From the NCBI RefSeq assembly GCF_002208135.1, contig NZ_CP021646.1, forward strand, positions 43,501 to 107,500: a stretch of DNA of 64,000 nt, given 5' to 3'. Positions 1 through 64,000 of this stretch are shown in pieces. The position numbers and the translations under genes were made by a program. The notes beneath the pieces were generated by a model. The model had not been told where the DNA came from. It did no database searches and saw only the letters and a program-made list of their open reading frames with translations. Source of the DNA: Pseudoalteromonas piscicida. Lineage in GTDB: Bacteria > Pseudomonadota > Gammaproteobacteria > Enterobacterales > Alteromonadaceae. Every line of letters begins with the position of its first letter. The first letter of the stretch is position 1.

Positions 1-50
1 GGAACATCTAATGTTCCCATACTATCGGATTCTTGACGAAATGTAGTCAT
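1..50 (-). CDS. fumC: Class II fumarase, N-terminal fragment (runs off window)
   Basis: Only the first 16 codons are present, running off the left edge of the window. The reading MTTFRQESDSMGTLDV matches the start of class II fumarate hydratases, where an EKDSMG-V-VP motif is typical. FumC converts fumarate to malate in the cytoplasmic TCA cycle without an Fe-S cluster, so it replaces iron-dependent fumarases when iron is scarce. A strong AGGAG ribosome site lies 5-6 bases before the ATG. The stop of the upstream same-strand gene is only 8 bases away, so the two are probably cotranscribed from the Fur-box promoter at about 460. The identification rests on 16 residues plus context. Confidence 0.8.
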   Translation of the reverse strand, partial: MTTFRQESDSMGTLDV

Positions 51-58
51 CGTTGCTC

Positions 59-430
59 CTAATAAAAAGGGTTAAACTGCTGGCAGGTTTGGCACGCATC
101 TCGCTGGAGCTTCAGAAATTGCTGTGACGAAGTATGGTGGTGTTTATAAAACCGTTTTAGTGCCAGCAAAGGTTTAAATAATTGATCCATGCATTGCTTG
201 CGTATGGCTGTATCAACGAGTGGATCGGCTATCTGTTCTAACAGTTCGGATAATGTATTTTTAAGATAAAACTCTTGCAGCAGCGGGTTATTGTGGCGCT
301 CGTACCATTTCGCCATGCCTATGCCCGCCGAAATGTATTCCGCAACCAAGAGCGGAGCCTCGAGTTGTGGTCGCTGGCAGTGGCGATTAAGCTTCGCACG
401 ATAAGTCTGTAATAAGGTAGCTAGCTGCAT
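59..430 (-). CDS. fagA: FagA-like protein upstream of fumC
   Basis: A protein of about 123 residues with no signal peptide or clear membrane segment. It is rich in Leu, Gln and His and ends with a CQTC pair. I do not recognise a catalytic motif. The reading frame stays open up to 493, but that longer form would translate the Fur-box palindrome, so I prefer the ATG at 430, which leaves MQLATLLQTYRAK as the N-terminus. No good ribosome site precedes it, so the start is uncertain. In Pseudomonas aeruginosa, Fur represses an operon of fagA, fumC, an unnamed ORF and sodM. The same order (unknown gene, then fumC) under a Fur box suggests this is the FagA counterpart. The name is by position and size, not by proven homology. 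Confidence 0.6.
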   Translation of the reverse strand: MQLATLLQTYRAKLNRHCQRPQLEAPLLVAEYISAGIGMAKWYERHNNPLLQEFYLKNTLSELLEQIADPLVDTAIRKQCMDQLFKPLLALKRFYKHHHTSSQQFLKLQRDACQTCQQFNPFY

Positions 431-438
431 AAATACAA

Positions 439-483
439 AACCAAACGATGTAATGATAATGGTTATCATTACATCGTTTGGTT
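439..483. promoter_or_regulatory. Fur box inside a 45-bp near-perfect palindrome
   Basis: Bases 439-459 and 463-483 are perfect reverse complements of each other (21-bp arms) around a 3-base centre. Inside, 454-468 reads TGATAAT-G-GTTATCA, which matches the 7-1-7 Fur consensus TGATAAT-N-ATTATCA at all but one position. It lies directly upstream of the fagA-like/fumC pair on the minus strand. A possible -35 (TTGAAT) sits to its right, so bound Fur would cover the -10 region. This predicts repression when iron is plentiful. The arms extend well beyond the Fur core, which is unusual. Confidence 0.75.
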
Positions 484-586
484 GGCAATTCAAGCTTTAG
501 TATTCGCACTGCCAAACAATTTGTTTAGCATTCACCATAGCAGCTCACTATGAGTCTGAAATGAATTTAAGAAAGTGTGATTAAGC

Positions 587-769
587 TTAATTATAGCCGA
601 GGAGATATTGCTGTTCTGAATGCTCTTTCTCTTGTTCTTCGAGTTGCATCAGGTTGGCGACTTCTTGTCGGTAAGCGCGACTTTTCGTGAAGGTATTTTT
701 ACGCTTCTTCAGAACAAGTCCTTCGCTTTTAAGTTGGCTTGGCATTTGGGTGATCTCTGAAATTTTCAT
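587..769 (-). CDS. Small conserved-looking basic protein, function unknown
   Basis: A 60-residue protein rich in Lys, Glu and Gln, with no signal peptide, no membrane segment and no cysteine. The middle (KKRKNTFTKSRAYRQE) is strongly basic and the C-terminal third is acidic and likely helical. A strong AGGAG ribosome site sits 8 bases before the ATG, which is the main reason to accept it as real. It is a single gene between the fagA/fumC region and the divergent methyltransferase. I do not recognise the family and assign no function. Confidence 0.55.
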   Translation of the reverse strand: MKISEITQMPSQLKSEGLVLKKRKNTFTKSRAYRQEVANLMQLEEQEKEHSEQQYLLGYN

Positions 770-935
770 GCTCGCTTCTCCTCTTAGTACTCTTTAAACT
801 TAGCAGAAGTTGTACCAAAATAAATTTCTTTTCTAATTTTAATTGCTTAGTAGAAGTTTTAGCTATTTGCCTTGCAATTGAGATAAATTCTTGCCTCAAT
901 GAGGCGCATAAATCGATCAAAATAGTGCAAACGAA

Positions 936-1526
936 ATGACAAAACCTTACTCTCAAGCGTGTGAAAACAATAAACGGCCAATATTAGAAAAGCTCACTCC
1001 CTATCTAAATAAACCGTTGAAAGTGCTAGAGGTAGGCTCTGGTACGGGTCAGCATGCTGTGCACTTTGCTGCGGCGTTACCGCATTTAACGTGGCAGACG
1101 GCGGACAGGGAGATTAATCACGCAGGTATTCAAGCGTGGCTTGATGATGCAGAATTAGAAAATACTTTACCGCCATTGGCGCTAGACTTACACCATGCGT
1201 GGCCTGTTAATCAGCGTTATGATGTGATCTATACCGCTAATACCTTGCACATTGTGTCATCAACGCTCGTTGAGCGCTTAATCGCAGGAGTAGGACGACA
1301 CCTTAAAGAAAGCGGCTACCTGATAGTTTATGGGCCGTTTAATTATCAAGGTGAATTTACGAGCGAGAGTAACCGAGAGTTTGATGCGTATTTAAAATCG
1401 CAAGACAAAGAGAGTGGCATTCGCGATCAAGAATGGGTATTGGCGCTTGCAGCAGAGCAAGGACTTACACTACAGCAAGACTATGCGATGCCGGCTAATA
1501 ATCGCTTATTGGTGTTTAAACGGTAA
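936..1526 (+). CDS. DUF938-family SAM-dependent methyltransferase
   Basis: A 196-residue soluble class I methyltransferase. Motif I is VLEVGSGTG (residues 30-38). The acidic residue of motif II follows near D57, and the post-III segment DVIYTANTLHI lies at about 96-106. A conserved YGPFNY follows at about 132. The layout, length and N-terminus (ACENNKRPILE) fit the DUF938 family, whose substrate is not established. Its last 21 bases overlap the end of the convergent acyltransferase gene. The SAM-binding fold is clear; the substrate cannot be told. Confidence 0.85.
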   Translation: MTKPYSQACENNKRPILEKLTPYLNKPLKVLEVGSGTGQHAVHFAAALPHLTWQTADREINHAGIQAWLDDAELENTLPPLALDLHHAWPVNQRYDVIYTANTLHIVSSTLVERLIAGVGRHLKESGYLIVYGPFNYQGEFTSESNREFDAYLKSQDKESGIRDQEWVLALAAEQGLTLQQDYAMPANNRLLVFKR

Positions 1527-2636
1527 TTTTGCTTGGCACTCGGTAAAGTAATGCTCGAGTGCGTCAGCTTCGCGCTTGGTAAAATCCTCAAGCGCTTGTT
1601 GAAAGTCAGGTTGAAATAAGCGGTGATACGATTGCCTCCACACCGGCTCAAAACCCCTCACTAACTTGTGCTCGCCTTGAGCACCCGCGTCAAAGACAGC
1701 AAGCTGATTAGCAATGGCGTACTCTATGCCTTGATAGTAACACAGCTCAAAATGCAAAAAGTCGTAACTATCCTCAATTGCGCCCCAATAGCGACCATAC
1801 AAGGTATCGCCATCCACAAGATATAAACTGGTGGCGATAATTTCGTGGTTTAAGTAAGCGCAGCAAAGACGAAGCTTATCTGGCATCGAGGTGATAACTT
1901 GCTGAAAAAAATCGCGAGAGAGATAGCCGTGGTGTCGCGAACGTTTAAGGTAGGTGAGTTGGTAGCTGAGAAAAAACGCATCAAGTTGTACTGTGCTTAT
2001 TTCTCTGCCAACAGTCCAGCTTATGTTAATACCTTGGGCAATCACAGCTTGGCGCTCTTTCACGACCATTTTACGCTTTCTTGATGTGAGTTGTGCGAGA
2101 AAATCATCGAACTCGGCGTAACCTTGATTATGCCAATGAAATTGCACATTGCGGCGCATCGTTAAATGACTCTGAACGAGGAAGTCGCTTTCACGACAAA
2201 AGTTAATATGGACTCCACTAATGCCCAGTTGGGCGAGGCTCGTGAGCGTGGTGTCAATATATTCAAGCAAGCAAGAAGACAGTCGTTTAGTTAATATTCT
2301 TGGCCCTTGAGTTGGCGTAAAGGGGACACCACACAGCCATTTAGGATAGTAATCTAATCCGTGGCGCTCGTAGGCTTCAGCAAAAGCCCAATCAAAAACG
2401 TACTCGCCATAAGAGTGCGATTTAATATAGCCTGGCAAAATTGCAATCAACTCGCCTTGGCGTTCAATCATTAGGTGATGAGGTATCCAACCAGTCTCTT
2501 TGCTGGTGCAGCCGCTCAACTCTAATGCAAGCAGCCAAGCGTAGCTCGTAAATACATGTGATGGTGAAACACAGTCCCACTGTGCTTCTGTCACTTCAGT
2601 CAGAGAATGGATAAACCTGTGTTGGTACTCAGTCAT
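1506..2636 (-). CDS. FemAB/GNAT-type acyltransferase-like protein (DUF482/COG3146)
   Basis: A protein of about 376 residues resembling the DUF482 (peptidogalycan biosynthesis-like) family: an N-terminal FIHSLTEV segment, a central substrate-loop region, and a C-terminal GNAT-like half with the characteristic AGAQGEHKLVRGFEP stretch. Such proteins are thought to transfer acyl or aminoacyl groups, but the substrate is unknown. The frame is open further upstream, but the ATG at 2636 gives the family-like N-terminus MTEYQHRFIHS. It overlaps the last 8 bases of the upstream hydrolase gene, which implies translational coupling. Its 3' end overlaps the convergent methyltransferase. Confidence 0.8.
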   Translation of the reverse strand: MTEYQHRFIHSLTEVTEAQWDCVSPSHVFTSYAWLLALELSGCTSKETGWIPHHLMIERQGELIAILPGYIKSHSYGEYVFDWAFAEAYERHGLDYYPKWLCGVPFTPTQGPRILTKRLSSCLLEYIDTTLTSLAQLGISGVHINFCRESDFLVQSHLTMRRNVQFHWHNQGYAEFDDFLAQLTSRKRKMVVKERQAVIAQGINISWTVGREISTVQLDAFFLSYQLTYLKRSRHHGYLSRDFFQQVITSMPDKLRLCCAYLNHEIIATSLYLVDGDTLYGRYWGAIEDSYDFLHFELCYYQGIEYAIANQLAVFDAGAQGEHKLVRGFEPVWRQSYHRLFQPDFQQALEDFTKREADALEHYFTECQAKLPFKHQ

Positions 2637-3903
2637 TGTGGCCGTCAAAAAATGCGAGCAGTGCTTGCTCAAAGTTGCTGTAATCAGGGTTAAACGTGAT
2701 CCGTGCAAGAGCAGTGTATTGCGTCATGCTTTTCTCGTGACGCTCGCCAAAATGGACGGTTTTACCTGTGCGGCAGTTAATGAAGGCTTGGTCTTCTAAG
2801 TGGTAACTGGTGCAATTACGATAAGGCCCTTTGCGGCCATAAAAAATATGTTCAGATGGCTGCAAAATACCAATATGAGACATATCGACAATGTTGTCGG
2901 CTTTCACGCTCCGATAATTCACACCTTGCTTAGCCAATGGCGTTTCCGAGTAGATAAATAGTGTCAATGTTGACTTAGGTTGCCACTTTTCTAGCAGCTT
3001 TGCCGTTGCATGATTATCTATGGTGGTATCGACATCGCTATAGCTGATAAACATAGGTACATCTGGCAAAGTGGTGAGTGATTTGAGTGGCGCCATAGCC
3101 TGATGGGCTAACGTTGCGCCATGCCATGGAAAAGATTCATATTTGGCGAAATCCAAATCTGCGTCTTCATCTATCCAGTTGACAAATGGCACGTAATCAA
3201 TCCATTTGGCTAGCCAACCGTTCTTATTATGTGGCTCCGTGGCGGGTGAGATAAGTGCAACAGAGTCTAAATTATTGGGCTTGTGCTTCGCTATGCTACT
3301 CAGCATCAAGGCGGCACCCGTGGAGTAACCAAGTACGGAAAAATGCTTAAAATCTTGGCTCGTCTGTGCGATGGCATAATCCGTATGGGTTTGCCAATCG
3401 TCAATATCAACTTCGGCTAAATCGCTAGGTGCAGTCGCGTGGCCTGGTAGTAACATGGTTCTGACATTGTATCCTGCTTCATAGAGCGCTGCCGCAAGGT
3501 AGTGATAAGTAAAAGGAGAATCGGTCAGACCATGGATAAGTAAAATGGCGTGATCTTTGTTGTCATGCTCAAGTGAAAAGGGCGCGATTAAGTCGCTTAC
3601 TTTGGGGGTTGTCAGGTTGAGTAATTTTGCAGTGGGCGTCATTAACGGGCACGGCAGTGTAGCGCGGGGATTACGGCTTTCAATAATTTGCTTAGTCGAA
3701 CGAATATAATCGTTATAGTTTTTTATATTCGCTATATCGACGGTGACAGGGCCTTTATCGATCGCTTCGCGAAATAATCCCGACGCTTTGCTCTTGGTGA
3801 ATAGCGACATATCACTCACTTGGGTAACACAGTCTTGTGCGATGACCAAAGGTGAGCCAAGCAGGCTAAAAGCAAATACTGTGGAGGTAAGGTAGTGGCG
3901 CAT
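2629..3903 (-). CDS. Secreted alpha/beta hydrolase (serine esterase/lysophospholipase-like)
   Basis: A 424-residue protein with a signal peptide (about residues 1-22, ending VIAQ/D). An alpha/beta-hydrolase fold follows: oxyanion HG at 124-125, nucleophile elbow GYSTG with S194, a likely acid in SYSDVDTT near 299, and a likely His in MSHIG near 353. The family hydrolyses ester or acyl bonds, and the export signal places it in the periplasm or outside the cell. AAGGA lies 6-7 bases before the ATG. It is the first gene of a two-gene unit with the acyltransferase-like gene. The exact substrate is unknown. Confidence 0.85.
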   Translation of the reverse strand: MRHYLTSTVFAFSLLGSPLVIAQDCVTQVSDMSLFTKSKASGLFREAIDKGPVTVDIANIKNYNDYIRSTKQIIESRNPRATLPCPLMTPTAKLLNLTTPKVSDLIAPFSLEHDNKDHAILLIHGLTDSPFTYHYLAAALYEAGYNVRTMLLPGHATAPSDLAEVDIDDWQTHTDYAIAQTSQDFKHFSVLGYSTGAALMLSSIAKHKPNNLDSVALISPATEPHNKNGWLAKWIDYVPFVNWIDEDADLDFAKYESFPWHGATLAHQAMAPLKSLTTLPDVPMFISYSDVDTTIDNHATAKLLEKWQPKSTLTLFIYSETPLAKQGVNYRSVKADNIVDMSHIGILQPSEHIFYGRKGPYRNCTSYHLEDQAFINCRTGKTVHFGERHEKSMTQYTALARITFNPDYSNFEQALLAFFDGHND

Positions 3904-3966
3904 AGTCGGTCCTTATGAGCATAAAATCACATGCAGTATAGCGAGAACAGGTGACGATAAAAATGG

Positions 3967-4434
3967 TTAGCGGATCGGTAATATGCGTTTCGCAAAAGTT
4001 TGCTTGAGGACAATCGTTGATTCAATCCCGCTAATCACCTTACAGGCGCCCAGTTGATGTTTGACAAATTGTTCATAGCTGGGCAAATCCTTTGCTACGA
4101 TTTCCAATAGGTAATCATGACTTCCAGAGATCACCGAACAGCTGATCACCTGATCTTCAGATTCCACGTGTTGTTCAAATAAATGCGCTGCGGTTGCGGT
4201 ATTTTCGCTGAGTTTTATAAATGCATAAACCAAAATACTTAGGTCAACTTGCGCTCTATCCAGTGCCGCATGATAGCCTGAAATTACTCCTGTATCTTGC
4301 AAGCGTTTTACGCGTCGAAGACAGGGAGTATCGGAAAGGTTTGCCTTTTCGGCGAGTGAGGCATTACTCAAACGTGCATTATGCTGCAAGGAGTTAAGGA
4401 GCAATTTGTCCTTGGCATCTAGATTTACCGACAT
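3967..4434 (-). CDS. Lrp/AsnC-family transcriptional regulator, divergent from the DUF1864/kynureninase-like pair
   Basis: A 155-residue one-domain-pair regulator. The N-terminal winged helix (about 5-50: LDAKDKLLLNSLQ then LSDTPCLRRVKRLQ) is followed by a C-terminal RAM ligand-binding domain. The ATG at 4434 gives the usual MSVNLDAKD-type start; the longer open frame upstream is rejected because it crosses the promoter region. Lrp-family proteins bind amino acids and control adjacent divergent genes. KynR of Pseudomonas, an Lrp/AsnC member, controls the kynurenine genes, so this regulator may respond to tryptophan or a derivative here. That link is inference from position. Confidence 0.85.
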   Translation of the reverse strand: MSVNLDAKDKLLLNSLQHNARLSNASLAEKANLSDTPCLRRVKRLQDTGVISGYHAALDRAQVDLSILVYAFIKLSENTATAAHLFEQHVESEDQVISCSVISGSHDYLLEIVAKDLPSYEQFVKHQLGACKVISGIESTIVLKQTFAKRILPIR

Positions 4435-4550
4435 AAACCAAATAAAAGAGTGATTCTTGCTAATCAGTATTAAACTTTTAGAGAAAATTGGCAAATTATG
4501 CTCGTGGTGATTTGCTAGCCTTAACTGTGGAATAATCACGAGAAGTAATA
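4435..4550. promoter_or_regulatory. Divergent promoter region with repeated GTGATT/AATCAC half sites
   Basis: GTGATT occurs at 4450-4455 and 4507-4512, and its inverse AATCAC at 4534-4539. The longer CTCGTG (4501-4506) pairs with CACGAG (4537-4542). These could be binding sites for the adjacent Lrp-type regulator. The operator assignment is tentative. Confidence 0.35.
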
Positions 4551-5738
4551 ATGAGTCCATTAGCCGTACAATTTGACGCTTGGATTAGAGGTCCGTTTGT
4601 GGACCTTAACGACAAGCTTGAACATCTTTATTGGCAGCAACAGGATAAAGCAAACGTTGAAGGCGTTGGTGAAACGCTAAAAGCACAGTTATTAGAAGAA
4701 GGTAATCAACTGATCCAAGCCTTGCTAGAAGAAGGTAATACCGACGAAGGCTTTGAGCAAGCATTCGACTTACTCGGTAACGTTGGTCTATTTATGGCTG
4801 CATGCAGACGCCACGAAATTACCGAGCCAAGCCGTGAAAGGGTGTCTCCACTAACACAAGCATCGGCACTGGCTATGCACATCGGTGCCTCTTTGGGAGT
4901 TACGCCGCGCTTCGCAACGGCTCATCTCACCACACACAACCGGGCAATCAACGGCGTGTATAAGCGCTTTACCTCTCATCCGGCAGAGCGCTTATTCATC
5001 GACTACAATACTCAGGCCATTCTTGCCTATAAACGAGCATCCGAATCGCTAATGAAGGTACATCATTTGGGAATTTCCCATCCCATGTCATTGGTGCTAC
5101 TCAAACAAGTTAAGCAAGCGCTGCTTGAGGTGATAGAGTCTAATCGAGAGTTATTTAAGGAACTGGATACCGAGGCATTCTTTTACGTTGTACGACCCTA
5201 TTACAAACCTTACCGAGTTGGTAAAGAGGTCTATCGTGGTGCAAACGCTGGAGATTTTGCGGGTATCAATGTTATCGATATGATGTTGGGGTTATGCCCG
5301 GCTAATGACATTAGTTACGGTCAAATGCTGGTGGAAAAATTCCTCTATATGATGCCAGAAGACCAAGCAACCCTGCGTGAATGCATGCGTACGCCTAATT
5401 TAATGGATGCGTTTCTGAGTGCATTGAAAGGGCCGAAAAGTGATTGGTTCGGCCCTGCCTGTAGCTTGTTTATACAAGTGTGTAAGCTGCATGGAGATAC
5501 GGCCATACAACATCACAATCAACTCGTCGAAAAGTATATCGCCAAACCTTCGCAGGCAATGCAGCAACAGCACTTAAGCAAAGTGACCGCCAGTGGTCCA
5601 CCGATTGAAGTCTTACTCAAAGAACTCGCAGACTTAAGAGATAGACGAGCAGCTGCCGAGCGCGCTGATATCTTTACTCGGCATCATGACTTAAAACGAC
5701 TACGCCAAGCAATAGGGGTTAAGCATGAAGCAATATAG
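4551..5738 (+). CDS. DUF1864/PrnB-like protein of the heme-dependent dioxygenase (IDO/TDO) superfamily
   Basis: A 395-residue soluble helical protein resembling PF08933 (DUF1864), the family of PrnB of pyrrolnitrin synthesis. Several segments line up by eye with indoleamine 2,3-dioxygenase. FFYVVRPYYKPYRVG (210-224) followed by VYRG and DFAGINVIDMMLG resembles the IDO FF-LR-Y...VYEG...FAGGSAGQSS...D-LLG region. HHNQLVEKYI (321-330) sits where the proximal heme His is found. TASGPPIEVLLKEL (346-359) replaces the GTGG-D-MPFLK loop of IDO. I therefore predict a heme protein acting on tryptophan or a related indole. Its end overlaps the kynureninase-like gene by 14 bases, so both are one operon. 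The reaction is not established. Confidence 0.8.
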   Translation: MSPLAVQFDAWIRGPFVDLNDKLEHLYWQQQDKANVEGVGETLKAQLLEEGNQLIQALLEEGNTDEGFEQAFDLLGNVGLFMAACRRHEITEPSRERVSPLTQASALAMHIGASLGVTPRFATAHLTTHNRAINGVYKRFTSHPAERLFIDYNTQAILAYKRASESLMKVHHLGISHPMSLVLLKQVKQALLEVIESNRELFKELDTEAFFYVVRPYYKPYRVGKEVYRGANAGDFAGINVIDMMLGLCPANDISYGQMLVEKFLYMMPEDQATLRECMRTPNLMDAFLSALKGPKSDWFGPACSLFIQVCKLHGDTAIQHHNQLVEKYIAKPSQAMQQQHLSKVTASGPPIEVLLKELADLRDRRAAAERADIFTRHHDLKRLRQAIGVKHEAI

Positions 5739-6837
5739 GGATGATTTTCACCTGCCTACGGGTCACTATTTATTGAGTCATTCCGTTGGTCGTGTGTTGA
5801 AATCTGCGGCGGAAGATTTTCATCAGCAATTTATGGTGCCGTGGCAACAACAAAATCAAGAGCCTTGGCAGCAGTGGCTAAGTGGAATTGATCGCTTTAC
5901 CTCAGCCCTAGCTTCCCTATTACACACCGATGCGCGCCTGTTTTGTCCGCAAACAAACCTTTCCAGTGGTTTAACGAAATGGGCGATGAGTTTGCCCGAA
6001 AGTGGCATTCGTAAAGTACGTGTATTGATGAGTGAGCAAGACTTCCCCAGCATGGGGTTTGCGTTACAAAACGCGCTGGACAATATTGAGATTGTCTATG
6101 TTCCCGAAGCGATGAATATGCACGACCTAAGTGTGTGGCAGCAATATATTGACGAGCAAATTGACTGGGTATTTGTCAGTCATGTGTATTCGAACAGCGG
6201 TCGGCAGGCGCCTGTCGCTGACATCATTAGCCTTGCTAACCAATATGGCTGTCGAAGCATTATTGATATTGCTCAGTCACTTAGTGTATTACCAATAAAT
6301 TTAAGCGAGTGGGGCGCGGATTGCGTTATCGGCTCTTGTGTGAAATGGAGCTGCGGTGGCCCTGGCGCCGGTTTTATTTGGGTGAATGAAGATGTCTTGC
6401 CTTATTGCGAGCCAAAAGATGTTGGCTGGTTTTCGCATCAAAATCCATTCGAGTTTGATATTCATCATTTTGCGCTGAGTGAAAGTGCGCTGCGTTTTTG
6501 GGGCGGTACACCAAGTGTGGCACCTTATATCTATGCGGGGCACAGCCTTGGCTATTTTGCCGAGCTTGGGATTGAGCAAGTAAGAGCGCACAACTTTGCT
6601 TTGTTATCTGAGTTACAAGCGGCATTGCCTGAATTTTATCGCTCTCCTACAGCACAGAGTGCTTGCTCGGGGACAGCTATTTTGCATTTTGGCTCGCGGC
6701 ATGAGTCAGTGATGGAGCAGCTTAAGCGAGCAGGCATTGCTGTGGATAATCGTCGCTACGGTATTCGTGTCTCACCACATATTTATAATAGTCAGGAGGA
6801 CATCGCGCAGTTGGTGCAGGTTATCAACGAAAGCTAG
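5725..6837 (+). CDS. Kynureninase-like class V aminotransferase-fold PLP enzyme
   Basis: A 370-residue fold-type I PLP enzyme. The Schiff-base lysine is K207 in SCVKWSCGGPGAG. D181 (IIDIAQSL) would hold the pyridine nitrogen. The motif GWFSH (234-238) followed by F-FD matches the GW-GH...F signature of kynureninases, which split kynurenine to anthranilate plus alanine. It is shorter than typical kynureninases (about 410-460 residues). It overlaps the DUF1864 gene and faces an Lrp-type regulator, suggesting a tryptophan or indole breakdown pair. A cysteine-lyase or desulfurase-like role is possible; the sequence alone does not decide the substrate. Confidence 0.8.
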   Translation: MKQYRDDFHLPTGHYLLSHSVGRVLKSAAEDFHQQFMVPWQQQNQEPWQQWLSGIDRFTSALASLLHTDARLFCPQTNLSSGLTKWAMSLPESGIRKVRVLMSEQDFPSMGFALQNALDNIEIVYVPEAMNMHDLSVWQQYIDEQIDWVFVSHVYSNSGRQAPVADIISLANQYGCRSIIDIAQSLSVLPINLSEWGADCVIGSCVKWSCGGPGAGFIWVNEDVLPYCEPKDVGWFSHQNPFEFDIHHFALSESALRFWGGTPSVAPYIYAGHSLGYFAELGIEQVRAHNFALLSELQAALPEFYRSPTAQSACSGTAILHFGSRHESVMEQLKRAGIAVDNRRYGIRVSPHIYNSQEDIAQLVQVINES

Positions 6838-7583
6838 TTTCCTAATCCTAGTGCTTTTTTGGTCTTCTTCTTCACCGAGCGCCAATGTGTCATTGGCTGC
6901 TTGGGCGCGCGCGCTATCAATGCGTTGAAATCAATTTCTTCTGCAAGTACCTCTCCTTGATGCGCCAAGAGCACGGAGTTGGGTTGTAGTGCCTTTACTT
7001 TGGCAAGAGATTGGCGATACAAGCGTGGATAGAATACCGGAAAAGGCGCAACAAATTGCCCTTTCACTTTTACCGTCAAATCCGCCACATAGATGCGCTT
7101 ACTGGGGAGATGATACAAGCTCAAATCTCTATCCGTATGACCGGGTGTGTGTATCGCTTGCCATTCGTTAAAGTGGGGCAAGCTATCACCATCGGCTAGG
7201 TAAAAGTCTGGTGATAATTGTCTTGAGTACCAAAGATTGCGTTTGGCCTTGCGCTTTCTCCCTGCAACCCAAAGTGCCAGTGCCATATCGGAGAGGTGCA
7301 TCATGACCCCATCAATACCACGATACCACTGACTGGGGGCATTTGCGGCCGCAATCTTTGCGCCCGTGAGTTTTTTGAGTTTGTGCGCGCCACCGGCATG
7401 ATCTGGGTGCATATGCGTGACCACAATCAGCTTGAGTGCGCTTAGTGGCTTTTGCAGTTGTTGGATGTAGTTGCAGACCAACTCAACATCGGCACGACAG
7501 CAACCATCGAGTAACAGCAGGCCCGTTTCGTGTTCAACCAGATAAATATGTTGAATATAGCCTTCTAAGACATGGATTTTCAT
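6834..7583 (-). CDS. Metallo-beta-lactamase-fold hydrolase
   Basis: A 249-residue cytoplasmic protein with the full set of zinc-binding motifs: H57-x-H59-x-D61-H62 (THMHPDHAGG), H149 (HTPGHT), D168 (VADL) and H208 (AHQGE). The fold acts on thioesters, lactones or other esters, and this family is broad. The C-terminus is Lys-rich (VKKKTKKALG). There is no signal peptide. The gene converges on the kynureninase-like gene and shares 4 bases with its stop. The enzyme class is clear but the substrate is not. Confidence 0.85.
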   Translation of the reverse strand: MKIHVLEGYIQHIYLVEHETGLLLLDGCCRADVELVCNYIQQLQKPLSALKLIVVTHMHPDHAGGAHKLKKLTGAKIAAANAPSQWYRGIDGVMMHLSDMALALWVAGRKRKAKRNLWYSRQLSPDFYLADGDSLPHFNEWQAIHTPGHTDRDLSLYHLPSKRIYVADLTVKVKGQFVAPFPVFYPRLYRQSLAKVKALQPNSVLLAHQGEVLAEEIDFNALIARAPKQPMTHWRSVKKKTKKALGLGN

Positions 7584-7673
7584 TAGTCACACTCATTTCC
7601 CCAATCAGATCTCAACATAGCATAGGTTAAAGACATCTGACCAGTTGTGTGTGGAAGTGATAAATTGCAGACA

Positions 7674-7698
7674 TAAAAAAACCGCAATTAAGCGGTTT
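7674..7698 (-). terminator. Rho-independent terminator after the tRNA-Ser genes
   Basis: On the minus strand a 7-bp stem (AAACCGC paired with GCGGTTT, loop of 6) is followed at once by seven Ts. It lies just after the two serine tRNA genes and would end their transcript. Confidence 0.85.
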
Positions 7699-7710
7699 GT
7701 TTATAAGTGA

Positions 7711-7803
7711 TGGCGGAGAAGGAGGGATTCGAACCCTCGATAGGGCTACAAACCCTATACTCCCTTAGCAGGGGAGCGCCTTCAGCCACTCGGCCACCTC
7801 TCC
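7711..7803 (-). tRNA. tRNA-Ser (anticodon GCT)
   Basis: A 93-base serine tRNA with the long variable arm. The anticodon stem CTCCC/GGGAG encloses CTGCTAA, giving anticodon GCT (codons AGC/AGU). The acceptor stem GGAGAGG/CCTTCTCC region and GTTCGAATC T-loop are clear, and CCA is encoded. Downstream of tRNA-Ser(TGA) on the same strand, likely one transcript. Confidence 0.97.
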
Positions 7804-7821
7804 AGCGCAATACTTTAAAAA

Positions 7822-7912
7822 TGGCGGAGAGATAGGGATTTGAACCCTAGATACGCTATTAACGTATGCCGGTTTTCAAGACCGGTGCTTTCAACCACTC
7901 AGCCATCTCTCC
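7822..7912 (-). tRNA. tRNA-Ser (anticodon TGA)
   Basis: A 91-base serine tRNA with a long variable arm. Stem CCGGT/ACCGG encloses CTTGAAA, giving anticodon TGA (UCA codons). T-loop GTTCAAATC and an encoded CCA are present. It is 18 bases upstream of tRNA-Ser(GCT) and probably cotranscribed with it. Confidence 0.97.
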
Positions 7913-8098
7913 ATGGGCAAAGATAATACTTAGCGATTTAGGCGCTGTAAACCGTTTTTAAACTGTTTGCTTAAAAAATGTGCTAAAAGTGAGGTTTTTT
8001 TAAAATTGTGCTAGAAATTAGCGGTTTGACGAAGAGGTTTTGTACAAAAATGCTGGTTGAAGTGGTGCTTTTATGGTCTATTGAAACAAATGCTGACG

Positions 8099-8128
8099 AG
8101 AGCATGGCGGGTTGGGACGCCATGCTCT
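8099..8128. terminator. Perfect 11-bp stem-loop just after the 48-residue ORF
   Basis: Bases 8099-8109 pair perfectly with 8118-8128 around an 8-base loop. The stem begins 8 bases past the stop of the small minus-strand ORF. There is no T run, so this could be a Rho-type 3' end or an RNA-stabilising hairpin. Confidence 0.45.
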
Positions 8129-8136
8129 GTGCAGAC

Positions 8137-8283
8137 TTACTTATACATAATCACGTCTTTTAACGCTAAGTGTTGACCACATACTGCCAACCACTTCGTC
8201 CAATTGATACGACGTTGTTTAGTTGGTTGTGTTTGGTTAAACGTGTTTTGTGATGGGCTGCAAGGTGCAGCTGAATTAAGCAT
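8137..8283 (-). CDS. Small protein of 48 residues, function unknown
   Basis: A short ORF starting MLNSAAPCSPSQNTF and ending ALKDVIMYK. It has a strong AGGAG ribosome site 6 bases before the ATG and a perfect stem-loop just after the stop, which together support a real gene. The N-terminal half is polar, with many Ser, Gln and Thr. The C-terminal half has a basic stretch (KQRRINWTKW) and a Cys. There is no membrane segment. It stands alone between the tRNA-Ser genes and the lipid kinase. I do not recognise it. Confidence 0.5.
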   Translation of the reverse strand: MLNSAAPCSPSQNTFNQTQPTKQRRINWTKWLAVCGQHLALKDVIMYK

Positions 8284-8568
8284 GTCTGGCTCCTAATAAG
8301 CAATGATTGAAAACAAGGCTATTTTGCACGCAATCTGTTTAAATTTAAAACGATAAAAATTGATGTTTTCGGATAAAAATAACTAATGAATTAATGGTTT
8401 ATTCATTTTTGTTTTAATGGATTTTTTGCATGTTTATGCATGACTTTGATTGTCTTGGTTAGGCTGTAACCCAATTAATATGGGTGTTTGTGGTTTTTGT
8501 TTTTGATTTTTGGTTTTAGTTTTGGTTTTTTATTCATATAAGTTGAGTTTTTGTATTTAAGGGTTTTT
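8284..8568. other. AT-rich intergenic region with a cytosine-free G/T tract
   Basis: No gene is visible. From about 8473 to 8534 the plus strand lacks C entirely and is almost all T and G in TTTTTG-like runs, just before the lipid kinase ribosome site. Promoters for the kinase and the divergent 48-residue ORF must lie here, but I cannot place them with confidence. Confidence 0.5.
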
Positions 8569-9411
8569 ATGCTGGTGGTAGTCAACCCTTTAGCGGGTGC
8601 TGAGGGGAAAGCGCAAATTGCATGGTTAAAGCAACAATTAACACAACAACAGTTGACGGCAACTTGGTTTAATACCACTGGAAACTTTGTCGCAGATAGG
8701 GACGCAATTGCTCAAGCTGCTACGGCGGGAGTTAGCGTGGTGGTGATTGGGGGGGATGGCACGTTGCATCTAGTCGCCAATGCCATTGCTGAGCGGGATA
8801 ACACGCTTGCGTTGCTGCCTGCGGGGACTGGCAACGATTTTGCTCGGCAGTTTAATTATTCCAAAGCACAGTGGCGAGCAGCTGTATTTTCAGATCAGGT
8901 CACAACTATTGATTTGGGTAAAGTGGACGGGCGCTGGTTTGTCAATGTTGCTGGGATTGGCTTTAACGCGCATGTCATGAATAACTTAGGACAAACCAAA
9001 CGCTTAGGAAAGCTGAGCTATATCTATGCGGGATTAATGTCGCTGTTTACTGCACAACTCATTCGCTATCACAGCAAAGCGTGGCCTGAGCAGGGTTTGA
9101 TGTTGTTACTTGCGAATGGCAAACACTTTGGGGCAGGGCTAACTCCCGCTCCTATGGCTTGTCTTGATGACGGTCAGCTGGAGCTGCTGTGGTTCACGCC
9201 GCAAACGCATTGGCAGCGAGTGGTACTGTTTGTCAATCTGCTGCTAAAACGCCATATGGGCACGAGAAATGTGCATCACGCCCGCATTGCAGAGCTTTTT
9301 ATTGCACAAGAGGGGTATGACATTGAAGCTGATGGCGAGATTGTTGGGTGCACGCCTGCGACGATAACCTGCTGCCGCCGAGCTCTGAGCATAAAAAAAG
9401 CGCCATTATAA
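8569..9411 (+). CDS. Diacylglycerol/lipid kinase family protein (YegS/BmrU type)
   Basis: A 280-residue cytoplasmic kinase of the DAGK-catalytic family, which phosphorylates lipid hydroxyls using ATP. Visible motifs are VVVNPLAG near the N-terminus, the nucleotide loop GGDGT (61-65) and LPAGTGNDFAR (83-93). A C-terminal beta domain ends with YDIEADGE. AAGGG sits 6 bases before the ATG at 8569; an in-frame TTG 18 bases upstream is less likely. The stop codon lies in the terminator hairpin shared with the convergent EamA gene. The lipid substrate is not known. Confidence 0.88.
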   Translation: MLVVVNPLAGAEGKAQIAWLKQQLTQQQLTATWFNTTGNFVADRDAIAQAATAGVSVVVIGGDGTLHLVANAIAERDNTLALLPAGTGNDFARQFNYSKAQWRAAVFSDQVTTIDLGKVDGRWFVNVAGIGFNAHVMNNLGQTKRLGKLSYIYAGLMSLFTAQLIRYHSKAWPEQGLMLLLANGKHFGAGLTPAPMACLDDGQLELLWFTPQTHWQRVVLFVNLLLKRHMGTRNVHHARIAELFIAQEGYDIEADGEIVGCTPATITCCRRALSIKKAPL

Positions 9412-9420
9412 AATGGCGCT
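9391..9420 (-). terminator. Terminator of the EamA transporter gene
   Basis: A 9-bp stem (9399-9407 with 9412-9420) and 4-base loop, followed on the minus strand by a T run. It also overlaps the stop of the lipid kinase gene, so it may serve both converging transcripts. Confidence 0.85.
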
Positions 9421-9452
9421 GAAAAGTAAGAAGCTAAAGTATTGGTAAGACT

Positions 9453-10367
9453 TCAACTTCTAACTGGGGACCGAATGAACAACCAAGCGTAGATGCGATC
9501 TAAAGGCGTGAGTACAATCGCATTACCTAGGATGACCAAAATAAACCCAATAAAGGTGTTTTGCTGCCACTCAAAGCCTTCAAATAAGGTGCTCAATACC
9601 ACGGCAACAAAAGGAAATAACACTATCAAATAACTCGCTTTCTCAGGGCCAATATTCTTGAGTAATGAGAAATAACAACCAAAGGCGATGACGGTGCCAA
9701 ACACGCTAAGGTAAATCAGAGACCACCAATATGATGCCGGGGCTTGGTTGATAAACTGATGATCACTAAATGCGACATAAGTAGCTAACATGACAGCGCT
9801 GTAAAGCATGCCCCACGCATTTCCCGCCATAACATCAATTTGCTGGTTGGAATTACGCACGCTCACCATATTGCCGAGTGATGCGACCACTGTTCCTAAT
9901 AGAGCTAATGATAATCCCAAGAAGGCCTTGCTTTGCAAATCAAATGCGACCAAATCGTGCCAAAACAAGCTGACTATCCCAAGCGTGCCCAGTGATGCGC
10001 CAAAGTAAATTCGCTTTGCAATAGGTTTGGCAAAAAACAGCTTAGTGTTGACGATGTTAACGACCAATAATAATGAAAACGCAATCGAGGCCATTGCTGA
10101 CGTTAAATGTGCCTGAGCCCAATATAAGAAGAGATAGTTAGCACCAAAATTACACAGCGCTAAGAGGATAAAAAAGCCGTGATCTCGTCGAGAAAATCGC
10201 ATTGGCACACGCTTATAGATGACAAATGCCCACATACAAACCGCGGCGAGGCCAAAGCGGTAAAACAGCGACACAAACTCGTTGATGCTGCCAAGCTGGT
10301 ATTCAATGGCAAGCCATGTTGATCCCCAGATCAACACTGTGATGGCGTAAAGAAATAGATTTTTCAT
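9453..10367 (-). CDS. EamA/DMT-family inner-membrane transporter
   Basis: A 304-residue very hydrophobic protein with about ten membrane segments in two EamA repeats (IWGSTWLAIEYQ near the start and VFGTVIAFGCYFSLLK in the second half). DMT proteins mostly export amino acids or other metabolites. The ATG at 10367 gives MKNLFLYAITVLIWG; an in-frame TTG 18 bases upstream is less likely. It is divergent from a MocR regulator whose probable operator lies just outside its start, so it is the likely regulated gene. The substrate is unknown. Confidence 0.85.
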   Translation of the reverse strand: MKNLFLYAITVLIWGSTWLAIEYQLGSINEFVSLFYRFGLAAVCMWAFVIYKRVPMRFSRRDHGFFILLALCNFGANYLFLYWAQAHLTSAMASIAFSLLLVVNIVNTKLFFAKPIAKRIYFGASLGTLGIVSLFWHDLVAFDLQSKAFLGLSLALLGTVVASLGNMVSVRNSNQQIDVMAGNAWGMLYSAVMLATYVAFSDHQFINQAPASYWWSLIYLSVFGTVIAFGCYFSLLKNIGPEKASYLIVLFPFVAVVLSTLFEGFEWQQNTFIGFILVILGNAIVLTPLDRIYAWLFIRSPVRS

Positions 10368-10419
10368 GATCGGTTCTAGATTCAAACAGCAGTGGAAGTC
10401 TGTAGTTTACGCTGTTATT

Positions 10420-10463
10420 CTGTATAAGCTATATACAGAATTTACTAATTTATACCTATACAG
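10420..10463. promoter_or_regulatory. Probable MocR operator: CTGTATA palindrome plus third half site
   Basis: CTGTATA (10420-10426) and TATACAG (10432-10438) form a perfect inverted repeat with a 5-base spacer. A second TATACAG occurs at 10457-10463, a direct repeat 25 bp further on. It lies between the divergent EamA and MocR genes, next to the regulator start. An inverted pair plus a direct repeat fits dimeric MocR-type regulators. Confidence 0.65.
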
Positions 10464-10473
10464 ATTATTACTT

Positions 10474-11925
10474 ATGAGTACAGTGATTCGACGCCAACAT
10501 TCCGCCTTTCTCTATCAGCAGGTGATCCAAATGATCTTGTCGATGGCAGAGCAAGAGTCTATTTTACCGGGCGAAAAGCTTCCCTCATTGCGTGTTATGG
10601 CGCAAAACTTAAATGTCAGTATCCCAACGGTAAAGCAGGCTTATCAAGCACTTGAAGATCAAGGAAAAGTGGTTGCCAAAGAGAAGTCCGGCTACTTTTT
10701 ATGCCACAGAGCTTCACACAACGACTCGCCAAAGCGTGCACGATTGCCTGCCAAACCTGTGGTGGTTAACAAGCAGGTGTTGATTGAACAAGTGTATAAA
10801 GGGATCCATCAGCCACATGCCATCCCTTTAGGCATCGCTAACCCTATTGCTATCGCTGGTACAGAGCAGGTTCTTGCCAAAATTATGCGCCGCGCAATGA
10901 AAGAAGCGGGGAATGAGCTCATCAATTATGGTCCTATGGATGGTTTAGATAGCTTAAAAAAGCAAATCGTGCGGCGTTATTTGGATATGGGCTTAGCAAT
11001 AGATATGGACGAAGTGGTGATCACCAATGGCGCGCAAGAAGCACTAGCGATTGCGTTACAAGCGGTGACTAAGCCCGGGGACGTGATAGCGATTGAGTCC
11101 CCCTGTTATTTTGGCATTGTTGAACTGGCTGAAAACTTAGGGTTAAAGGCCATTGAAATACCAGTTTGCCCGGATGATGGCATTTGGCTGAGCGACCTTG
11201 AACGGGCGCTTGAAAAGCATGATATTCGAGCTTGTGTGTTTTCTACCAGTATTAGTAACCCGCTTGGCAGTTTTATGCCAGATACGAGACGTGCGCAGCT
11301 GGTGGCGTTATTAGAGCAACGTGGCGTGGTGTTGATAGAAGACGATGTGTATGGGGATTTATATTTTACCGAGCAGCGTGGCATACCGGCACAAGCATTT
11401 AGCCACAAGGGCTTAGTGATCACATGTGCTTCTTTTTCAAAAACCGCAGCACCGAGCTATCGAGTAGGTTGGATGGTTGCCAGTCAATTTAGTGCAAAAG
11501 CAAAGCGTATAAAACGTGCGTTGAGTTGCTCGTCATCGTTAATGAATCAATGGGCATTGGCGGATTTTCTCAGCTCAGGGGGCTACGAGCGCCACTTAAA
11601 GCTGGTCCGCAAACGGTTAATTGAGAATCGAGATCGCATGATCCAAGCGGTGAATGTTGCATTTGGTCGTGAGGTAAGAGTCAGTCGCCCGCAAGGTGGT
11701 TGTGTACTGTGGTTAGACTTAGGCAAGCAAGTCGATGGTGCCTTGCTATTCCAAAAAGCCTTGGAGCGCGGGATCAGTATTACGCCTGGTACGCTATTTA
11801 GTGCCAGCAAAAAGTATCAAAATTGTATTCGTATCAGTTATGGTTTGCCGTGGGATGATTCGGTAGAGCAAGCGATTAAAACGCTGGGTGAGTTGGCTGA
11901 TGCACAAAGGAAAGGGTTGGCATAA
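10474..11925 (+). CDS. MocR-family regulator (GntR winged helix fused to class I aminotransferase domain)
   Basis: A 483-residue protein. Residues 10-80 form a GntR winged helix (LPGEKLPSLRVMAQNLNVS, then VKQAYQALEDQGKV). The rest is a fold-type I aminotransferase domain with the PLP lysine at K323 (SFSKTAAPSYRVGW). MocR proteins use PLP or a PLP adduct as effector rather than as a catalyst. I chose the ATG at 10474, giving MSTVIRRQHS, because the longer frame would run through the operator. It is divergent from an EamA exporter and likely controls it and itself. The effector is unknown. Confidence 0.9.
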   Translation: MSTVIRRQHSAFLYQQVIQMILSMAEQESILPGEKLPSLRVMAQNLNVSIPTVKQAYQALEDQGKVVAKEKSGYFLCHRASHNDSPKRARLPAKPVVVNKQVLIEQVYKGIHQPHAIPLGIANPIAIAGTEQVLAKIMRRAMKEAGNELINYGPMDGLDSLKKQIVRRYLDMGLAIDMDEVVITNGAQEALAIALQAVTKPGDVIAIESPCYFGIVELAENLGLKAIEIPVCPDDGIWLSDLERALEKHDIRACVFSTSISNPLGSFMPDTRRAQLVALLEQRGVVLIEDDVYGDLYFTEQRGIPAQAFSHKGLVITCASFSKTAAPSYRVGWMVASQFSAKAKRIKRALSCSSSLMNQWALADFLSSGGYERHLKLVRKRLIENRDRMIQAVNVAFGREVRVSRPQGGCVLWLDLGKQVDGALLFQKALERGISITPGTLFSASKKYQNCIRISYGLPWDDSVEQAIKTLGELADAQRKGLA

Positions 11926-11956
11926 CTTATCCTAAATTAGGAGTAAGTTATGCCAA
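11917..11956. terminator. Palindromic hairpin between convergent MocR and YggN-like genes
   Basis: Arms 11917-11929 and 11944-11956 are perfect reverse complements (13 bp), with further pairing inside (TCCTA/TAGGA, one extra base). It contains the MocR stop codon and sits 8 bases from the stop of the converging gene. There is no strong T run; it is a likely bidirectional 3' end. Confidence 0.55.
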
Positions 11957-11963
11957 TTTCAGA

Positions 11964-12749
11964 TTATTTAAATTTAAATAGTTGGTACTCCGACATTGCG
12001 GGGATAGACTTTGCGACAATGGCTTCGTTTTGCGCTATTTGCTCAAAGTCACCACACAGTGCGTCTGCTTTTTTCTCAATAGATTCTGCCTGTTGTTCAA
12101 CTTTGGTTTCGATTTGTGTTGCGAAGTTTTCCATACGTTGTTCAAAGCTGCTCATATCACCGTTTGAATCCGACATTTCGTTGCCAATCGCCACCAGTAA
12201 GCTACCTATCGATTGCATCATGGCACCTTGTACTGCAGTCTCAATTTTCTCTTCAAACTGATTATCGAAATTTTGGCCAAACTCATTAAAGGTTTGCTTG
12301 CCCATCACAAATGCACCTTGCTGATAAAACGTATTTTGCACTTCCGTTTCGAGGTCGTCGATCACAGCATGAATGCTATCTAAACTGGTTAAATTAAAGG
12401 TTTGCGCCACTTCATTAAGGGCAACGCCCGCTAACTTTATGCCCTCAAAGGCAATGTCAGCCACTTGTGGTAGGCGGCCTCTTAGTTCATCACCATATTG
12501 CGTGAGCATCGTTTTTTGCTGCGTATTGAGTGCGATGCGCTCGCCATTGAGTATTAGTTCGCCGAGGTTGTTGATTTCAGCTGTTCTGTTTTTGGCCGTT
12601 GTGATCACCAAGTTATCAGGGGTGATCCTAACGTCATTCTGAAATTCTACTTCACAATTGTCACCACTAAACGTGATGTTATTTTTTTCGTGTGCAGCGA
12701 CGGTGGTTGTCATCATCGTTGCTGCAGTTAGTAGTAAAATTTTATTCAT
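11964..12749 (-). CDS. YggN/DUF2884 family periplasmic protein
   Basis: A 261-residue exported protein with a signal peptide (about 1-19, ending VAAHE). The mature part matches the DUF2884/YggN type: a beta-like N-terminal part with LVITTAKNRTAEINNLGELIL, then a long helical part (GMKLAG-like EGIKLAGVALNEV and FEQRMENFATQIETKVEQQAESIEKKA). A Cys pair (C33 and one near 233) could form a disulfide. The family has no established function. It is a single gene, convergent with MocR. Confidence 0.75.
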   Translation of the reverse strand: MNKILLLTAATMMTTTVAAHEKNNITFSGDNCEVEFQNDVRITPDNLVITTAKNRTAEINNLGELILNGERIALNTQQKTMLTQYGDELRGRLPQVADIAFEGIKLAGVALNEVAQTFNLTSLDSIHAVIDDLETEVQNTFYQQGAFVMGKQTFNEFGQNFDNQFEEKIETAVQGAMMQSIGSLLVAIGNEMSDSNGDMSSFEQRMENFATQIETKVEQQAESIEKKADALCGDFEQIAQNEAIVAKSIPAMSEYQLFKFK

Positions 12750-13037
12750 GGTCGATCCTTATTGGCTCAGTTGTATGATTGTTGTTACAAGAACAATGCC
12801 AAATATGAATAACATTAAAATCAATGTGTTATGTTTTTGCATTGAAATTTAATGTGCTATAAAAGTGATGGAATTGACTAAAATATAGTTGTTTTTGTCA
12901 AAATGAATTAGGCAATAAAAAATTTTTATTGTAAGGATAAGAAACTCTCACTTTTCAGAATGACAATTTAGCGCTAAATAGTGATCTTGAGAGACGGCTC
13001 TCATTTTATTAATGACTATTTAATTTTGGAGTTAGTT
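12750..13037. other. AT-rich divergent intergenic region
   Basis: Very AT-rich, with no convincing gene. It must hold the promoters of the leftward YggN-like gene and the rightward small protein. No clear operator or hairpin is visible. Confidence 0.5.
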
Positions 13038-13223
13038 GTGGGTAAGACATTCTCTTACGATGCGCTTGATGATGATTTTGCAGACGATGAATTTGAAAAG
13101 TTGGGTCGTAACCAACATGACAAGCAAAAACGTAAAGTCAAAAGAAAGCTAGACGACTACTTAGAGCAAAAACGCCTACGTAGAAATCTAGGCGATGATG
13201 ATTTCGACTACATTGATGATTGA
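13038..13223 (+). CDS. Small highly charged protein, PA3496-like (tentative)
   Basis: A 61-residue protein: an acidic N-terminus (DALDDDFADDEF), a basic helical middle (KQKRKVKRKLDDYLEQKRLRR) and an acidic tail (LGDDDFDYIDD). I start it at the GTG at 13038, which has TGGAG 6 bases upstream; the frame is open for 19 codons before that without a better signal. The basic DYLE-KRLR helix recalls the short PA3496-type proteins of gammaproteobacteria, whose role is poorly known. It stands alone and has no membrane segment. Confidence 0.6.
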   Translation: MGKTFSYDALDDDFADDEFEKLGRNQHDKQKRKVKRKLDDYLEQKRLRRNLGDDDFDYIDD

Positions 13224-13377
13224 TCACTAGGCGTCATCTACGAGTCTAGCACCGACAGTAACTCAATTTGGCTGTGTGATAAAGCAGGGCAGTGAGTTGT
13301 TGGGTGTGATGTCTGAGCTACTAGTTACTGTCTCGTTGGTGATAGCCAAGCAAGTGACGAGATATTCAGATAGTAAG

Positions 13378-13407
13378 CAGCCGCAAATATGCGGCTGTTT
13401 TGTTTTT
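13378..13407 (+). terminator. Rho-independent terminator
   Basis: CAGCCGCA pairs with TGCGGCTG around an AATA loop, followed by TTTTGTTTTT on the plus strand. It lies 155 bases after the small charged protein gene and just past the 3' end of cytochrome c' on the other strand. Confidence 0.85.
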
Positions 13408-13419
13408 ATACGATTGGTA

Positions 13420-13866
13420 TTAATCTTTGAAAGATTTATGGCAGTCTTTACAGCCTTTTGCCCAATCTTTAAATGCAGAAGCAATCAGCTTTTTGTCGCC
13501 AGAGTCAGCTGCAACAGCCAGTGCTTGAGCATACTCGGCAAATTGCTTGGCTTTACCATCGAACTCAGCTCTGTTTGACCAAACGGCTGGTAGGGCATCA
13601 GTATTGCCTTTGTCAGAACCGTCGATAAATGCTTCCCAAGGCATTTGCGATAATTGCGCAGCATTGTGAGCACGTTGCTTAAATACTTCTGCATCAAATG
13701 GCACTTTGCCTTTTAGCATGTCGCCCATATTGCCAATCTGGAAACGGATCAATTGGAAAGACGCTTGGCGGTATTCAATCGCATCTTCAGCCGATTCAAA
13801 CATCGTGTTAGCTTGTGCTGTCGCTGCAAGGCAGCTAAATAGTGTGACGGTAAGTAGTTTCTTCAT
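13420..13866 (-). CDS. Cytochrome c' (class II c-type cytochrome)
   Basis: A 148-residue periplasmic protein with a signal peptide cut near residue 19 (AQA/NT). The single heme site is at the extreme C-terminus: C139-x-x-C142-H143 (CKDCHKSF), the hallmark of class II cytochromes. The four-helix bundle layout and length (about 128 mature residues) also fit cytochrome c'. These proteins bind NO or other gases and may protect against nitrosative stress, though the role varies. It is a single gene on the minus strand. Confidence 0.92.
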   Translation of the reverse strand: MKKLLTVTLFSCLAATAQANTMFESAEDAIEYRQASFQLIRFQIGNMGDMLKGKVPFDAEVFKQRAHNAAQLSQMPWEAFIDGSDKGNTDALPAVWSNRAEFDGKAKQFAEYAQALAVAADSGDKKLIASAFKDWAKGCKDCHKSFKD

Positions 13867-13967
13867 AGTAAACCCCTAATATTTTTCCCTATTTTCAATG
13901 TAAATTACAAATATAATCAAACAATTGCGATAAGTTCCCTGTGATGGAGGAAACTAGTTTCAAATAA

Positions 13968-14432
13968 TCAGCTCTCGATGTCTTTGAATATCATGCCCCT
14001 GCGCATACTGCGGGTGGCTAGAAAGATTTCTCCAAGTAACGAGACAAACGCGCCAATAAGCAGCACCATAGCGGCGATAAAACAAGACGATAAAGTAATG
14101 CCCAATGGCATACTGTACAAGTGTGACATGAACAGCAGCATAACCACTGCACACACAAGCAACGCACTGAGTACACTCATGCTAAATGCAACGTGAATAA
14201 AGCGAGACCGTTTTAACAGCGCGCGCATTTCGCGGCTAAAGTGCATTTTGAGCTCTTCATCTTGCGTGGTATTGATCTTTCTATCAAGTAAGCGAGCCCT
14301 ATCTGTGATCCGTGCTAAGCGATTTGATAGTACTCCTAAGGTCGCAGCAATACCCGTAATTAAAAATACAGGAGCAACGGCGGTCTGGATAACTTTGGCC
14401 ATCGTGAGAATGCTAACGACTTCTGGATTCAT
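13968..14432 (-). CDS. DUF2721-family membrane protein
   Basis: A 154-residue protein with about three membrane segments (around 15-35, 80-103 and 110-135). The signature IQTAVAPVFLITGIAATLGV followed by LSNRLARITDRAR is typical of DUF2721. Function is unknown. GAGGTAAC precedes the ATG at 14432. The stop of the TlpA-like gene is only 12 bases upstream, so they are probably cotranscribed. Confidence 0.82.
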   Translation of the reverse strand: MNPEVVSILTMAKVIQTAVAPVFLITGIAATLGVLSNRLARITDRARLLDRKINTTQDEELKMHFSREMRALLKRSRFIHVAFSMSVLSALLVCAVVMLLFMSHLYSMPLGITLSSCFIAAMVLLIGAFVSLLGEIFLATRSMRRGMIFKDIES

Positions 14433-14444
14433 ATAGTTACCTCG

Positions 14445-14957
14445 TTAATTCCAGTTTAGTTTTGATAAGGTGTTGGGTTGCTCACCGATGAGGGTTTGCA
14501 TCACTTGATTGTGTTCATCAAGCAATATGACTCGTGGAATGCCTTTGTTGGCATAGGTGTTGTAAATATCTCGATTAGGGTCGGCAACAAAATGGACGGG
14601 CAATTGCATGGTTTCGTTGAATTGCTCAAGCGTAGTGTTCGTTTCTTCTCGGCCAATGGCAACGATGGTTAAATCGGCTCGGGTTAATAATTCAGATTGT
14701 TTTAGTTCACTCAACAAACGTTGTGAATCAGAGCACCAAGTCGCGAATAAAATCACGAGTTTTTTGTGTTTAGCATCGAACCTAAGGGCTTGGTTTTTGA
14801 TATCCGTAAATTGCAAGTGCTTGAAGGTGTCGCCAGCATGGATATAGGTCTCATAGCCATCTTCTGTTTTTGGTTGCGCTTCGTTAGAGGCTTTGCAGCC
14901 ACTTAATCCGGTAGCGAGTATGGTACTAAGTAGTAACATTTTTATTGTTGTTTTCAT
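14445..14957 (-). CDS. TlpA/thioredoxin-like lipoprotein with a CxxS active site
   Basis: A 170-residue protein starting at the ATG at 14957 (AAGGGA upstream). It has a lipoprotein signal ending at the lipobox LSGC21. The thioredoxin-like domain has the TlpA pattern (LVILFATWC, then KGIPRVILLDEHN with the cis-Pro). The active site is C75-S-D-S78, so the second Cys is Ser. That argues against an ordinary two-cysteine disulfide reductase and for a thiol-binding or monothiol role. It would be anchored to the inner or outer membrane facing the periplasm. It precedes the DUF2721 gene by 12 bases. Confidence 0.8.
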   Translation of the reverse strand: MKTTIKMLLLSTILATGLSGCKASNEAQPKTEDGYETYIHAGDTFKHLQFTDIKNQALRFDAKHKKLVILFATWCSDSQRLLSELKQSELLTRADLTIVAIGREETNTTLEQFNETMQLPVHFVADPNRDIYNTYANKGIPRVILLDEHNQVMQTLIGEQPNTLSKLNWN

Positions 14958-15063
14958 GCCTATCCCTTGTTTCCATGTCAGTGTTTTTGAAGTCTTGCGC
15001 ATATTTCAGTATATTGCCCGACTTAGGTGATTTCTTAAAGTCCAATTTCTTATAGCCGTTGAT

Positions 15064-15492
15064 ATGATTTACCTTTCTTTATTTGGGCTTGCTTTTATTG
15101 CCGCAACCTTATTACCTGCGTCGTCGGAGCTGGCATTGAGTGGGCTCGTTGTGAAACAACAAGGCGAATTAGTTTGGTTATGGCTGGCTGCGACAACGGG
15201 TAATTTACTTGGTAGCTGTGTGAACTATTATCTTGGTTGGTTTATCGCTAAATGGCGGGATAAGCGCTGGTTTCCGGTTTCTCAACGGCAATACGACAAG
15301 GCTTGCGGGTTGTTTAATCGTTACGGCAAGTTTTCATTGCTATTTGCTTGGCTGCCCATAGTCGGAGATCCTTTGACTGTGGTAGCGGGGTCTTTACGAA
15401 CCTCTTTTGGGTGGTTTTTTGTGTTAGTCGCGCTCGGTAAAGGCGCCCGTTATGCACTGGTGATTTACCTTGCCCTACAGGTGATTTCTTAA
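15064..15492 (+). CDS. YqaA/DedA-family (SNARE-associated) membrane protein
   Basis: A 142-residue inner-membrane protein with four or so hydrophobic segments. It carries the YqaA pattern: LLPASSELALSGLVV near the N-terminus, the GNLLGSCVNYYLGW re-entrant motif, RYGKFSLLFAWLPIVGDPLT and a C-terminal GWFFVLVALGKGARY helix. DedA-superfamily members support membrane lipid transport and homeostasis; the YqaA branch is short and uncharacterised. It is divergent from the TlpA-like lipoprotein gene and convergent with folX. Confidence 0.85.
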   Translation: MIYLSLFGLAFIAATLLPASSELALSGLVVKQQGELVWLWLAATTGNLLGSCVNYYLGWFIAKWRDKRWFPVSQRQYDKACGLFNRYGKFSLLFAWLPIVGDPLTVVAGSLRTSFGWFFVLVALGKGARYALVIYLALQVIS

Positions 15493-15531
15493 CACCAGAA
15501 GGCAAGGAAGAGAATATCGAAGTCAGATCGC

Positions 15532-15894
15532 TTAGTTCCTGTACCAATCAAGTGTGAGTGATACTGAGTCAGCAAACCGTAAAGCGTGTGGTTTATCTAC
15601 GGTGACTTTCGCGTACGTCACGTCTTGATGTTGATGACATTCAGTGAGTATGTCTGCCACTAATTTCTCAAGTAACAAAAAATGCCCTTCTTCTACCAGT
15701 GTGATGACAGCTTTGGTCACCGTTTTGTAGTTAAGCGCGTGAGCCACGTTATCATGATCTAAACATGCCGTATCCGCTGGGTAGTGAATTTCAATATTGA
15801 TCACCACATCTTGCTTTTTTTCCCGCTCCTCGGGATTAAAACCAATAAAGGTACGTAGCCTTAAATTCGTCACCTTAATAATGGCATTCGACAT
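15532..15894 (-). CDS. folX: Dihydroneopterin triphosphate 2'-epimerase
   Basis: A 120-residue protein of the FolB/FolX fold. The reading (IIKVTNLRLRTFIGF, DVVINIEIHYPAD, ALNYKTVTK, LLEKLVADIL, HALRFADSVSLTL) follows E. coli FolX closely rather than FolB. FolX epimerises dihydroneopterin triphosphate to dihydromonapterin triphosphate, the first step to tetrahydromonapterin. It is the last gene of folM-folE-folX, 7 bases after folE. Confidence 0.92.
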   Translation of the reverse strand: MSNAIIKVTNLRLRTFIGFNPEEREKKQDVVINIEIHYPADTACLDHDNVAHALNYKTVTKAVITLVEEGHFLLLEKLVADILTECHQHQDVTYAKVTVDKPHALRFADSVSLTLDWYRN

Positions 15895-15901
15895 AGCGTG
15901 C

Positions 15902-16456
15902 TTATCCTTTCACTAACTGTAAAAATTCGTTGCGGGTTTTGGGGTCGCTTCTGAAGTTACCAAGCATGACAGACGTTCGCATGCTAGAATTTTGTTTTTC
16001 AACCCCACGCATCATCATACACATATGTTTGGCTTCAACGATCACGCCAACGCCTTTTGCGCCGGTGACTTCCTCAACGGCCTTGGCGATTTGATGAGTT
16101 AGCTGTTCTTGGATTTGAAAACGTCGGGCAAACATATCAACAATGCGGGCAAATTTAGACAAGCCAAGCACTTTACCGTTAGGTATATAAGCGATGTGAC
16201 AACGGCCAACGAAAGGTAGAAGGTGATGCTCACACATAGAGTACAACTCTATATCTTGGACCAGCACCATATCATCGGCATCCGAGCTGAATACCGCGTT
16301 GTTGGTGATTTCATCCAGTGTTTGACGGTAACCCTGAGTCAGATATTCCATCGCTTTCGCTGCGCGCTTTGGTGTGTCTAGTAATCCTTCGCGGTCTGCA
16401 TCTTCGCCCACTGCTTCAATAATTGTTTTATAACTTTGTTGTAATTTGTCTTGCAT
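15902..16456 (-). CDS. folE: GTP cyclohydrolase I
   Basis: A 184-residue type IA enzyme that converts GTP to dihydroneopterin triphosphate. Zinc and active-site residues are all visible: C75 and H78 ([10 protein letters not shown]), C146 ([15 protein letters not shown]), with the SKFARIVD segment at about 100. GAGGTAAC lies 6 bases before the ATG. It sits between folM and folX, so its product likely feeds monapterin synthesis here. Many bacteria carry a second folE for folate; that cannot be judged from this window. Confidence 0.95.
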
Positions 16457-16462
16457 AATGCG

Positions 16463-17179
16463 TTACCTCAAATGGCGGCCACCGTCGATTTGTACCGTGC
16501 GTCCTGTCATATAGTTGCTGGAGAGTATCATGTCGACACTATTGATAACTTCTTTGCTACCAGGCTCAATTCCCATAATAGACTTTTTCAAGGTTTTTGC
16601 CTTGTACTCATCACTATCGTCTTGATTAAAGATGATAAGCGAAGGTGCAATGCTATTCACTTTGATGTCAGGTGCAAACTTAGCGGCAAATGACCGAGTT
16701 AGGTTATCCAATGCTGCTTTACTCGCGGCATAGGCAATGTGTTTTGGACTGCCTTTTTCTACTACATAGTCAGTAATATGGATCACATCACTTACATCAT
16801 CGTTTGCTGTCAATAAGTCGCTCAAGGTATGATTGAGCAAATAAGGGACTTTAGCGTGGATCCGCATCATATTGTCGAATAATGCTGAAAAATCAGGATT
16901 GTTGGCTTCACAATCCCAGCTCGATGCATTGTGGATGATGGCGCTGAGCGCGCCGGTATGGGCACGAATTTGGTCGTTAAGCTGCGTGATTGCTTCTGGC
17001 TCGTCAAAATCTGCCTTGATACAAATAGCACCTTGCGATGCTAGTTCATTGATAACTTGGTGTTTGGTGCGATACGTCAATATGACGGCTTGCTGTTTAG
17101 CGAGAAAGTGTTTCACCAAAGCAAGTCCAATGCGCTGTGCGCCACCAGTAATTAAAATAGGTGCAGCTGCAGGGCTCAT
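16463..17179 (-). CDS. folM: Dihydromonapterin reductase (SDR family)
   Basis: A 238-residue short-chain dehydrogenase. The cofactor loop is TGGAQRIG (11-18), followed by NASSW (84-88) and the catalytic Y150-x-x-x-K154 (YAASKAALDNL). The HITD segment in place of the usual catalytic serine strand, and TGRTVQIDGGRHLR at the end, match FolM. It reduces dihydromonapterin to tetrahydromonapterin with NADPH. First gene of the three-gene pterin operon, 6 bases before folE. Confidence 0.9.
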   Translation of the reverse strand: MSPAAAPILITGGAQRIGLALVKHFLAKQQAVILTYRTKHQVINELASQGAICIKADFDEPEAITQLNDQIRAHTGALSAIIHNASSWDCEANNPDFSALFDNMMRIHAKVPYLLNHTLSDLLTANDDVSDVIHITDYVVEKGSPKHIAYAASKAALDNLTRSFAAKFAPDIKVNSIAPSLIIFNQDDSDEYKAKTLKKSIMGIEPGSKEVINSVDMILSSNYMTGRTVQIDGGRHLR

Positions 17180-17251
17180 AAGTTAATCACCTTGTGAATT
17201 GATATATTAGGGGTGGCAGGGCGAATAATTAGTTATCTCCTGCCAGCAATA

Positions 17252-18088
17252 CTATTGTTCGTCGTACACCGTAGGAATTGGTTGACGCTTGTGTTGAGTG
17301 CGCTGATAGATAGCAATAAGCTTTTCACTCACTTCACTGCTAACGGGCTTACCTTCAAGGAAGTCATCTATATTGTCATAACTAAGTCCCAGCGCTTCTT
17401 CGTCGGAAAGGCCTGGGCGGTCGCATTCGAGATCTGCCGTTGGCACTTTATGTACCAATCCAGCTGGCGCTCCGAGAAAAGCAGCCAGTGCGCGAACTTG
17501 GCGTTTTGACAAGCCAAACAAGGGCGCCAAGTCACAGGCGCCGTCACCAAACTTAGTGTAAAAGCCTGTAATGTTTTCAGCGCTGTGATCAGTGCCGACC
17601 ACTAAGCCGCGAGTCAGGCCCGCAATTTCGTACTGCGCTACCATGCGCTGGCGTGCTTTTACGTTTCCTTTAATAAAATCCACGCTGGCTTGTGATGGCA
17701 ATGGAATGTTGCCACCTGCCATTGATGCAAGCGCTTGCTCGTGCATGGCATCGGCCGCAGGTTTGATATTGACTGTTAAGCGCTGACTTGGTTGGATAAA
17801 CTCGAGTGCAAGTTGCGCTTCATCTTCATCAGCTTGAACACCATACGGTAAGCGCATGGCAATAAATTTATAAGCCCCAGTACCATGCTCAGCATTGAGT
17901 TCATCAATAGCCAGCTGGCAAAGGCGTCCACAGGTTGACGAATCAACCCCTCCGCTTATGCCAAGCACAAGGGTGAAGCAGCCAGAGGCTTGTAATCGTG
18001 CTTTTAAAAATGAGACACGTCGTTTGACTTCAAATTCTGGGTCAATAATTGGCTGAACTTTCATTTCGGCCATGATTGCTTCACGCAT
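17252..18088 (-). CDS. nadE: NH3-dependent NAD+ synthetase
   Basis: A 278-residue N-type ATP pyrophosphatase. The P-loop SGGVDSS is at 45-51, and the family segments [20 protein letters not shown] and [13 protein letters not shown] follow. It converts nicotinate adenine dinucleotide to NAD+ using ATP and ammonia. There is no glutaminase domain, so it uses free ammonia. GAGGAA precedes the ATG at 18088. It lies 72 bases upstream of folM on the same strand, probably in its own transcript. Confidence 0.96.
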
Positions 18089-18148
18089 ACAGGTTCCTCA
18101 ATACTATCGGGGCGATAAACTTCTATTATGTTGGTGCTGGCGCGCTTT

Positions 18149-18778
18149 TTAAAGCCCTAAATGTGCTTTGATGGTGGCGAGTTCTTGCTTTAATTGTTCG
18201 ACCTCAGCAATCAAGCTTTCGATTTCGCTGTCATTTTGTGTGCAGGTCAACGGCTCTGGCGACGTTGCTGCTGGTTCAACTACTTGATCGCCAAACAAGT
18301 GTTGATATCGACTTTCTCGCTTTCCTGGCTCTCTGGCAAGCTTAACCACATAATCATGTTCTTGCATCGCACTTAATGTCGATTCAACGTCCTGTACGGA
18401 GCTAAATTCTGCGAGACGGTTGCTGCGGGTGCGCAGTTCGCCTGGGGTTTGTGGTCCACGCAGTAACAACAAGCAGATAATCGCTTTTTGTTTTGCGTTG
18501 ACTTTAAGCTGGCCAAAATCACTGTTACAAAAGCGTTGGCTATACTTGTCGACGCGACCAGACAGCCCTTCGTCGCAGGTAATTAAGCGTTTTTCTTGTA
18601 GGCGAGTCAGTGTGTCTAGCACGTCATTTTGCGAGAGTTCCATCACCGGCTCGCGATTCGACTTTTGATTGCACGCATTCGTGAGGCCGTTGAGTGACAT
18701 CGGATATTGTTCTGGGGTGGTGACTTGCTTTTCGATTAAGCTACCCAGTACACGTTGCTCTTGAGTATCTAATTGCAT
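18149..18778 (-). CDS. yceH: YceH family protein (DUF480)
   Basis: A 209-residue soluble protein with two winged-helix-like units: EQRVLGSLIEKQVTTPEQYP and LNGLTNACNQKSNREPVM in the first, LRGPQTPGELRTRSNRL in the second. A C-terminal coiled coil (IESLIAEVEQLKQELATIKAHL) follows. The motifs are diagnostic of DUF480/YceH. The function is unknown. The ATG at 18778 has AAGGAAA upstream, and the longer frame is less likely. It is 60 bases upstream of nadE. Confidence 0.88.
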   Translation of the reverse strand: MQLDTQEQRVLGSLIEKQVTTPEQYPMSLNGLTNACNQKSNREPVMELSQNDVLDTLTRLQEKRLITCDEGLSGRVDKYSQRFCNSDFGQLKVNAKQKAIICLLLLRGPQTPGELRTRSNRLAEFSSVQDVESTLSAMQEHDYVVKLAREPGKRESRYQHLFGDQVVEPAATSPEPLTCTQNDSEIESLIAEVEQLKQELATIKAHLGL

Positions 18779-18873
18779 CACTTTCCTTATTTTTGTTGTT
18801 GCTGATGAGGTGAATAACACCGTCTTGATAGTAGCAATATAATACCAATACGTGGTGCAGCAAAGTGCGTAAG

Positions 18874-21800
18874 CTAACTTTGTTGGACCGTAGGCGAAGG
18901 TGCCTGAGTTGTTTGCTGTGGTTTTATTTGCAGAAGTTTGGCTTTTAGCTCATCAAAGTCAATGGGTTTAGTGAGGTAGTCATCCATACCAGCAGCTAGG
19001 CATTTCTCTCGATCACCTTGCATCGCGTTGGCGGTGAGTGCAACGATCACGCTATCCTGATGAGTTTTTCCGGCAACACCTTGGCGGATTTGCTGTGCTG
19101 CCTGATAACCATCCATTACCGGCATCTGGCAGTCCATTAGAATTACATCGTAAGGTTTTCTAGATGATTGCAAGTGTGCAAGTGCTAACTCTCCATTTTC
19201 TTGGCAGACCACTTCTGCGCCTAAGCGTTCTAGCATAGTCATCGCAACAGTTTGGTTTATCCGATTATCCTCCACCAATAAGATTGAGCATTCTGACAGG
19301 AGCTCAGAACTGATAGGTGAGTCGGTTTTGACTGGTTTCGGCTTGTTTGGATCTTGGTAGTCGGAATTGAATACATGCAGTGCTGCGTATGGGGTAATGG
19401 GATAGTAGACCCGCTCACAAGAGGAAAATAGCGAGAGCGTTTCGCTACTTTGCTCTTCAACGGCAACCGCATGAACAATCTGTTGTTGTGTTAGCTGTGT
19501 TTTGAGTGCTTGTTGCTTTTTTCGCGGCGCGGCATTGAGTAACTTGGCATCCAAAATAACAGCAAGATGTGAGGATGGTTGTTGCAGTTGTGTCATGAGC
19601 ATATCAAGTTGCTGTACGTGTAAGCACGTGATATGCCAAGGCTTCAGTAGTTTACTGTAGTTTGCATTGCTATCGGTAAATACATATAGCGTTGAATTAT
19701 CAGACTTTTCGTGCATGGTAATGGGTTGAGCTGCTGTCAGTAGCACATTACATGAAAACGTGCTGCCCACCTGTTCTTTACTAAATGCTTGTAGGTCACC
19801 ACCGAGCAGTTGAGACAATTGCTTTGCAATGGTGAGACCAAGCCCTGTGCCGCCGTATTGTCTAGTGGTTGATAAATCTGCTTGGGTAAATGAATCAAAA
19901 ACTTTATTGAGTTTTTCCTTTGAAATACCAATGCCAGTATCTTCTACACTGCACCATAACCGAGTTTGATCCCCTGTTTGTTCGGTATGACAACTTAATG
20001 TCACTGAACCATCATGGGTGAATTTAATCGCATTGCTCAACAAATTATTAAGGATTTGTTTGAGGCGATTGGGGTCAGTTTGCGCGGTATGGACTTTCAT
20101 GCCTGATAAATCGATATGTAGTTGGTTATTGTTGGCATCTGCAGCACGTACAAAGCCTGACAACATATTACTTAGCATTTCGATAAGATCGAACTCGACA
20201 AATTCTATCGTTAGCTTACCAGCCTCAATTTTGGAAAAGTCGAGAATGTCGTTAATGATGGTTAGTAATGACTTCGCTGAACTATGTGCTAGTGACAGTT
20301 GATGTTGCTGAGTTGTGGTGAGTTGTGAGTGCATGACGAGCTCAACCATACCCATTACACCATTGAGTGGGGTGCGTATCTCATGACTCATACTGGCCAA
20401 AAATTCGGCTTTCATTTTGGCGGATTGTTCTGCTAAGTCTTTATCAATGATGGCTTGGTTTTTCGCTTTTTGATGGGCTTTATTGATAAAAAGGCTCCCC
20501 AACATGGCGGCGATAGACTTCATTAAACGGATATCGCTTTGACCCCAAGCTGGACTCACGACGTCGTACTCTGCACAAAGAACGCCTAAGGGTTGATTTT
20601 TATGACTGATAGGGCAGCAAAGCATCGCCTTAATTTCAAAAGGTTCAAGGTAAGTTGTGGTGAGGGCCATCGTTGCAGGGTGGTTTTCTGCTTGCTCTGC
20701 TGCAATTATTTGGTCACTCTCAATCCCATTGAAAAACGCTGGCGCCATTGCTTTTCGCCAAGGGGGAAAGTGTATTAAGTTATCCATTGCTGCATTTGAA
20801 AAACACACTGGGATCAGCTGGTTTTTATCCTCATTAAATTGCCAAATGCTCACTTTATTAACCTCCACTCCTTTTTTGCAGGTATCTGCACAGAGTGTGA
20901 GTGCCTTATTAAGATGGTTATTTAGGATGGCTTCGTGAGAGCTCAAATAGGCTAGGAGCTCATTATTTTTGGCGAATTTATCATGTTCCATCTCCATGAT
21001 TTTGCGTTTATGAATATTTTGAATGGAACCAAAAATGTGAGTAGTGCGTTTGCCGCGGCGAACAGCGCGTGCTTTCACTAGCACCCATAAGTCATCCATA
21101 TTTTGGGTTTGGATGATAAACTCTTCTTCGAACTCATTGCCTGTTTTTATCAGGTCATCAACACGGTCTTGCAAGCGCTTTCTGTGCAAACCTGCTTTGA
21201 AAAACTCAGTAGTATTCATCCAAGTGGGCTGAAATTGTCTTGGCACGCAAAAAATGCTGCGGGTGACGTCCGACCAAATAATATCGCGCGTATTGACGTC
21301 AATCTCCCATGCACCAACTTCTGCGAGTATGCCCATATTAGTAAGTGATAAGGCATTGCGTTGAAGTTGCGATAGCAGTCGAGTGATAAAGATAAATGCG
21401 GCAATAAAGATGATAATCAGCGCGATGATAGCCAAGCGAAAAGGCCATACCGCGGTTGCCGCTGGTTGCCAGCCAATGCGAGGTACTGCGTAGAGTTCCC
21501 ATTCACCGGAGGGCACGTTAACACTAAATGCGATGGGGGCAAGCGAGTGGATATTGCTGTTGCCATAAAAGTAATCTCCTTCTCGGCCTTTGCCATCGAC
21601 ACCTTGAATCGCAATCAGATATTGACTTTCTAATGCGGTAAAGTTTGCTTGTTGATACAGGCTATCCATATCGAGCACGACAGAGAGCAATCCCCAGAAG
21701 TGAGCTTTGTCAGTGTAGACTGGAACTCTTGCGATTAAGCCTGTGCCTCCTTGAAGCAACTCTAGCGGACCCGCCATCACGATTTCGCGACTCTCTTTGG

Positions 21801-22230
21801 CGAGTAATGCACCGTATTTTTGCGTCGGATGGGTTTGATAGTCTAGGCCTATGGCTTTTTCATTGCCTTTCAAAGGGTGAATATAATCGAGCTGCATATC
21901 TGGGGCCGCCCCGATATTGCGAAGGATTTGGCTACTATCGAATAAGGGTTTTGCGAGCTGTTCGAAGCGAGCTTGAGATAGCTCTGATTGACCGGAAAGG
22001 GCGATGCCTAGCCCTCTAACAAGTTGTACATTTTTTGCCAGAATACCTTCTATCTTGGTGCGGTATACATTCACTTCTTCGGTCGAGCGGCTCTTTTCTA
22101 TCGCGACTAAGCGGCGATAGTTTACTTGATCGACATACCACGCCACCGCGATAATCACGACGAGCAGAAGCCAGAAGCTATATTTCACAAAGCGAAACTT
22201 AAGCGGTGATGTCGATAGTTCGGAGATCAT
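18874..22230 (-). CDS. CHASE-PAS-GAF hybrid sensor histidine kinase with C-terminal receivers
   Basis: An 1118-residue inner-membrane sensor kinase. The order is: membrane segment about 17-33, periplasmic CHASE domain (about 70-255), second membrane segment about 262-284, a PAS-like domain to about 400, GAF about 440-590, and HisKA with the phospho-acceptor H616 ([10 protein letters not shown]). Then comes HATPase_c (NLLSNAIKF, DTGIGI, GGTGLGL), a degenerate receiver-like stretch (about 845-960), and a complete receiver with D1033 (VILMDCQMP). No Hpt domain is present, so a separate Hpt partner is likely. It is a single gene; the signal is unknown. Confidence 0.9.
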   Translation of the reverse strand: MISELSTSPLKFRFVKYSFWLLLVVIIAVAWYVDQVNYRRLVAIEKSRSTEEVNVYRTKIEGILAKNVQLVRGLGIALSGQSELSQARFEQLAKPLFDSSQILRNIGAAPDMQLDYIHPLKGNEKAIGLDYQTHPTQKYGALLAKESREIVMAGPLELLQGGTGLIARVPVYTDKAHFWGLLSVVLDMDSLYQQANFTALESQYLIAIQGVDGKGREGDYFYGNSNIHSLAPIAFSVNVPSGEWELYAVPRIGWQPAATAVWPFRLAIIALIIIFIAAFIFITRLLSQLQRNALSLTNMGILAEVGAWEIDVNTRDIIWSDVTRSIFCVPRQFQPTWMNTTEFFKAGLHRKRLQDRVDDLIKTGNEFEEEFIIQTQNMDDLWVLVKARAVRRGKRTTHIFGSIQNIHKRKIMEMEHDKFAKNNELLAYLSSHEAILNNHLNKALTLCADTCKKGVEVNKVSIWQFNEDKNQLIPVCFSNAAMDNLIHFPPWRKAMAPAFFNGIESDQIIAAEQAENHPATMALTTTYLEPFEIKAMLCCPISHKNQPLGVLCAEYDVVSPAWGQSDIRLMKSIAAMLGSLFINKAHQKAKNQAIIDKDLAEQSAKMKAEFLASMSHEIRTPLNGVMGMVELVMHSQLTTTQQHQLSLAHSSAKSLLTIINDILDFSKIEAGKLTIEFVEFDLIEMLSNMLSGFVRAADANNNQLHIDLSGMKVHTAQTDPNRLKQILNNLLSNAIKFTHDGSVTLSCHTEQTGDQTRLWCSVEDTGIGISKEKLNKVFDSFTQADLSTTRQYGGTGLGLTIAKQLSQLLGGDLQAFSKEQVGSTFSCNVLLTAAQPITMHEKSDNSTLYVFTDSNANYSKLLKPWHITCLHVQQLDMLMTQLQQPSSHLAVILDAKLLNAAPRKKQQALKTQLTQQQIVHAVAVEEQSSETLSLFSSCERVYYPITPYAALHVFNSDYQDPNKPKPVKTDSPISSELLSECSILLVEDNRINQTVAMTMLERLGAEVVCQENGELALAHLQSSRKPYDVILMDCQMPVMDGYQAAQQIRQGVAGKTHQDSVIVALTANAMQGDREKCLAAGMDDYLTKPIDFDELKAKLLQIKPQQTTQAPSPTVQQS

Positions 22231-22425
22231 GGTGCTTCTGTGTTGAAGACGATGATTTAACTATAGTTCAGTCCTCGCAAATCGAAATCTAATTAAACAA
22301 AATAAAATGCTTTAACTTGATTGTCTTATAACTGTGACAAAGTCGAGAATATTGGTTTATTAGCCAATGACATGCTATATGTTCTAGGCATAAATTAGCG
22401 CTGGATACATTGTTGAAGGATGGTC

Positions 22426-24720
22426 ATGTTTACTTGGATTAAACGAATAGTTGTCGTTCTGCTGTTATTGGTATTGCTTGGAACTGCGAGCATATATGGC
22501 TTGCTTGCGTTGAGTTTGCCCGCATTGGATGGTAAAGGAAGTACATCGAAGATAGATAATACAGTAACGGTAGCGCGCGATGCCATGGGGCAAGCTGTGG
22601 TGTCGGCTGACACCCGAGCCGATGCATCGTATGGATTAGGTTTTGCGCATGGTCAGGACCGTTTCTTTCAAATGGACTTGCTGCGTCGCAATGCCGCAGG
22701 TGAGTTGAGTGAGTTATTTGGCGCGGCGGCAATTGACCTTGATGAAAGCATGCGTTTCCATCAATTCAGAAAACGGGCAAAGCTTATCGTGATGTCCTTA
22801 CCAGAGGCGCATAGGCAAATCCTTGAGCGTTACACACAAGGGGTGAACGATGGGCGAGTACAATCTGGTTTCACCAGTTTTGAATATCTGCTTCTAGGTG
22901 CAACTCCTGCACCATGGCAACCAGAAGACAGTTTACTCGCTATTTTTAGCATGTATCTAGACTTGCAAGCGGGTACTTATGAACGCGATGAAACGCTAAT
23001 TGCCCTTAAGCAGCAATATGGACAAGGTATGCTCGATTTTATCTTGCAGCCCAGTCAATATCAGGCTGCTTTAGATAACAGTGTACTTACGGCATCGCCG
23101 GTCACTATTCCTGTACTACAGCAGCAAATCGTGCAAGCTCAGCCATCACATATTGCCGATGTACCGCTCTATGGCAGTAATAATTGGGCGGTAACCGGTG
23201 CGCTCACGAAGACCGGGGCGGCAATGCTATCCGACGATATGCACCTTGGCTTAAATGTGCCGTCGATTTGGTATCGCGCCCAGCTTAATTATCAGGAACA
23301 AGGCAGTGCAATTCAGGTAACTGGGGTGTCGTTACCGGGCGCTCCTGCCATTGTTGTTGGGAGTAATAATCGTATAGCGTGGGGGTTCACCAATGGTTAT
23401 TTAGATACTGCCGATTGGATTGAGCTCGACGCAGACGCCAAGACGCAGTTCATCGCCGAAGAAATTAAACTGCCAGACGGTGCAAGCCATACTTATCAAT
23501 TGGAAATGAGCGCATTCGGTCCTGTCAAACAACTTGGAGATAAAAAGCTAGCGCTGAGCTGGGTTGCTCATCAATCCTATGCGGTAAACTTAGAGCTGGT
23601 GCAACTTGAGCGATTGACCGAAGTTCAGCAAGCAACAGCACATGCTAAAAAGGTGGGGATCCCAGTACAAAACTTGATGGTGGTAGACAGCAAAGGGGCA
23701 GCCGCTTGGACACTGATGGGGGCTATTCCTGCACGCAAAATGGCTCATGACACGGCTTTAAAAGCAGATGAATATGAGCAAGCGTGGCAGAACAACGAAC
23801 AAGTTCGCCCGGTTGTGCAAAACCCTGAAAACGGCAAACTGTGGACGGCAAACTCTCGAGTGGTTTCGATAGCAGACAATCAAAGATTTGGTGACGGCGG
23901 CTATGCGTTAGGTGCACGCGCCGTGCAGATCCAAGAAGGACTTTTGGGTCAGCAACAATTTACGGAAGCGGATTTTTATCAGCTGCAATTGGACAATCAC
24001 GCCAAGTTTTTAGCGCCGTGGCACAAACACCTAGTATCCTTATTGCAGAATCAAAATTCCGCATCTTTTGAAAATGATATTTCGCTCCTTAATGACTGGC
24101 AGGCGTGTGCTTGTGCCGATTCTGTCGGTTACACTTTAGTGAAAGCCTACCGCAATGCACTGATCGACACACTTTACGCACCCTTGGAGCAGCACTTAAA
24201 CACGCAAAAATTGTCGCTGAAGCCGATTAAACGTTATCTTGAGCCTGGACTTTGGCAGCTTTTAACCGAGCAACCAAATAGCTGGTTAGGCGAACATGAT
24301 TCTTGGCTTGAGTTAGAACTGGCTGCTTACAAGCTTGCCAAGCAGCAACTTAGCGAAAGATATGGCAGTAATATGGCAGCTTGGCGTTGGGGGGATGTTA
24401 ATGCACTCAAGGTGCAGCATCCGTTCTCAAAACAAATACCAATGCTGAGTGGTTTATTAGATATGCCGACTGCACAGGCCTTTGGTGATACTTTTATGCC
24501 CGCAGTGCAAGGTAAGTCTTTCGGCGCGTCACAGCGCTTTATCGCACAACCCGGTCACTTAGAAAATGCGATTTTAACGGTTGCTGGTGGACAAAGTGGA
24601 CATCCGCTATCACCGTTTTATCGGTCTGGCTTTGCTGATTATGTCAAAGGGGAAAATACCCCCTTATTACCTAGCGAATTAACCCACCAGATAGTGATTA
24701 CGCCAATTTCGTCTAAGTAA
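22426..24720 (+). CDS. Penicillin acylase family protein (peptidase S45), possible acyl-homoserine lactone acylase
   Basis: A 764-residue Ntn-hydrolase precursor with an N-terminal signal anchor (about 5-27). The alpha chain ends before the autocatalytic site, where S251 (GSNNWAV) becomes the N-terminal nucleophile of the beta chain. N-terminal DASYGLGFAHGQDRFFQMDL is typical of S45 enzymes. They hydrolyse amides such as penicillins, AHL signals or cyclic lipopeptides in the periplasm. GAAGGA is 5 bases before the ATG at 22426, so this start is better than the ATG 6 bases upstream. The substrate is unknown; AHL is only a possibility. Confidence 0.88.
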   Translation: MFTWIKRIVVVLLLLVLLGTASIYGLLALSLPALDGKGSTSKIDNTVTVARDAMGQAVVSADTRADASYGLGFAHGQDRFFQMDLLRRNAAGELSELFGAAAIDLDESMRFHQFRKRAKLIVMSLPEAHRQILERYTQGVNDGRVQSGFTSFEYLLLGATPAPWQPEDSLLAIFSMYLDLQAGTYERDETLIALKQQYGQGMLDFILQPSQYQAALDNSVLTASPVTIPVLQQQIVQAQPSHIADVPLYGSNNWAVTGALTKTGAAMLSDDMHLGLNVPSIWYRAQLNYQEQGSAIQVTGVSLPGAPAIVVGSNNRIAWGFTNGYLDTADWIELDADAKTQFIAEEIKLPDGASHTYQLEMSAFGPVKQLGDKKLALSWVAHQSYAVNLELVQLERLTEVQQATAHAKKVGIPVQNLMVVDSKGAAAWTLMGAIPARKMAHDTALKADEYEQAWQNNEQVRPVVQNPENGKLWTANSRVVSIADNQRFGDGGYALGARAVQIQEGLLGQQQFTEADFYQLQLDNHAKFLAPWHKHLVSLLQNQNSASFENDISLLNDWQACACADSVGYTLVKAYRNALIDTLYAPLEQHLNTQKLSLKPIKRYLEPGLWQLLTEQPNSWLGEHDSWLELELAAYKLAKQQLSERYGSNMAAWRWGDVNALKVQHPFSKQIPMLSGLLDMPTAQAFGDTFMPAVQGKSFGASQRFIAQPGHLENAILTVAGGQSGHPLSPFYRSGFADYVKGENTPLLPSELTHQIVITPISSK

Positions 24721-24740
24721 AACCGATATAGTGGACTTAT

Positions 24741-24763
24741 GAGGGAGTTTAGCTAACTCCCTC
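24741..24763. terminator. Stem-loop between convergent acylase and GGDEF genes
   Basis: GAGGGAGTT (24741-24749) pairs with AACTCCCTC (24755-24763). It lies 20 bases after the acylase stop and covers the end of the converging cyclase gene. There is no T run; it is a likely shared 3' end. Confidence 0.5.
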
Positions 24764-25819
24764 CGATACGCGCAAAATTGGTGCTGCAGTAATGCGGTTG
24801 CGTCCTGAATGTTTACTGTCATAAAGCGCTGCATCTGCATGCTGAATGACGACTTCAAAAGATTGACTGGGGTCCCAACTCGCAACGCCAAAACTCATAG
24901 TGACCTTAAGGATTTCGTTTTCAAAGCTTGTGACTTCAATGGCTCGCCGTAACTTTTCCATACGCTGCATTGCTTCTCCGCTAGAACAAGGTGCCAACAC
25001 GATTAAAAACTCTTCACCGCCCCAACGGACGGCAATATCCGCAGGGTGAATATGTGATTTAATCGTTTCGGCCACGCATTTTAAAATTTGATCTCCTTTG
25101 TCATGGCCAAAGGTGTCATTGATTTTTTTGAAGTGGTCAATATCCGCCATCACCAAGCATAAAGGAGAGTGAGTGGAGATGCAGTTTTCTTTAGCATGGG
25201 TGATTAACTCGCGCGCATAGCGCCGGTTGAACATTTGTGTGAGCGGGTCGTGTGCAGCGAGTTCCTCTAATTTGTCCCTTTGTTGCACCGTCATTTTGCG
25301 TATGTGGCTGATCGTGTAGATCATTGGAATGCCACATATGAGCACATTGGCAAAATGTACATAGGGAATTAACTGTTGATAGCGATATTGATAGGCAATA
25401 TCACCAAACAATAATTCTAAGACTGCGAATAGCGTGATGAGCACTACGGAATAAATAACGGCATTACGTAATCTGAGTTGGTAATCTAGCAGCATGAGGC
25501 AAGACACTGTCCAGAGATAGTATTGAAATCCGAGTGACATGCCTAAATAGGCACATACCAGTGTTGCATGTATGGCGACTTCAAGACAGAAAACCCGCAG
25601 TGCAATAGAGGGCTTGTTGGCATCAATGAGTTTAATGCCAGCGTACCACATCAGCACGCTACCTACGTTTACCAAAGCAAGTATGGTCACCTCTAAATGC
25701 CAGAAAACACCAATAAGCCCAGTGTGGAGCCACATACAATACACAGCCACACGTCGTAATAATGCAAATTTTAATGCTTCTACTTGGTCTGGTTTGCTAT
25801 AAGGGTGGTATTTAGTCAA
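24749..25819 (-). CDS. Membrane-bound diguanylate cyclase (GGDEF)
   Basis: A 356-residue protein with about six N-terminal membrane helices (residues 20-175), a short linker and a GGDEF domain. The active-site signature is GGEEF (267-271, RWGGEEFLIVL), and the DPLTQMFNRRYA and ADIDHFKKINDTFGHDKGD segments are complete. It should make cyclic di-GMP from GTP. No RxxD inhibitory site is seen just before GGEEF. The start is a TTG with weak SD, so it is uncertain. It is a single gene, convergent with the acylase. Confidence 0.9.
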   Translation of the reverse strand: MTKYHPYSKPDQVEALKFALLRRVAVYCMWLHTGLIGVFWHLEVTILALVNVGSVLMWYAGIKLIDANKPSIALRVFCLEVAIHATLVCAYLGMSLGFQYYLWTVSCLMLLDYQLRLRNAVIYSVVLITLFAVLELLFGDIAYQYRYQQLIPYVHFANVLICGIPMIYTISHIRKMTVQQRDKLEELAAHDPLTQMFNRRYARELITHAKENCISTHSPLCLVMADIDHFKKINDTFGHDKGDQILKCVAETIKSHIHPADIAVRWGGEEFLIVLAPCSSGEAMQRMEKLRRAIEVTSFENEILKVTMSFGVASWDPSQSFEVVIQHADAALYDSKHSGRNRITAAPILRVSEGVS

Positions 25820-25976
25820 ACGTAAGCTCTTGTGGTATTCACAATAGAATAAGTATAGAAGCTCTATTTTGATTTGCTGTTTATTTGGCCTAAGCTCAGG
25901 TTATTCGCTCAGCATTCAGCAAGGTTCGCTGTAGTAGAGTGAGAGATAGTTAGATAACATAAGCTTTGGAGTTGAT

Positions 25977-27503
25977 ATGTCTATAGAAAAAGCGCGGATC
26001 ACGCTATGTAACCTAGAAAAGTCCGACTACGATCAGGTCAAATCATTAATGGACGAAGCTTACCCTGATCTCGGTGGTGCGTGGCCTAGTCATACGATAT
26101 TTAGGTTGATTGACCAGTTTCCTGAGGGACAGATCGGTGTAAAAGACGGTGACCGTCTCGTCGGTATTGCACTTAGTGTTCAAGTTGACTATCAAACCTT
26201 TTCTAATCCGCATACCTATGAAGAGATTGTTGATGCGCATAGCCGAATTTTTAGTGATAGTAATGCCGATGCACTGTACGGACTTGATGTAGTAATAGCT
26301 AAAAGTCACCGTGGTCTACGCCTTGGTCGTCGACTTTATGATGCCCGCAAAGAGCTCTGTCGTCAGTACAACTTGCGCGCAATTTTAGCGGGTGGTCGTA
26401 TCCCGCTTTATAAGCAATTCCGTGGCAGTATGTCGCCAATGGAATATATAAACAAAGTCGATCATAAAGAATTACACGACCCCATTCTAAGCTTCCAACT
26501 TGCCAACGACTTCCAAGTAAAGCGACTGCTTAAACAATATCTGCCGGAAGATCAGGACTCCGAAGGCTATGCAACCCTACTTGAGTGGAATAACATTCTC
26601 TTCGAGCCTACCGATACCGTGATAGAAAGTAAGAAAACCATCGTCAGAGTGGGGGCGGTACAGTGGCAAATGCGCCGGGTGGAATCGGTAGAGGAGCTAA
26701 TGAAGCAGGTTGAGTATTTTGTGGACACGGTCTCGGATTACCAAAGTGACTTTATCCTGTTCCCTGAATTCTTCAACGCGCCACTAATGGGGCTTGGCAG
26801 CTATAGAAATCAGACCGAAGCTATCCGTGCATTGGCGACATATACTGAGCAGTTCAGAGCCGCCATGTCGCAAATGGCGATTGAGTACAATGCCAATATT
26901 ATTACCGGCTCTATGCCGCTACTTGAGGGCGACAAGCTCTACAACGTCAGTTATTTGTGCCACCGCTCCGGCAAGGTCGATGAACAGCGTAAAATTCATA
27001 TTACTCCTCACGAAGACTATGACTGGGTTATCAAGGGCGGTGATAAAATTGAGGTGTTTGATACGGATGCAGGTCGGGTAGGGATCCAAGTATGCTACGA
27101 CGTGGAGTTCCCAGAGTTATCGCGGATTATGGCTGAAAAAGGGTTGGATATTTTGTTTGTACCATTTTGGACTGACACAAAAAACAGTTACTTACGAGTC
27201 AGACACTGTGCGCAGGCGCGGGCGGTTGAAAACGAATGCTACGTCGTTATTGCAGGCAGTGTTGGCAACTTACCTCAGGTAGAAAGCCTAGATGTGCAGT
27301 ACGCGCAGTCAGCGGTGTTGACGCCGTCAGACTTTGCTTTTCCTCATGATGCCGCACTTAACGAAGCAACACCGAATACGGAAATGCTTTTATTCAGTGA
27401 CTTAGACTTAGATAAACTCAAAATATTGCATAGTGAAGGAACGGTGCGTAATTTACGAGACCGAAGGAAAGATTTGTATTCTGTGGAGCTGAAACAAAAA
27501 TAG
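25977..27503 (+). CDS. Bifunctional GNAT acetyltransferase / carbon-nitrogen hydrolase (nitrilase fold)
   Basis: A 508-residue two-domain protein. Residues about 5-215 form a GNAT domain (LRLGRRLYDARKELC as the acetyl-CoA loop). Residues about 222-500 are a nitrilase-superfamily amidase with the full triad E264 (LFPEFFNAP), K339 (RKIHITPHE) and C373 (VCYDVEFPE). Such fusions are widespread and conserved but their substrate is not established; an amide of an amino compound that the GNAT half could acetylate is plausible. TTGGAG precedes the ATG. A SugE-type exporter starts 1 base after its stop, so they form an operon. Confidence 0.9.
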   Translation: MSIEKARITLCNLEKSDYDQVKSLMDEAYPDLGGAWPSHTIFRLIDQFPEGQIGVKDGDRLVGIALSVQVDYQTFSNPHTYEEIVDAHSRIFSDSNADALYGLDVVIAKSHRGLRLGRRLYDARKELCRQYNLRAILAGGRIPLYKQFRGSMSPMEYINKVDHKELHDPILSFQLANDFQVKRLLKQYLPEDQDSEGYATLLEWNNILFEPTDTVIESKKTIVRVGAVQWQMRRVESVEELMKQVEYFVDTVSDYQSDFILFPEFFNAPLMGLGSYRNQTEAIRALATYTEQFRAAMSQMAIEYNANIITGSMPLLEGDKLYNVSYLCHRSGKVDEQRKIHITPHEDYDWVIKGGDKIEVFDTDAGRVGIQVCYDVEFPELSRIMAEKGLDILFVPFWTDTKNSYLRVRHCAQARAVENECYVVIAGSVGNLPQVESLDVQYAQSAVLTPSDFAFPHDAALNEATPNTEMLLFSDLDLDKLKILHSEGTVRNLRDRRKDLYSVELKQK

Positions 27504-27504
27504 T

Positions 27505-27819
27505 ATGGCGTGGGTTTATTTGATTATGGCTGGCCTGTTTGAAATTGGTTGGCCTGTGGGTCTGAAAATGGCCCAACAAGCTGATACGCGCTGGTTAGGC
27601 ATAGTGATAGCCGTTGGTTTTATGGCTTTGAGTGGATGGATGCTATGGCTAGCACAAAAGCAAATTCCACTGGGCACCTCATATGCTGTGTGGACGGGTA
27701 TTGGTGCGGCAGGCACATTCTTAGTGGGTATCTTTTTTTACGGTGACCCAAGTAGTTTTATGCGCTACTTGGGCGTTTTACTTATCATCAGTGGTGTGGT
27801 GGTACTTAAGTTAGCATAA
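27505..27819 (+). CDS. SMR-family exporter, SugE/Gdx type
   Basis: A 104-residue inner-membrane protein with four helices. The SMR glutamate is in GLFEIGWPVGLK (E13), and the GTSYAVWTGIGAAGTFL segment is typical of SugE/Gdx. Gdx members export guanidinium; other SMR proteins export quaternary amines. The start is 1 base after the GNAT-nitrilase gene, so the exporter may remove a substrate or product of that enzyme. No guanidine riboswitch is visible upstream. The 3' end overlaps the convergent EamA gene by 14 bases. Confidence 0.85.
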   Translation: MAWVYLIMAGLFEIGWPVGLKMAQQADTRWLGIVIAVGFMALSGWMLWLAQKQIPLGTSYAVWTGIGAAGTFLVGIFFYGDPSSFMRYLGVLLIISGVVVLKLA

Positions 27820-28675
27820 CCAAAACAGCAGCGACGGCGATAAGTAACAGTCCCATTGAGTCACGCTTCTTTACCGGTGCTTTGAGCCATAAAAATGAGA
27901 TAAGCAAAGTGAAAAACACTTCGATTTGACCGAGTGTTTTTACGTAGGCTACATGCTCAAGGCTCATTGCGCTAAACCAACCTATAGAACCGATACAGCT
28001 GCTGACACTAATTGCTACTGTCAGTTTTCGACGTTGCCACAGTACGCGCCAAGAGTGTGGCTCTCGCATCATTATATAAATGCTCAACATCACAGTTTGG
28101 CAAACGAGCACCAACAGTAACACCCATGCTGCACTGTGAGGAAAAGGTAGACCCGATGCGATACTGGCTTCGCGAACCCAAAGTGAGGTGAGCGCGAAGC
28201 TTGTTCCGCAGGCGAGTCCTACAAGTGCGGTTTTACCATTGAAGGCTCGCAGGCTAAAACCACTCAATAACAACACGGCGATGGCGCCGATAAAGACACC
28301 AAACCAACCAAGTAAAGTTAAGTGTGAACCAAAAAAGAGTACGCCCAAAATTGCCGCTACGAGTGCCTCACTCTTCGCAAGTCCAGCACCTATGGCGTAA
28401 TTATTCTGCTTAAACAGCACCACCATTAGCCCCGTCGCGATGATCTGCATGATACTGGCACCTAGCACATAGGCTAGAAAGTCATCGTTAATGACGAGTG
28501 GCTCTGCGGGAGCGATATGGTAAAGGCTCCAAAGATATAACCCCGCGAGTGGGCTGGCTAATATAAACCGCGCCAAGGTGACGCTGGCTGTGGAGGCATT
28601 TTCACTCAATTTGCTTTGAAAGGCATTTCGCCAAGCCTGAGAAAAAGCAGCTAGTAAGGTGAACAAAATCCACAT
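27806..28675 (-). CDS. EamA/DMT-family membrane transporter
   Basis: A 289-residue protein with about ten hydrophobic segments and the two-repeat EamA layout (for example LVAAILGVLFFGSHLTLLGW and FTLLISFLWLKAPVKKRD). The KSEALVAAILG part resembles the KSE region of DMT exporters. The substrate is unknown. It has no close paralogue of the 9453-10367 gene in operon context; it stands alone and converges on the SMR gene, overlapping it by 14 bases. The start codon has only a weak ribosome site. Confidence 0.85.
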   Translation of the reverse strand: MWILFTLLAAFSQAWRNAFQSKLSENASTASVTLARFILASPLAGLYLWSLYHIAPAEPLVINDDFLAYVLGASIMQIIATGLMVVLFKQNNYAIGAGLAKSEALVAAILGVLFFGSHLTLLGWFGVFIGAIAVLLLSGFSLRAFNGKTALVGLACGTSFALTSLWVREASIASGLPFPHSAAWVLLLVLVCQTVMLSIYIMMREPHSWRVLWQRRKLTVAISVSSCIGSIGWFSAMSLEHVAYVKTLGQIEVFFTLLISFLWLKAPVKKRDSMGLLLIAVAAVLVMLT

Positions 28676-28981
28676 GAGAGGTGACTCTACAATGCTCGAA
28701 TGTGCATCAGCATAACGGATCGGAGCGAGTCTGAATAAATGAATTATCGTGATAGTGAAAATAATTCAATGTGTATTCAAGATGCTGGGTGACTTTTCTC
28801 TTGTGATTGGCGTACTGCGACAATTTGCCACATGGTCAATTTTCAATGTCACGATATGATTAAGGTCGATGCTACGAGGTTTGGCCATAGGTCTGAGTGT
28901 GTATACTGACTTATGGCTTCTCTTTTTTGATCTATTCTGTTTTACTGAACGTTAGTAATGAAAAGGTTAAAGGAGTATCTT
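28676..28981. other. Intergenic region, no gene seen
   Basis: About 306 bases between divergent EamA and MAPEG-type genes. I see no ORF with a ribosome site and no strong hairpin. A TATACT at about 28902 could be the -10 for the MAPEG gene, but the -35 is unclear. Confidence 0.4.
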
Positions 28982-29368
28982 GTGGATATATTAATCATCT
29001 GTGCAATTCTTGCCATCTTACTACCTTATTTTGCCAAAATTCCTGTGGCAGTGGCAATGAACAAAGAAGGGGGCTATGACAACAAGCACCCGCGTGAACA
29101 GCAAAAGAAACTGACTGGGCTGGGGGCAAGAGCACTGGCTGCACATCAAAACTGTTTTGAGTCATTAGCCGTGTTTGCTGTTGCTTTGGCCGTTGCGTTT
29201 GGTACTCAAACCTATACTTCTCTTGTCGAATGGCTAGCCATTGGCCATATTGTCGCTCGAGCATTATATTGTGTGCTGTATTGGGCGAACATTGACGTGC
29301 TGCGCTCCATTGTATGGGCGCTAGGGCTCGGCTCTGCTATCGCCATTATCGTGGTATGTGGATTGTAG
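28982..29368 (+). CDS. MAPEG-family membrane protein
   Basis: A 128-residue protein with four membrane helices. It fits the MAPEG family of glutathione-related and eicosanoid enzymes: a first helix, then NKHPREQQKKLTGLGARALAAHQN, FESLAVFAVALAVAF and RALYCVLYWANIDVLRS. I start it at the GTG at 28982, because AAGGAG is 6 bases upstream; the in-frame ATG at 28958 has no comparable signal. Bacterial members are mostly uncharacterised. It is a single gene, convergent with the pseudouridine synthase. Confidence 0.8.
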   Translation: MDILIICAILAILLPYFAKIPVAVAMNKEGGYDNKHPREQQKKLTGLGARALAAHQNCFESLAVFAVALAVAFGTQTYTSLVEWLAIGHIVARALYCVLYWANIDVLRSIVWALGLGSAIAIIVVCGL

Positions 29369-29392
29369 TCCCTTTTTTGGGTGACTCTGTAC

Positions 29393-30091
29393 TCAGGTCA
29401 ACTGAATTAACTCTGCTGAAATCTCTTTTACTTCGGCAGAGTCAACCTTTAGCTGTGTCAATGCCAAGTTTGCTATGCGCACTCGGAATAAGTCGATAAC
29501 CCGATAACCACAGTAGTGTGCCATTCTTCTTATTTGGCGATTGAGTCCTTGTCGTAACACTATTCTAAAGCGGTCATGTGCGATTTGTTCAACGGTACAG
29601 GGGAGGGTTATTTGGCCCTTTACGGGCACGCCGGCTGCCATTTTAAGGCAAAAATCTGGGTCCAGAGGCTTATCGACTTGCACCTCATATTCTTTCTCTT
29701 GATGATGGTCTGGGTGGATTAACTGCTGACACAGTGCTCCATCATTGGTGAGTAGTAGTAAGCCTCGACTGTCTTTGTCTAGCCGACCTATCGGATACAC
29801 ACGACACGATTTTGGTAGTACATGGTAGATACTTGCTGGATCATCGGGGTTCACTTTGCAGTCTATACCAACAGGTTTATGGTAAACAAAGAGTCTTCTC
29901 GCTTGCGGCGGTGCGACCGATTCACCATCGACCATAATGCAATCGGTCAAATTGATGTGATCTATGTGGTTGGCCAAACGACCATTTACGGTCACTCTTG
30001 CAGTATCAATTAAGCGAGACGCTTGTCGCCTAGAGCAAACACCGCAGTGGCTGAGATATTTAGCCAAACGCATCGGATAGGACATAGACAT
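29393..30091 (-). CDS. RsuA/RluF-family rRNA pseudouridine synthase
   Basis: A protein of about 233 residues with an N-terminal S4 domain (RLAKYLSHCGVCSRRQASRLI) and the catalytic domain carrying the conserved Asp in GRLDKDSRGLLLLTND. The C-terminal GLNRQIRRMAHYCGYRV segment completes the RsuA-type pattern. It isomerises a uridine in rRNA. The VFR-type similarity and the KEYEVQVDKPLD stretch are closer to E. coli RluF (23S U2604) than to RsuA. The start could be any of three ATGs at 30073, 30085 or 30091. Confidence 0.88.
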   Translation of the reverse strand: MSMSYPMRLAKYLSHCGVCSRRQASRLIDTARVTVNGRLANHIDHINLTDCIMVDGESVAPPQARRLFVYHKPVGIDCKVNPDDPASIYHVLPKSCRVYPIGRLDKDSRGLLLLTNDGALCQQLIHPDHHQEKEYEVQVDKPLDPDFCLKMAAGVPVKGQITLPCTVEQIAHDRFRIVLRQGLNRQIRRMAHYCGYRVIDLFRVRIANLALTQLKVDSAEVKEISAELIQLT

Positions 30092-30167
30092 CCACATGAT
30101 CAAAAAGAGATAACAGCGCGTATTGTAGGGCAACAGACTGTTTGGATCTATGCATGGGGGAATATCA

Positions 30168-30473
30168 ATGGCCATTGCGTTTTCAAAGTTAAAACAGCAT
30201 CAACCGCTGCAAAAGGTAATAGTGCATTCCATTGATTTAGCGCTTTATCAAGTCAGCGTGCTTATTAATAACGTGGAATATTATGTTACGGAAGAAAATG
30301 GTGAGTTTTTAAAAGCGCATAATCCGCTGCAAATTCAAAAACGCCTGCTTGATATTAGTTACATGGAAATGGTGATTAGGCATCAAAGCGCTTATGACGA
30401 GATGGTAGGGCACCCAGTATCAGCCAATGACAATACACTGGAAGTGCCCTTTGGTCGTAATAACCTGTTTTAA
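30168..30473 (+). CDS. DUF6482-like small protein
   Basis: A 101-residue soluble protein. VIVHSIDLALYQVSVLINNVEYYV followed by a short helix-rich C-terminal part and a TLEVPF end recalls the DUF6482 family of marine gammaproteobacteria, which has no known function. GGGGGA sits 6 bases before the ATG at 30168; the ATG at 30150 is less likely. It is divergent from the pseudouridine synthase and nearly touches the converging SDR gene. Confidence 0.7.
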   Translation: MAIAFSKLKQHQPLQKVIVHSIDLALYQVSVLINNVEYYVTEENGEFLKAHNPLQIQKRLLDISYMEMVIRHQSAYDEMVGHPVSANDNTLEVPFGRNNLF

Positions 30474-30476
30474 GCG

Positions 30477-31346
30477 TTATCTGTGTTTAGCAAGTACTTC
30501 ACTCACAGCGGTTGCAAAATCGCGTTGGTGAGCGATCCCCATGTTAATCAATCTTGTGTCTTTTAGGGCACAATTTTGTGGTCTTGTGGCATCGTCACTC
30601 GGTTGGCTCAGCGGCACGAGATCTTGCGTCGGTAGCTGCAAAGCCTGCGCCATGACCAGCGCCATTTCATACTTCGTTAATGCTTGATTGCCACTGATAT
30701 GAATAATCCCACCAAGGCTAGGCTGTGCGATAACATCTTTGAGCGTTAGCGCAATATCATTGACGTGGGTGGGGTAGCGAATGGCCCAGTGATCGTGACT
30801 TGAAGCGGAGTCGGCTAACAGCTGTTTTGCAATAACGGTTACCGCAGATTCTTCCAGCGCTTTTACCTCGCCGTATAATACTGGCACTCGTACTATGGTG
30901 TGTAATGCGCTATCCGCCAGTATTGCACGTTCCGCAGCTTGCTTGGTTTGGCCGTAGAAGTTCACAGGATTAGTGATATCTGTTTCAACATAAGGTGCTG
31001 AGGTGCCATCAAACACATAGTCAGTACTAATAAAGAAAAACCGAATATCTCTTTCGCGGCAGGCTTGGGCTAAAAACTCGGTTGCTGCAACATTGAGCGC
31101 AAGCGTTGCCGCTTGGTCTCGCTCACATTGCTCTGGTCTACGCTCTGCTGCTGCGTGAATAAGTACCTCTGGGCTATGATTATCTAAGAAATCTAAAACC
31201 GAATTGTGGTCAGCCAAGTCAAGTTTGTGAAGTGGCGCGGCTGCTCGGCTAAAGCCACATCCTAAAATCTCGTGGGTACTACTTAGCTCTTGGCAAAGTG
31301 CGCGACCCAATAAGCCCGTTGCACCAGTGATCATGACTTTAGACAT
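30477..31346 (-). CDS. RmlD-like NAD(P)-dependent sugar nucleotide reductase family protein
   Basis: A 289-residue extended short-chain dehydrogenase. The Rossmann loop is TGATGLLG at the N-terminus, followed by HAAAERRPEQCE, STDYVFDG and the catalytic Y-x-x-x-K in FYGQTKQAAE. This set is shared by dTDP-4-dehydrorhamnose reductase and by the MAT2B-like branch. No other rhamnose genes are near, so it is probably not a plain RmlD. I use the ATG at 31346 (MSKVMITG) rather than the one 12 bases upstream. The substrate is unknown. Confidence 0.82.
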   Translation of the reverse strand: MSKVMITGATGLLGRALCQELSSTHEILGCGFSRAAAPLHKLDLADHNSVLDFLDNHSPEVLIHAAAERRPEQCERDQAATLALNVAATEFLAQACRERDIRFFFISTDYVFDGTSAPYVETDITNPVNFYGQTKQAAERAILADSALHTIVRVPVLYGEVKALEESAVTVIAKQLLADSASSHDHWAIRYPTHVNDIALTLKDVIAQPSLGGIIHISGNQALTKYEMALVMAQALQLPTQDLVPLSQPSDDATRPQNCALKDTRLINMGIAHQRDFATAVSEVLAKHR

Positions 31347-31460
31347 AGAAAACAGCATCCTTTTTTAAAAGAGCCAGTACAGTAGCAAAGTCGGAAGAAA
31401 AACTACAGATTTGTATCAGATTACGCTAAGGTTGGGATAAGGCTAAAAAAGGGACAAAAA

Positions 31461-32801
31461 ATGAAAAAAAATATTTTGCTAACTGGTTTGTTGACGGTGA
31501 GTGCGCAAGTGAGTGCGACCCAAATATTTGCGAAAAATAGTGATTGTGTCACTGATGAAAGTAAAGCGCCCATTGAAATATACAAGCAAAGCTCAAAGTC
31601 AATGCGTTTGTTGGGAGGACAAGAGGCGAGTAATGGCGAGCTATCAGATGTTGTCACTGTACTGCTTGACGATGTTAGATTGTCACTATTTGACGCATTA
31701 TCTGAAGAAGCTAAAGCGTTTGAAAAAGGTATAATTATTAAAAATGCTTCATTTAAAAGAACGGCTGATGGGTGGTCGAAAAGAGCTGTTGTATCCGGGA
31801 AAGTTGTAGCTCAGCCCGTTTTATCTTGCCATTATACTGAAGTACTCACAGCAAAAAACACCGAGCTGATATCTGGTGCTGTTTTTTCATCCAAGCCAAC
31901 TACCCATTCAATAACTTATAAAACAACGATTGATCCGCACAAAAGTCGACTCAAGCCAAAGCTAACAGAGGTACTTGATACTTCTGTTACTAGGGACCGA
32001 GTATTTGGTATTAAGCTCGGAGACTCTTTTTCACAAGCGGAAGAGAAAGTAGGCCGTTTTACGATTCAATGGCCAATTAATGCGTATCAAAAGTTTGCAT
32101 TTATTGGTCGCAATAATGTGTTTTTATTTGAACATGATAGGCTCGTGGGGTACCAATATGCATTCAATCTTCTTCCTATCAGTCTTGCAAATCTAATTGA
32201 TATTTATGATGTTGCTCTTGCGACACCACTAAGTCACCAACATACTCAAATTGCAAATCGTGACTTGGATGAGGTGACGGTTTCCGAACTTAAGGAAAAG
32301 TTTCCTGACATCAAGTTTTTTGTTGAGGGGAGATATACGACCGATCCAAAAACCAAGCTATCATCCCTCACCATAGGCAAAACAGAGATTGCGAAACCAA
32401 TCACTCCTGCATGCTGGAGTGGTCAAGAAGATATCGAATCCTTTATTGCGAAGCATCAGGGCGGCTTAATACGATGGTATGGTCTTGATAAGAAAACGCT
32501 ATTTTACACCGGATGTAATCAGTTAATTGAGCAAAGCCAATTTGGTCGAGTGACAGGAGTTAAGCTGTTAGAGAGTTGGTCGTTAAGCAATGCAAATTTA
32601 TCTGGGTTGACCGCGATATCGAATGCTCTTGCCCCTTGGCAATTCTATGGAGTGAATTATCTTGATCCTGAAAGTCGAGCGTCTCAAATAGGTTCTACTG
32701 AAAATTTATATGGCACTATTGAGGTAGTAAACTCTGATTGGGTCGGTCACTTCAAATCTTACGATGGTCAGCTTGTTTCTGCTGAGTTTGAAAAGATGTA
32801 G
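31461..32801 (+). CDS. Secreted protein of unknown family
   Basis: A 446-residue protein with a signal peptide (about 1-19, ending VSAT). The mature part is beta-rich, with an internal segment (RVFGIKLGDSFSQAEEKVG, about 181-199) that resembles the GI-LG-S-eqv-k-LG pattern of small periplasmic repeats. Cysteines near 29, 119, 314 and 345 could form two disulfides. There is no catalytic motif that I recognise. It is a single gene between the SDR gene and the POT transporter. I assign no function. Confidence 0.75.
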   Translation: MKKNILLTGLLTVSAQVSATQIFAKNSDCVTDESKAPIEIYKQSSKSMRLLGGQEASNGELSDVVTVLLDDVRLSLFDALSEEAKAFEKGIIIKNASFKRTADGWSKRAVVSGKVVAQPVLSCHYTEVLTAKNTELISGAVFSSKPTTHSITYKTTIDPHKSRLKPKLTEVLDTSVTRDRVFGIKLGDSFSQAEEKVGRFTIQWPINAYQKFAFIGRNNVFLFEHDRLVGYQYAFNLLPISLANLIDIYDVALATPLSHQHTQIANRDLDEVTVSELKEKFPDIKFFVEGRYTTDPKTKLSSLTIGKTEIAKPITPACWSGQEDIESFIAKHQGGLIRWYGLDKKTLFYTGCNQLIEQSQFGRVTGVKLLESWSLSNANLSGLTAISNALAPWQFYGVNYLDPESRASQIGSTENLYGTIEVVNSDWVGHFKSYDGQLVSAEFEKM

Positions 32802-32830
32802 GAGCCATCACTCCTACACCTCTAATTTAT

Positions 32831-34342
32831 TTAAGCCGTTTGCTCTGTTAGCGGCTTTTCAGATTGCTTTTCCCAGTGCCTGGTTTTCAGACCAAGTACA
32901 CCAACAAATACACCAATACCGATCGTAAATAGTGCAATTTGCAGATAAAGATTGGGTAAGTCTTCGATATTATTAGGGTCAAAGCTACCCGCAAGCAGGC
33001 CCGAGAAGATATTACCAATTGAGTAAGTGAGTACGAAAACGCCCATCATTTGCCCAGCAAAACGCTTGGGTGACAACTTACTTACTGCGCTTAACGCCAC
33101 AGGACTTAAGCAAAGTTCACCCACGGTGTGCAAAAAGTAAGTGGTGATCAACCACATCGGTGCTACTTGTAGGCCTTGAGCTGCATATTGGGAAGCGAAA
33201 AACATCACAATAAATCCGCTCGCCATGATGATCAGACCAATCGCACATTTCACGCTATAGGTTGGAGTGATCATGCGCTTAGCCAAGTTAATCCATAGCG
33301 CAGCAAAGAAAGGAGATAACACGATAATGAAGAAAGCGTTGGCTGATTGGAACCAAGCGGTGGGAATACTAAAGCTGCCTATTAAGCGGTCCGTATAATC
33401 ACGAGCAAAGAGGTTAAGCGAAGAACCAGCTTGTTCGAAACCAGACCAAAAACAAGTGGAAGCAACACACACTAAAAAGAGTGCCCACATCCGGCGTTTT
33501 TCATCGGCATCAAGATTACCGCCAAAGTAGATATAACCGTAATACAAAAAGAAAGTAACGGTAAAGGCAATCGCGACATATTTTGCGAGCTCTACAGGGT
33601 TAATCACAAAAATACCTGTAAATGCCGCTGTCGTTATTGCTGCAACAGCTACAATGACTAAAGCAATCGCCCCCCAAGCTTTAGCACCTTGACTCCCCGT
33701 CATTGGGTTAGTTGGCGCATTGCCAACGGTAGCGATGTGTTTGTCTGTAAGGCGATAGTTTACTAAACCGATTGCCATGCCTACAGCAGCTGCGCCAAAG
33801 GCCCAGTGCCAGCCAACGTTTTCCATAAAGTAACCACATACCGCATAGCCGATCACCGACCCTAGGTTGATCCCCATATAGTAAATCGCGTAGCCGCTGT
33901 CACGGCGGTTATCTTCATCGGTATAAAGCTGGCCAACCATGGCACTGATATTTGGTTTTAATAAACCGGTACCACTGGCAACAAAGATAAGGCCAACAAA
34001 AAAGGAAAATTGACTGGGGATGGCAAGAATGATGTGGCCGCACATGATGATAATGCCGCCGTACCAAACCGCACGTTGGCCACCCAATAAACGGTCCGCT
34101 ATCCAACCACCTGGTAAACCTAAGAAATACACTGAGCCAGTATAGAGGCCATATATTGCGGCGGCGGAGGCAACGGTAAAGCCAAGGCCTTCTTGCTGCA
34201 AGGTAGCCGTCATGAAAAGTACTAACATGGCGCGCATGCCATAATAACTCATTCGTTCCCACATTTCCGTGAGAAACAGAGTTTGCAGGCCTTTTGGATG
34301 ACCAAAAAAGCCTGTATCACTTGTTGTGTCCTGTGATGACAT
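32831..34342 (-). CDS. POT/PTR2-family proton-dependent peptide transporter
   Basis: A 503-residue inner-membrane protein with about 14 helices. The POT signatures are present: EMWERMSYYGMRAML near the N-terminus (ExxERFxYY-type), GGWIADRLLGGQRAVWYGG, and GTGLLKPNISAMVGQLY. It imports di- and tripeptides with protons, similar to E. coli DtpA-D. A single gene on the minus strand, separate from the yigB cluster by about 85 bases. Likely useful for peptide growth in marine settings, which is an inference. Confidence 0.93.
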   Translation of the reverse strand: MSSQDTTSDTGFFGHPKGLQTLFLTEMWERMSYYGMRAMLVLFMTATLQQEGLGFTVASAAAIYGLYTGSVYFLGLPGGWIADRLLGGQRAVWYGGIIIMCGHIILAIPSQFSFFVGLIFVASGTGLLKPNISAMVGQLYTDEDNRRDSGYAIYYMGINLGSVIGYAVCGYFMENVGWHWAFGAAAVGMAIGLVNYRLTDKHIATVGNAPTNPMTGSQGAKAWGAIALVIVAVAAITTAAFTGIFVINPVELAKYVAIAFTVTFFLYYGYIYFGGNLDADEKRRMWALFLVCVASTCFWSGFEQAGSSLNLFARDYTDRLIGSFSIPTAWFQSANAFFIIVLSPFFAALWINLAKRMITPTYSVKCAIGLIIMASGFIVMFFASQYAAQGLQVAPMWLITTYFLHTVGELCLSPVALSAVSKLSPKRFAGQMMGVFVLTYSIGNIFSGLLAGSFDPNNIEDLPNLYLQIALFTIGIGVFVGVLGLKTRHWEKQSEKPLTEQTA

Positions 34343-34426
34343 ATTTCACTTCCATTATTATCGTTTTTTGGAAGTCAATATTAGTACGTTATTCAAGCAC
34401 CGAATGCAACCGCATGAAAGGAAACA

Positions 34427-35128
34427 TTACATCATCTTTTTTAACATTTGTATGTCATCGATTTCCACATTGGCTAATCCTTTGTACTGGTATGGTGCAA
34501 AGTGATTGCGAAGCCAAACGCTAGGGCAGCCGGCACGGTGTGCTCCCTGCACATCGGTATCTAAGCTATCGCCGACATGTAAAAGTTGATGTGGTTTAAG
34601 GTTAAAATGCTGGCAGGCAAGCTGGTAAAGCTCTGGGTGAGGCTTGGCGCGGCCATCAATTCCGGCGCGAAGCACTAAGTCAAAACTATCGCGAAGATTA
34701 AATTTATCTATCTCGACATTACCATTAGTGATAGCAATAATGTGATATTGACTGCGTAACTGAGCAAGCAGGCTGATGACGGCGTCGCTGACCGTGATAT
34801 TACTGCGGGCATCGGCAAAGGATTGGTAGGCTTGTAGCGCGTGCTGTTTACTTGTTGCGGCATCAAACCCCAGTGCAGAAAAGCCCCACTCAAGTGCCAC
34901 TTGACGCCACTTTGTCACATCTTCTGCAAGCGCACTGTTTTGTTTGAGCGCTTCGTTTCGGCATTGAGACCAGAATGATCCCCCTTTCGCTTGCCACTCG
35001 GGAATAGTATTCAGGTGCGCTGTCATGGCGTTAACGGCCGCCATGATAACAGGCCTGTTGTCGTATAGCGTATCGTCTAAATCAAAACTGATGGCGGCAA
35101 TGCCTGAAATGGGCTTATTGAATCGCAT
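34427..35128 (-). CDS. yigB: HAD-family phosphatase, YigB type
   Basis: A 233-residue HAD hydrolase. Motif I is SFDLDDTLYDN, motif II lies in IAITNGN, and motifs III/IV in GRAKPHPELY and LHVGDSLDTDVQGAHRAG. E. coli YigB dephosphorylates FMN and similar compounds. The name is supported by location at the end of dapF-DUF484-xerC-yigB, 2 bases after xerC. Confidence 0.88.
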   Translation of the reverse strand: MRFNKPISGIAAISFDLDDTLYDNRPVIMAAVNAMTAHLNTIPEWQAKGGSFWSQCRNEALKQNSALAEDVTKWRQVALEWGFSALGFDAATSKQHALQAYQSFADARSNITVSDAVISLLAQLRSQYHIIAITNGNVEIDKFNLRDSFDLVLRAGIDGRAKPHPELYQLACQHFNLKPHQLLHVGDSLDTDVQGAHRAGCPSVWLRNHFAPYQYKGLANVEIDDIQMLKKMM

Positions 35129-35130
35129 TG

Positions 35131-36054
35131 TTACTCGTCTTTTTGCTTTTTCGCTCTTGGGTGAGCGCTATCATACACTTTTGCTAAATGTTGAAAATCT
35201 AAATGGGTGTAGACCTGAGTGGCGGATAAGCTGGCATGGCCAAGCATCTCTTGTACCGCGCGCAAGTCACCGCTGGATTCTAGCATGTGGCTGGCGAACG
35301 AGTGCCTCAGTTTATGGGGATGAATAGGTGTACTAACCCCTTGCTTTAGACCCCATTCTTTCATTCTTGCGCGGACATGGCGAGGGCTGATCCGGCGCTT
35401 TAATTTGCTCACAAAAAGCGCAGGTTCTTCCAACGTTGCAAATTGCGGCCTTATTTTGAGCCAATCAGCTAGCGCGTTTAGCGCTTTGCCGCCGACAGGC
35501 ACAACACGCTCCTTGCCGCCTTTACCAAGCACGCGTATTTCACCGTCTTTGACATCCAATAGGTTTGCACCAACCAACTCGCTTAATCGCAAACCACTGG
35601 AATACATTAATTCCATCATGGCTTTGTCACGAATGGCAAGCGCATCATCTGCCTGAATTTCGAGAAGTTGTCCCATTTGGTCAACATCAAGGTTTTTTGG
35701 GAGTGGTTTTTGAAACTTAGGCCCTCGGATCCCTTGCGCGGGATTGACGACAGCCTGTTGCGATTGTGACTTGAGCTTAAGAAATTTATATAAGCTCCGA
35801 ACACAACTGAGTTTAAGGTTGATGGTTCTTGGGCTGTAATTTTGACCGCGAAGCTTCATGCTGTAGCGGCGAATTTGCTCGCCACTGACTTCAAGCCAAG
35901 AGGAGGCGTGGTCACAAAAATATTGCGCTGATTGGAGCAGCTGAGTTTTGTATTGGGTTAGTGTATGTTCTGAATAGTGCTTTTCGTGGCGCAAGTGTGC
36001 CATAAAGGCGGTTACTGGTTGCGTCCAATCTTCCGATAGTGGTGTTAGGCTCAT
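35131..36054 (-). CDS. xerC: Tyrosine recombinase XerC
   Basis: A 307-residue tyrosine recombinase. All active-site residues are visible: R156 (SGLRLSEL), K178 (LGKGGKER), H247 and R250 (HPHKLRHSF), H273 (LGHASLS) and the nucleophile Y282 (QVYTHLDF). With XerD it resolves chromosome dimers at dif. It lies in the conserved dapF-DUF484-xerC-yigB operon; the start overlaps the DUF484 stop by 4 bases, indicating coupled translation. Confidence 0.96.
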   Translation of the reverse strand: MSLTPLSEDWTQPVTAFMAHLRHEKHYSEHTLTQYKTQLLQSAQYFCDHASSWLEVSGEQIRRYSMKLRGQNYSPRTINLKLSCVRSLYKFLKLKSQSQQAVVNPAQGIRGPKFQKPLPKNLDVDQMGQLLEIQADDALAIRDKAMMELMYSSGLRLSELVGANLLDVKDGEIRVLGKGGKERVVPVGGKALNALADWLKIRPQFATLEEPALFVSKLKRRISPRHVRARMKEWGLKQGVSTPIHPHKLRHSFASHMLESSGDLRAVQEMLGHASLSATQVYTHLDFQHLAKVYDSAHPRAKKQKDE

Positions 36055-36677
36055 GCCAGCGCTTCGAGCTTAAGCGATAATGTTTGAATAAAAGCCGTGA
36101 TCAACATATTGTCATGTTGTGGCGAAAAGTGTTCTGATGAGCGGCTGGCAAAGGCCAGAATAAAGCGACCTTTGTCTGACGCATCAACGCGGTAAAGTGC
36201 TACCGAGCCCACTTCAATATCGGCAAACAAGAGTTCAGTTTGTGACTGACTGAGTCGTCCTAAGTAGCTGTTGTTAGCGCTCAGTTTGGCTGATACTAGC
36301 TCCAAAAGCGTGTCATCGATGTTGATGAGTTTACACGCTTGGATGTCCGGGTGGTCCTCAAAGCGCTGTGCTAACGTATGATTGATAGCACTCAACTCAT
36401 TACAACGCATGATAGCCAATTGGCATTCACTCAACTGCTTGAAAACCAGCTCGTTGGCTTTTGCGTAATGGATCATGTCTTTGATCTGTTGCTGTAGTGA
36501 GTTGACTTCGTCGCGGAGCATCCGCTGCTGGTGCAAAGCAAGGTTTGGGAGCCCTTGCTGCTGGTGATGTAGCTGCAAATCCAATAGCACATAAGGGTGC
36601 CTAAGCAAAAAATCAGGATGCTTGCGCAGGTATTCAATGACTATTTGTTCGGTTGAATTTGCTTCTTTTATGGTCAT
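36051..36677 (-). CDS. DUF484 family protein
   Basis: A 208-residue protein with the DUF484 layout. The N-terminal [19 protein letters not shown] helix-turn, a coiled-coil stretch (residues about 45-70) and a GAF-like C-terminal domain ([21 protein letters not shown]) are seen. The family is found in this operon in many gammaproteobacteria; its function is unknown. Overlaps both dapF and xerC by 4 bases. Confidence 0.9.
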
Positions 36678-37504
36678 ATTGCGATTTGCCCGTCAAAAAC
36701 ATGCTCTGCAGGTCCGGTCATTTTAACCACCTGACCTTGACCGCCCCAACGTATCTGAAGACTGCCACCTGGTAAGTCGACCCTAACGGTTTCCTCTAAC
36801 TTGCCTTGCATTATGCCGGCAACAACGGCGGCACATGCACCAGTGCCACAGGCAAGGGTTTCGCCAGCGCCACGCTCCCAAACACGTAGCTTAACGTATT
36901 CACGAGAAACTACTTCCATAAAGCCAATATTGGCCTTTTGTGGGAAACGTTCATGGTGTTCAAGGAGTGGCCCGAGTGTATCTACCTCAGCAGTTTCTAC
37001 ACTATCGACAATAATCACGCCATGAGGATTACCCATAGAGACAGCACTGCAAAACACCGTATGTTCGTCGGCTCTTAAAATATAGGTGTTTTCTTGCTTG
37101 TTTGCACGAAATGGAATGGCTTGTGGGTTAAAGTTCGGTTTGCCCATATTCACGGTAACTTGGCCGTCTTTTTCGGTATACAGGGTGATATTGCCGCCCT
37201 TTGTAGAGACACAAACCTTGTGTTTGTTCGTTAAGCCCTTCATGCGAACAAAACGAGCAAAACAGCGCGCACCGTTACCACACTGCTCAACTTCGTTACC
37301 ATCCGCATTGAAAATACGATAATGAAAATCTAAGTCCGGGGAATAAGGCGCTTCAACCATCAACAGCTGATCAAAGCCAATTCCAAAGTGGCGATCTGCT
37401 AACTTCTTGATTTGGTCTCGAGACAAAAACACATTTTGGGTGACATTATCTATCACCACAAAGTCGTTGCCTAAACCATGCATTTTTGAAAAGTTTATAA
37501 ACAT
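36674..37504 (-). CDS. dapF: Diaminopimelate epimerase
   Basis: A 276-residue enzyme that interconverts LL- and meso-diaminopimelate for lysine and peptidoglycan. The two catalytic cysteines are C75 (EQCGNGARC) and C219 ([11 protein letters not shown]). N-terminal [11 protein letters not shown] and MGNPH are also typical. It follows lysA after a 127-base gap that contains a strong stem-loop, so expression of the downstream operon may be partly separate from lysA. Confidence 0.97.
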
Positions 37505-37559
37505 AGAGTGGTTATCTTTTGGTATAAAACCATGGCCTCACTTTGCTAATACTTTGCCA

Positions 37560-37624
37560 TGGATACCTCGACTAGGGAAGCGGCTTGGCATTAAGCCTTG
37601 CTTTGTACCCCTAGGACGTATCCA
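37560..37624. repeat. Strong multi-part stem-loop between lysA and dapF
   Basis: Arms 560-566/618-624 (7 bp), 572-577/609-614 (6 bp), 578-581/600-603 (4 bp) and 582-586/593-597 (5 bp), positions given within 37,5xx-37,6xx, stack around a 6-base loop. A second inverted pair, CCATGGC (37531-37537) and GCCATGG (37556-37562), flanks it. There is no T run on either strand. It could be a processing hairpin, an attenuator or a small extragenic repeat. Confidence 0.55.
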
Positions 37625-37631
37625 AGTCGGA

Positions 37632-38885
37632 TTATTGTGGCAGTAGTTGCTCAAATTGCCACAGAGACTCTAACGGCTCTCTTTGGCGGATTAGATGGTG
37701 TTGGTTGTTATCAACCATGACCTCTGCACAACGGGGCCGTGAGTTGTAATTTGAACTCATGGTAAAGCCATACGCGCCTGCACTGCGCTGTACTAACAAG
37801 TCGCCAGCCTTAATTTTAAGTACTCGGTCTTTACCTAGAAAGTCACCCGTTTCACAAACTGGACCAACCACATCGTAATTTATCGCGTCAACGTCGTCTC
37901 GCGGTGTGACTGGTACGATATTTTGCCACGCTTGATAAAGCGATGGTCGTAACATGTCGTTCATGCCAGCATCAACAATGGCAAAATGTTTATGCTCGGT
38001 TGGCTTAATAAATTCGACTTTAGTCACCAGCACACCGGCATTGGCGGCAATCGCACGACCAGGCTCAAAAATGAGTTCTAGATCATTGAACTGCGCCAAT
38101 CGCGCTTTAATCTCTGCAGCATAAGCACTCGGATGCGGCGGTTTTTCACCGTCATAAGGCACGCCAAGACCGCCACCAATATCGAGATGATGCAAGTAAA
38201 TTCCCGCTTTTTTGAGTTGAGCGATTAGGGCCAACACTTTGTCTAAAGCAGCTAAAAATGGATTAACCTCAACCAACTGAGAGCCAATGTGGAAGTCGAT
38301 CCCAACCACTTTTAAACCCGGTAGGGCATAAGCGAGCTGGTAAACCTCAAATGCGGCTTTGATATCAATACCAAATTTGTTCTCTTTTAACCCAGTTGAA
38401 ATATAGGGGTGCGTTTTTGCATCGATATCTGGGTTTACACGCAATGAAATCGGCGCAATCTTATCTAGTTTGGTTGCCACTTCACTGATACGGTGAAGCT
38501 CTGCTATCGACTCAACATTAAAGCATTTAATACCAGTCTCAAGCGCAAACGCGATTTCATCTTCCGTTTTCGCAACACCAGAAAAAACGACTTTTTGGGG
38601 ATCTCCCCCTGCTTTTAGCACTCGCGCAAGTTCACCCTTCGACACGATATCAAAACCAGAACCAAGCTGAGCCAAGACGTTCAACACGGCGATATTTGAA
38701 TTCGCCTTTACTGCGTAGCACACTAAGTGGGGATGACCGGCTGCGGCATCCGTAAAAGCGTGATAATGCCGCGCTAAAGTCTTCTTCGAGTAGACATAGC
38801 AAGGAGTGCCATATTGCTCGGCGATTGTGGTTATGGCGACCTCTTCAGCGAATAGTTCGCCATCTTGATAATTGAAATAATCCAT
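37632..38885 (-). CDS. lysA: Diaminopimelate decarboxylase
   Basis: A 417-residue alanine-racemase-fold PLP enzyme. The PLP lysine is K60 (YAVKANSN). HIGSQL, GGGLGVPY and EPGRAIAANAG bind cofactor and substrate, and the second-site Cys is in GPVCETGDFLG. It makes lysine from meso-diaminopimelate. The start is 1 base after the lptM stop, and dapF follows, giving a lysine-synthesis cluster. Confidence 0.97.
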   Translation of the reverse strand: MDYFNYQDGELFAEEVAITTIAEQYGTPCYVYSKKTLARHYHAFTDAAAGHPHLVCYAVKANSNIAVLNVLAQLGSGFDIVSKGELARVLKAGGDPQKVVFSGVAKTEDEIAFALETGIKCFNVESIAELHRISEVATKLDKIAPISLRVNPDIDAKTHPYISTGLKENKFGIDIKAAFEVYQLAYALPGLKVVGIDFHIGSQLVEVNPFLAALDKVLALIAQLKKAGIYLHHLDIGGGLGVPYDGEKPPHPSAYAAEIKARLAQFNDLELIFEPGRAIAANAGVLVTKVEFIKPTEHKHFAIVDAGMNDMLRPSLYQAWQNIVPVTPRDDVDAINYDVVGPVCETGDFLGKDRVLKIKAGDLLVQRSAGAYGFTMSSNYNSRPRCAEVMVDNNQHHLIRQREPLESLWQFEQLLPQ

Positions 38886-38886
38886 T

Positions 38887-39063
38887 TTAACGCTCCTGTT
38901 GTTCTGCTTCAGGCTGGTTTGCTTGTGCTGCTTTCGGTTGGTTTGATTTTTTAGCCTGTTGCTCAGGCAAATAAAGCGGACCGCTTTGACCGCAACCCGA
39001 TAATCCGATTAAAGTAGTAAAAACAAGTGCCGTTACGCTAAATTTATAAGGTGTCGCTTTCAT
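38887..39063 (-). CDS. lptM: LPS-assembly lipoprotein LptM (YifL/LppL)
   Basis: A 58-residue lipoprotein. The lipid signal ends at LSGC24, followed by GQSGPLYLPEQ, the diagnostic LptM/YifL signature (GCGQ-GPLYLP). The rest is Gln/Lys-rich and low complexity. LptM helps LptD of the outer-membrane LPS translocon to mature. It is first in the lptM-lysA-dapF cluster and divergent from cyaY, a known gammaproteobacterial order; the stop is 1 base before the lysA start. Confidence 0.92.
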   Translation of the reverse strand: MKATPYKFSVTALVFTTLIGLSGCGQSGPLYLPEQQAKKSNQPKAAQANQPEAEQQER

Positions 39064-39218
39064 TAGATAATTCGTGTCAGTGCCTTTATAATCGCAGAGT
39101 AACAGAATTGATAAAAAAAGCAGCTTTTCGCTATTGAAATTTCGTCTTCATCAAATTGCTCAAATAGCGAGTTAAGCTTAGGCACCATGCCGCAGTGCGT
39201 CAGTAAGAGGAAATCACG

Positions 39219-39539
39219 ATGACAGAAAGTGAATATCATGAGTTAGCCGATGCGCTAATGTTGACTATTGAAGAGCAGATCGATGATTGTGACGCTGATT
39301 TAGATTACGAATCAGCATCGGGAATTCTAGAGATTATTTTCCCTGACAAGAGCAAAATTGTGATCAACAAACAAGCACCATTGCACCAAGTCTGGGTGGC
39401 GACTAAGTTTAATGGTCATCACTTTGAGTTGCGTGGCGAACAGTGGATTGATAATCGCTCAGGTGCTGAGTTTTGGCAATTTATGAGCGACGCGGCGACT
39501 AAACAGGCAAATATCGCAATAGAGTGGCAGCACGATTAA
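39219..39539 (+). CDS. cyaY: Bacterial frataxin CyaY
   Basis: A 106-residue acidic protein with the frataxin fold. The acidic first helix ([20 protein letters not shown]) is the iron-binding ridge, and [20 protein letters not shown] is the conserved beta-sheet segment. CyaY binds iron and modulates IscS in Fe-S assembly. AGAGGAAA precedes the ATG. It is divergent from lptM, as in E. coli relatives. The downstream esterase start overlaps its stop. Confidence 0.95.
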
Positions 39540-40195
39540 TGTTGGAGTTTGTAGATTATCCTGCCAAAGGACAACATAAAGCGAGTATTATTTGGCTCCA
39601 TGGTTTAGGCGATTCAGGTAACGGCTTTTTACCCATTGCCTCTGAGTTGAACCTGCCTGACGAATTGGGTGCACACTTTATTTTCCCACATGCGCCAGAG
39701 CAGCCGGTAACCATAAATGGTGGCATGGTGATGCGTGCATGGTATGACATTAAATCATTTGATCTGGATAAAAGAGCGGATGAGCAAGGTGTGCGAGACT
39801 CATCTGCTCAGGTTGAAGCGTTAATTCGGGCAGAGTTAGATAAAGGCATTCCAGCTAACCGCATTATTCTAGCTGGTTTTTCTCAAGGGGGCGTGATCGC
39901 GCTACATCTTGCACCGCGTTTAACTGTTAAACTGGCTGGTGTCATGGCACTATCAACTTATATGTGTGTGCCTGAAAAGCTCAGCGCAGAAGCACAGCAA
40001 AGCGAGCTCACTATTTTTATGGCGCATGGCAGTGCTGATCCTGTTGTGCCGATGTTTGCAGGTGAGCTCGCATTTAACACGTTACAACAGCAAGGCTATG
40101 AAGTGAGCTGGCAAGACTACCCAATGGAGCATCAGGTCTGTCTTGAAGAGTTAAAAGCCATTCGCGCTTGGTTAATTACGAGATTGAGCGATTAA
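39539..40195 (+). CDS. Alpha/beta-fold carboxylesterase (EstB/acyl-protein thioesterase type)
   Basis: A 218-residue cytoplasmic serine esterase. Motifs are IIWLHGLGDSGNGF (oxyanion loop), GFSQGG with S115, D167 (GSADPVVP) and H198 (YPMEHQVC). The family cleaves short-chain esters, lysophospholipids or S-acyl groups. The ATG at 39539 shares a base with the cyaY stop, so they are cotranscribed. The substrate is unknown. Confidence 0.88.
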   Translation: MLEFVDYPAKGQHKASIIWLHGLGDSGNGFLPIASELNLPDELGAHFIFPHAPEQPVTINGGMVMRAWYDIKSFDLDKRADEQGVRDSSAQVEALIRAELDKGIPANRIILAGFSQGGVIALHLAPRLTVKLAGVMALSTYMCVPEKLSAEAQQSELTIFMAHGSADPVVPMFAGELAFNTLQQQGYEVSWQDYPMEHQVCLEELKAIRAWLITRLSD

Positions 40196-40240
40196 TAGTA
40201 AGTGGTATAAGGTACTGGTGACAGATACAGGAGCAAAGCA

Positions 40241-41128
40241 ATGTCACAAAAGATTGTCATAAAAACGTCGGTGAGTAAGCGACCCTCAGAGCCCTCAGCG
40301 GTGTCCTATCAATGGCACTGGAAACGCATTTTTATGGCAACGGCAGCATTTGCTAGCATTGCAACCGCGGGGGTTTATGGTGTCGTGGATAACGTCAACG
40401 CAGATGAAGATGATGTCCAAGTGGCAGTGCCTATGCATGCCACCATTGCGAAAACCGATGATACATCGCTGAACGACTCCCCTCTATTAGTAGACTCCAA
40501 AGAGGAGCGTGAGGGCGAGCAGCTAAGTGCTGAAACATCAGGTACCGTTTTAACGACGCCTGAACTCACCCCAGCTGGTGCCGCGACGACCTCAATAGAG
40601 GTCGCTCAAGTCATTGCGTTAGACCAAGTTCAACATCAAGATTTTGAAGAAACAGAAACAGAAACAGAAACAGAAACAGAAACAGAAACAGAGACAGAAA
40701 CAGAAACAGAAACAAGGGTTGAAGCTAGAAATCAATTTGATGCCGAAGCGCACATCGCCAGTGTCGCGCTAGGGGCAAAAATAGACACACAATTTATCAG
40801 CCGCGCTGTACTCACTACCATGATTGACGATCGCGAACCAACAAACGTGTTGAAAGATGTGATCGCGACCACTCAGTTTAGTGACAAGCTTTACTTTTTC
40901 ACTGAAGTACATGCACTTAAAGATCAAGTGGTGTCGCACCTGTGGTTCCATCAAGACGAGCTGATGGCAGAGGTGGAGCTCCCGATCCAAGCCGCGCGCT
41001 ATCGTACTTATTCAAGTAAGAACGTCATGCCGAGTCAAACCGGGGATTGGCGTGTTGAGGTGGTGACGCAGTCTGGGCAACTGCTTGCCCAAAAGACATT
41101 CCGCATCGTGGATAATAGTCAGCAATAA
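40241..41128 (+). CDS. DUF2914-domain membrane protein with an (ET)11 repeat
   Basis: A 295-residue protein. A cytoplasmic N-terminus is followed by a membrane segment (about 31-50, RIFMATAAFASIATAGVYG), then an acidic, disordered linker and a C-terminal DUF2914 domain (about 190-292: YFFTEVHALKDQVVSHLWFH, then TGDWRVEVVTQSGQLLAQ). Residues 137-158 are eleven ET dipeptides encoded by a hexanucleotide array. DUF2914 is of unknown function and probably periplasmic. AGGAG precedes the ATG. It lies between the esterase and hemC, probably in its own transcript. Confidence 0.82.
   Translation: MSQKIVIKTSVSKRPSEPSAVSYQWHWKRIFMATAAFASIATAGVYGVVDNVNADEDDVQVAVPMHATIAKTDDTSLNDSPLLVDSKEEREGEQLSAETSGTVLTTPELTPAGAATTSIEVAQVIALDQVQHQDFEETETETETETETETETETETETRVEARNQFDAEAHIASVALGAKIDTQFISRAVLTTMIDDREPTNVLKDVIATTQFSDKLYFFTEVHALKDQVVSHLWFHQDELMAEVELPIQAARYRTYSSKNVMPSQTGDWRVEVVTQSGQLLAQKTFRIVDNSQQ
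40649..40714 (+). repeat. GAAACA hexanucleotide array, 11 copies, inside the DUF2914 gene
   Basis: Eleven tandem 6-base units with a single change (GAGACA in unit 8), each coding Glu-Thr. Being a multiple of three, copy-number change would alter the length of the acidic linker without shifting the frame. Confidence 0.95.
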
Positions 41129-41231
41129 TCTTACTTGCAGTATCGTGCATGGCAGCACGTGACTGACTGCCATCACCACATAATTAACTTTTTGCAGCTG
41201 CTATGACGCTGCAATAAATGAAAGGCAAATC

Positions 41232-42170
41232 ATGACAGAACAAGTTTCCATAATACGTATTGCAACGCGCAAAAGTGCTTTGGCGCTATGGCAAGCCGAA
41301 TTTGTTAAGGCTGAGCTTGAAAAACACCATGCTAATCTAAAAGTAGAGCTTGTGCCGATGTCGACAAAAGGCGACAAGATCTTAGACACACCATTGGCAA
41401 AAATTGGTGGTAAAGGGTTGTTCGTCAAAGAGCTTGAGCAGGCCATGCTAGAAGGGCGCGCAGATATTGCAGTGCATTCAATGAAAGATGTGCCAGTTGA
41501 CTTCCCTGAAGGGTTAGAGCTGCATACTATTTGTGAGCGTGAAGACCCAAGAGACGCGTTTGTATCTAATACTTATACTTCTCTTGCAGAGTTGCCTGAG
41601 GGGGCTGTGGTTGGCACATCAAGCCTACGTCGCCAATGTCAAATTCGAGCGGCTCGCCCAGACCTAGTTATTAAAGATTTACGTGGCAATGTTAATACTC
41701 GCCTAGCCAAACTGGATGCGGGTGAGTTTGATGCCATTATTTTGGCCGCTGCGGGACTTATCCGTTTAGAAATGGCTGATAGAATTGCAAGTTATATTGA
41801 ACCTGAAGCGTCATTACCGGCCAATGGTCAAGGAGCTGTCGGCATTGAATGTCGTAGCGATGATGCTCAAACCAAAGCGTTCCTTGCACCACTGGAACAC
41901 ACAGATACACGTATTCGTGTACTTGCCGAGCGGGCAATGAACCGCCGTTTGGAAGGGGGTTGTCAGGTTCCAATCGGTGCTTACGCAGAAGTATCGGGCG
42001 ATCAGGTATACTTGCGCGGCTTAGTGGGTGCTGTCGATGGCAGTGAAATCTTGCGCGGCGAGTGCTCAGGTACGGTTGCAGAGGCTGAGCAACTTGGAAT
42101 TCAGTTGGCAGAATCATTACTTGCACAAGGTGCAGATAAAATTCTTGCCGAGGTTTATAGGGACGCTTAA
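41232..42170 (+). CDS. hemC: Hydroxymethylbilane synthase
   Basis: A 312-residue porphobilinogen deaminase. The dipyrromethane cofactor Cys is C244 ([12 protein letters not shown]) and the catalytic Asp is D86 (HSMKDVP). [11 protein letters not shown] binds the growing chain. It joins four porphobilinogens to make hydroxymethylbilane. The next gene starts directly after its stop, as part of the hemC-hemD-hemX-hemY operon. Confidence 0.97.
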
Positions 42171-43988
42171 ATGAAAGTTGTGCTAACTCGACCCGTCGGC
42201 AAATCAGAACCTTTATCTGAGTTACTGACACAGCAGCAAATTAGGTCAGTGATTTGCCCTGTATTGCAGCTTAACGGAGTGGCGGTGAGTGACACTGCCA
42301 AAGCAATGATAAGCGAAGCCGAGTTAGCTATTTTTGTCTCGCCAGATGCGGTGCGATACTTTCATCAATTAGAAGTACCATTAGCCGGACATTGCGCAGC
42401 TTTTGCTGTTGGTGAAGGTACGGCCGATGCAATCCAACAAACCCTAAATATCAAAGCTAAATACCCTAAACAACCTGATTCCGAAGGCTTGCTTGCTCTT
42501 GCGGAGCTGTCTGCTGTAGAGGGAAAGCGCGTACTGTTGGTCAAAGGGAAAGGCGGGCGCCTGGTCATTGCACAAACCTTAAAAGCACGGGGTGCTATTC
42601 TTGATAGCCTTGTGGTTTATGAACGCGTTGCCGTAAAAGACAATGCAGATGGCTGGTTAGACCACTGGCGAAGCCAACAGATTGAAGGTATAGTCATTAC
42701 CAGTAATAGTGCAGCGGATGCGATTTTTAATACGCAGTCGTCAGCAAGTAAAGATTGGTTGGCTCAGCGCACATTCTTTGTTGTGAGCCAACGTATTGCT
42801 GAGCATGTACAGCAATCCTATAACATCGAACAGTCTCAAATTGTGGTATGTCATGGCCCTGATAATCGTGCCATCGCAGGGAGTATCATCGACTATACCA
42901 AGCAGCAAGGGCGCAAAATGACTCAGTCTGAATCGCAAACAAAGAATACAAATACTCAGCAAGCTGCAAAAGCAGCAGAGCAAACTGTAACACCACATCA
43001 AGGTAAGGCGGGAGTGAGTAAGGTTGCGCTCCTTGCGTTATTGGTGGCGCTCGGCAGCGGCGCTGGTGCTGGCTATGTCTATTTGCAACAGCAACAACAG
43101 TTGCAACAAGCGTTGCTAGCTAATCAAGCGATTAATGCTGAAAATCAGTTACTAAACACGCAGCTGAGTGGCGCTAAATCGCAACTTCAACGAGTAGAAA
43201 AAGTGCTTGATTCGCTACAAGACAATGTCGCAAAGCGATTGGCTGAGCAGCAACAGCACGTGGAAACCCAGCTAACGCAGACGCTTACCAAGGCGCAGCA
43301 GCAAGTAAGCGGTGCAGTTGCCTCAGAAGCATTGTATTTACAGCGCCTTGCTGCATTTAAGGTTGCGGCAGAGCAAGACTATCTTGGCGCAATTGCCATT
43401 CTGCAGCGCTTGCAAGAGAGCTTAGAGTCTGAGCCCAATACGGCTGCTGTTAAGCAGGCGATTGCTACCGACATTGCGGCTTTGAAGGCCTTGCCTAAGC
43501 CGCAAACGGAGTCACTTTACTTTGAGCTTCATGGTTTATTGTCTCAAGTTGATACGCTAACGATCAAAACCAAACAAATTCCGCAAGCGACAGCGAGTGA
43601 AGATGCTGCGTTATCGCAACAGGTTGATGATTGGAAAGCGAACTTAAAGCGCTCTTGGCAGGGATTGGTTGATGATTTTATTACCATACGTCACCATGAT
43701 GAGGTAGTGATAGACCCACTCCTTGATAAGAACGAGCAACTGCTGATTCGCACACAGCTTCGTGCTTATTTAACCCAAGCACAAACCGCATTAATGGATC
43801 AACAAGCGAGCATTTACTTCAGTGCGCTTGATAGTGCAGCCGACACGTTGGCGCGTTATTTTGATACGCAGCAAGCGCCTGTGAGCGCGATGCAGCAGGC
43901 TTTAAACAAGCTGAGCCGCAGTGAAGTTCAGCGCCAAAAATCGATTGAGCTTGCCACCCCAGCAGCAGTAAAAGGGTGGCTAAAATGA
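42171..43988 (+). CDS. hemDX: Fused uroporphyrinogen-III synthase HemD / membrane protein HemX
   Basis: A 605-residue fusion. Residues 1 to about 245 form HemD (VLTRP, FVSPDAV, VLLVKGKGGR, VYERV, ITSNSAADA), which closes and inverts hydroxymethylbilane to uroporphyrinogen III. Residues from about 250 form HemX: a Gln/Thr-rich start, one membrane helix (about 283-305), a long coiled coil (about 306-375) and a periplasmic domain. In most gammaproteobacteria these are two genes; here there is no stop between them. An internal ATG at 42918 with AAGGG upstream could also start a free HemX. Overlaps hemY by 4 bases. Confidence 0.88.
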   Translation: MKVVLTRPVGKSEPLSELLTQQQIRSVICPVLQLNGVAVSDTAKAMISEAELAIFVSPDAVRYFHQLEVPLAGHCAAFAVGEGTADAIQQTLNIKAKYPKQPDSEGLLALAELSAVEGKRVLLVKGKGGRLVIAQTLKARGAILDSLVVYERVAVKDNADGWLDHWRSQQIEGIVITSNSAADAIFNTQSSASKDWLAQRTFFVVSQRIAEHVQQSYNIEQSQIVVCHGPDNRAIAGSIIDYTKQQGRKMTQSESQTKNTNTQQAAKAAEQTVTPHQGKAGVSKVALLALLVALGSGAGAGYVYLQQQQQLQQALLANQAINAENQLLNTQLSGAKSQLQRVEKVLDSLQDNVAKRLAEQQQHVETQLTQTLTKAQQQVSGAVASEALYLQRLAAFKVAAEQDYLGAIAILQRLQESLESEPNTAAVKQAIATDIAALKALPKPQTESLYFELHGLLSQVDTLTIKTKQIPQATASEDAALSQQVDDWKANLKRSWQGLVDDFITIRHHDEVVIDPLLDKNEQLLIRTQLRAYLTQAQTALMDQQASIYFSALDSAADTLARYFDTQQAPVSAMQQALNKLSRSEVQRQKSIELATPAAVKGWLK

Positions 43989-45088
43989 TGGCAAAAATCA
44001 TCACCTTCGCGCTTATCTTTATCGCGCTAGCCGCCAGTCATTTGCTCATTGATGAGAAAGGCTATGTGTTGATCTCTTTCAATCAAACCACGATTGAAGG
44101 CAGCATAGTGTCTTTCACTATCTTGTTGTTGCTCGCCATCACCGCTTTAGTGTTGTTGGGTAAGGCAGTGCGTTGGTCATGGCATCGCCTAGTCAATACG
44201 AAAGGTCATTTTTCCAGAAAGCGTAAGCTAAAAGCGCAACAAGCATGGAATGAAAGTTTGTGGCTATTTATTAACGGCGAAGTGGAACAAGCCGCAACCT
44301 TGTTGACGAAAACGCCACAGCCGGATGAGCGCCAAGACTATGTTCGTGCCATCGCTGCAAAAGCGGCGTTAAAGCAAGGAGATGTTGTCAAAGCAAATAC
44401 AGAGTTAGAAGCAATATCTGACGACAACCAAGGGCAGCTCGCGGCACTGTGGCTGGAAGCAAATAATAGTGAACAGGCGTTAGCTTTACTTGATGACAAA
44501 ATGTCTGCGGCTAAACCGACTTCAGCGGTGCTTAGTGGTTACATTTTAGCTTGCCTACAGGCTAAGCAACCCGAGCTGGCTGCTGCACAAATCGCGAAGT
44601 GGCACAAAAAGCTTAGCTGGAGTGATGCCCAGTGGCAGAGTGTGTTTGAGCGCATGTTTGTGATAGCCCCAGAGCAAGCAGACACTTTGTTTAATACGCT
44701 ACCTAAGACAGTAAAAGCGCATGCAATACCAGCCCTTAATAGAGTGAAGCTGCAACAGGGACGCATAACGGAAGTGTTGGGTGAGCTCAAAAAGTTGCTC
44801 AAACAAGGTCAATATCACCAGCTGGCGGACCATCTGCAACACAGCACGCAAAGTAGTAATGAACTCAAGTTAGCACTGCAGCAGCAGTTGAAAAAACATC
44901 CAGGTGACAAGGAACTGCTGTTTGCATTGGCTTGCCTTTGCAATGCTGAGGGGGATTATGAACTTGCCGCGAAGATCTTTGATTCTTTAAGTGCAAACCC
45001 TTGGGAAGCGCGATGGAGTAAGCAAGCTCAGCTTGCCTACGAAAAAATGCATACGTACGAGAAAGCGTACTTAATCGCAAAATCATAA
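43985..45088 (+). CDS. hemY: HemY-like inner-membrane TPR protein
   Basis: A 367-residue protein with two N-terminal membrane helices (about 4-20 and 40-62; IITFALIFIALAASHLLI, then SFTILLLLAITALVLLGKAV) and a TPR-like helical domain to the C-terminus (about 85-365), which fits the gammaproteobacterial HemY family in this operon. Despite the symbol it is not the Bacillus oxidase. Its role is unclear; it may scaffold late heme synthesis. The ATG at 43985 overlaps the hemDX stop (ATGA). A terminator follows 3 bases after the stop. Confidence 0.85.
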   Translation: MMAKIITFALIFIALAASHLLIDEKGYVLISFNQTTIEGSIVSFTILLLLAITALVLLGKAVRWSWHRLVNTKGHFSRKRKLKAQQAWNESLWLFINGEVEQAATLLTKTPQPDERQDYVRAIAAKAALKQGDVVKANTELEAISDDNQGQLAALWLEANNSEQALALLDDKMSAAKPTSAVLSGYILACLQAKQPELAAAQIAKWHKKLSWSDAQWQSVFERMFVIAPEQADTLFNTLPKTVKAHAIPALNRVKLQQGRITEVLGELKKLLKQGQYHQLADHLQHSTQSSNELKLALQQQLKKHPGDKELLFALACLCNAEGDYELAAKIFDSLSANPWEARWSKQAQLAYEKMHTYEKAYLIAKS

Positions 45089-45090
45089 CG

Positions 45091-45122
45091 AAAAGCCTGC
45101 GCAGCAATGTGCAGGCTTTTTT
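45091..45122 (+). terminator. Rho-independent terminator of the hem operon
   Basis: AAAAGCCTGC pairs with GCAGGCTTTT around a 10-base loop, followed by Ts. It begins 3 bases after the hemY stop. Confidence 0.9.
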
Positions 45123-45220
45123 GCATTAAAGTTAGCTATACTCAACTCTGACATATGTCCTTGCTATCTCAGTTTAGATGCGTATGATCCCAAAAATTTT
45201 AACTGCAAATCGAGTCTCTT

Positions 45221-46216
45221 ATGATCAATAACACACTTCCACTGTTAGATTTACATCGCCACTTAGATGGTAACGTTCGTGCTACAACGATTTTAGAACT
45301 TGGCCAGCAGTTTAATATGGATTTACCTGCAACAGACCTTGAAGGCCTACGCCCGCATGTTCAAGTGTTGGACAATGCGCCCAATCTAATGGCGTTTCTT
45401 GAAAAGCTAGATTGGGGCGTAAAAGTACTGGGTGACTACGATGCTTGTCGCCGTATTGCGATTGAAAATGTTGCCGACGCAGTTGCACAAGGTATTGATT
45501 ACACTGAGCTAAGGTTTAGTCCTTACTACATGGCAAAAACCCATAATCTACACCCGCAGGGCGTTGTTGAAGCCGTAGTAGACGGTGTACAAAGTGCAGT
45601 CAAGGGTCAAGACATCAAGGTTAACCTGATCGGGATTATGTCACGCACATTTGGTGTGGAGAAATGCCAATATGAACTAGACGCGCTACTTGCCTTTAAA
45701 GAGCAGTTGGTTGCGATTGACCTCGCGGGTGACGAACTGGGCTTCCCTGGCGAGCTGTTTATTGAACATTACAAGCAGGTTCGCGATGCCTATCTTGGCG
45801 TGACGGTACATGCTGGCGAAGCTGAGGGCGCGGTAAGTATCTGGCAAGCCATTAAAGAACTTGGTGCAACACGTATCGGTCACGGAGTTAAAGCAATCCA
45901 TGACCCAGCACTGATGGACTATTTACGTGATAATCGTATCGGGATCGAGTCTTGTTTAACCAGTAACATCCAAACAAGCACCGTCGAAAGTTTAACAACG
46001 CATCCACTGAAAGCATTTTTAGATCATGGCGTATTGGCAACCATCAATACTGATGATCCTGCGGTTCAAGGTATTGAGTTGGATAACGAGTATAGCCATG
46101 CGGCTGCGGCGGCAGGTTTAGATTTGAGTGATATCCATAAAGCGCAGCGCAATGCAGTTGAGATTGCCTTTTTAAGCGAAGCTGACAAAAAAGCGTTGCT
46201 TGCAAAGAAAGCGTAA
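45221..46216 (+). CDS. add: Adenosine deaminase
   Basis: A 331-residue zinc enzyme that deaminates adenosine to inosine. Zinc ligands H12 and H14 (DLHRHLDG), H197 (VHAGE), D278 (NTDDPA), the catalytic E200 and H221 (RIGHGV) are all present. Length matches Add rather than adenine deaminase, which is close in sequence; adenine as the substrate cannot be fully excluded. It is a single gene after the hem operon and is followed by a stem-loop. Confidence 0.93.
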
Positions 46217-46225
46217 GCCGAAATT

Positions 46226-46250
46226 GCTGTGTGGGATCATCCCGCACAGC
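46226..46250. terminator. Stem-loop between convergent add and CBS-domain genes
   Basis: GCTGTGTGGG (46226-46235) pairs with CCCGCACAGC (46241-46250), with one G-U pair, around a 5-base loop. It lies 9 bases after the add stop and over the CBS gene end. No strong T run. Confidence 0.5.
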
Positions 46251-46644
46251 TAAGATAGCTCTCTTTTAGTGCCGCAACGACTTGACTGCGCGTCACAATA
46301 CCAATAACTTTGCCGTCATTGAGTACGGGATAGACCTTAGGACTATTTTGTTGCATACGCTGTGCAAGATCGACAACGGTTGTTGCACCTTCAACGCTGA
46401 GAGCAGGCGTTGCCAGTAAATCTCTCACCTGTACTTTACCATCACAAAAGTAGCTGGAATTAAGCAAAGGCTTGAGTAGCTGCTGCTCTGAAATAAATCC
46501 AACAAGATGACGCTGTGCATCTATTACTGGCGCACCAATTAAATGATGCTTTTGCAGCAAACTAATCGCGTCGGTTAGTTCAGTCTCAGCGGTTAAGGCT
46601 GGGAAATCGGGTGACATGATGTCACGAACATAAACTTTACTCAT
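46237..46644 (-). CDS. CBS-domain pair protein
   Basis: A 135-residue protein made of two CBS motifs: VRDIMSPDFPALTAETELTD to VGFISEQQLLKP, and VRDLLATPALSVEGATTVVD to VIGIVTRSQVVAAL. CBS pairs bind adenosine nucleotides and regulate partners. The ATG at 46644 gives MSKVYVRDIM; an open frame continues upstream but lacks the family pattern. It is a single gene, near add. The partner is unknown. Confidence 0.85.
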   Translation of the reverse strand: MSKVYVRDIMSPDFPALTAETELTDAISLLQKHHLIGAPVIDAQRHLVGFISEQQLLKPLLNSSYFCDGKVQVRDLLATPALSVEGATTVVDLAQRMQQNSPKVYPVLNDGKVIGIVTRSQVVAALKESYLSCAG

Positions 46645-46801
46645 CATACTTCTCACGGTGCTTGGGTGTAATATGAGAATAGGGGGAAATGGTGGTTTGG
46701 TAAAATGGATTGTTTTGATTGGTTTGTTCTGTTTTTTCAATGTGTGACTAAAGGCCAGCCACACATTGAATAACGCTCTGGCTACTTAACTGAAGCCGAG
46801 G

Positions 46802-47515
46802 TTATTTAATAAACGCAAAAGCGTCCGCGTACATAAAGTCGCGCTCAGCACCATGGTTGATAAAGTCATCACGCACGATGCCAATCATATCAAAGCGGCC
46901 TGCCATATAAATGCTGTACGGCTCTAAAGAAACGATATCTTTCATCACGGCCTGATGAACGAAACCGCGATGGCCTTGCCATGCCTCACTGGCATTTTCT
47001 ACCACAGGAATAAACTGAAAGTGTTTATTTGAGGCGGCCCAAGCTTCCATTTCGGCTTTTGCATATAGCGCCGACTCTTCTTTTACACCCCAGTAAAATA
47101 GCACCGGTTGGTCGTAACCTGTTTCAGCTAAGTGATCAGCCATAGATTTGACATAAGAAAACCCAGTGCCGCCTGCTAGCAGTACTAAAGGACGCGCTTG
47201 ATCAACACGGATCTGAGATACGCCAAGCCCGACTTCTAATGCGACGGTTTGCTTTGTATCAAAAGCGTTACGTAAGTAATCTAGTGATTGCATGGCATAA
47301 GAGTCTGCGCCAGAAGCACCGATATGTAACTCTAACTGCTCTGTTTTTGAAGGGCTGCTGGCAATCGAGAAAGCACGTTTGTCTTTTTCACCAAGTACCA
47401 ATTGCAGATACTGGCCGGCTTCGAATTGCACCGCTTCTTCAGGTTTTAATATAACTTTGTGAACAAATTCCGTAAGAGGTGTAATTGAGACAACCTCTGC
47501 TGCTAATACTTGCAT
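46802..47515 (-). CDS. fre: NAD(P)H-flavin reductase Fre
   Basis: A 237-residue reductase of the ferredoxin-NADP reductase fold without an Fe-S domain. RAFSIASSP (about 49-57) binds flavin, and LVLLAGGTGFSYVKSMADHL (from about 110) binds NAD(P)H. It makes free reduced flavin for other enzymes. AAAGG precedes the ATG. It follows ubiD by about 78 bases, the E. coli arrangement. Confidence 0.95.
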   Translation of the reverse strand: MQVLAAEVVSITPLTEFVHKVILKPEEAVQFEAGQYLQLVLGEKDKRAFSIASSPSKTEQLELHIGASGADSYAMQSLDYLRNAFDTKQTVALEVGLGVSQIRVDQARPLVLLAGGTGFSYVKSMADHLAETGYDQPVLFYWGVKEESALYAKAEMEAWAASNKHFQFIPVVENASEAWQGHRGFVHQAVMKDIVSLEPYSIYMAGRFDMIGIVRDDFINHGAERDFMYADAFAFIK

Positions 47516-47548
47516 GTGTTACCTTTATTAAGCACGTGGCTAAAGTCT

Positions 47549-47574
47549 GTGCACTCTAGCATAGCTGAGTGCAC
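47549..47574. other. Intergenic stem-loop between ubiD and fre
   Basis: GTGCACTC pairs with GAGTGCAC, with inner AGC/GCT pairing, a one-base bulge and a 3-base loop. It lies in the short spacer between the two genes, so it could affect stability or relative output of the two cistrons. No T run is present. Confidence 0.45.
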
Positions 47575-47592
47575 AATGTTAGATGATATATG

Positions 47593-49065
47593 TCATTTGA
47601 TGGTGATCCCTAGAGTATCCCAAATTTCGTCAACACGTTGTTTAACCTCGGGATCCATAACGATAGGCTCGCCCCATTCACGGTCGGTCTCACCAGGCCA
47701 TTTGTTAGTTGCATCCATACCCATTTTAGAGCCAAGTCCGGACACGGGAGAAGCAAAATCGAGATAATCAATAGGCGTGCTTTCAACTAAGGTGGTGTCT
47801 CTGGCGGGATCCATACGTGTTGTTATCGCCCAAATCACATCATTCCAGTCGCGAGCATTCACATCATCATCGCAAACAATGACAAACTTGGTGTACATAA
47901 ATTGTCTAAGGAAAGACCATACACCCATCATCACGCGTTTAGCATGCCCCGGATATTGTTTCTTCATGGTGACGACCGCCATGCGGTATGAGCAGCCTTC
48001 CGGTGGAAGGTAAAAATCGACGATTTCCGGAAATTGCTTTTGTAAAATCGGCACGAATACTTCGTTGAGGGCAACACCAAGAATGGCAGGCTCATCAGGC
48101 GGGCGGCCCGTATAAGTGCTGTGATAAATTGGATCTTTGCGATGTGTCATATGGGTGACAGTCATTACAGGGAAGTCGTCAACTTCATTGTAGTAGCCGG
48201 TGTGATCGCCATACGGACCTTCTGGCGCGAGTTCGCCCGGTTGAATATATCCTTCTAAGACGATTTCAGCGCTTGCTGGTACTTGCAGTTCGTTAGAAAT
48301 AGATTGAACGACCTGCGTCTTACTACCGCGCAGTAGACCAGCAAATGCGTATTCGCTTAGGGTATCCGGCACTGGAGTTACCGCACCCAAAATCGTCGCC
48401 GGATCAGCACCGAGTGCTACAGATACCGGATACGGTTCGCCTGGGTGCTCTTTGCACCATTCTTGAAAATCAAGCGCACCGCCGCGATGTGATAGCCAGC
48501 GCATAATGATTTTGTTTTTACCTAATAGCTGCTGACGATAAATCCCCAAGTTCTGACGCTTTTTATAAGGACCTTTGGTTACCGTTAACCCCCATGTGAT
48601 TAAAGGTGCGGCATCACCAGGCCAGCAATGTTGAATAGGCAGCTTGGTGAGATCGACCTCATCCCCGCTCAGCACGACTTCCTGGCATGGGGCTTTTTTC
48701 ACTTCTTTAGCAGGCATATTCAACACTTGTTTGAACACCGGCAGCTGACCAATGGCTTCTTTAATTCCCTTCGGTGGATCGGGTTCTTTTAAAAAAGCGA
48801 GTAACTTGCCGACTTCTCTTAGTTCACTGACATCGCTTTGCCCCATGCCCATTGCGACTCGCTTTGGTGTGCCAAATAGGTTTGCCAGTACAGGGATGTC
48901 ATAACCAACAGGGTTTTCAAATAGGATAGCGGGTCCACCTGCTCGCAGCGTTCTGTCTGCAATTTCAGTCATCTCTAATTTGGTGGAAATAGGCTGCTTG
49001 ACGCGAACAAGTTCTCCTTGCTTTTCAAGCTGGGCTATAAAATCTCTTAAGTCTTGGTATTTCAT
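47593..49065 (-). CDS. ubiD: 4-hydroxy-3-polyprenylbenzoate decarboxylase UbiD
   Basis: A 490-residue decarboxylase of ubiquinone synthesis that uses prenylated FMN made by UbiX. The N-terminal [19 protein letters not shown], the central [26 protein letters not shown], and the E-x-x-x-R/E active-site region are typical. Length equals that of E. coli UbiD (about 497). It is upstream of fre on the same strand. Confidence 0.96.
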
Positions 49066-49372
49066 TGGCGCACTATGAATTGAGTTTGGCCTAGTATATC
49101 AACTAGGCATATTTTTCCTAGCTGTACGGATGGGATGGTGAAAAGGTTTAGCAACTCACTTTTGCATCTACACTATTGCGAAATAGACTACACTTTCAGG
49201 ACTTATCGGCTTGTCAGTGCGCCAGAGCAAGTGTATAAATTGTTATAAAAAGATGTGTGTGTTGAGTTGTTTTGATATGAAACAAGCAAAAATCGACTTT
49301 CGATGTAGCTCACATACCCTTTGCGCTATAGTCGCTGCGGTTGCATAAAACGATATCCTGAGGGGTCTGAGT
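49066..49372. other. Divergent intergenic region between ubiD and the GGDEF-EAL gene
   Basis: About 300 bases without a gene. GCCTAGT (49089-49095) and ACTAGGC (49102-49108) form a small hairpin in the ubiD leader. AT-rich sequence near 49220 may hold the rightward promoter, which I cannot place firmly. Confidence 0.4.
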
Positions 49373-51993
49373 TTGAAGTTGATGTCAAAATTGCTCGGGG
49401 GCTGCTGTTGCTGTTTTGTACGTTAGCACCAGCTCACGAGTTACCATATTATACTTTTTCTAATCATAGTGCGGTGATGTTGATCATCGAGCCCACGTCT
49501 GGAAAAATTTTGGATGCCAATAAGGCTGCTGCCGCATTTTATGGTTACAGCGAGGCTGTATTGGAATCAAAAGTCATCCAAGATATCAACTTATTTACCG
49601 CCGAGCAGGTTGCCAATGAGCGTCAAGCTGCATTAAATGAAGGCCGTAATTATTTTATCTTCCAACATCAAACTGCAGACGGCGGTGTGAAAACAGTGAG
49701 CGTTCACACGACTCCGTTTGAAAATAGTGATGGTAAACCTAGATTACTTTCTGTTATTCAAGATATAAGTGAGCAGCGTAAGCTACAGCAAGATCTCTGG
49801 CATTACCAAGCCAATCTTGAACAACAGGTCATGCTGCAAACTGAAAAAATTAAGCAAGCCAATACGGTACAGGTCATTTTGTTAACTGCGGTGATAGCGG
49901 TGCTTATTTTATCGATGGTGGTATTGATGACCGTTTTGATCAGGCTAAGGCGCTCCAATCAACGAGCACAAGACCAAGGTGCGAAACTCAGTGCTATTTT
50001 TGATGGTATTAAAGCATATCTGGTGTTTACGGATGAAACTCATCACATTGAAGCCGCTAATGGCTCAGTATTAAAGGATTTTGATAGTTTAGAAGGGTTA
50101 AAATCAAAATCTATTTATACCTTATTTGATGTCCTCGATAGTGAAAAGCTGCTAGCGGAAGGAGCACTTGAGTGCCAACTCGATGCGCGTTTTGACTATC
50201 GCAATGTTCGGGTTTCTTGCGCCCCTGTGATAAGTGAAACGCAAGCAAAGCTCGGTTTTATCTATGTTATTCAAGATATTACTGAAGAGCTTGAGAATGA
50301 ACGAGAGCAGCGCTTGGCAAGTACGGTATTTGCGACAACCACTGAAGGTGTGTTGGTTTCGGACAAGCATAATCAAATCCAAATGGTGAATCGCGCGTTT
50401 ACCGAAATTACTGGCTTTGGCATGGATGAAGTGATTGGGGAGACTCCGGCAATACTGAATTCTGGACGCCATGATGAGCGCTTTTTCAACGCGTTATATG
50501 ATGACTTGGTTAACAGAGGCCATTGGGAAGGAGAGATTTGGAATAAGCGCAAAAATGGTGAAATTTATCCGAGTTGGCTGCAGATATCTGCAGTATTTAA
50601 CGATGCTCGGGAAATTGACATGTATGTTGCGCTATTCAGCGATATTACCTCGAGAAAACGTAACGAACAGTTAATGTGGCAGCAAGCCAACTTTGATAGT
50701 TTGACAGGTCTTGCAAACCGCCACCATTACCACGTTAAGTTTGATTTAGCGTTAAAGCGAGCAGCCCAGTTAGAAGAACGCTTTGCAATTTGTTTTATCG
50801 ATCTTGACCGCTTCAAAGCAGTAAATGACACTCTGGGGCATCATATTGGTGATTTACTACTCAAAGAAGCTGCAAACCGTATTAATGAGTGCGTGCGTAG
50901 TTCTGATACTGTTGCAAGATTAGGTGGAGATGAATTTGCACTATTGTTACAAGATATTAGCTCAATCAGTGATTTAGAGCTGGTTGCGACTAAGATCTTA
51001 CGTGCACTAGCCAACCCATTCCATTTGGAAGGGCACGAAGCTTACGTCTCCGGTAGTATGGGGATCACTTTCTACCCAGATGATGGAACCGATCGTAAAG
51101 TTCTGTTACGTAACGCTGACAGTGCAATGTATAAAGCGAAGGAACATGGTCGCGACTGTTTTCAATTCTATACTTCAGCGATGCATCAACATGCCAAAGC
51201 GCGTAGCGTCTTAGAAAGTGCCTTGCATAAAGCGCTGTCTAATCGAGAGTTATCACTGGTGTATCAACCCATTTTTTCACAGCTGGGCAGCGGCGATCTC
51301 GTTGGTTGCGAAGTGTTACTACGATGGAAAAGTGAGTTGCTGGGCCATGTTTCACCCGACCAATTTATTCCTGTGTGTGAGGAACTGGGTCTTATCTTAC
51401 CCGTTGGAGAGTGGGTGCTGTATCACGCTTGCTCTCAAGTTAAAGCCTGGCAAGACAACTACGGTAGACCTTTATTCATTGCAGTTAACGTTTCTAGCAT
51501 TCAGTTTAAACGCCAAGATATGGTCGAGCTAGTAAGAAAGGTACTTAAAGATACTAAACTTGAAGCAAAATATCTGACTTTGGAAATCACAGAGTCCGTA
51601 CTGGTTGAAAACTCAGACAAAATATTGTCACAATTAAAAGCATTAAGAGAAATGGGCGTGGAATTGGCGATTGACGACTTCGGTACTGGGTATTCGTCGT
51701 TGAGTTATCTCAAGCGCTTCCCACTTTCTAAATTGAAAATTGATAGAACCTTTATTCGTGATCTACCTGAAGATGAAGAAGATAAAGCGCTCGTCAGCGC
51801 CATTATCTTGATGGCGCATAAATTGAATTTAAGGGTCATTGCAGAAGGGGTGGAAACGCCAGCACAATGTATGTTTTTAAAGAATTTGCTGTGTGATATG
51901 ACGCAAGGCTATTTCCATTCTAAACCAGTGGCACAACAAGAGTTTGAAGCGAACGTCCTAACCATGCAATATCACAAGCAAAGTCAGAGTTAA
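49373..51993 (+). pseudogene. PAS-GGDEF-EAL protein with a probable one-base frameshift in its signal peptide
   Basis: The long frame (open from 49321) encodes about 870 residues: a PAS domain (from SNHSAVMLIIEPTSGKILDA), a membrane helix (VILLTAVIAVLILSMVVLM), further PAS domains, GGDEF (LGGDEFALLL) and EAL (CEVLLRW, an EVL variant; DDFGTGYSSLSYLKRF, KIDRTFI). It should make or break c-di-GMP. No in-frame ATG precedes the PAS domain. The best start is the TTG at 49373, with GAGGGG 7 bases upstream; it reads KLMSKLLGG in another frame. One extra G in the 49397-49401 run joins it to LLLLFCTLAPA, a complete signal peptide. Real or a sequencing error. Confidence 0.75.
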
Positions 51994-52760
51994 CATGGGT
52001 GGTCTTGACATAACTTAGTCAGGGCTGTTTGCGCCTTATGATTACCTTGCTCAGCGGCAAGTTTAAGCCAGTGGATCGCTTTTTCGGTGTCTTTTACGCC
52101 ACCTTCTCCGTCGCGAAGCATTGTCGCATAGTTATATTGTGCCCACGGGTTACCTGTTTTTGCCGCTGCTGCAAACCCCGTTTTTGCTTCTTCAAAGTTT
52201 CCTTGGCTGTAAGCGTGAATTGCTTCTTGATTCTGTGTTGAGATCTTAGGTCCGTTGTATAGTGGCTTCGGCTTTTTAAATCTTTGTCTAACGACGCCAC
52301 CAAGCACATGGATCCCAACGGGTCTGTAGACAGAGACTATGGTTTCATCGTCAAGTAAGTCTAACAGGCTGTCTTTTTCTAGCGTCAGCCTTTGTGGCTT
52401 AAAATAATTATCGGTCATTAACATGCTGACGCGAATATCCCGTGTGATGTTACGCATTGTGCGGTAAGTGTAGGCACTTTCCTTCACTTTAATGCCGTCA
52501 TCTGTCAACTCAGTAATTTGCAATATCTGAAAAGCGGGATCATAAACTTGCTCCGCGTTTTTACCTGCATCAAAAATAATCAGGTCATCGATTTGTGGAG
52601 ATGTTAAGTATGTTTGATAACTGGCGACTTGTTGTTGATGCTGGTTATAAAAGTAAAGTGCGGTGGTGGCCACAATCAGTGCCGACACGGCAATTTTATA
52701 CTTACTGATAAGGTCGAATATTGAGTCGTAAAGGGAAAAAAATAGGCTTTTGATTTCCAT
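51990..52760 (-). CDS. Membrane-anchored Sel1-repeat protein
   Basis: A 256-residue protein with one N-terminal membrane helix (about 23-41) and a C-terminal Sel1-like pair (AIHAYSQGNFEEAKTGFAAAAKTGNPWAQYNYA, quoted only in part: GNPWAQYNYATMLRDGEGG and IHWLKLAAEQGNHKAQTAL). The middle has no domain I recognise (LIIFDAGKNAEQ..., YRTMRNITRDIRVS). Sel1 repeats bind proteins. Shares its stop region with the convergent c-di-GMP gene. Start has a weak ribosome site. Confidence 0.75.
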   Translation of the reverse strand: MEIKSLFFSLYDSIFDLISKYKIAVSALIVATTALYFYNQHQQQVASYQTYLTSPQIDDLIIFDAGKNAEQVYDPAFQILQITELTDDGIKVKESAYTYRTMRNITRDIRVSMLMTDNYFKPQRLTLEKDSLLDLLDDETIVSVYRPVGIHVLGGVVRQRFKKPKPLYNGPKISTQNQEAIHAYSQGNFEEAKTGFAAAAKTGNPWAQYNYATMLRDGEGGVKDTEKAIHWLKLAAEQGNHKAQTALTKLCQDHPC

Positions 52761-52849
52761 ATTCTATTAGTTGGTTATATATGAGTATGTCTAAGGTAGG
52801 CAACTTAAGTGTAGGGGACAAGTGTACTTGTCCCCATAAGTGTAAGATT

Positions 52850-54244
52850 TTATTTCCCTGCCATTTTCGTTTTGGCGTCGGCAGCCATTAAGGCAAATAC
52901 GGCGTACGCTGCGGTATTTTGCTTTAATTTTACTGGATCGACTTTATCAAGCGTGTCATCAGCAGTGTGATGATAATCAAAATAATCCGTACCATCCTGG
53001 TGTAAAGCAAAGATTGGAGCCGATGTGGCATTTTTTAGCGGAATTAAGTCAGGACCACCATGCGCACTGTTTTTGCCAATATAGGTTACGCCGAGAGGTG
53101 CCAACTGCTTTGCAATCTCGCGCACAACGGGTAAAGAGGCTGCATTTACATTTGATTCAAACGCATATACGACGTCCGCACCAAAATCGGACTCGGACGC
53201 GGCTACGATGCGGTCTAATTCTGCCTGATGCTTTTTAAAGTAGGCTTTTGCTCCCCAAAGACCTAGCTCTTCTGCTGCAAATAGGACTACGCGGACACTG
53301 CGTTTAGGGCGTTTTACATCGGCAATATGTTTCGCTGCTGCCATTGTTAACGCAACACCAGCACCATCATCGAGCGCACCCGTGCCAAGATCCCAAGAGT
53401 CTAAATGGCCACCAATCAAGACATATTGCTCTGGAAATTCGGTACCCGTGAATTCACCGATGACGTTGTAACTGGTTCCTTCACCTAAGTCCTCAGTTTG
53501 AATATTCAGTGCGACTTTAACTGCATGACCTGAGTTGATAAGGCGTGCTAGCTGATCCGCATCTGGATTAGCAACTGCAGTTGATGGGATCTTTGTTACT
53601 CCCGCTTTATAGTGACTGCCGCCAGTGTGCGCGAAGCGGTGGTGGCTGGTGCTGACTGAGCGCATCATATAAGCGATAGCGCCTTTTTTAGCCGCTTCTA
53701 CCGCACCGCTATTACGCGCTCTTACTGCGGGACCATAGCCATTACCATCAATATCGCGGTTCATGCGGTAGTTAATGAAGGCTATTTTACCTTTTAAGCT
53801 ATTGTCTGGCGCTGCAATAAGCTCATCGAGAGTTTCAAATAAAACTACTTCGCCACTTAAGCCATCTTTTGGTGTGCTGACACTATTTCCAAGTGCGGTG
53901 AGGTGCAGCGGTTGTTCGCTCGGTATAAGTATTTTTGCAGACTCATGGTAGCGACGCCATTCAGGGAAGGTGGCTTCCTCTACCCACACCTTGTCAAAAC
54001 CCAGTTGCTCAAATTGTTTCTTTGCCCAAGCTACCGCTTTTTTATCATTTTCGGTACCCGGTAATCGTGGGCCTACTTCTGTAGTGAGAGATTCTAGTAG
54101 CTGCCAGCTTAGGTTGCTTTGGCTTGCCGCTTCTCGGACTTGTTTAACTTGTTCTAGTTGTTGTGTAGTAAATTCTTCGGCTTGCAGTGCTGTGCTCAAA
54201 CCTGCGCTTAATAAACCAAATGCCAATAGTGATTTAAACTTCAT
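52850..54244 (-). CDS. Secreted M28-family metallopeptidase (carboxypeptidase Q-like)
   Basis: A 464-residue exported enzyme with a signal peptide (about 1-22, LSTALQAEE). A PA domain is inserted (about 120-240), and the zinc peptidase core has GGHLDSWDLGTGALDDGAG (H and D ligands), AAEELGLWGAKAY (E-E pair) and a late YFDYHHTADDT His ligand. It would trim peptides in the periplasm or outside. AAGGA lies 7 bases before the ATG at 54244; the frame extends further up without a signal. Confidence 0.9.
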   Translation of the reverse strand: MKFKSLLAFGLLSAGLSTALQAEEFTTQQLEQVKQVREAASQSNLSWQLLESLTTEVGPRLPGTENDKKAVAWAKKQFEQLGFDKVWVEEATFPEWRRYHESAKILIPSEQPLHLTALGNSVSTPKDGLSGEVVLFETLDELIAAPDNSLKGKIAFINYRMNRDIDGNGYGPAVRARNSGAVEAAKKGAIAYMMRSVSTSHHRFAHTGGSHYKAGVTKIPSTAVANPDADQLARLINSGHAVKVALNIQTEDLGEGTSYNVIGEFTGTEFPEQYVLIGGHLDSWDLGTGALDDGAGVALTMAAAKHIADVKRPKRSVRVVLFAAEELGLWGAKAYFKKHQAELDRIVAASESDFGADVVYAFESNVNAASLPVVREIAKQLAPLGVTYIGKNSAHGGPDLIPLKNATSAPIFALHQDGTDYFDYHHTADDTLDKVDPVKLKQNTAAYAVFALMAADAKTKMAGK

Positions 54245-54436
54245 GATAATCCTTGGTAAAAATGGAGTTACCGCGCGATTAAAGCATAATTTGTAATGGA
54301 AGTCCGTGTATTGCGATGAGGAAAATTCATCCACAATCTAGGGGCGCTTTATCTTGGAGATAATAGGGTAAAGCGGTTAGCGAATTGAAACATTTGGTAT
54401 AAAATACGCGATTAAGATAGCGAATAGGAAAGCACT

Positions 54437-55819
54437 GTGTCGATCACCTCATTTTCTCAATTACCTTTAAACCAAGCGCTTGCTCAGCGCCTTGTAGATC
54501 TTAACTACATGGTGCCAACGGCAGTACAGTCTGTGAGTTTAGCGCCAGCACTGACTGAGCGAGATTTAGTCGTGAAAGGGAAAACTGGGTCTGGTAAAAC
54601 ACTGGTGTTTTCACTTGCGCTGCTGAATAAGTTGCAGCCTGAAAGTAATGATGTTCAGGCTTTAGTGTTATGTCCAACGAGAGAATTGGCCGACCAAGTT
54701 GCACAAGAGATCAGAAAAGTTGCGGCTTTAATTGGTAACATCAAAGTGCAAACGCTCTGCGGAGGAACGCCCATTGAGCCTCAAACCCGAGCGTTGCAAC
54801 ATGGCGCGCATATTGTCGTTGGTACACCAGGTCGGGTTGAAGAGCATGTTTTTAATGGCTCACTCATGCTGACTGAAACGCAGACTGTGGTATTCGACGA
54901 AGCGGATCAGATGTTGGATATGGGCTTTACTGAAACGCTAGAAAGCATTTTAGTGTATGTGCCTGAAGTTCGACAAACACTGATGTTTAGTGCGACCTAC
55001 CCAGACAAGATCATGAAACTGGCGAAGCAATATATGCGTGAGCCAGAGTTTGTCGAAGCGAAAGAAGAACAAGCACACCACAGCATTAAGCAAACCTTTT
55101 ATAAATTAGACAACAATAAAATGCGCTTTAACGCACTGAGAGTGCTGTTAATGCAGCACCAGCCGCAAAGCTGTATCGTTTTTTGTAACACCAAAACTGA
55201 GACTAAGCGACTATTCGAAGAATTACGTCAAACTGGACTAGCTTGCGTCGAGTTACATGGCGATTTAGAGCAAGGTGAACGAGAGTGGTCATTGCTCACT
55301 TTTGCCAACAAGAGTGCCAATATTTTAGTTGCCACCGACGTTGCCGCTCGAGGGCTCGATGTTGAGGAAGTCGAACTTGTGGTTAACTATCATTTGGCAC
55401 TTGAGCCGCAAACGCATATTCACCGTGTTGGTCGTACGGGCCGGGGTGAGCACAAAGGTATTGCAGTATCTCTTTATGGAGAAAAAGAAGCCTTCAAAAT
55501 AAAACAGTTAGCGGAAATATATGGTCAAGAGCTGAAGCATGGCACGTTGCCAAGTCATTCACTGCTCGAAAAGCCAGCCTATAAGTCGAACATGGTGACC
55601 CTCATGATTGAAGGTGGCAAGCAGCAAAAGCTCCGTAAAGGAGACATTGTAGGCTGCTTGACCGGTGAAGAGGGCATCAGCGTTAAGCAGATTGGCAAAA
55701 TAAATATTTATGATGTACAAGCATTCGTTGCTGTAAAACGTGAGGCGGTAAAGCCTGCGCTACGTAAGCTTAACAATAGTAAGATTAAAAATAAGCGTTT
55801 TAAAGCCTTACGCGCTTAA
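54437..55819 (+). CDS. dbpA: ATP-dependent RNA helicase DbpA
   Basis: A 460-residue DEAD-box helicase starting at a GTG with AGGA upstream. Motifs: Q motif (LVDLNYMVPTAVQ), KTGSGKT, PTRELADQ, DEAD, SAT, and HRVGRTGRGEHKG. The C-terminal RNA-binding domain (VTLMIEGGKQQKLRKGDIVG) is the DbpA-specific module that targets 23S rRNA hairpin 92. It acts in large-subunit assembly. Confidence 0.95.
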   Translation: MSITSFSQLPLNQALAQRLVDLNYMVPTAVQSVSLAPALTERDLVVKGKTGSGKTLVFSLALLNKLQPESNDVQALVLCPTRELADQVAQEIRKVAALIGNIKVQTLCGGTPIEPQTRALQHGAHIVVGTPGRVEEHVFNGSLMLTETQTVVFDEADQMLDMGFTETLESILVYVPEVRQTLMFSATYPDKIMKLAKQYMREPEFVEAKEEQAHHSIKQTFYKLDNNKMRFNALRVLLMQHQPQSCIVFCNTKTETKRLFEELRQTGLACVELHGDLEQGEREWSLLTFANKSANILVATDVAARGLDVEEVELVVNYHLALEPQTHIHRVGRTGRGEHKGIAVSLYGEKEAFKIKQLAEIYGQELKHGTLPSHSLLEKPAYKSNMVTLMIEGGKQQKLRKGDIVGCLTGEEGISVKQIGKINIYDVQAFVAVKREAVKPALRKLNNSKIKNKRFKALRA

Positions 55820-56392
55820 GGCATGCTTCAGCATCTCATACTCGTTCATTAAGCGTTTGAAGGTTTCCTCATCACCTGACTTATCTGGGTGATGAGTGAG
55901 CGCTTGTTTTCTCCAACATTGGCTTAACATCTTACGATCATAATCTATAGGTAGCTGCCAGAGTCTTCTAATGTCATTTAATTCGTTAGTATTGATTTCA
56001 TGTCGTTGGCGAGCGCCGCTAAACGTAAAGCGTTGCCAAAAGTTATCTAATAGAGCACTCACCTCCTCGCTACTGGTTTCGTAATGCTGCCAGTCTAAAT
56101 AGTAACTTCTGAGCGGATCATCTGACGCTAATTGATGCTCACCTAATCGTGGAGCTAGATAAATATTGAGTGCTTCGATATGTAAGTATTGGCCCTCATC
56201 GAATACTTCTTGCTGAAGTTGATACAGGGCATTCATGATCAGGAAGTTACGTTTAAATAGGTTTTTATTTTCATCTTCGTCAAGGCGAGGGAGTTGTTGT
56301 TGTTCCAACAAAACGGCGGCAATAGTGTGTACTTTTAACGATTGATTTTGACAAATTAGTCTAAAAATAACATCTGCTAGCGGATTGAACAT
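55808..56392 (-). CDS. DnaJ-related protein with C-terminal J domain
   Basis: A 194-residue protein. An N-terminal DNAJ_related-type region (MFNPLADVIFRLICQNQSLKV, LDEDENKNLFKRNFLIMNALY) is followed by a J domain at the very C-terminus with the HPD motif (THHPDKSGDEETFKRLMNEYE). This reversed layout, J domain last, fits the DnaJ-related family. It should stimulate DnaK. The 3' end overlaps dbpA by 12 bases. Confidence 0.85.
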   Translation of the reverse strand: MFNPLADVIFRLICQNQSLKVHTIAAVLLEQQQLPRLDEDENKNLFKRNFLIMNALYQLQQEVFDEGQYLHIEALNIYLAPRLGEHQLASDDPLRSYYLDWQHYETSSEEVSALLDNFWQRFTFSGARQRHEINTNELNDIRRLWQLPIDYDRKMLSQCWRKQALTHHPDKSGDEETFKRLMNEYEMLKHALSA

Positions 56393-56463
56393 TGTCGCCT
56401 CTTTAGTCTTGGTGTATCTTCACACTACCACGCAGACTAAATGATAAGCAATGGAGAGCAGCA

Positions 56464-59304
56464 ATGAATTTATCGAGGCAACTAAAGCCATGGTTTGTGT
56501 TTGCCTGTTGTCTGTGTTTCTCCAGTTGTTTTCAAGTTAACGCCACGCTAAATGATAGCACCCTTGACGAGCGTATCGCAGAGGTGGAGCAAACCACCCA
56601 TTGGCAACAACAAAAAACGCTGGGCACCGAGTTACTCGCGGAACAAGAACTGGGAAAGACAAGAAAAGTCGAGCTTTTGCTTAGCCTAGGTAAATCTGCT
56701 TATAAACAAAATCAATTCAAAGATGCACTCATTTTTCTCAATCAGTTAGAGTTGATAACGCAATCAGATAGACTGAGTGACAACCATTTTACAGCCGTGA
56801 AGGTTCAAGGGATCTGCTACTTTTACCTCGGTCATTACCAACAGGCAATCGAGTTTTACTCACGAGCATTGGCGCTAGCTGAGCAACGTAATGTCCCTAT
56901 AGAGATGGCTAATTTACATAGTAATTTGGGCCTAGCATATTTTAATAGCTTCACACTAGACTTGGCACTGCATAATTATTTAAAAGCAGATGAGCTTTAC
57001 CAAGAGTTCGGCGATGCTCAAGATCACGCCGATATTTTACTGAACATATCGGGTGTTTATATTCGTCAAGGCGCCTATGACAAGGCTGAAGAAATGCTCC
57101 ATGAAGCCCTAAATGCATTTGTCGAGTTGAATGATGAATATGGTGTTGCGCTGGCTCAGGCAGATCTTGGTGTGCTATACACTGAGACTAAACGCCCCGC
57201 GCTTGCCAAAGCGTCATACCAAGCAGCAATTGCTTATTATGAAGCGCAGAATGACGTCCGCCATTTGTCATTTGAATATGGCAATCTTGCTTTATTGAGC
57301 TATTCACAAAACCAATTAGAATTAGCCGAAAAAGAAGCAAACTTTGCGCTCTATTATGCTGAAAAGGCTCAGAATCCTGCCAACCTCATGGAAGCTCAAT
57401 TTACCTTGGCACAAATCTTCTTCGCTCAAGGGCGGCTAACAGAAGCCCTGACTAATGCAGAGCAAAGTTTAGCGGCTAGTCGAGTTATGCATGAACGAAA
57501 AAGAGAGCGTATGGCTCTCCGTTTGCTAGCCTTGATTGAGGCTGCGCAAGGAAATATTAAGCGCGCTAGAGACTATGACTCACAAAATTTGGAAGCGCAA
57601 AACCGTTTGATGAATGACGACATGCTGAAACGGATTAATGACTATCGTGCTAAGTATGAGGCCAGTGAGCTTTCTCGAGAAGTCGAAGTGCTTAAGCAAG
57701 AGCAAAAATTACAGCTACTCAAAGAAGAGCAGCGCAGCCAGTTACAGTTGTTGGGCGTTATCATCGCGCTATTAACCTTACTGACAACTTTTGCACTTTA
57801 CCGACGTAAGGTTGAGCAAAGAGCAAAATTAGAGTTAAGTCAGAAGGTCGCATTAAGAACATCTGAGCTTCAGCAAAAAGCGGATGAGTTAAAAGCGGCC
57901 AATCAAGTGAAAAGTCAATTTCTGGCAAATATGAGCCATGAAATCAGAACGCCACTTACAACGGTGCTGGGACACGCAGAAGATTTGTTGGTCGAACAAG
58001 ATTTAAATGCTCAGGCACAAGCATCGGTCAGAACAATCTATAATCAAGGGTTACACTTACGAGATCTCGTCAATGATATTCTGGATTTAAGTCGAATCGA
58101 AGCTGAGCGATTAGAGCTAGAGGCGACGGAATTTTCGGTAAGCAGCTTACTTGCTGACTTATGTGATATGTTTCAACAAAATATCCAGAGTAAGCAATTG
58201 GAGTTTATCGTCTGTGATCAGGTAAGGGCTAACGCTTATGTGCGTTTAGATTACATTCGAGTAAAACAAATACTAATAAACTTGCTAAGTAACGCCCTAA
58301 AGTTTACCGAAAAAGGCCGTATTGAATTGGAGGTATCTGAAACGCACCATGGTTTGCAGTTTGTGGTGAAAGATACTGGTATTGGTATGACTGAGCAGCA
58401 AATAGGTCGAATTTTTGATAATTTCCAACAAGCTGACAACAGTATAACAAGGCGCTTTGGCGGCTCAGGACTCGGATTAAGTTTGTCGAGCCAGCTTGCT
58501 CACATGATGAATGGTGAAATCAAAGTACAAAGTGTTGTCGAACATGGTAGTGCCTTCTCCTTTAGTGTACCTTGTACCGTTTATCTCAATACGGCCATTG
58601 CTGAAATTAAAGAACCGCAGTCCAAGCAACCTTTGCTCTCTGGTACGGTGCTGGTTGTGGAAGATCACCCAGAGAATCGGCAACTATTCTCTCGCATGAT
58701 TGAGCGTACGGGCGCAACGGTTATTGTAGCCGAAAATGGTGCTCGAGCGGTTGAGCAGTGTCTTAGTGACTTTCCTGATTTGGTACTTATGGACATTCAA
58801 ATGCCAAGAATGGACGGGGTAGAAGCGCTTAGGATCATCCGCTCGGCGGGCTACTCCGGTCCAATATACGCGTTGACCGCTAATGTCCTGACGGAAGAGG
58901 TAAAATCATATATCGACTCAGGATTCAATGGTCATATTGGCAAGCCAATTAATAAAAATGAATTATTAGCTGTATTGAATATGCACTTAAACTTCGAGTC
59001 TGACGGCAAAGCGTATGAACTTAATATTGATTTATCGGATTTACGAGATAGCTTCGCAAGCACTTTTGAACAAGAGCGTTACTTGTTGATTGATGCTTGG
59101 CAAAATAAAGACCTGATCACACTTCAGACTATTTGTCACAAGTTGGCGGGAGCGGCATCTATGTTTGAATTCCCTGAGCTGGCGAGTATCGCCATAGAAT
59201 TTGAGAAGGTATTGAAGCAAGGGGAAGGGGGCGAAGATCAATTTCAATCTCTGTTTTTAGCAATGTGTGATCAGCTAAAGTCTCAAGAATCTTTAGCCTC
59301 CTAA
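56464..59304 (+). CDS. TPR-containing hybrid sensor histidine kinase with receiver and Hpt domains
   Basis: A 946-residue protein: signal peptide (about 1-28), a long TPR array (about 60-380), a coiled coil, a membrane helix (about 422-441), HisKA with H492 ([13 protein letters not shown]), HATPase_c ([22 protein letters not shown]), a receiver with D777 ([12 protein letters not shown]), and an Hpt domain with H892 ([12 protein letters not shown]). All phosphorelay parts except an output are in one protein. GGAGAG precedes the ATG. The ligand sensed by the TPRs is unknown. Overlaps the convergent chemoreceptor by 4 bases. Confidence 0.92.
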
Positions 59305-60563
59305 AATAGTTCTATATCATCTGAATCTCCCATATTTAAATTGTCCGGTTGCTCAACATTACTAATTGAAACCCGTGAACTGTCTTTTCTAGTATCTAAT
59401 TCCTGTGTGTAGTCGGCGATTTTAAAAATAGACAACTTTTCATGAATGCTTTGTGACAAGGCAATCAGGTCTCGATTAGAGACAGCTTGAATTTTAGTGC
59501 TTGAAAGCGCATCTGAATTTAGGTGTACCATTGACTCTATGCTTTCCTGAGCTTCGTCAGAAGCTTGCTTTTGCTCTCCAACTTGCTGGTGAATATCATG
59601 AGACATTTGGTTGATAGAGAGCATCGCATTTTCTATTTCATCGACCTCTTTTGTAGAAGCTTCGCTTAATTTTACTGTATTGGCGGTTTCCTGCAGCGCT
59701 GCTTGCATCAGCGCATATACGGAATCTGTACCGGATTGTATTTTGCTAATGACTTGGCTTACTTCCTTAGTAGATTGACTCGTCCTTGCTGCAAGATTAC
59801 GAACTTCGTCAGCAACGACGGCAAATCCTCTTCCTAGCTCACCCGCTCGCGCGGCCTCAATTGCAGCATTTAGCGCAAGTAAGTTGGTTTGCTCTGCAAT
59901 GCCATTAATCACTTCAAGCACAGAACTAATTTCATTGCTGTCTGTTTTGAGCAGTTCTATTTGATCACTGGTTTTTTTGATGTTATCTGCAAGTGTTAGC
60001 AGGCTTTCTTGACTTTTATCAGTATCTAATCTGGTCTGTTTTACTGCGATTGTGGCGTTTTCTACAGATGCATAGATCTGTTCTAAGCTAGTATCCAAAC
60101 GCGCAGAAATCTCTAGCATAGACTGAATTGAGGTGGCTAAGTATTCACCATGAGTATGTTGTAGCGTCGCCTTTTGTGTCATGGATGCATAGGTATCTCT
60201 TAGGCTATCTGCCATTGGGTGAAGTCGAGAAGAAGATGCATATACTTCACTAATTACATGTTCTATAACGGCGAAGCAATCATTCATTAATAGGCAGGAT
60301 TTAGAAATACTTTTATCTTGTTCGTTAAAGCGATAAGTTAGGTCGACGCCTTCGTCACTAATAAAATTTCGAACTAGATGCTCTAAGTGTTTTTCAGCGG
60401 AAGGAGCTTTTTTAAAGTATAAGAATTGCAATAGCGCCCCCAGCGATAGGGCACCAACTGCAACGACTACTTTAGCCTCATCAGAGGATAGCGAGGTAAT
60501 TGCGAGTGTTACAGAAGCCAAATTAAAAAGCGTGACTGCGGCAATAATATGACTCTGTTTCAT
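59301..60563 (-). CDS. Methyl-accepting chemotaxis protein
   Basis: A 420-residue chemoreceptor. Two short N-terminal membrane helices (about 7-25 and 30-48) leave almost no periplasmic part, so sensing is likely cytoplasmic or membrane-based. There is no clear HAMP domain. The signalling hairpin core is [20 protein letters not shown], with [13 protein letters not shown] after it. AAGGGA precedes the ATG. It converges on the TPR kinase and may be functionally unrelated. Confidence 0.9.
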
Positions 60564-60652
60564 TCTACGTCCCTTGGGGCATCATTCAAATGCATTTTAA
60601 TTTTATTAGATAGGTATAGAACAAAAACAGGAAGTTGGCGAACCTGAAAGGC

Positions 60653-60677
60653 AAAAAGCCAGCATAAGCTGGCTTTT
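60653..60677 (-). terminator. Rho-independent terminator downstream of rho
   Basis: On the minus strand AAAAGCCAGC pairs with GCTGGCTTTT around a 4-base loop and is followed by Ts. It begins 24 bases after the rho stop. Confidence 0.9.
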
Positions 60678-60700
60678 AAATAACTAAACTTGATGTCTAC

Positions 60701-61960
60701 TTACTTACGACGCATTGAGTCGAAAAATTCATCGTTTGTTTTGCTCATGGAAAGCTTATCAATAAGGAATTCCATGGCATCGATCTCACTCATTTCATGA
60801 ACAATCTTACGTAAGATCCACATTTTCTGCAGTTCATCAGTTTTCGTTAGCAGTTCTTCACGACGAGTACCAGAGCGGTTGAAGTCGATAGCTGGGAATA
60901 CACGTTTTTCCGCAATCTTACGGTTTAGGTGTAGTTCCATATTACCCGTACCCTTAAACTCTTCGTAGATAACTTCATCCATCTTAGAGCCGGTATCGAT
61001 AAGTGCCGTTGCGATGATGGTTAAGCTTCCGCCTTCCTCAACATTACGTGCAGCACCAAAGAAACGCTTAGGTTTGTGCAGCGCATTGGCATCAACACCA
61101 CCAGTTAATACCTTACCTGATGAAGGAATAACCGTGTTGTATGCTCGGGCAAGACGTGTAATTGAGTCAAGTAGAATGATGACATCCTTCTTATGCTCAA
61201 CTAAGCGTTTTGCTTTTTCAATCACCATTTCTGCTACTTGAACGTGGCGGTTGGCAGGTTCGTCGAAGGTAGAGGCTATAACTTCACCTTGAACGAGACG
61301 CTGCATCTCTGTTACTTCTTCCGGACGCTCATCGATCAGTAGTACCATCAATGTCGCATCTGGGTTGTTATATGTGATGGACTGAGCAATGTTTTGTAGC
61401 AACATTGTTTTACCCGCTTTTGGTGGTGCAACGATAAGTGCGCGCTGACCTTTACCGATTGGAGAAGCAAGGTCTAATACTCGAGCAGTAATATCTTCTG
61501 TACTACCATTACCTCGTTCCATTACCATACGCTCATTCGCATGAATAGGCGTTAAGTTTTCAAATAGGATTTTGGTACGAGAGTTTTCTGGCTTATCGAA
61601 GTTAACTTCATTAACTTTCAATAATGCAAAATATCTTTCGCCATCTTTTGGTGGTCTTATTAAACCACTGATGGTGTCACCGGTACGCAGGCTGAAACGT
61701 CTAATTTGGCTCGGAGAAACGTAAATATCATCAGGGCCAGCTAGGTAAGATGCTTCTGAAGAACGTAAAAAGCCGAAGCCATCTTGTAAAATTTCTAAAA
61801 CACCGCCGCCGTATATATTTTCGCCGCTTTTCGCGTGCGCTTTCAAAATAGCAAAGATAATATCTTGTTTTCTTAAACGAGCTACGTTTTCAAGTCCCAT
61901 GGACTCAGCAAGTTTTACAAGTTCATTGATTGACTTGTCTTTTAATTCGCGTAAATGCAT
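60701..61960 (-). CDS. rho: Transcription termination factor Rho
   Basis: A 419-residue hexameric RNA helicase. An N-terminal Rho_N domain ([17 protein letters not shown]) and CSD-type RNA-binding domain ([23 protein letters not shown] region) are followed by the ATPase with Walker [13 protein letters not shown] and [13 protein letters not shown]. The C-terminus is complete. It is preceded by a 205-base leader and by trxA on the same strand. Confidence 0.98.
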
Positions 61961-62165
61961 ATTGGTGGGTTCTTTATTACAGTTGTCATTCTCGTTAGTT
62001 TCACGAGAGAGGTTGATTTGATAAAGCTTAAAGGTTTGTGGCTTTATAAGTTAGCAGCTAGGCGTCGGGTCGTCCAGTGTTTATACAAATTTTATTCTAT
62101 TAAAAATGATACAGATCAGGTCCACAACTGCGGCAGTGATGCCGCAGATTGCGTAACAACCTGAA
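61961..62165 (-). promoter_or_regulatory. rho leader region with a GC-rich hairpin
   Basis: The trxA-rho gap holds a perfect 8-bp hairpin (CTGCGGCA, 62128-62135, with TGCCGCAG, 62140-62147) 18 bases after trxA, probably its 3' end, then AT-rich sequence that likely includes the rho promoter. Rho is often autoregulated in its leader; no convincing leader peptide is seen. Confidence 0.45.
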
Positions 62166-62492
62166 TTATAGGTTGTTTTCTAGAAACTCAACAAGTTGAG
62201 TCTTAGATAGGGCACCAACTTTAGTTGCCGCTACTGCACCATCTTTAAACAGTAATAGTGTTGGAATACCACGGATACCGTATTTAGGTGGAGTATTAGC
62301 ATTTTGGTCGATATTTAGTTTGCCGATCGCCACGCGGTCACCGTGTGATTCTGCAACTTCATCAAGGATAGGCGCAATCATCTTACAAGGGCCACACCAT
62401 TCTGCCCAGAAATCTACTAGTACAGGCTTGTCAGATTTGATTACGTCAGCTTCAAAGCTGTCATCAGTTAGTTGGATAATTTTGTCGCTCAT
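62166..62492 (-). CDS. trxA: Thioredoxin 1
   Basis: A 108-residue thioredoxin with the WCGPC active site (C33, C36), the buried Asp (VDFWA), and the cis-Pro loop [12 protein letters not shown]. It reduces protein disulfides in the cytoplasm. GGAGAG precedes the ATG. trxA lies upstream of rho and divergent from rhlB, as in E. coli. Confidence 0.98.
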
Positions 62493-62583
62493 TACGCTCT
62501 CCGTTAGAATTAGGCGAAATATTTAATGCGTATTTAAACACTCTTGTTTCTTATTGCAAGTTTAAACGTTATGCTTTATCGCT

Positions 62584-63864
62584 ATGACTAAGACACATTT
62601 GACCAATAAAAAATTCAACGACTTTGCTTTAGCACCGGAAGTGGTCGCCGGTTTACAGGAAAATGGCTTCGAATTTTGCACGCCAATCCAAGCAAAGTGT
62701 ATACCTTACATCTGTGAAGGCCGCGATATTGCTGGCCAGGCACAAACTGGTACGGGCAAAACCCTTGCGTTTTTGACCGCGACCTGTCATCGCCTATTGC
62801 AGACCAAAAAGGATAAAAAAACGCAACCTCGTGCAATTATTATGGCACCGACTCGAGAGTTGGCTATCCAAATACATAAGGACGCGCAAGTCGTTGCGCC
62901 ACGTTGTGATCTTAAGCTTGCCCTTGTATATGGTGGCGAAGATTACGAAAAACAACGGGCTCAACTGGAAAAAGGCGCGGACATACTAATCGGAACTACT
63001 GGGCGTTTAATCGATTTTTATAAGCAGGGTGCTTATAACCTCAATGATATCGAAGTGGTTGTGCTAGATGAAGCAGACCGAATGTTTGATTTAGGCTTTA
63101 TTAAAGACATTCGTTATTTGTTCAATCGCATGCCAGGTCGTGAAGAGCGATTAAACCTATTATTCTCAGCGACACTGTCATACAGAGTGCAAGAATTAGC
63201 ATTCGAGCACATGACAAATCCTATCCATGTACAAATTGAACCAGATGTTAAAACGGGCAAACGCATTCAAGAAGAGCTGTTTCACCCGTCGACAGAGGAC
63301 AAAATACCTTTACTGCTGACTTTGATTGAGGAAGAGTGGCCAGAGAAGGCAATCATTTTTGCTAATACTAAGCACAGCTGCGAAAACGTATATGAATGGC
63401 TGAAAGCAGATGGCCACCGTGCTGGCTTGCTTACAGGCGATGTAAATCAAAAGAAACGCCAATCAATTCTAGCGCAGTTTACGCGTGGCGATGTTGATTT
63501 GCTGGTTGCGACTGATGTTGCAGCGCGTGGTTTACATATTCCTGAAGTAAGTCACGTGTTCAATTTTGACTTGCCGGATGACAGAGAAGACTATGTTCAC
63601 CGCATTGGTCGTACGGGTCGAGCGGGTGCATCTGGACATGCGATTAGTTTCGCGTGCGAGCAATACGCCTATAATTTACATGAGATAGAGGAATACATAG
63701 AGCATGCAATTCCTGTTTCTCATTATGATAAAACAGCACTATTAACTGACTTGCGTGCGCCTCAAGTAAATAAACGTCGTCATTCAGGCCATGGTAATAG
63801 TGGTAACAAGCAACGTGGTGGTGGTCGCCGAACAGGTGGCTATAGAAAACCACAATCCAAGTAA
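62584..63864 (+). CDS. rhlB: ATP-dependent RNA helicase RhlB
   Basis: A 426-residue DEAD-box helicase of the RNA degradosome. Motifs: [24 protein letters not shown] Q motif, [23 protein letters not shown], and [10 protein letters not shown]. The C-terminus is basic and Gly-rich ([19 protein letters not shown]), which fits RhlB. It is divergent from trxA and 52 bases upstream of gppA, probably one operon. Confidence 0.97.
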
Positions 63865-63916
63865 ACTTGGATAGCAAAGTAGTAAGCGCTTAAAGCGATT
63901 TGTTGAGGTTTAAAAA

Positions 63917-64000
63917 GTGGCAAAGACTGCTTCGAAGGAAGATATTTACGCTGTAATAGACTTAGGTTCTAACAGCTTTCATATGTTGATAGCGAAACAT
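63917..64000 (+). CDS. gppA: Exopolyphosphatase/pppGpp phosphohydrolase, N-terminal fragment
   Basis: The first 28 codons from a GTG, cut by the window edge. The reading contains IYAVIDLGSNSFHMLIAKH, the phosphate-binding signature of the Ppx/GppA family. GppA converts pppGpp to ppGpp. The order rhlB-gppA beside trxA-rho supports GppA rather than Ppx. GAGG lies 8 bases before the GTG. Confidence 0.85.
   Translation, partial: MAKTASKEDIYAVIDLGSNSFHMLIAKH

Follow-up and report, generated by a model that had tools for sequence, protein, structure and literature searches.

The window, a stretch of 64,000 nucleotides from Pseudoalteromonas piscicida, carries a divergent gene arrangement near its beginning. 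On the minus strand lies an Lrp/AsnC-family regulator of 155 aa (3967-4434). A divergent intergenic region of 116 bp (4435-4550) separates it from two plus-strand genes. The first encodes a PrnB/DUF1864 (PF08933) heme-oxygenase-fold protein of 395 aa (4551-5738), in which H322 is specified by codon 5514-5516. The second encodes a kynureninase-fold class-V PLP-dependent enzyme of 370 aa (5725-6837), with V206 at codon 6340-6342 and the PLP-lysine K207 at 6343-6345. The two genes overlap by 14 bases (5725-5738).

The regulator has an AsnC-type helix-turn-helix (PF13412/PF13404) and a ligand-binding domain (PF01037), all scoring above cut-off; E values were 1.5e-15 for PF01037 and 1.6e-15 for PF13412 with a translation started two codons before the Met, the frame being open from 4434. 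In 77/97 PF08933 loci a homologue, likewise divergent, precedes the heme gene, which bears out the divergent Lrp regulator proposed in an earlier, sequence-only reading of this DNA. The intergenic region holds a candidate operator, read from the sequence as two similar stretches, TGATTCTTGCTAATC (4451-4465) and TGATTTGCTAGCC (4508-4520); when 42 Pseudoalteromonas intergenic regions, including that of the window (4441-4550), were aligned, bases within each stretch fell in conserved columns. A promoter consensus scan of this region returned a single promoter-like site, which reads on the minus strand (4494-4466); the plus strand had none, and the total was below that of shuffled sequence. An Lrp consensus had no match when scanned over 65 intergenic regions.

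The gene pair and its conserved residues

The PLP gene was found directly downstream of the heme gene in 96/97 loci, so that adjacency, for which the sequence-only reading had suggested a genome survey, proved near-universal in Pseudoalteromonas, Shewanella and their relatives. Pairwise distances of the heme and PLP proteins were correlated over 96 loci (r 0.90; permuted maximum 0.18). The two genes are a unit. Apart from the regulator, almost no neighbour was conserved across genera in 80 loci, examined over flanks of up to 8 kb with neighbours clustered and some of them named; as had been claimed, no conserved formamidase lies next to the pair at these loci. Pairing was looser in two distant cases: at one locus the heme gene had no partner within 18 kb (L129), and in Novosphingobium the partner lies about 5.6 kb from the heme gene. 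In that Novosphingobium record, a 19-kb span takes in not only the heme gene and the kynureninase-like gene but also genes for an AsnC regulator, an SNF-type transporter and indolepyruvate oxidoreductase. The same cluster includes an M20 peptidase and amidohydrolases whose best model, Xaa-Pro dipeptidase, was matched below its cut-off.

Membership of the heme protein in DUF1864/PrnB was confirmed by HMM search (PF08933, 626.5 bits against a cut-off of 27, positions 5-386 of 387). The protein has the IDO fold and by fold belongs with the IDO/TDO/PrnB superfamily of heme-dependent aromatic oxygenases. In a weak profile alignment (sequence E 0.12), F210, F211, R215 and H322 match IDO1 positions, H322 falling on the heme-ligand His; all four residues are invariant in 98/98 sequences. 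The IDO-type fold and the candidate axial His of the sequence-only reading thus both stood. Its description of the module as uncharacterised held in part: according to the title of entry 2nwb, released in 2006, the Shewanella ortholog SO4414 binds ferric heme, while literature searches, mostly of non-subscription papers, found no functional paper on the DUF1864/PF08933 subfamily, SO4414 or 1ZEE/2NWB. No such paper turned up either when each of the two genera, Shewanella and Pseudoalteromonas, was searched together with kynureninase or with tryptophan dioxygenase. Database names for PF08933 proteins range over "PrnB family protein", "monodechloroaminopyrrolnitrin synthase PrnB family protein", "DUF1864 family protein" and "indoleamine 2,3-dioxygenase", and the pyrrolnitrin name is probably misleading.

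The PLP protein was compared with kynureninases, since its gene had been read as kynureninase-like. By fold as well as by sequence, its best single match is a kynureninase, but its score against the kynureninase model TIGR01814 (79.2 bits) is below the cut-off of 246.4 and nearly equal to its SufS score of 77.1 bits. The partner keeps K207, D181, W235 and T262, with K207 and the PLP aspartate D181 present in 96/96 partner sequences, and it shares W51, H238 and G261 with true kynureninases, in which T262 is kept as well. R348 lines up with the carboxylate-binding Arg that human kynureninase has in GIRV; this position is Arg in 95/96 partners, the remaining one being a gap. In the 12 Pseudoalteromonas kynureninase rows the same column is Leu, and Arg is their next residue (LRFGFTP). 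The residue before the PLP lysine is Val in 92, Ile in three and Leu in one of the 96 partners, as against Tyr in 12/12 true kynureninase rows, and the position after the PLP aspartate is Gln in 96/96 partners, as against His in 12/12. Kinship and PLP lysine agree with the earlier reading, while the score and the loss of Tyr and His do not; "kynureninase" as a flat label was ruled out on the bit score and the replaced active-site residues. Because the partner lacks this Tyr and His, its chemistry may differ. Nine PF08933 genomes also encode a true kynureninase; a partner with that same activity would be redundant there.

Distribution relative to TDO

PF08933 was found in 78/99 Pseudoalteromonas and 42/87 Shewanella genomes, and tryptophan 2,3-dioxygenase (TDO) in 15/99 and 18/87, respectively. 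The two occurred together in 0/186 genomes and were both missing from 33/186, counts that rest on a loose first look: the kynureninase survey missed the window's own PLP protein (79 bits in hmmscan), so a divergent TDO or PF08933 protein could also escape. Since the pair was never found in the same surveyed genome as TDO, the two probably do the same job by different routes, and the exclusion lends independent support to a role in tryptophan metabolism.

A class-V PLP gene also follows the TDO gene, in 8/10 Pseudoalteromonas and 8/10 Shewanella loci. All 18/18 TDO-partner rows retain Tyr and His at the two sites replaced in the window protein. In the two TDO partners scanned, KYNU_C was slightly under cut-off, and the one scanned against NCBIfam matched no kynureninase model; the TDO partner is thus likewise only distantly kynureninase-like. 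The KynB formamidase TIGR03035 scored above cut-off in 0/99 Pseudoalteromonas genomes, with weaker matches in four. Its absence does not discriminate between the two cassettes, as KynB is missing from TDO genomes too. Alpha/beta hydrolases (BD-FAE) adjoin a true kynureninase (L126) and two Shewanella TDO genes (L139 and L142); at a guess, these may be formamidases.

Proposed function and rival explanations

The sequence-only reading had proposed that the pair oxidises and then cleaves tryptophan or a related indole. Its observations were confirmed, and its interpretation was supported as to families, adjacency and regulator, but not as to the kynureninase label. We consider it fairly probable that the operon forms a self-contained cassette for amino-acid catabolism, a stand-in for the TDO cassette, which oxidises tryptophan or a close relative and cleaves the product. 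The computed basis consists of the families, folds, conserved residues, gene pair and the mutual exclusion with TDO in two genera; the gene content of the Novosphingobium record also speaks for it. Against it count the replaced Tyr and His of the PLP partner and its near-SufS score, the distant kinship of the TDO partner to kynureninase, the non-oxygenated product of PrnB, the nine genomes with a true kynureninase, the sign test given below, the zero overlap in a share of the unmatched simulations, and the 33 genomes that have neither gene. In this process, the PF08933 protein would bind heme via H322 and use O2 to oxidise the indole ring of its substrate, L-tryptophan or a close relative; the product would most likely be of the N-formylkynurenine type. 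The PLP enzyme would then form an aldimine at K207, hold the carboxylate by R348 and cleave the side chain, possibly with no prior deformylation, releasing alanine and a product of the anthranilate type. Switching of the cassette would fall to the divergent Lrp-type protein, with the amino acid or the product made from it as the signal.

It is also conceivable that the same two steps act on another substrate, a modified indole or other aromatic amino acid, with the exclusion of TDO reflecting shared ecology and not chemistry. IDO-type enzymes accept several indoles, a tolerance that fits this explanation, and the M20 peptidase and Xaa-Pro dipeptidase-like amidohydrolases of Novosphingobium would fit a peptide or derivative substrate. 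It is nevertheless rather unlikely, given that the exclusion is complete in two genera and that TDO is likewise paired with a class-V PLP enzyme. The exclusion could alternatively be a lineage effect, in which a few clades lost one gene and no functional equivalence is involved. Over the 178 tips of the tree, labels changed only 14 times for PF08933 and 10 times for TDO, and an independent-pairs sign test was not significant (median p 0.125). When independent evolution was simulated on the rpoB tree, zero overlap arose in 3.6% of simulations run with no frequency matching, but in only 0/709, 0/3888 and 1/7369 of the frequency-matched draws. As the exclusion also recurs in two genera, and one PF08933 genome (G739) groups with two TDO genomes in a starred clade, we strongly doubt that lineage accounts for it.

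Two further explanations concern the enzymes themselves. If the PLP enzyme were a desulfurase, lyase or transaminase acting on an unrelated or upstream step, the pair would not oxidise and then cleave; this is improbable in view of the kynureninase matches, the residues W51, H238, G261 and T262, and the partner of TDO from the same superfamily. A PrnB-like ring rearrangement in the biosynthesis of an aminophenylpyrrole-type metabolite appears very unlikely. No halogenase or Rieske family was found among the ten window proteins scanned (936-11925), no conserved prnA/prnC/prnD-type neighbour was found across genera in the 80 loci with clustered neighbours and flanks of up to 8 kb, and presence in 78 of the 99 genomes of the genus fits housekeeping catabolism better. 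PrnB function itself was rejected for the window heme protein on its neighbourhood and an identity to PrnB of 15-18%.

Returning to the catabolic cassette, a more specific version can be put forward only tentatively: a second, formamidase-free tryptophan route, in which the altered partner, with Val and Gln for the catalytic Tyr and His, cleaves the PF08933 product directly to something other than free anthranilate, and which, being functionally equivalent to the TDO cassette, has been exchanged for it across marine gammaproteobacteria. The proposal gives a specific, testable role to a family that was solved by structural genomics and for which our searches found no function. If true, it would add a new member to the small group of tryptophan-oxidising heme enzymes and explain how tryptophan may be degraded in most Pseudoalteromonas and many Shewanella that lack TDO. 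It would also provide PrnB with a widespread relative that may be chemically more tractable.

Comparison with known systems

The closest known protein is SO4414 of Shewanella oneidensis (PDB 1zee, 2nwb), a member of the same PF08933 subfamily; 65% of the 374 residues that align structurally are identical (sequence E ~1e-180). It is represented by structural-genomics entries only, and heme binding by the window protein is predicted from this ortholog. IDO1 and IDO2 share 14-17% identity with the window protein, with a sequence match of only E 0.12, and indoleamine oxidation is only predicted for the latter. PrnB, the characterised PF08933 protein, is the monodechloroaminopyrrolnitrin synthase of the pyrrolnitrin pathway, acting on 7-chlorotryptophan to give a non-oxygenated product, with an in vitro activity that has been hard to reconstitute (PMC11791213). 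The PF08933 loci seen here differ from its setting in having no pyrrolnitrin cluster.

At the cofactor, the window PLP protein departs from kynureninase (TIGR01814; 1qz9) at three positions: Val and Trp each replace a Tyr, and Gln replaces a His. The PLP partner in the TDO cassette, unlike the window protein, retains the kynureninase Tyr and His; the two share 20-24% identity in the cases that BLAST could align, and 4/8 gave no match at E 1e-5. The heme enzyme of that cassette comes from a different family than PF08933, yet in Pseudoalteromonas and Shewanella the cassette has the same order as the window pair, with the gene for a class-V PLP enzyme placed after that for a heme aromatic oxygenase.

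The overlapping gene pair and its conservation

The heme gene at window positions 4551-5738 matches PF08933 at 626.5 bits, in agreement with the DUF1864 membership proposed in the sequence-only reading. It shares a 14-base overlap with the PLP gene (5725-6837, Aminotran_5 match), an arrangement that the same reading had described and that was confirmed with small corrections. On the minus strand, an AsnC-type regulator (3967-4434; 155 aa in the best reading of its ORF) starts 116 bp from the heme gene. Within positions 4435-4550, two similar stretches, TGATTCTTGCTAATC and TGATTTGCTAGCC, are separated by about 57 bases and are partly conserved across Pseudoalteromonas; the pair is a candidate operator for the Lrp protein. 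The precedent for such control was KynR, an Lrp protein that controls kynurenine genes in Pseudomonas. The window's genome comprises 5.3 Mb in 2 contigs; its heme protein is 66-90% identical to named Pseudoalteromonas proteins, and a 100% identical protein is encoded on a P. flavipulchra contig. The gene of a metallo-beta-lactamase-fold protein (6834-7583, PF00753), whose listed NCBIfam matches were all far under cut-off, converges on the PLP gene and overlaps its end by 4 bases. Since its homologues were found at just 29 of 83 loci, this gene was not considered part of the unit.

The adjacency of the two genes was then surveyed in 98 loci, including the window's own (L001); some of these genomes may be repeats of others. 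All loci except L087, which had a sub-cut-off match, carried a PF08933 gene. In 96 of these 97 loci the PLP gene followed on the same strand, with ORF ends -98 to +159 bases apart, and in 77 an Lrp homologue lay divergently upstream, as had been noted in the window. Eighty loci came from named records: 49 Pseudoalteromonas, 22 Shewanella, 3 Thalassotalea, 2 Veronia, and one each of Colwellia, Paraglaciecola, a Thioglobus-labelled MAG and an unplaced gammaproteobacterial MAG. Among them, the PLP gene was present in 80/80 and the regulator in 69/80. Besides these two genes, no cluster crossed genera among the 60 largest neighbour clusters listed, except for two clusters shared by Shewanella and a single Paraglaciecola. 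Protein distances of the heme protein correlated with those of the PLP protein (r = 0.90, 96 loci) and of the regulator (r = 0.88, 77 loci), partly because of shared ancestry. The sole exception to adjacency was L129 (genome G527), with no PLP homologue within 18 kb; its heme gene is flanked on one side by a gene that by eye looks GGDEF/EAL-like and on the other by a long unclassified gene.

Mutual exclusion of PF08933 and TDO

In even draws whose matches included the window's genome, PF08933 was found in 3 of 274 gammaproteobacterial genomes, 5 of 299 same-phylum genomes (4 over cut-off) and 15 of 197 same-order genomes. Among 99 Pseudoalteromonas genomes, 78 had PF08933, 15 had TDO (PF03301), 6 had neither and none had both; the corresponding numbers for 87 genomes of the genus of G627, taken to be Shewanella, were 42, 18, 27 and 0. 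Absence here means no match at the first-look search and its E-value limit. The exclusion had a Fisher p of 1.6e-18, phylogeny ignored. The count of 78 takes in a Pseudoalteromonas gene interrupted by a stop (G736:C122:60100-61241), and the count of 42 a 30-position Shewanella remnant with stops (G866:C1:412057-412143); both appear to be recent losses.

Phylogeny was taken into account with rpoB trees of 98 of the 99 Pseudoalteromonas and 80 of the 87 Shewanella genomes. On the joint tree, PF08933 requires 14 changes, of which starred branches force 12, and TDO requires 10, of which they force 8. In 12 independent pairs differing in PF08933, TDO differed in the opposite direction in 4.3 on average and never in the same direction; the median p was 0.125, there being too few informative pairs for significance. 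PF08933 and TDO were also evolved independently on the tree at fitted rates. Zero overlap arose in 0 of 709 simulated draws whose trait frequencies were close to the real ones, 0 of 3888 with TDO fixed, 1 of 7369 with PF08933 fixed, and 3.6% of 40000 with frequencies unrestricted. We take these results as good but not final evidence for functional redundancy or incompatibility of PF08933 and TDO. Because of this exclusion, with no co-occurrence in two genera, the proposal that the heme and PLP genes form a tryptophan/indole oxidation module is strengthened; its substrate and products, like the chemistry that the altered PLP enzyme performs, stay putative.

TDO cassettes, formamidase and true kynureninase

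TDO loci were fetched from 10 of the 15 Pseudoalteromonas and 10 of the 18 Shewanella TDO genomes (L116-L125 and L136-L145). TDO is directly followed by a gene for a class-V PLP enzyme (about 391-419 aa) in 8/10 Pseudoalteromonas loci, and by a class-V PLP gene in two further genomes (L102, L103) and in 8/10 Shewanella loci. TDO usually forms a second two-gene cassette with its own divergent class-V PLP gene. These partners are 20-24% identical to the window PLP protein where BLAST aligns them, and 4 of the 8 from Pseudoalteromonas had no match to it at E 1e-5. KYNU_C scored 24.6 and 26.5 bits in the two partners scanned, just under the cut-off of 27, and the single partner scanned against NCBIfam reached no cut-off. 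Tyr-Lys-Tyr and His are retained in 18/18 TDO-partner rows of the alignment. By these sequence features, the TDO partner is distantly kynureninase-like.

Other settings of TDO were also seen. In two Shewanella loci (L139, L142) TDO is flanked, in place of the PLP gene, by an FAD monooxygenase (PF01494) on one side and on the other by a BD-FAE alpha/beta hydrolase that may be a formamidase. In two Pseudoalteromonas loci, perhaps with a different TDO pathway, the genes after TDO encode a flavin reductase, a luciferase-like monooxygenase, an asparaginase II-type protein and a LysR regulator; the families come from a scan of L123, and L124 has genes of the same clusters.

The formamidase KynB (TIGR03035) was over cut-off in none of the 99 Pseudoalteromonas genomes. 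True kynureninase was over cut-off in 9 of them; each of the 9 has PF08933, and TDO is found in none. Three of these kynureninase loci were opened (L126-L128; G768, G809, G773), and in each a hydrolase gene, always of one cluster, precedes the true kynureninase; that of L126, the only one scanned, is BD-FAE. Should hydrolases of this type be formamidases, a source of formylkynurenine would be required in these genomes; of the two oxygenase families surveyed, PF08933 and TDO, PF08933 would be the sole candidate seen.

Comparison with PrnB and a Novosphingobium locus

According to PMC11791213, PrnB belongs to the IDO/TDO superfamily and has a histidine-ligated heme, and reconstituting its activity in vitro has proved hard; that text names neither Shewanella nor SO4414. 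A domain table in PMC6214176 includes DUF1864. Literature searches on the PF08933 family and its Shewanella locus tags, and on kynureninase or tryptophan dioxygenase with Pseudoalteromonas or Shewanella, found nothing on function.

A PF08933 protein with 51% identity is encoded on Novosphingobium megaplasmid NZ_CP117882.1 (L328), where the gene of an AsnC regulator immediately precedes that of the PF08933 protein in the same orientation. Its neighbours include an SNF-family transporter, three amidohydrolase genes, an M20 peptidase, a CDGSH/cupin protein and indolepyruvate oxidoreductase genes (beta-type subunit 633 bits, cut-off 348; alpha-type under cut-off). This is a single record, but its setting is independent and consistent with aromatic amino-acid catabolism. 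About 5.6 kb from the PF08933 gene lies a kynureninase-like class-V PLP gene (26% identity, E 1e-21), whose product is over cut-off for KYNU_C (36.4 vs 27) and scores higher for SufS (110 bits) than for kynureninase (76.7), both under cut-off. As read from its sequence, this protein resembles the window partner: Leu precedes the PLP Lys, and a Gln and a GGTP motif are present.
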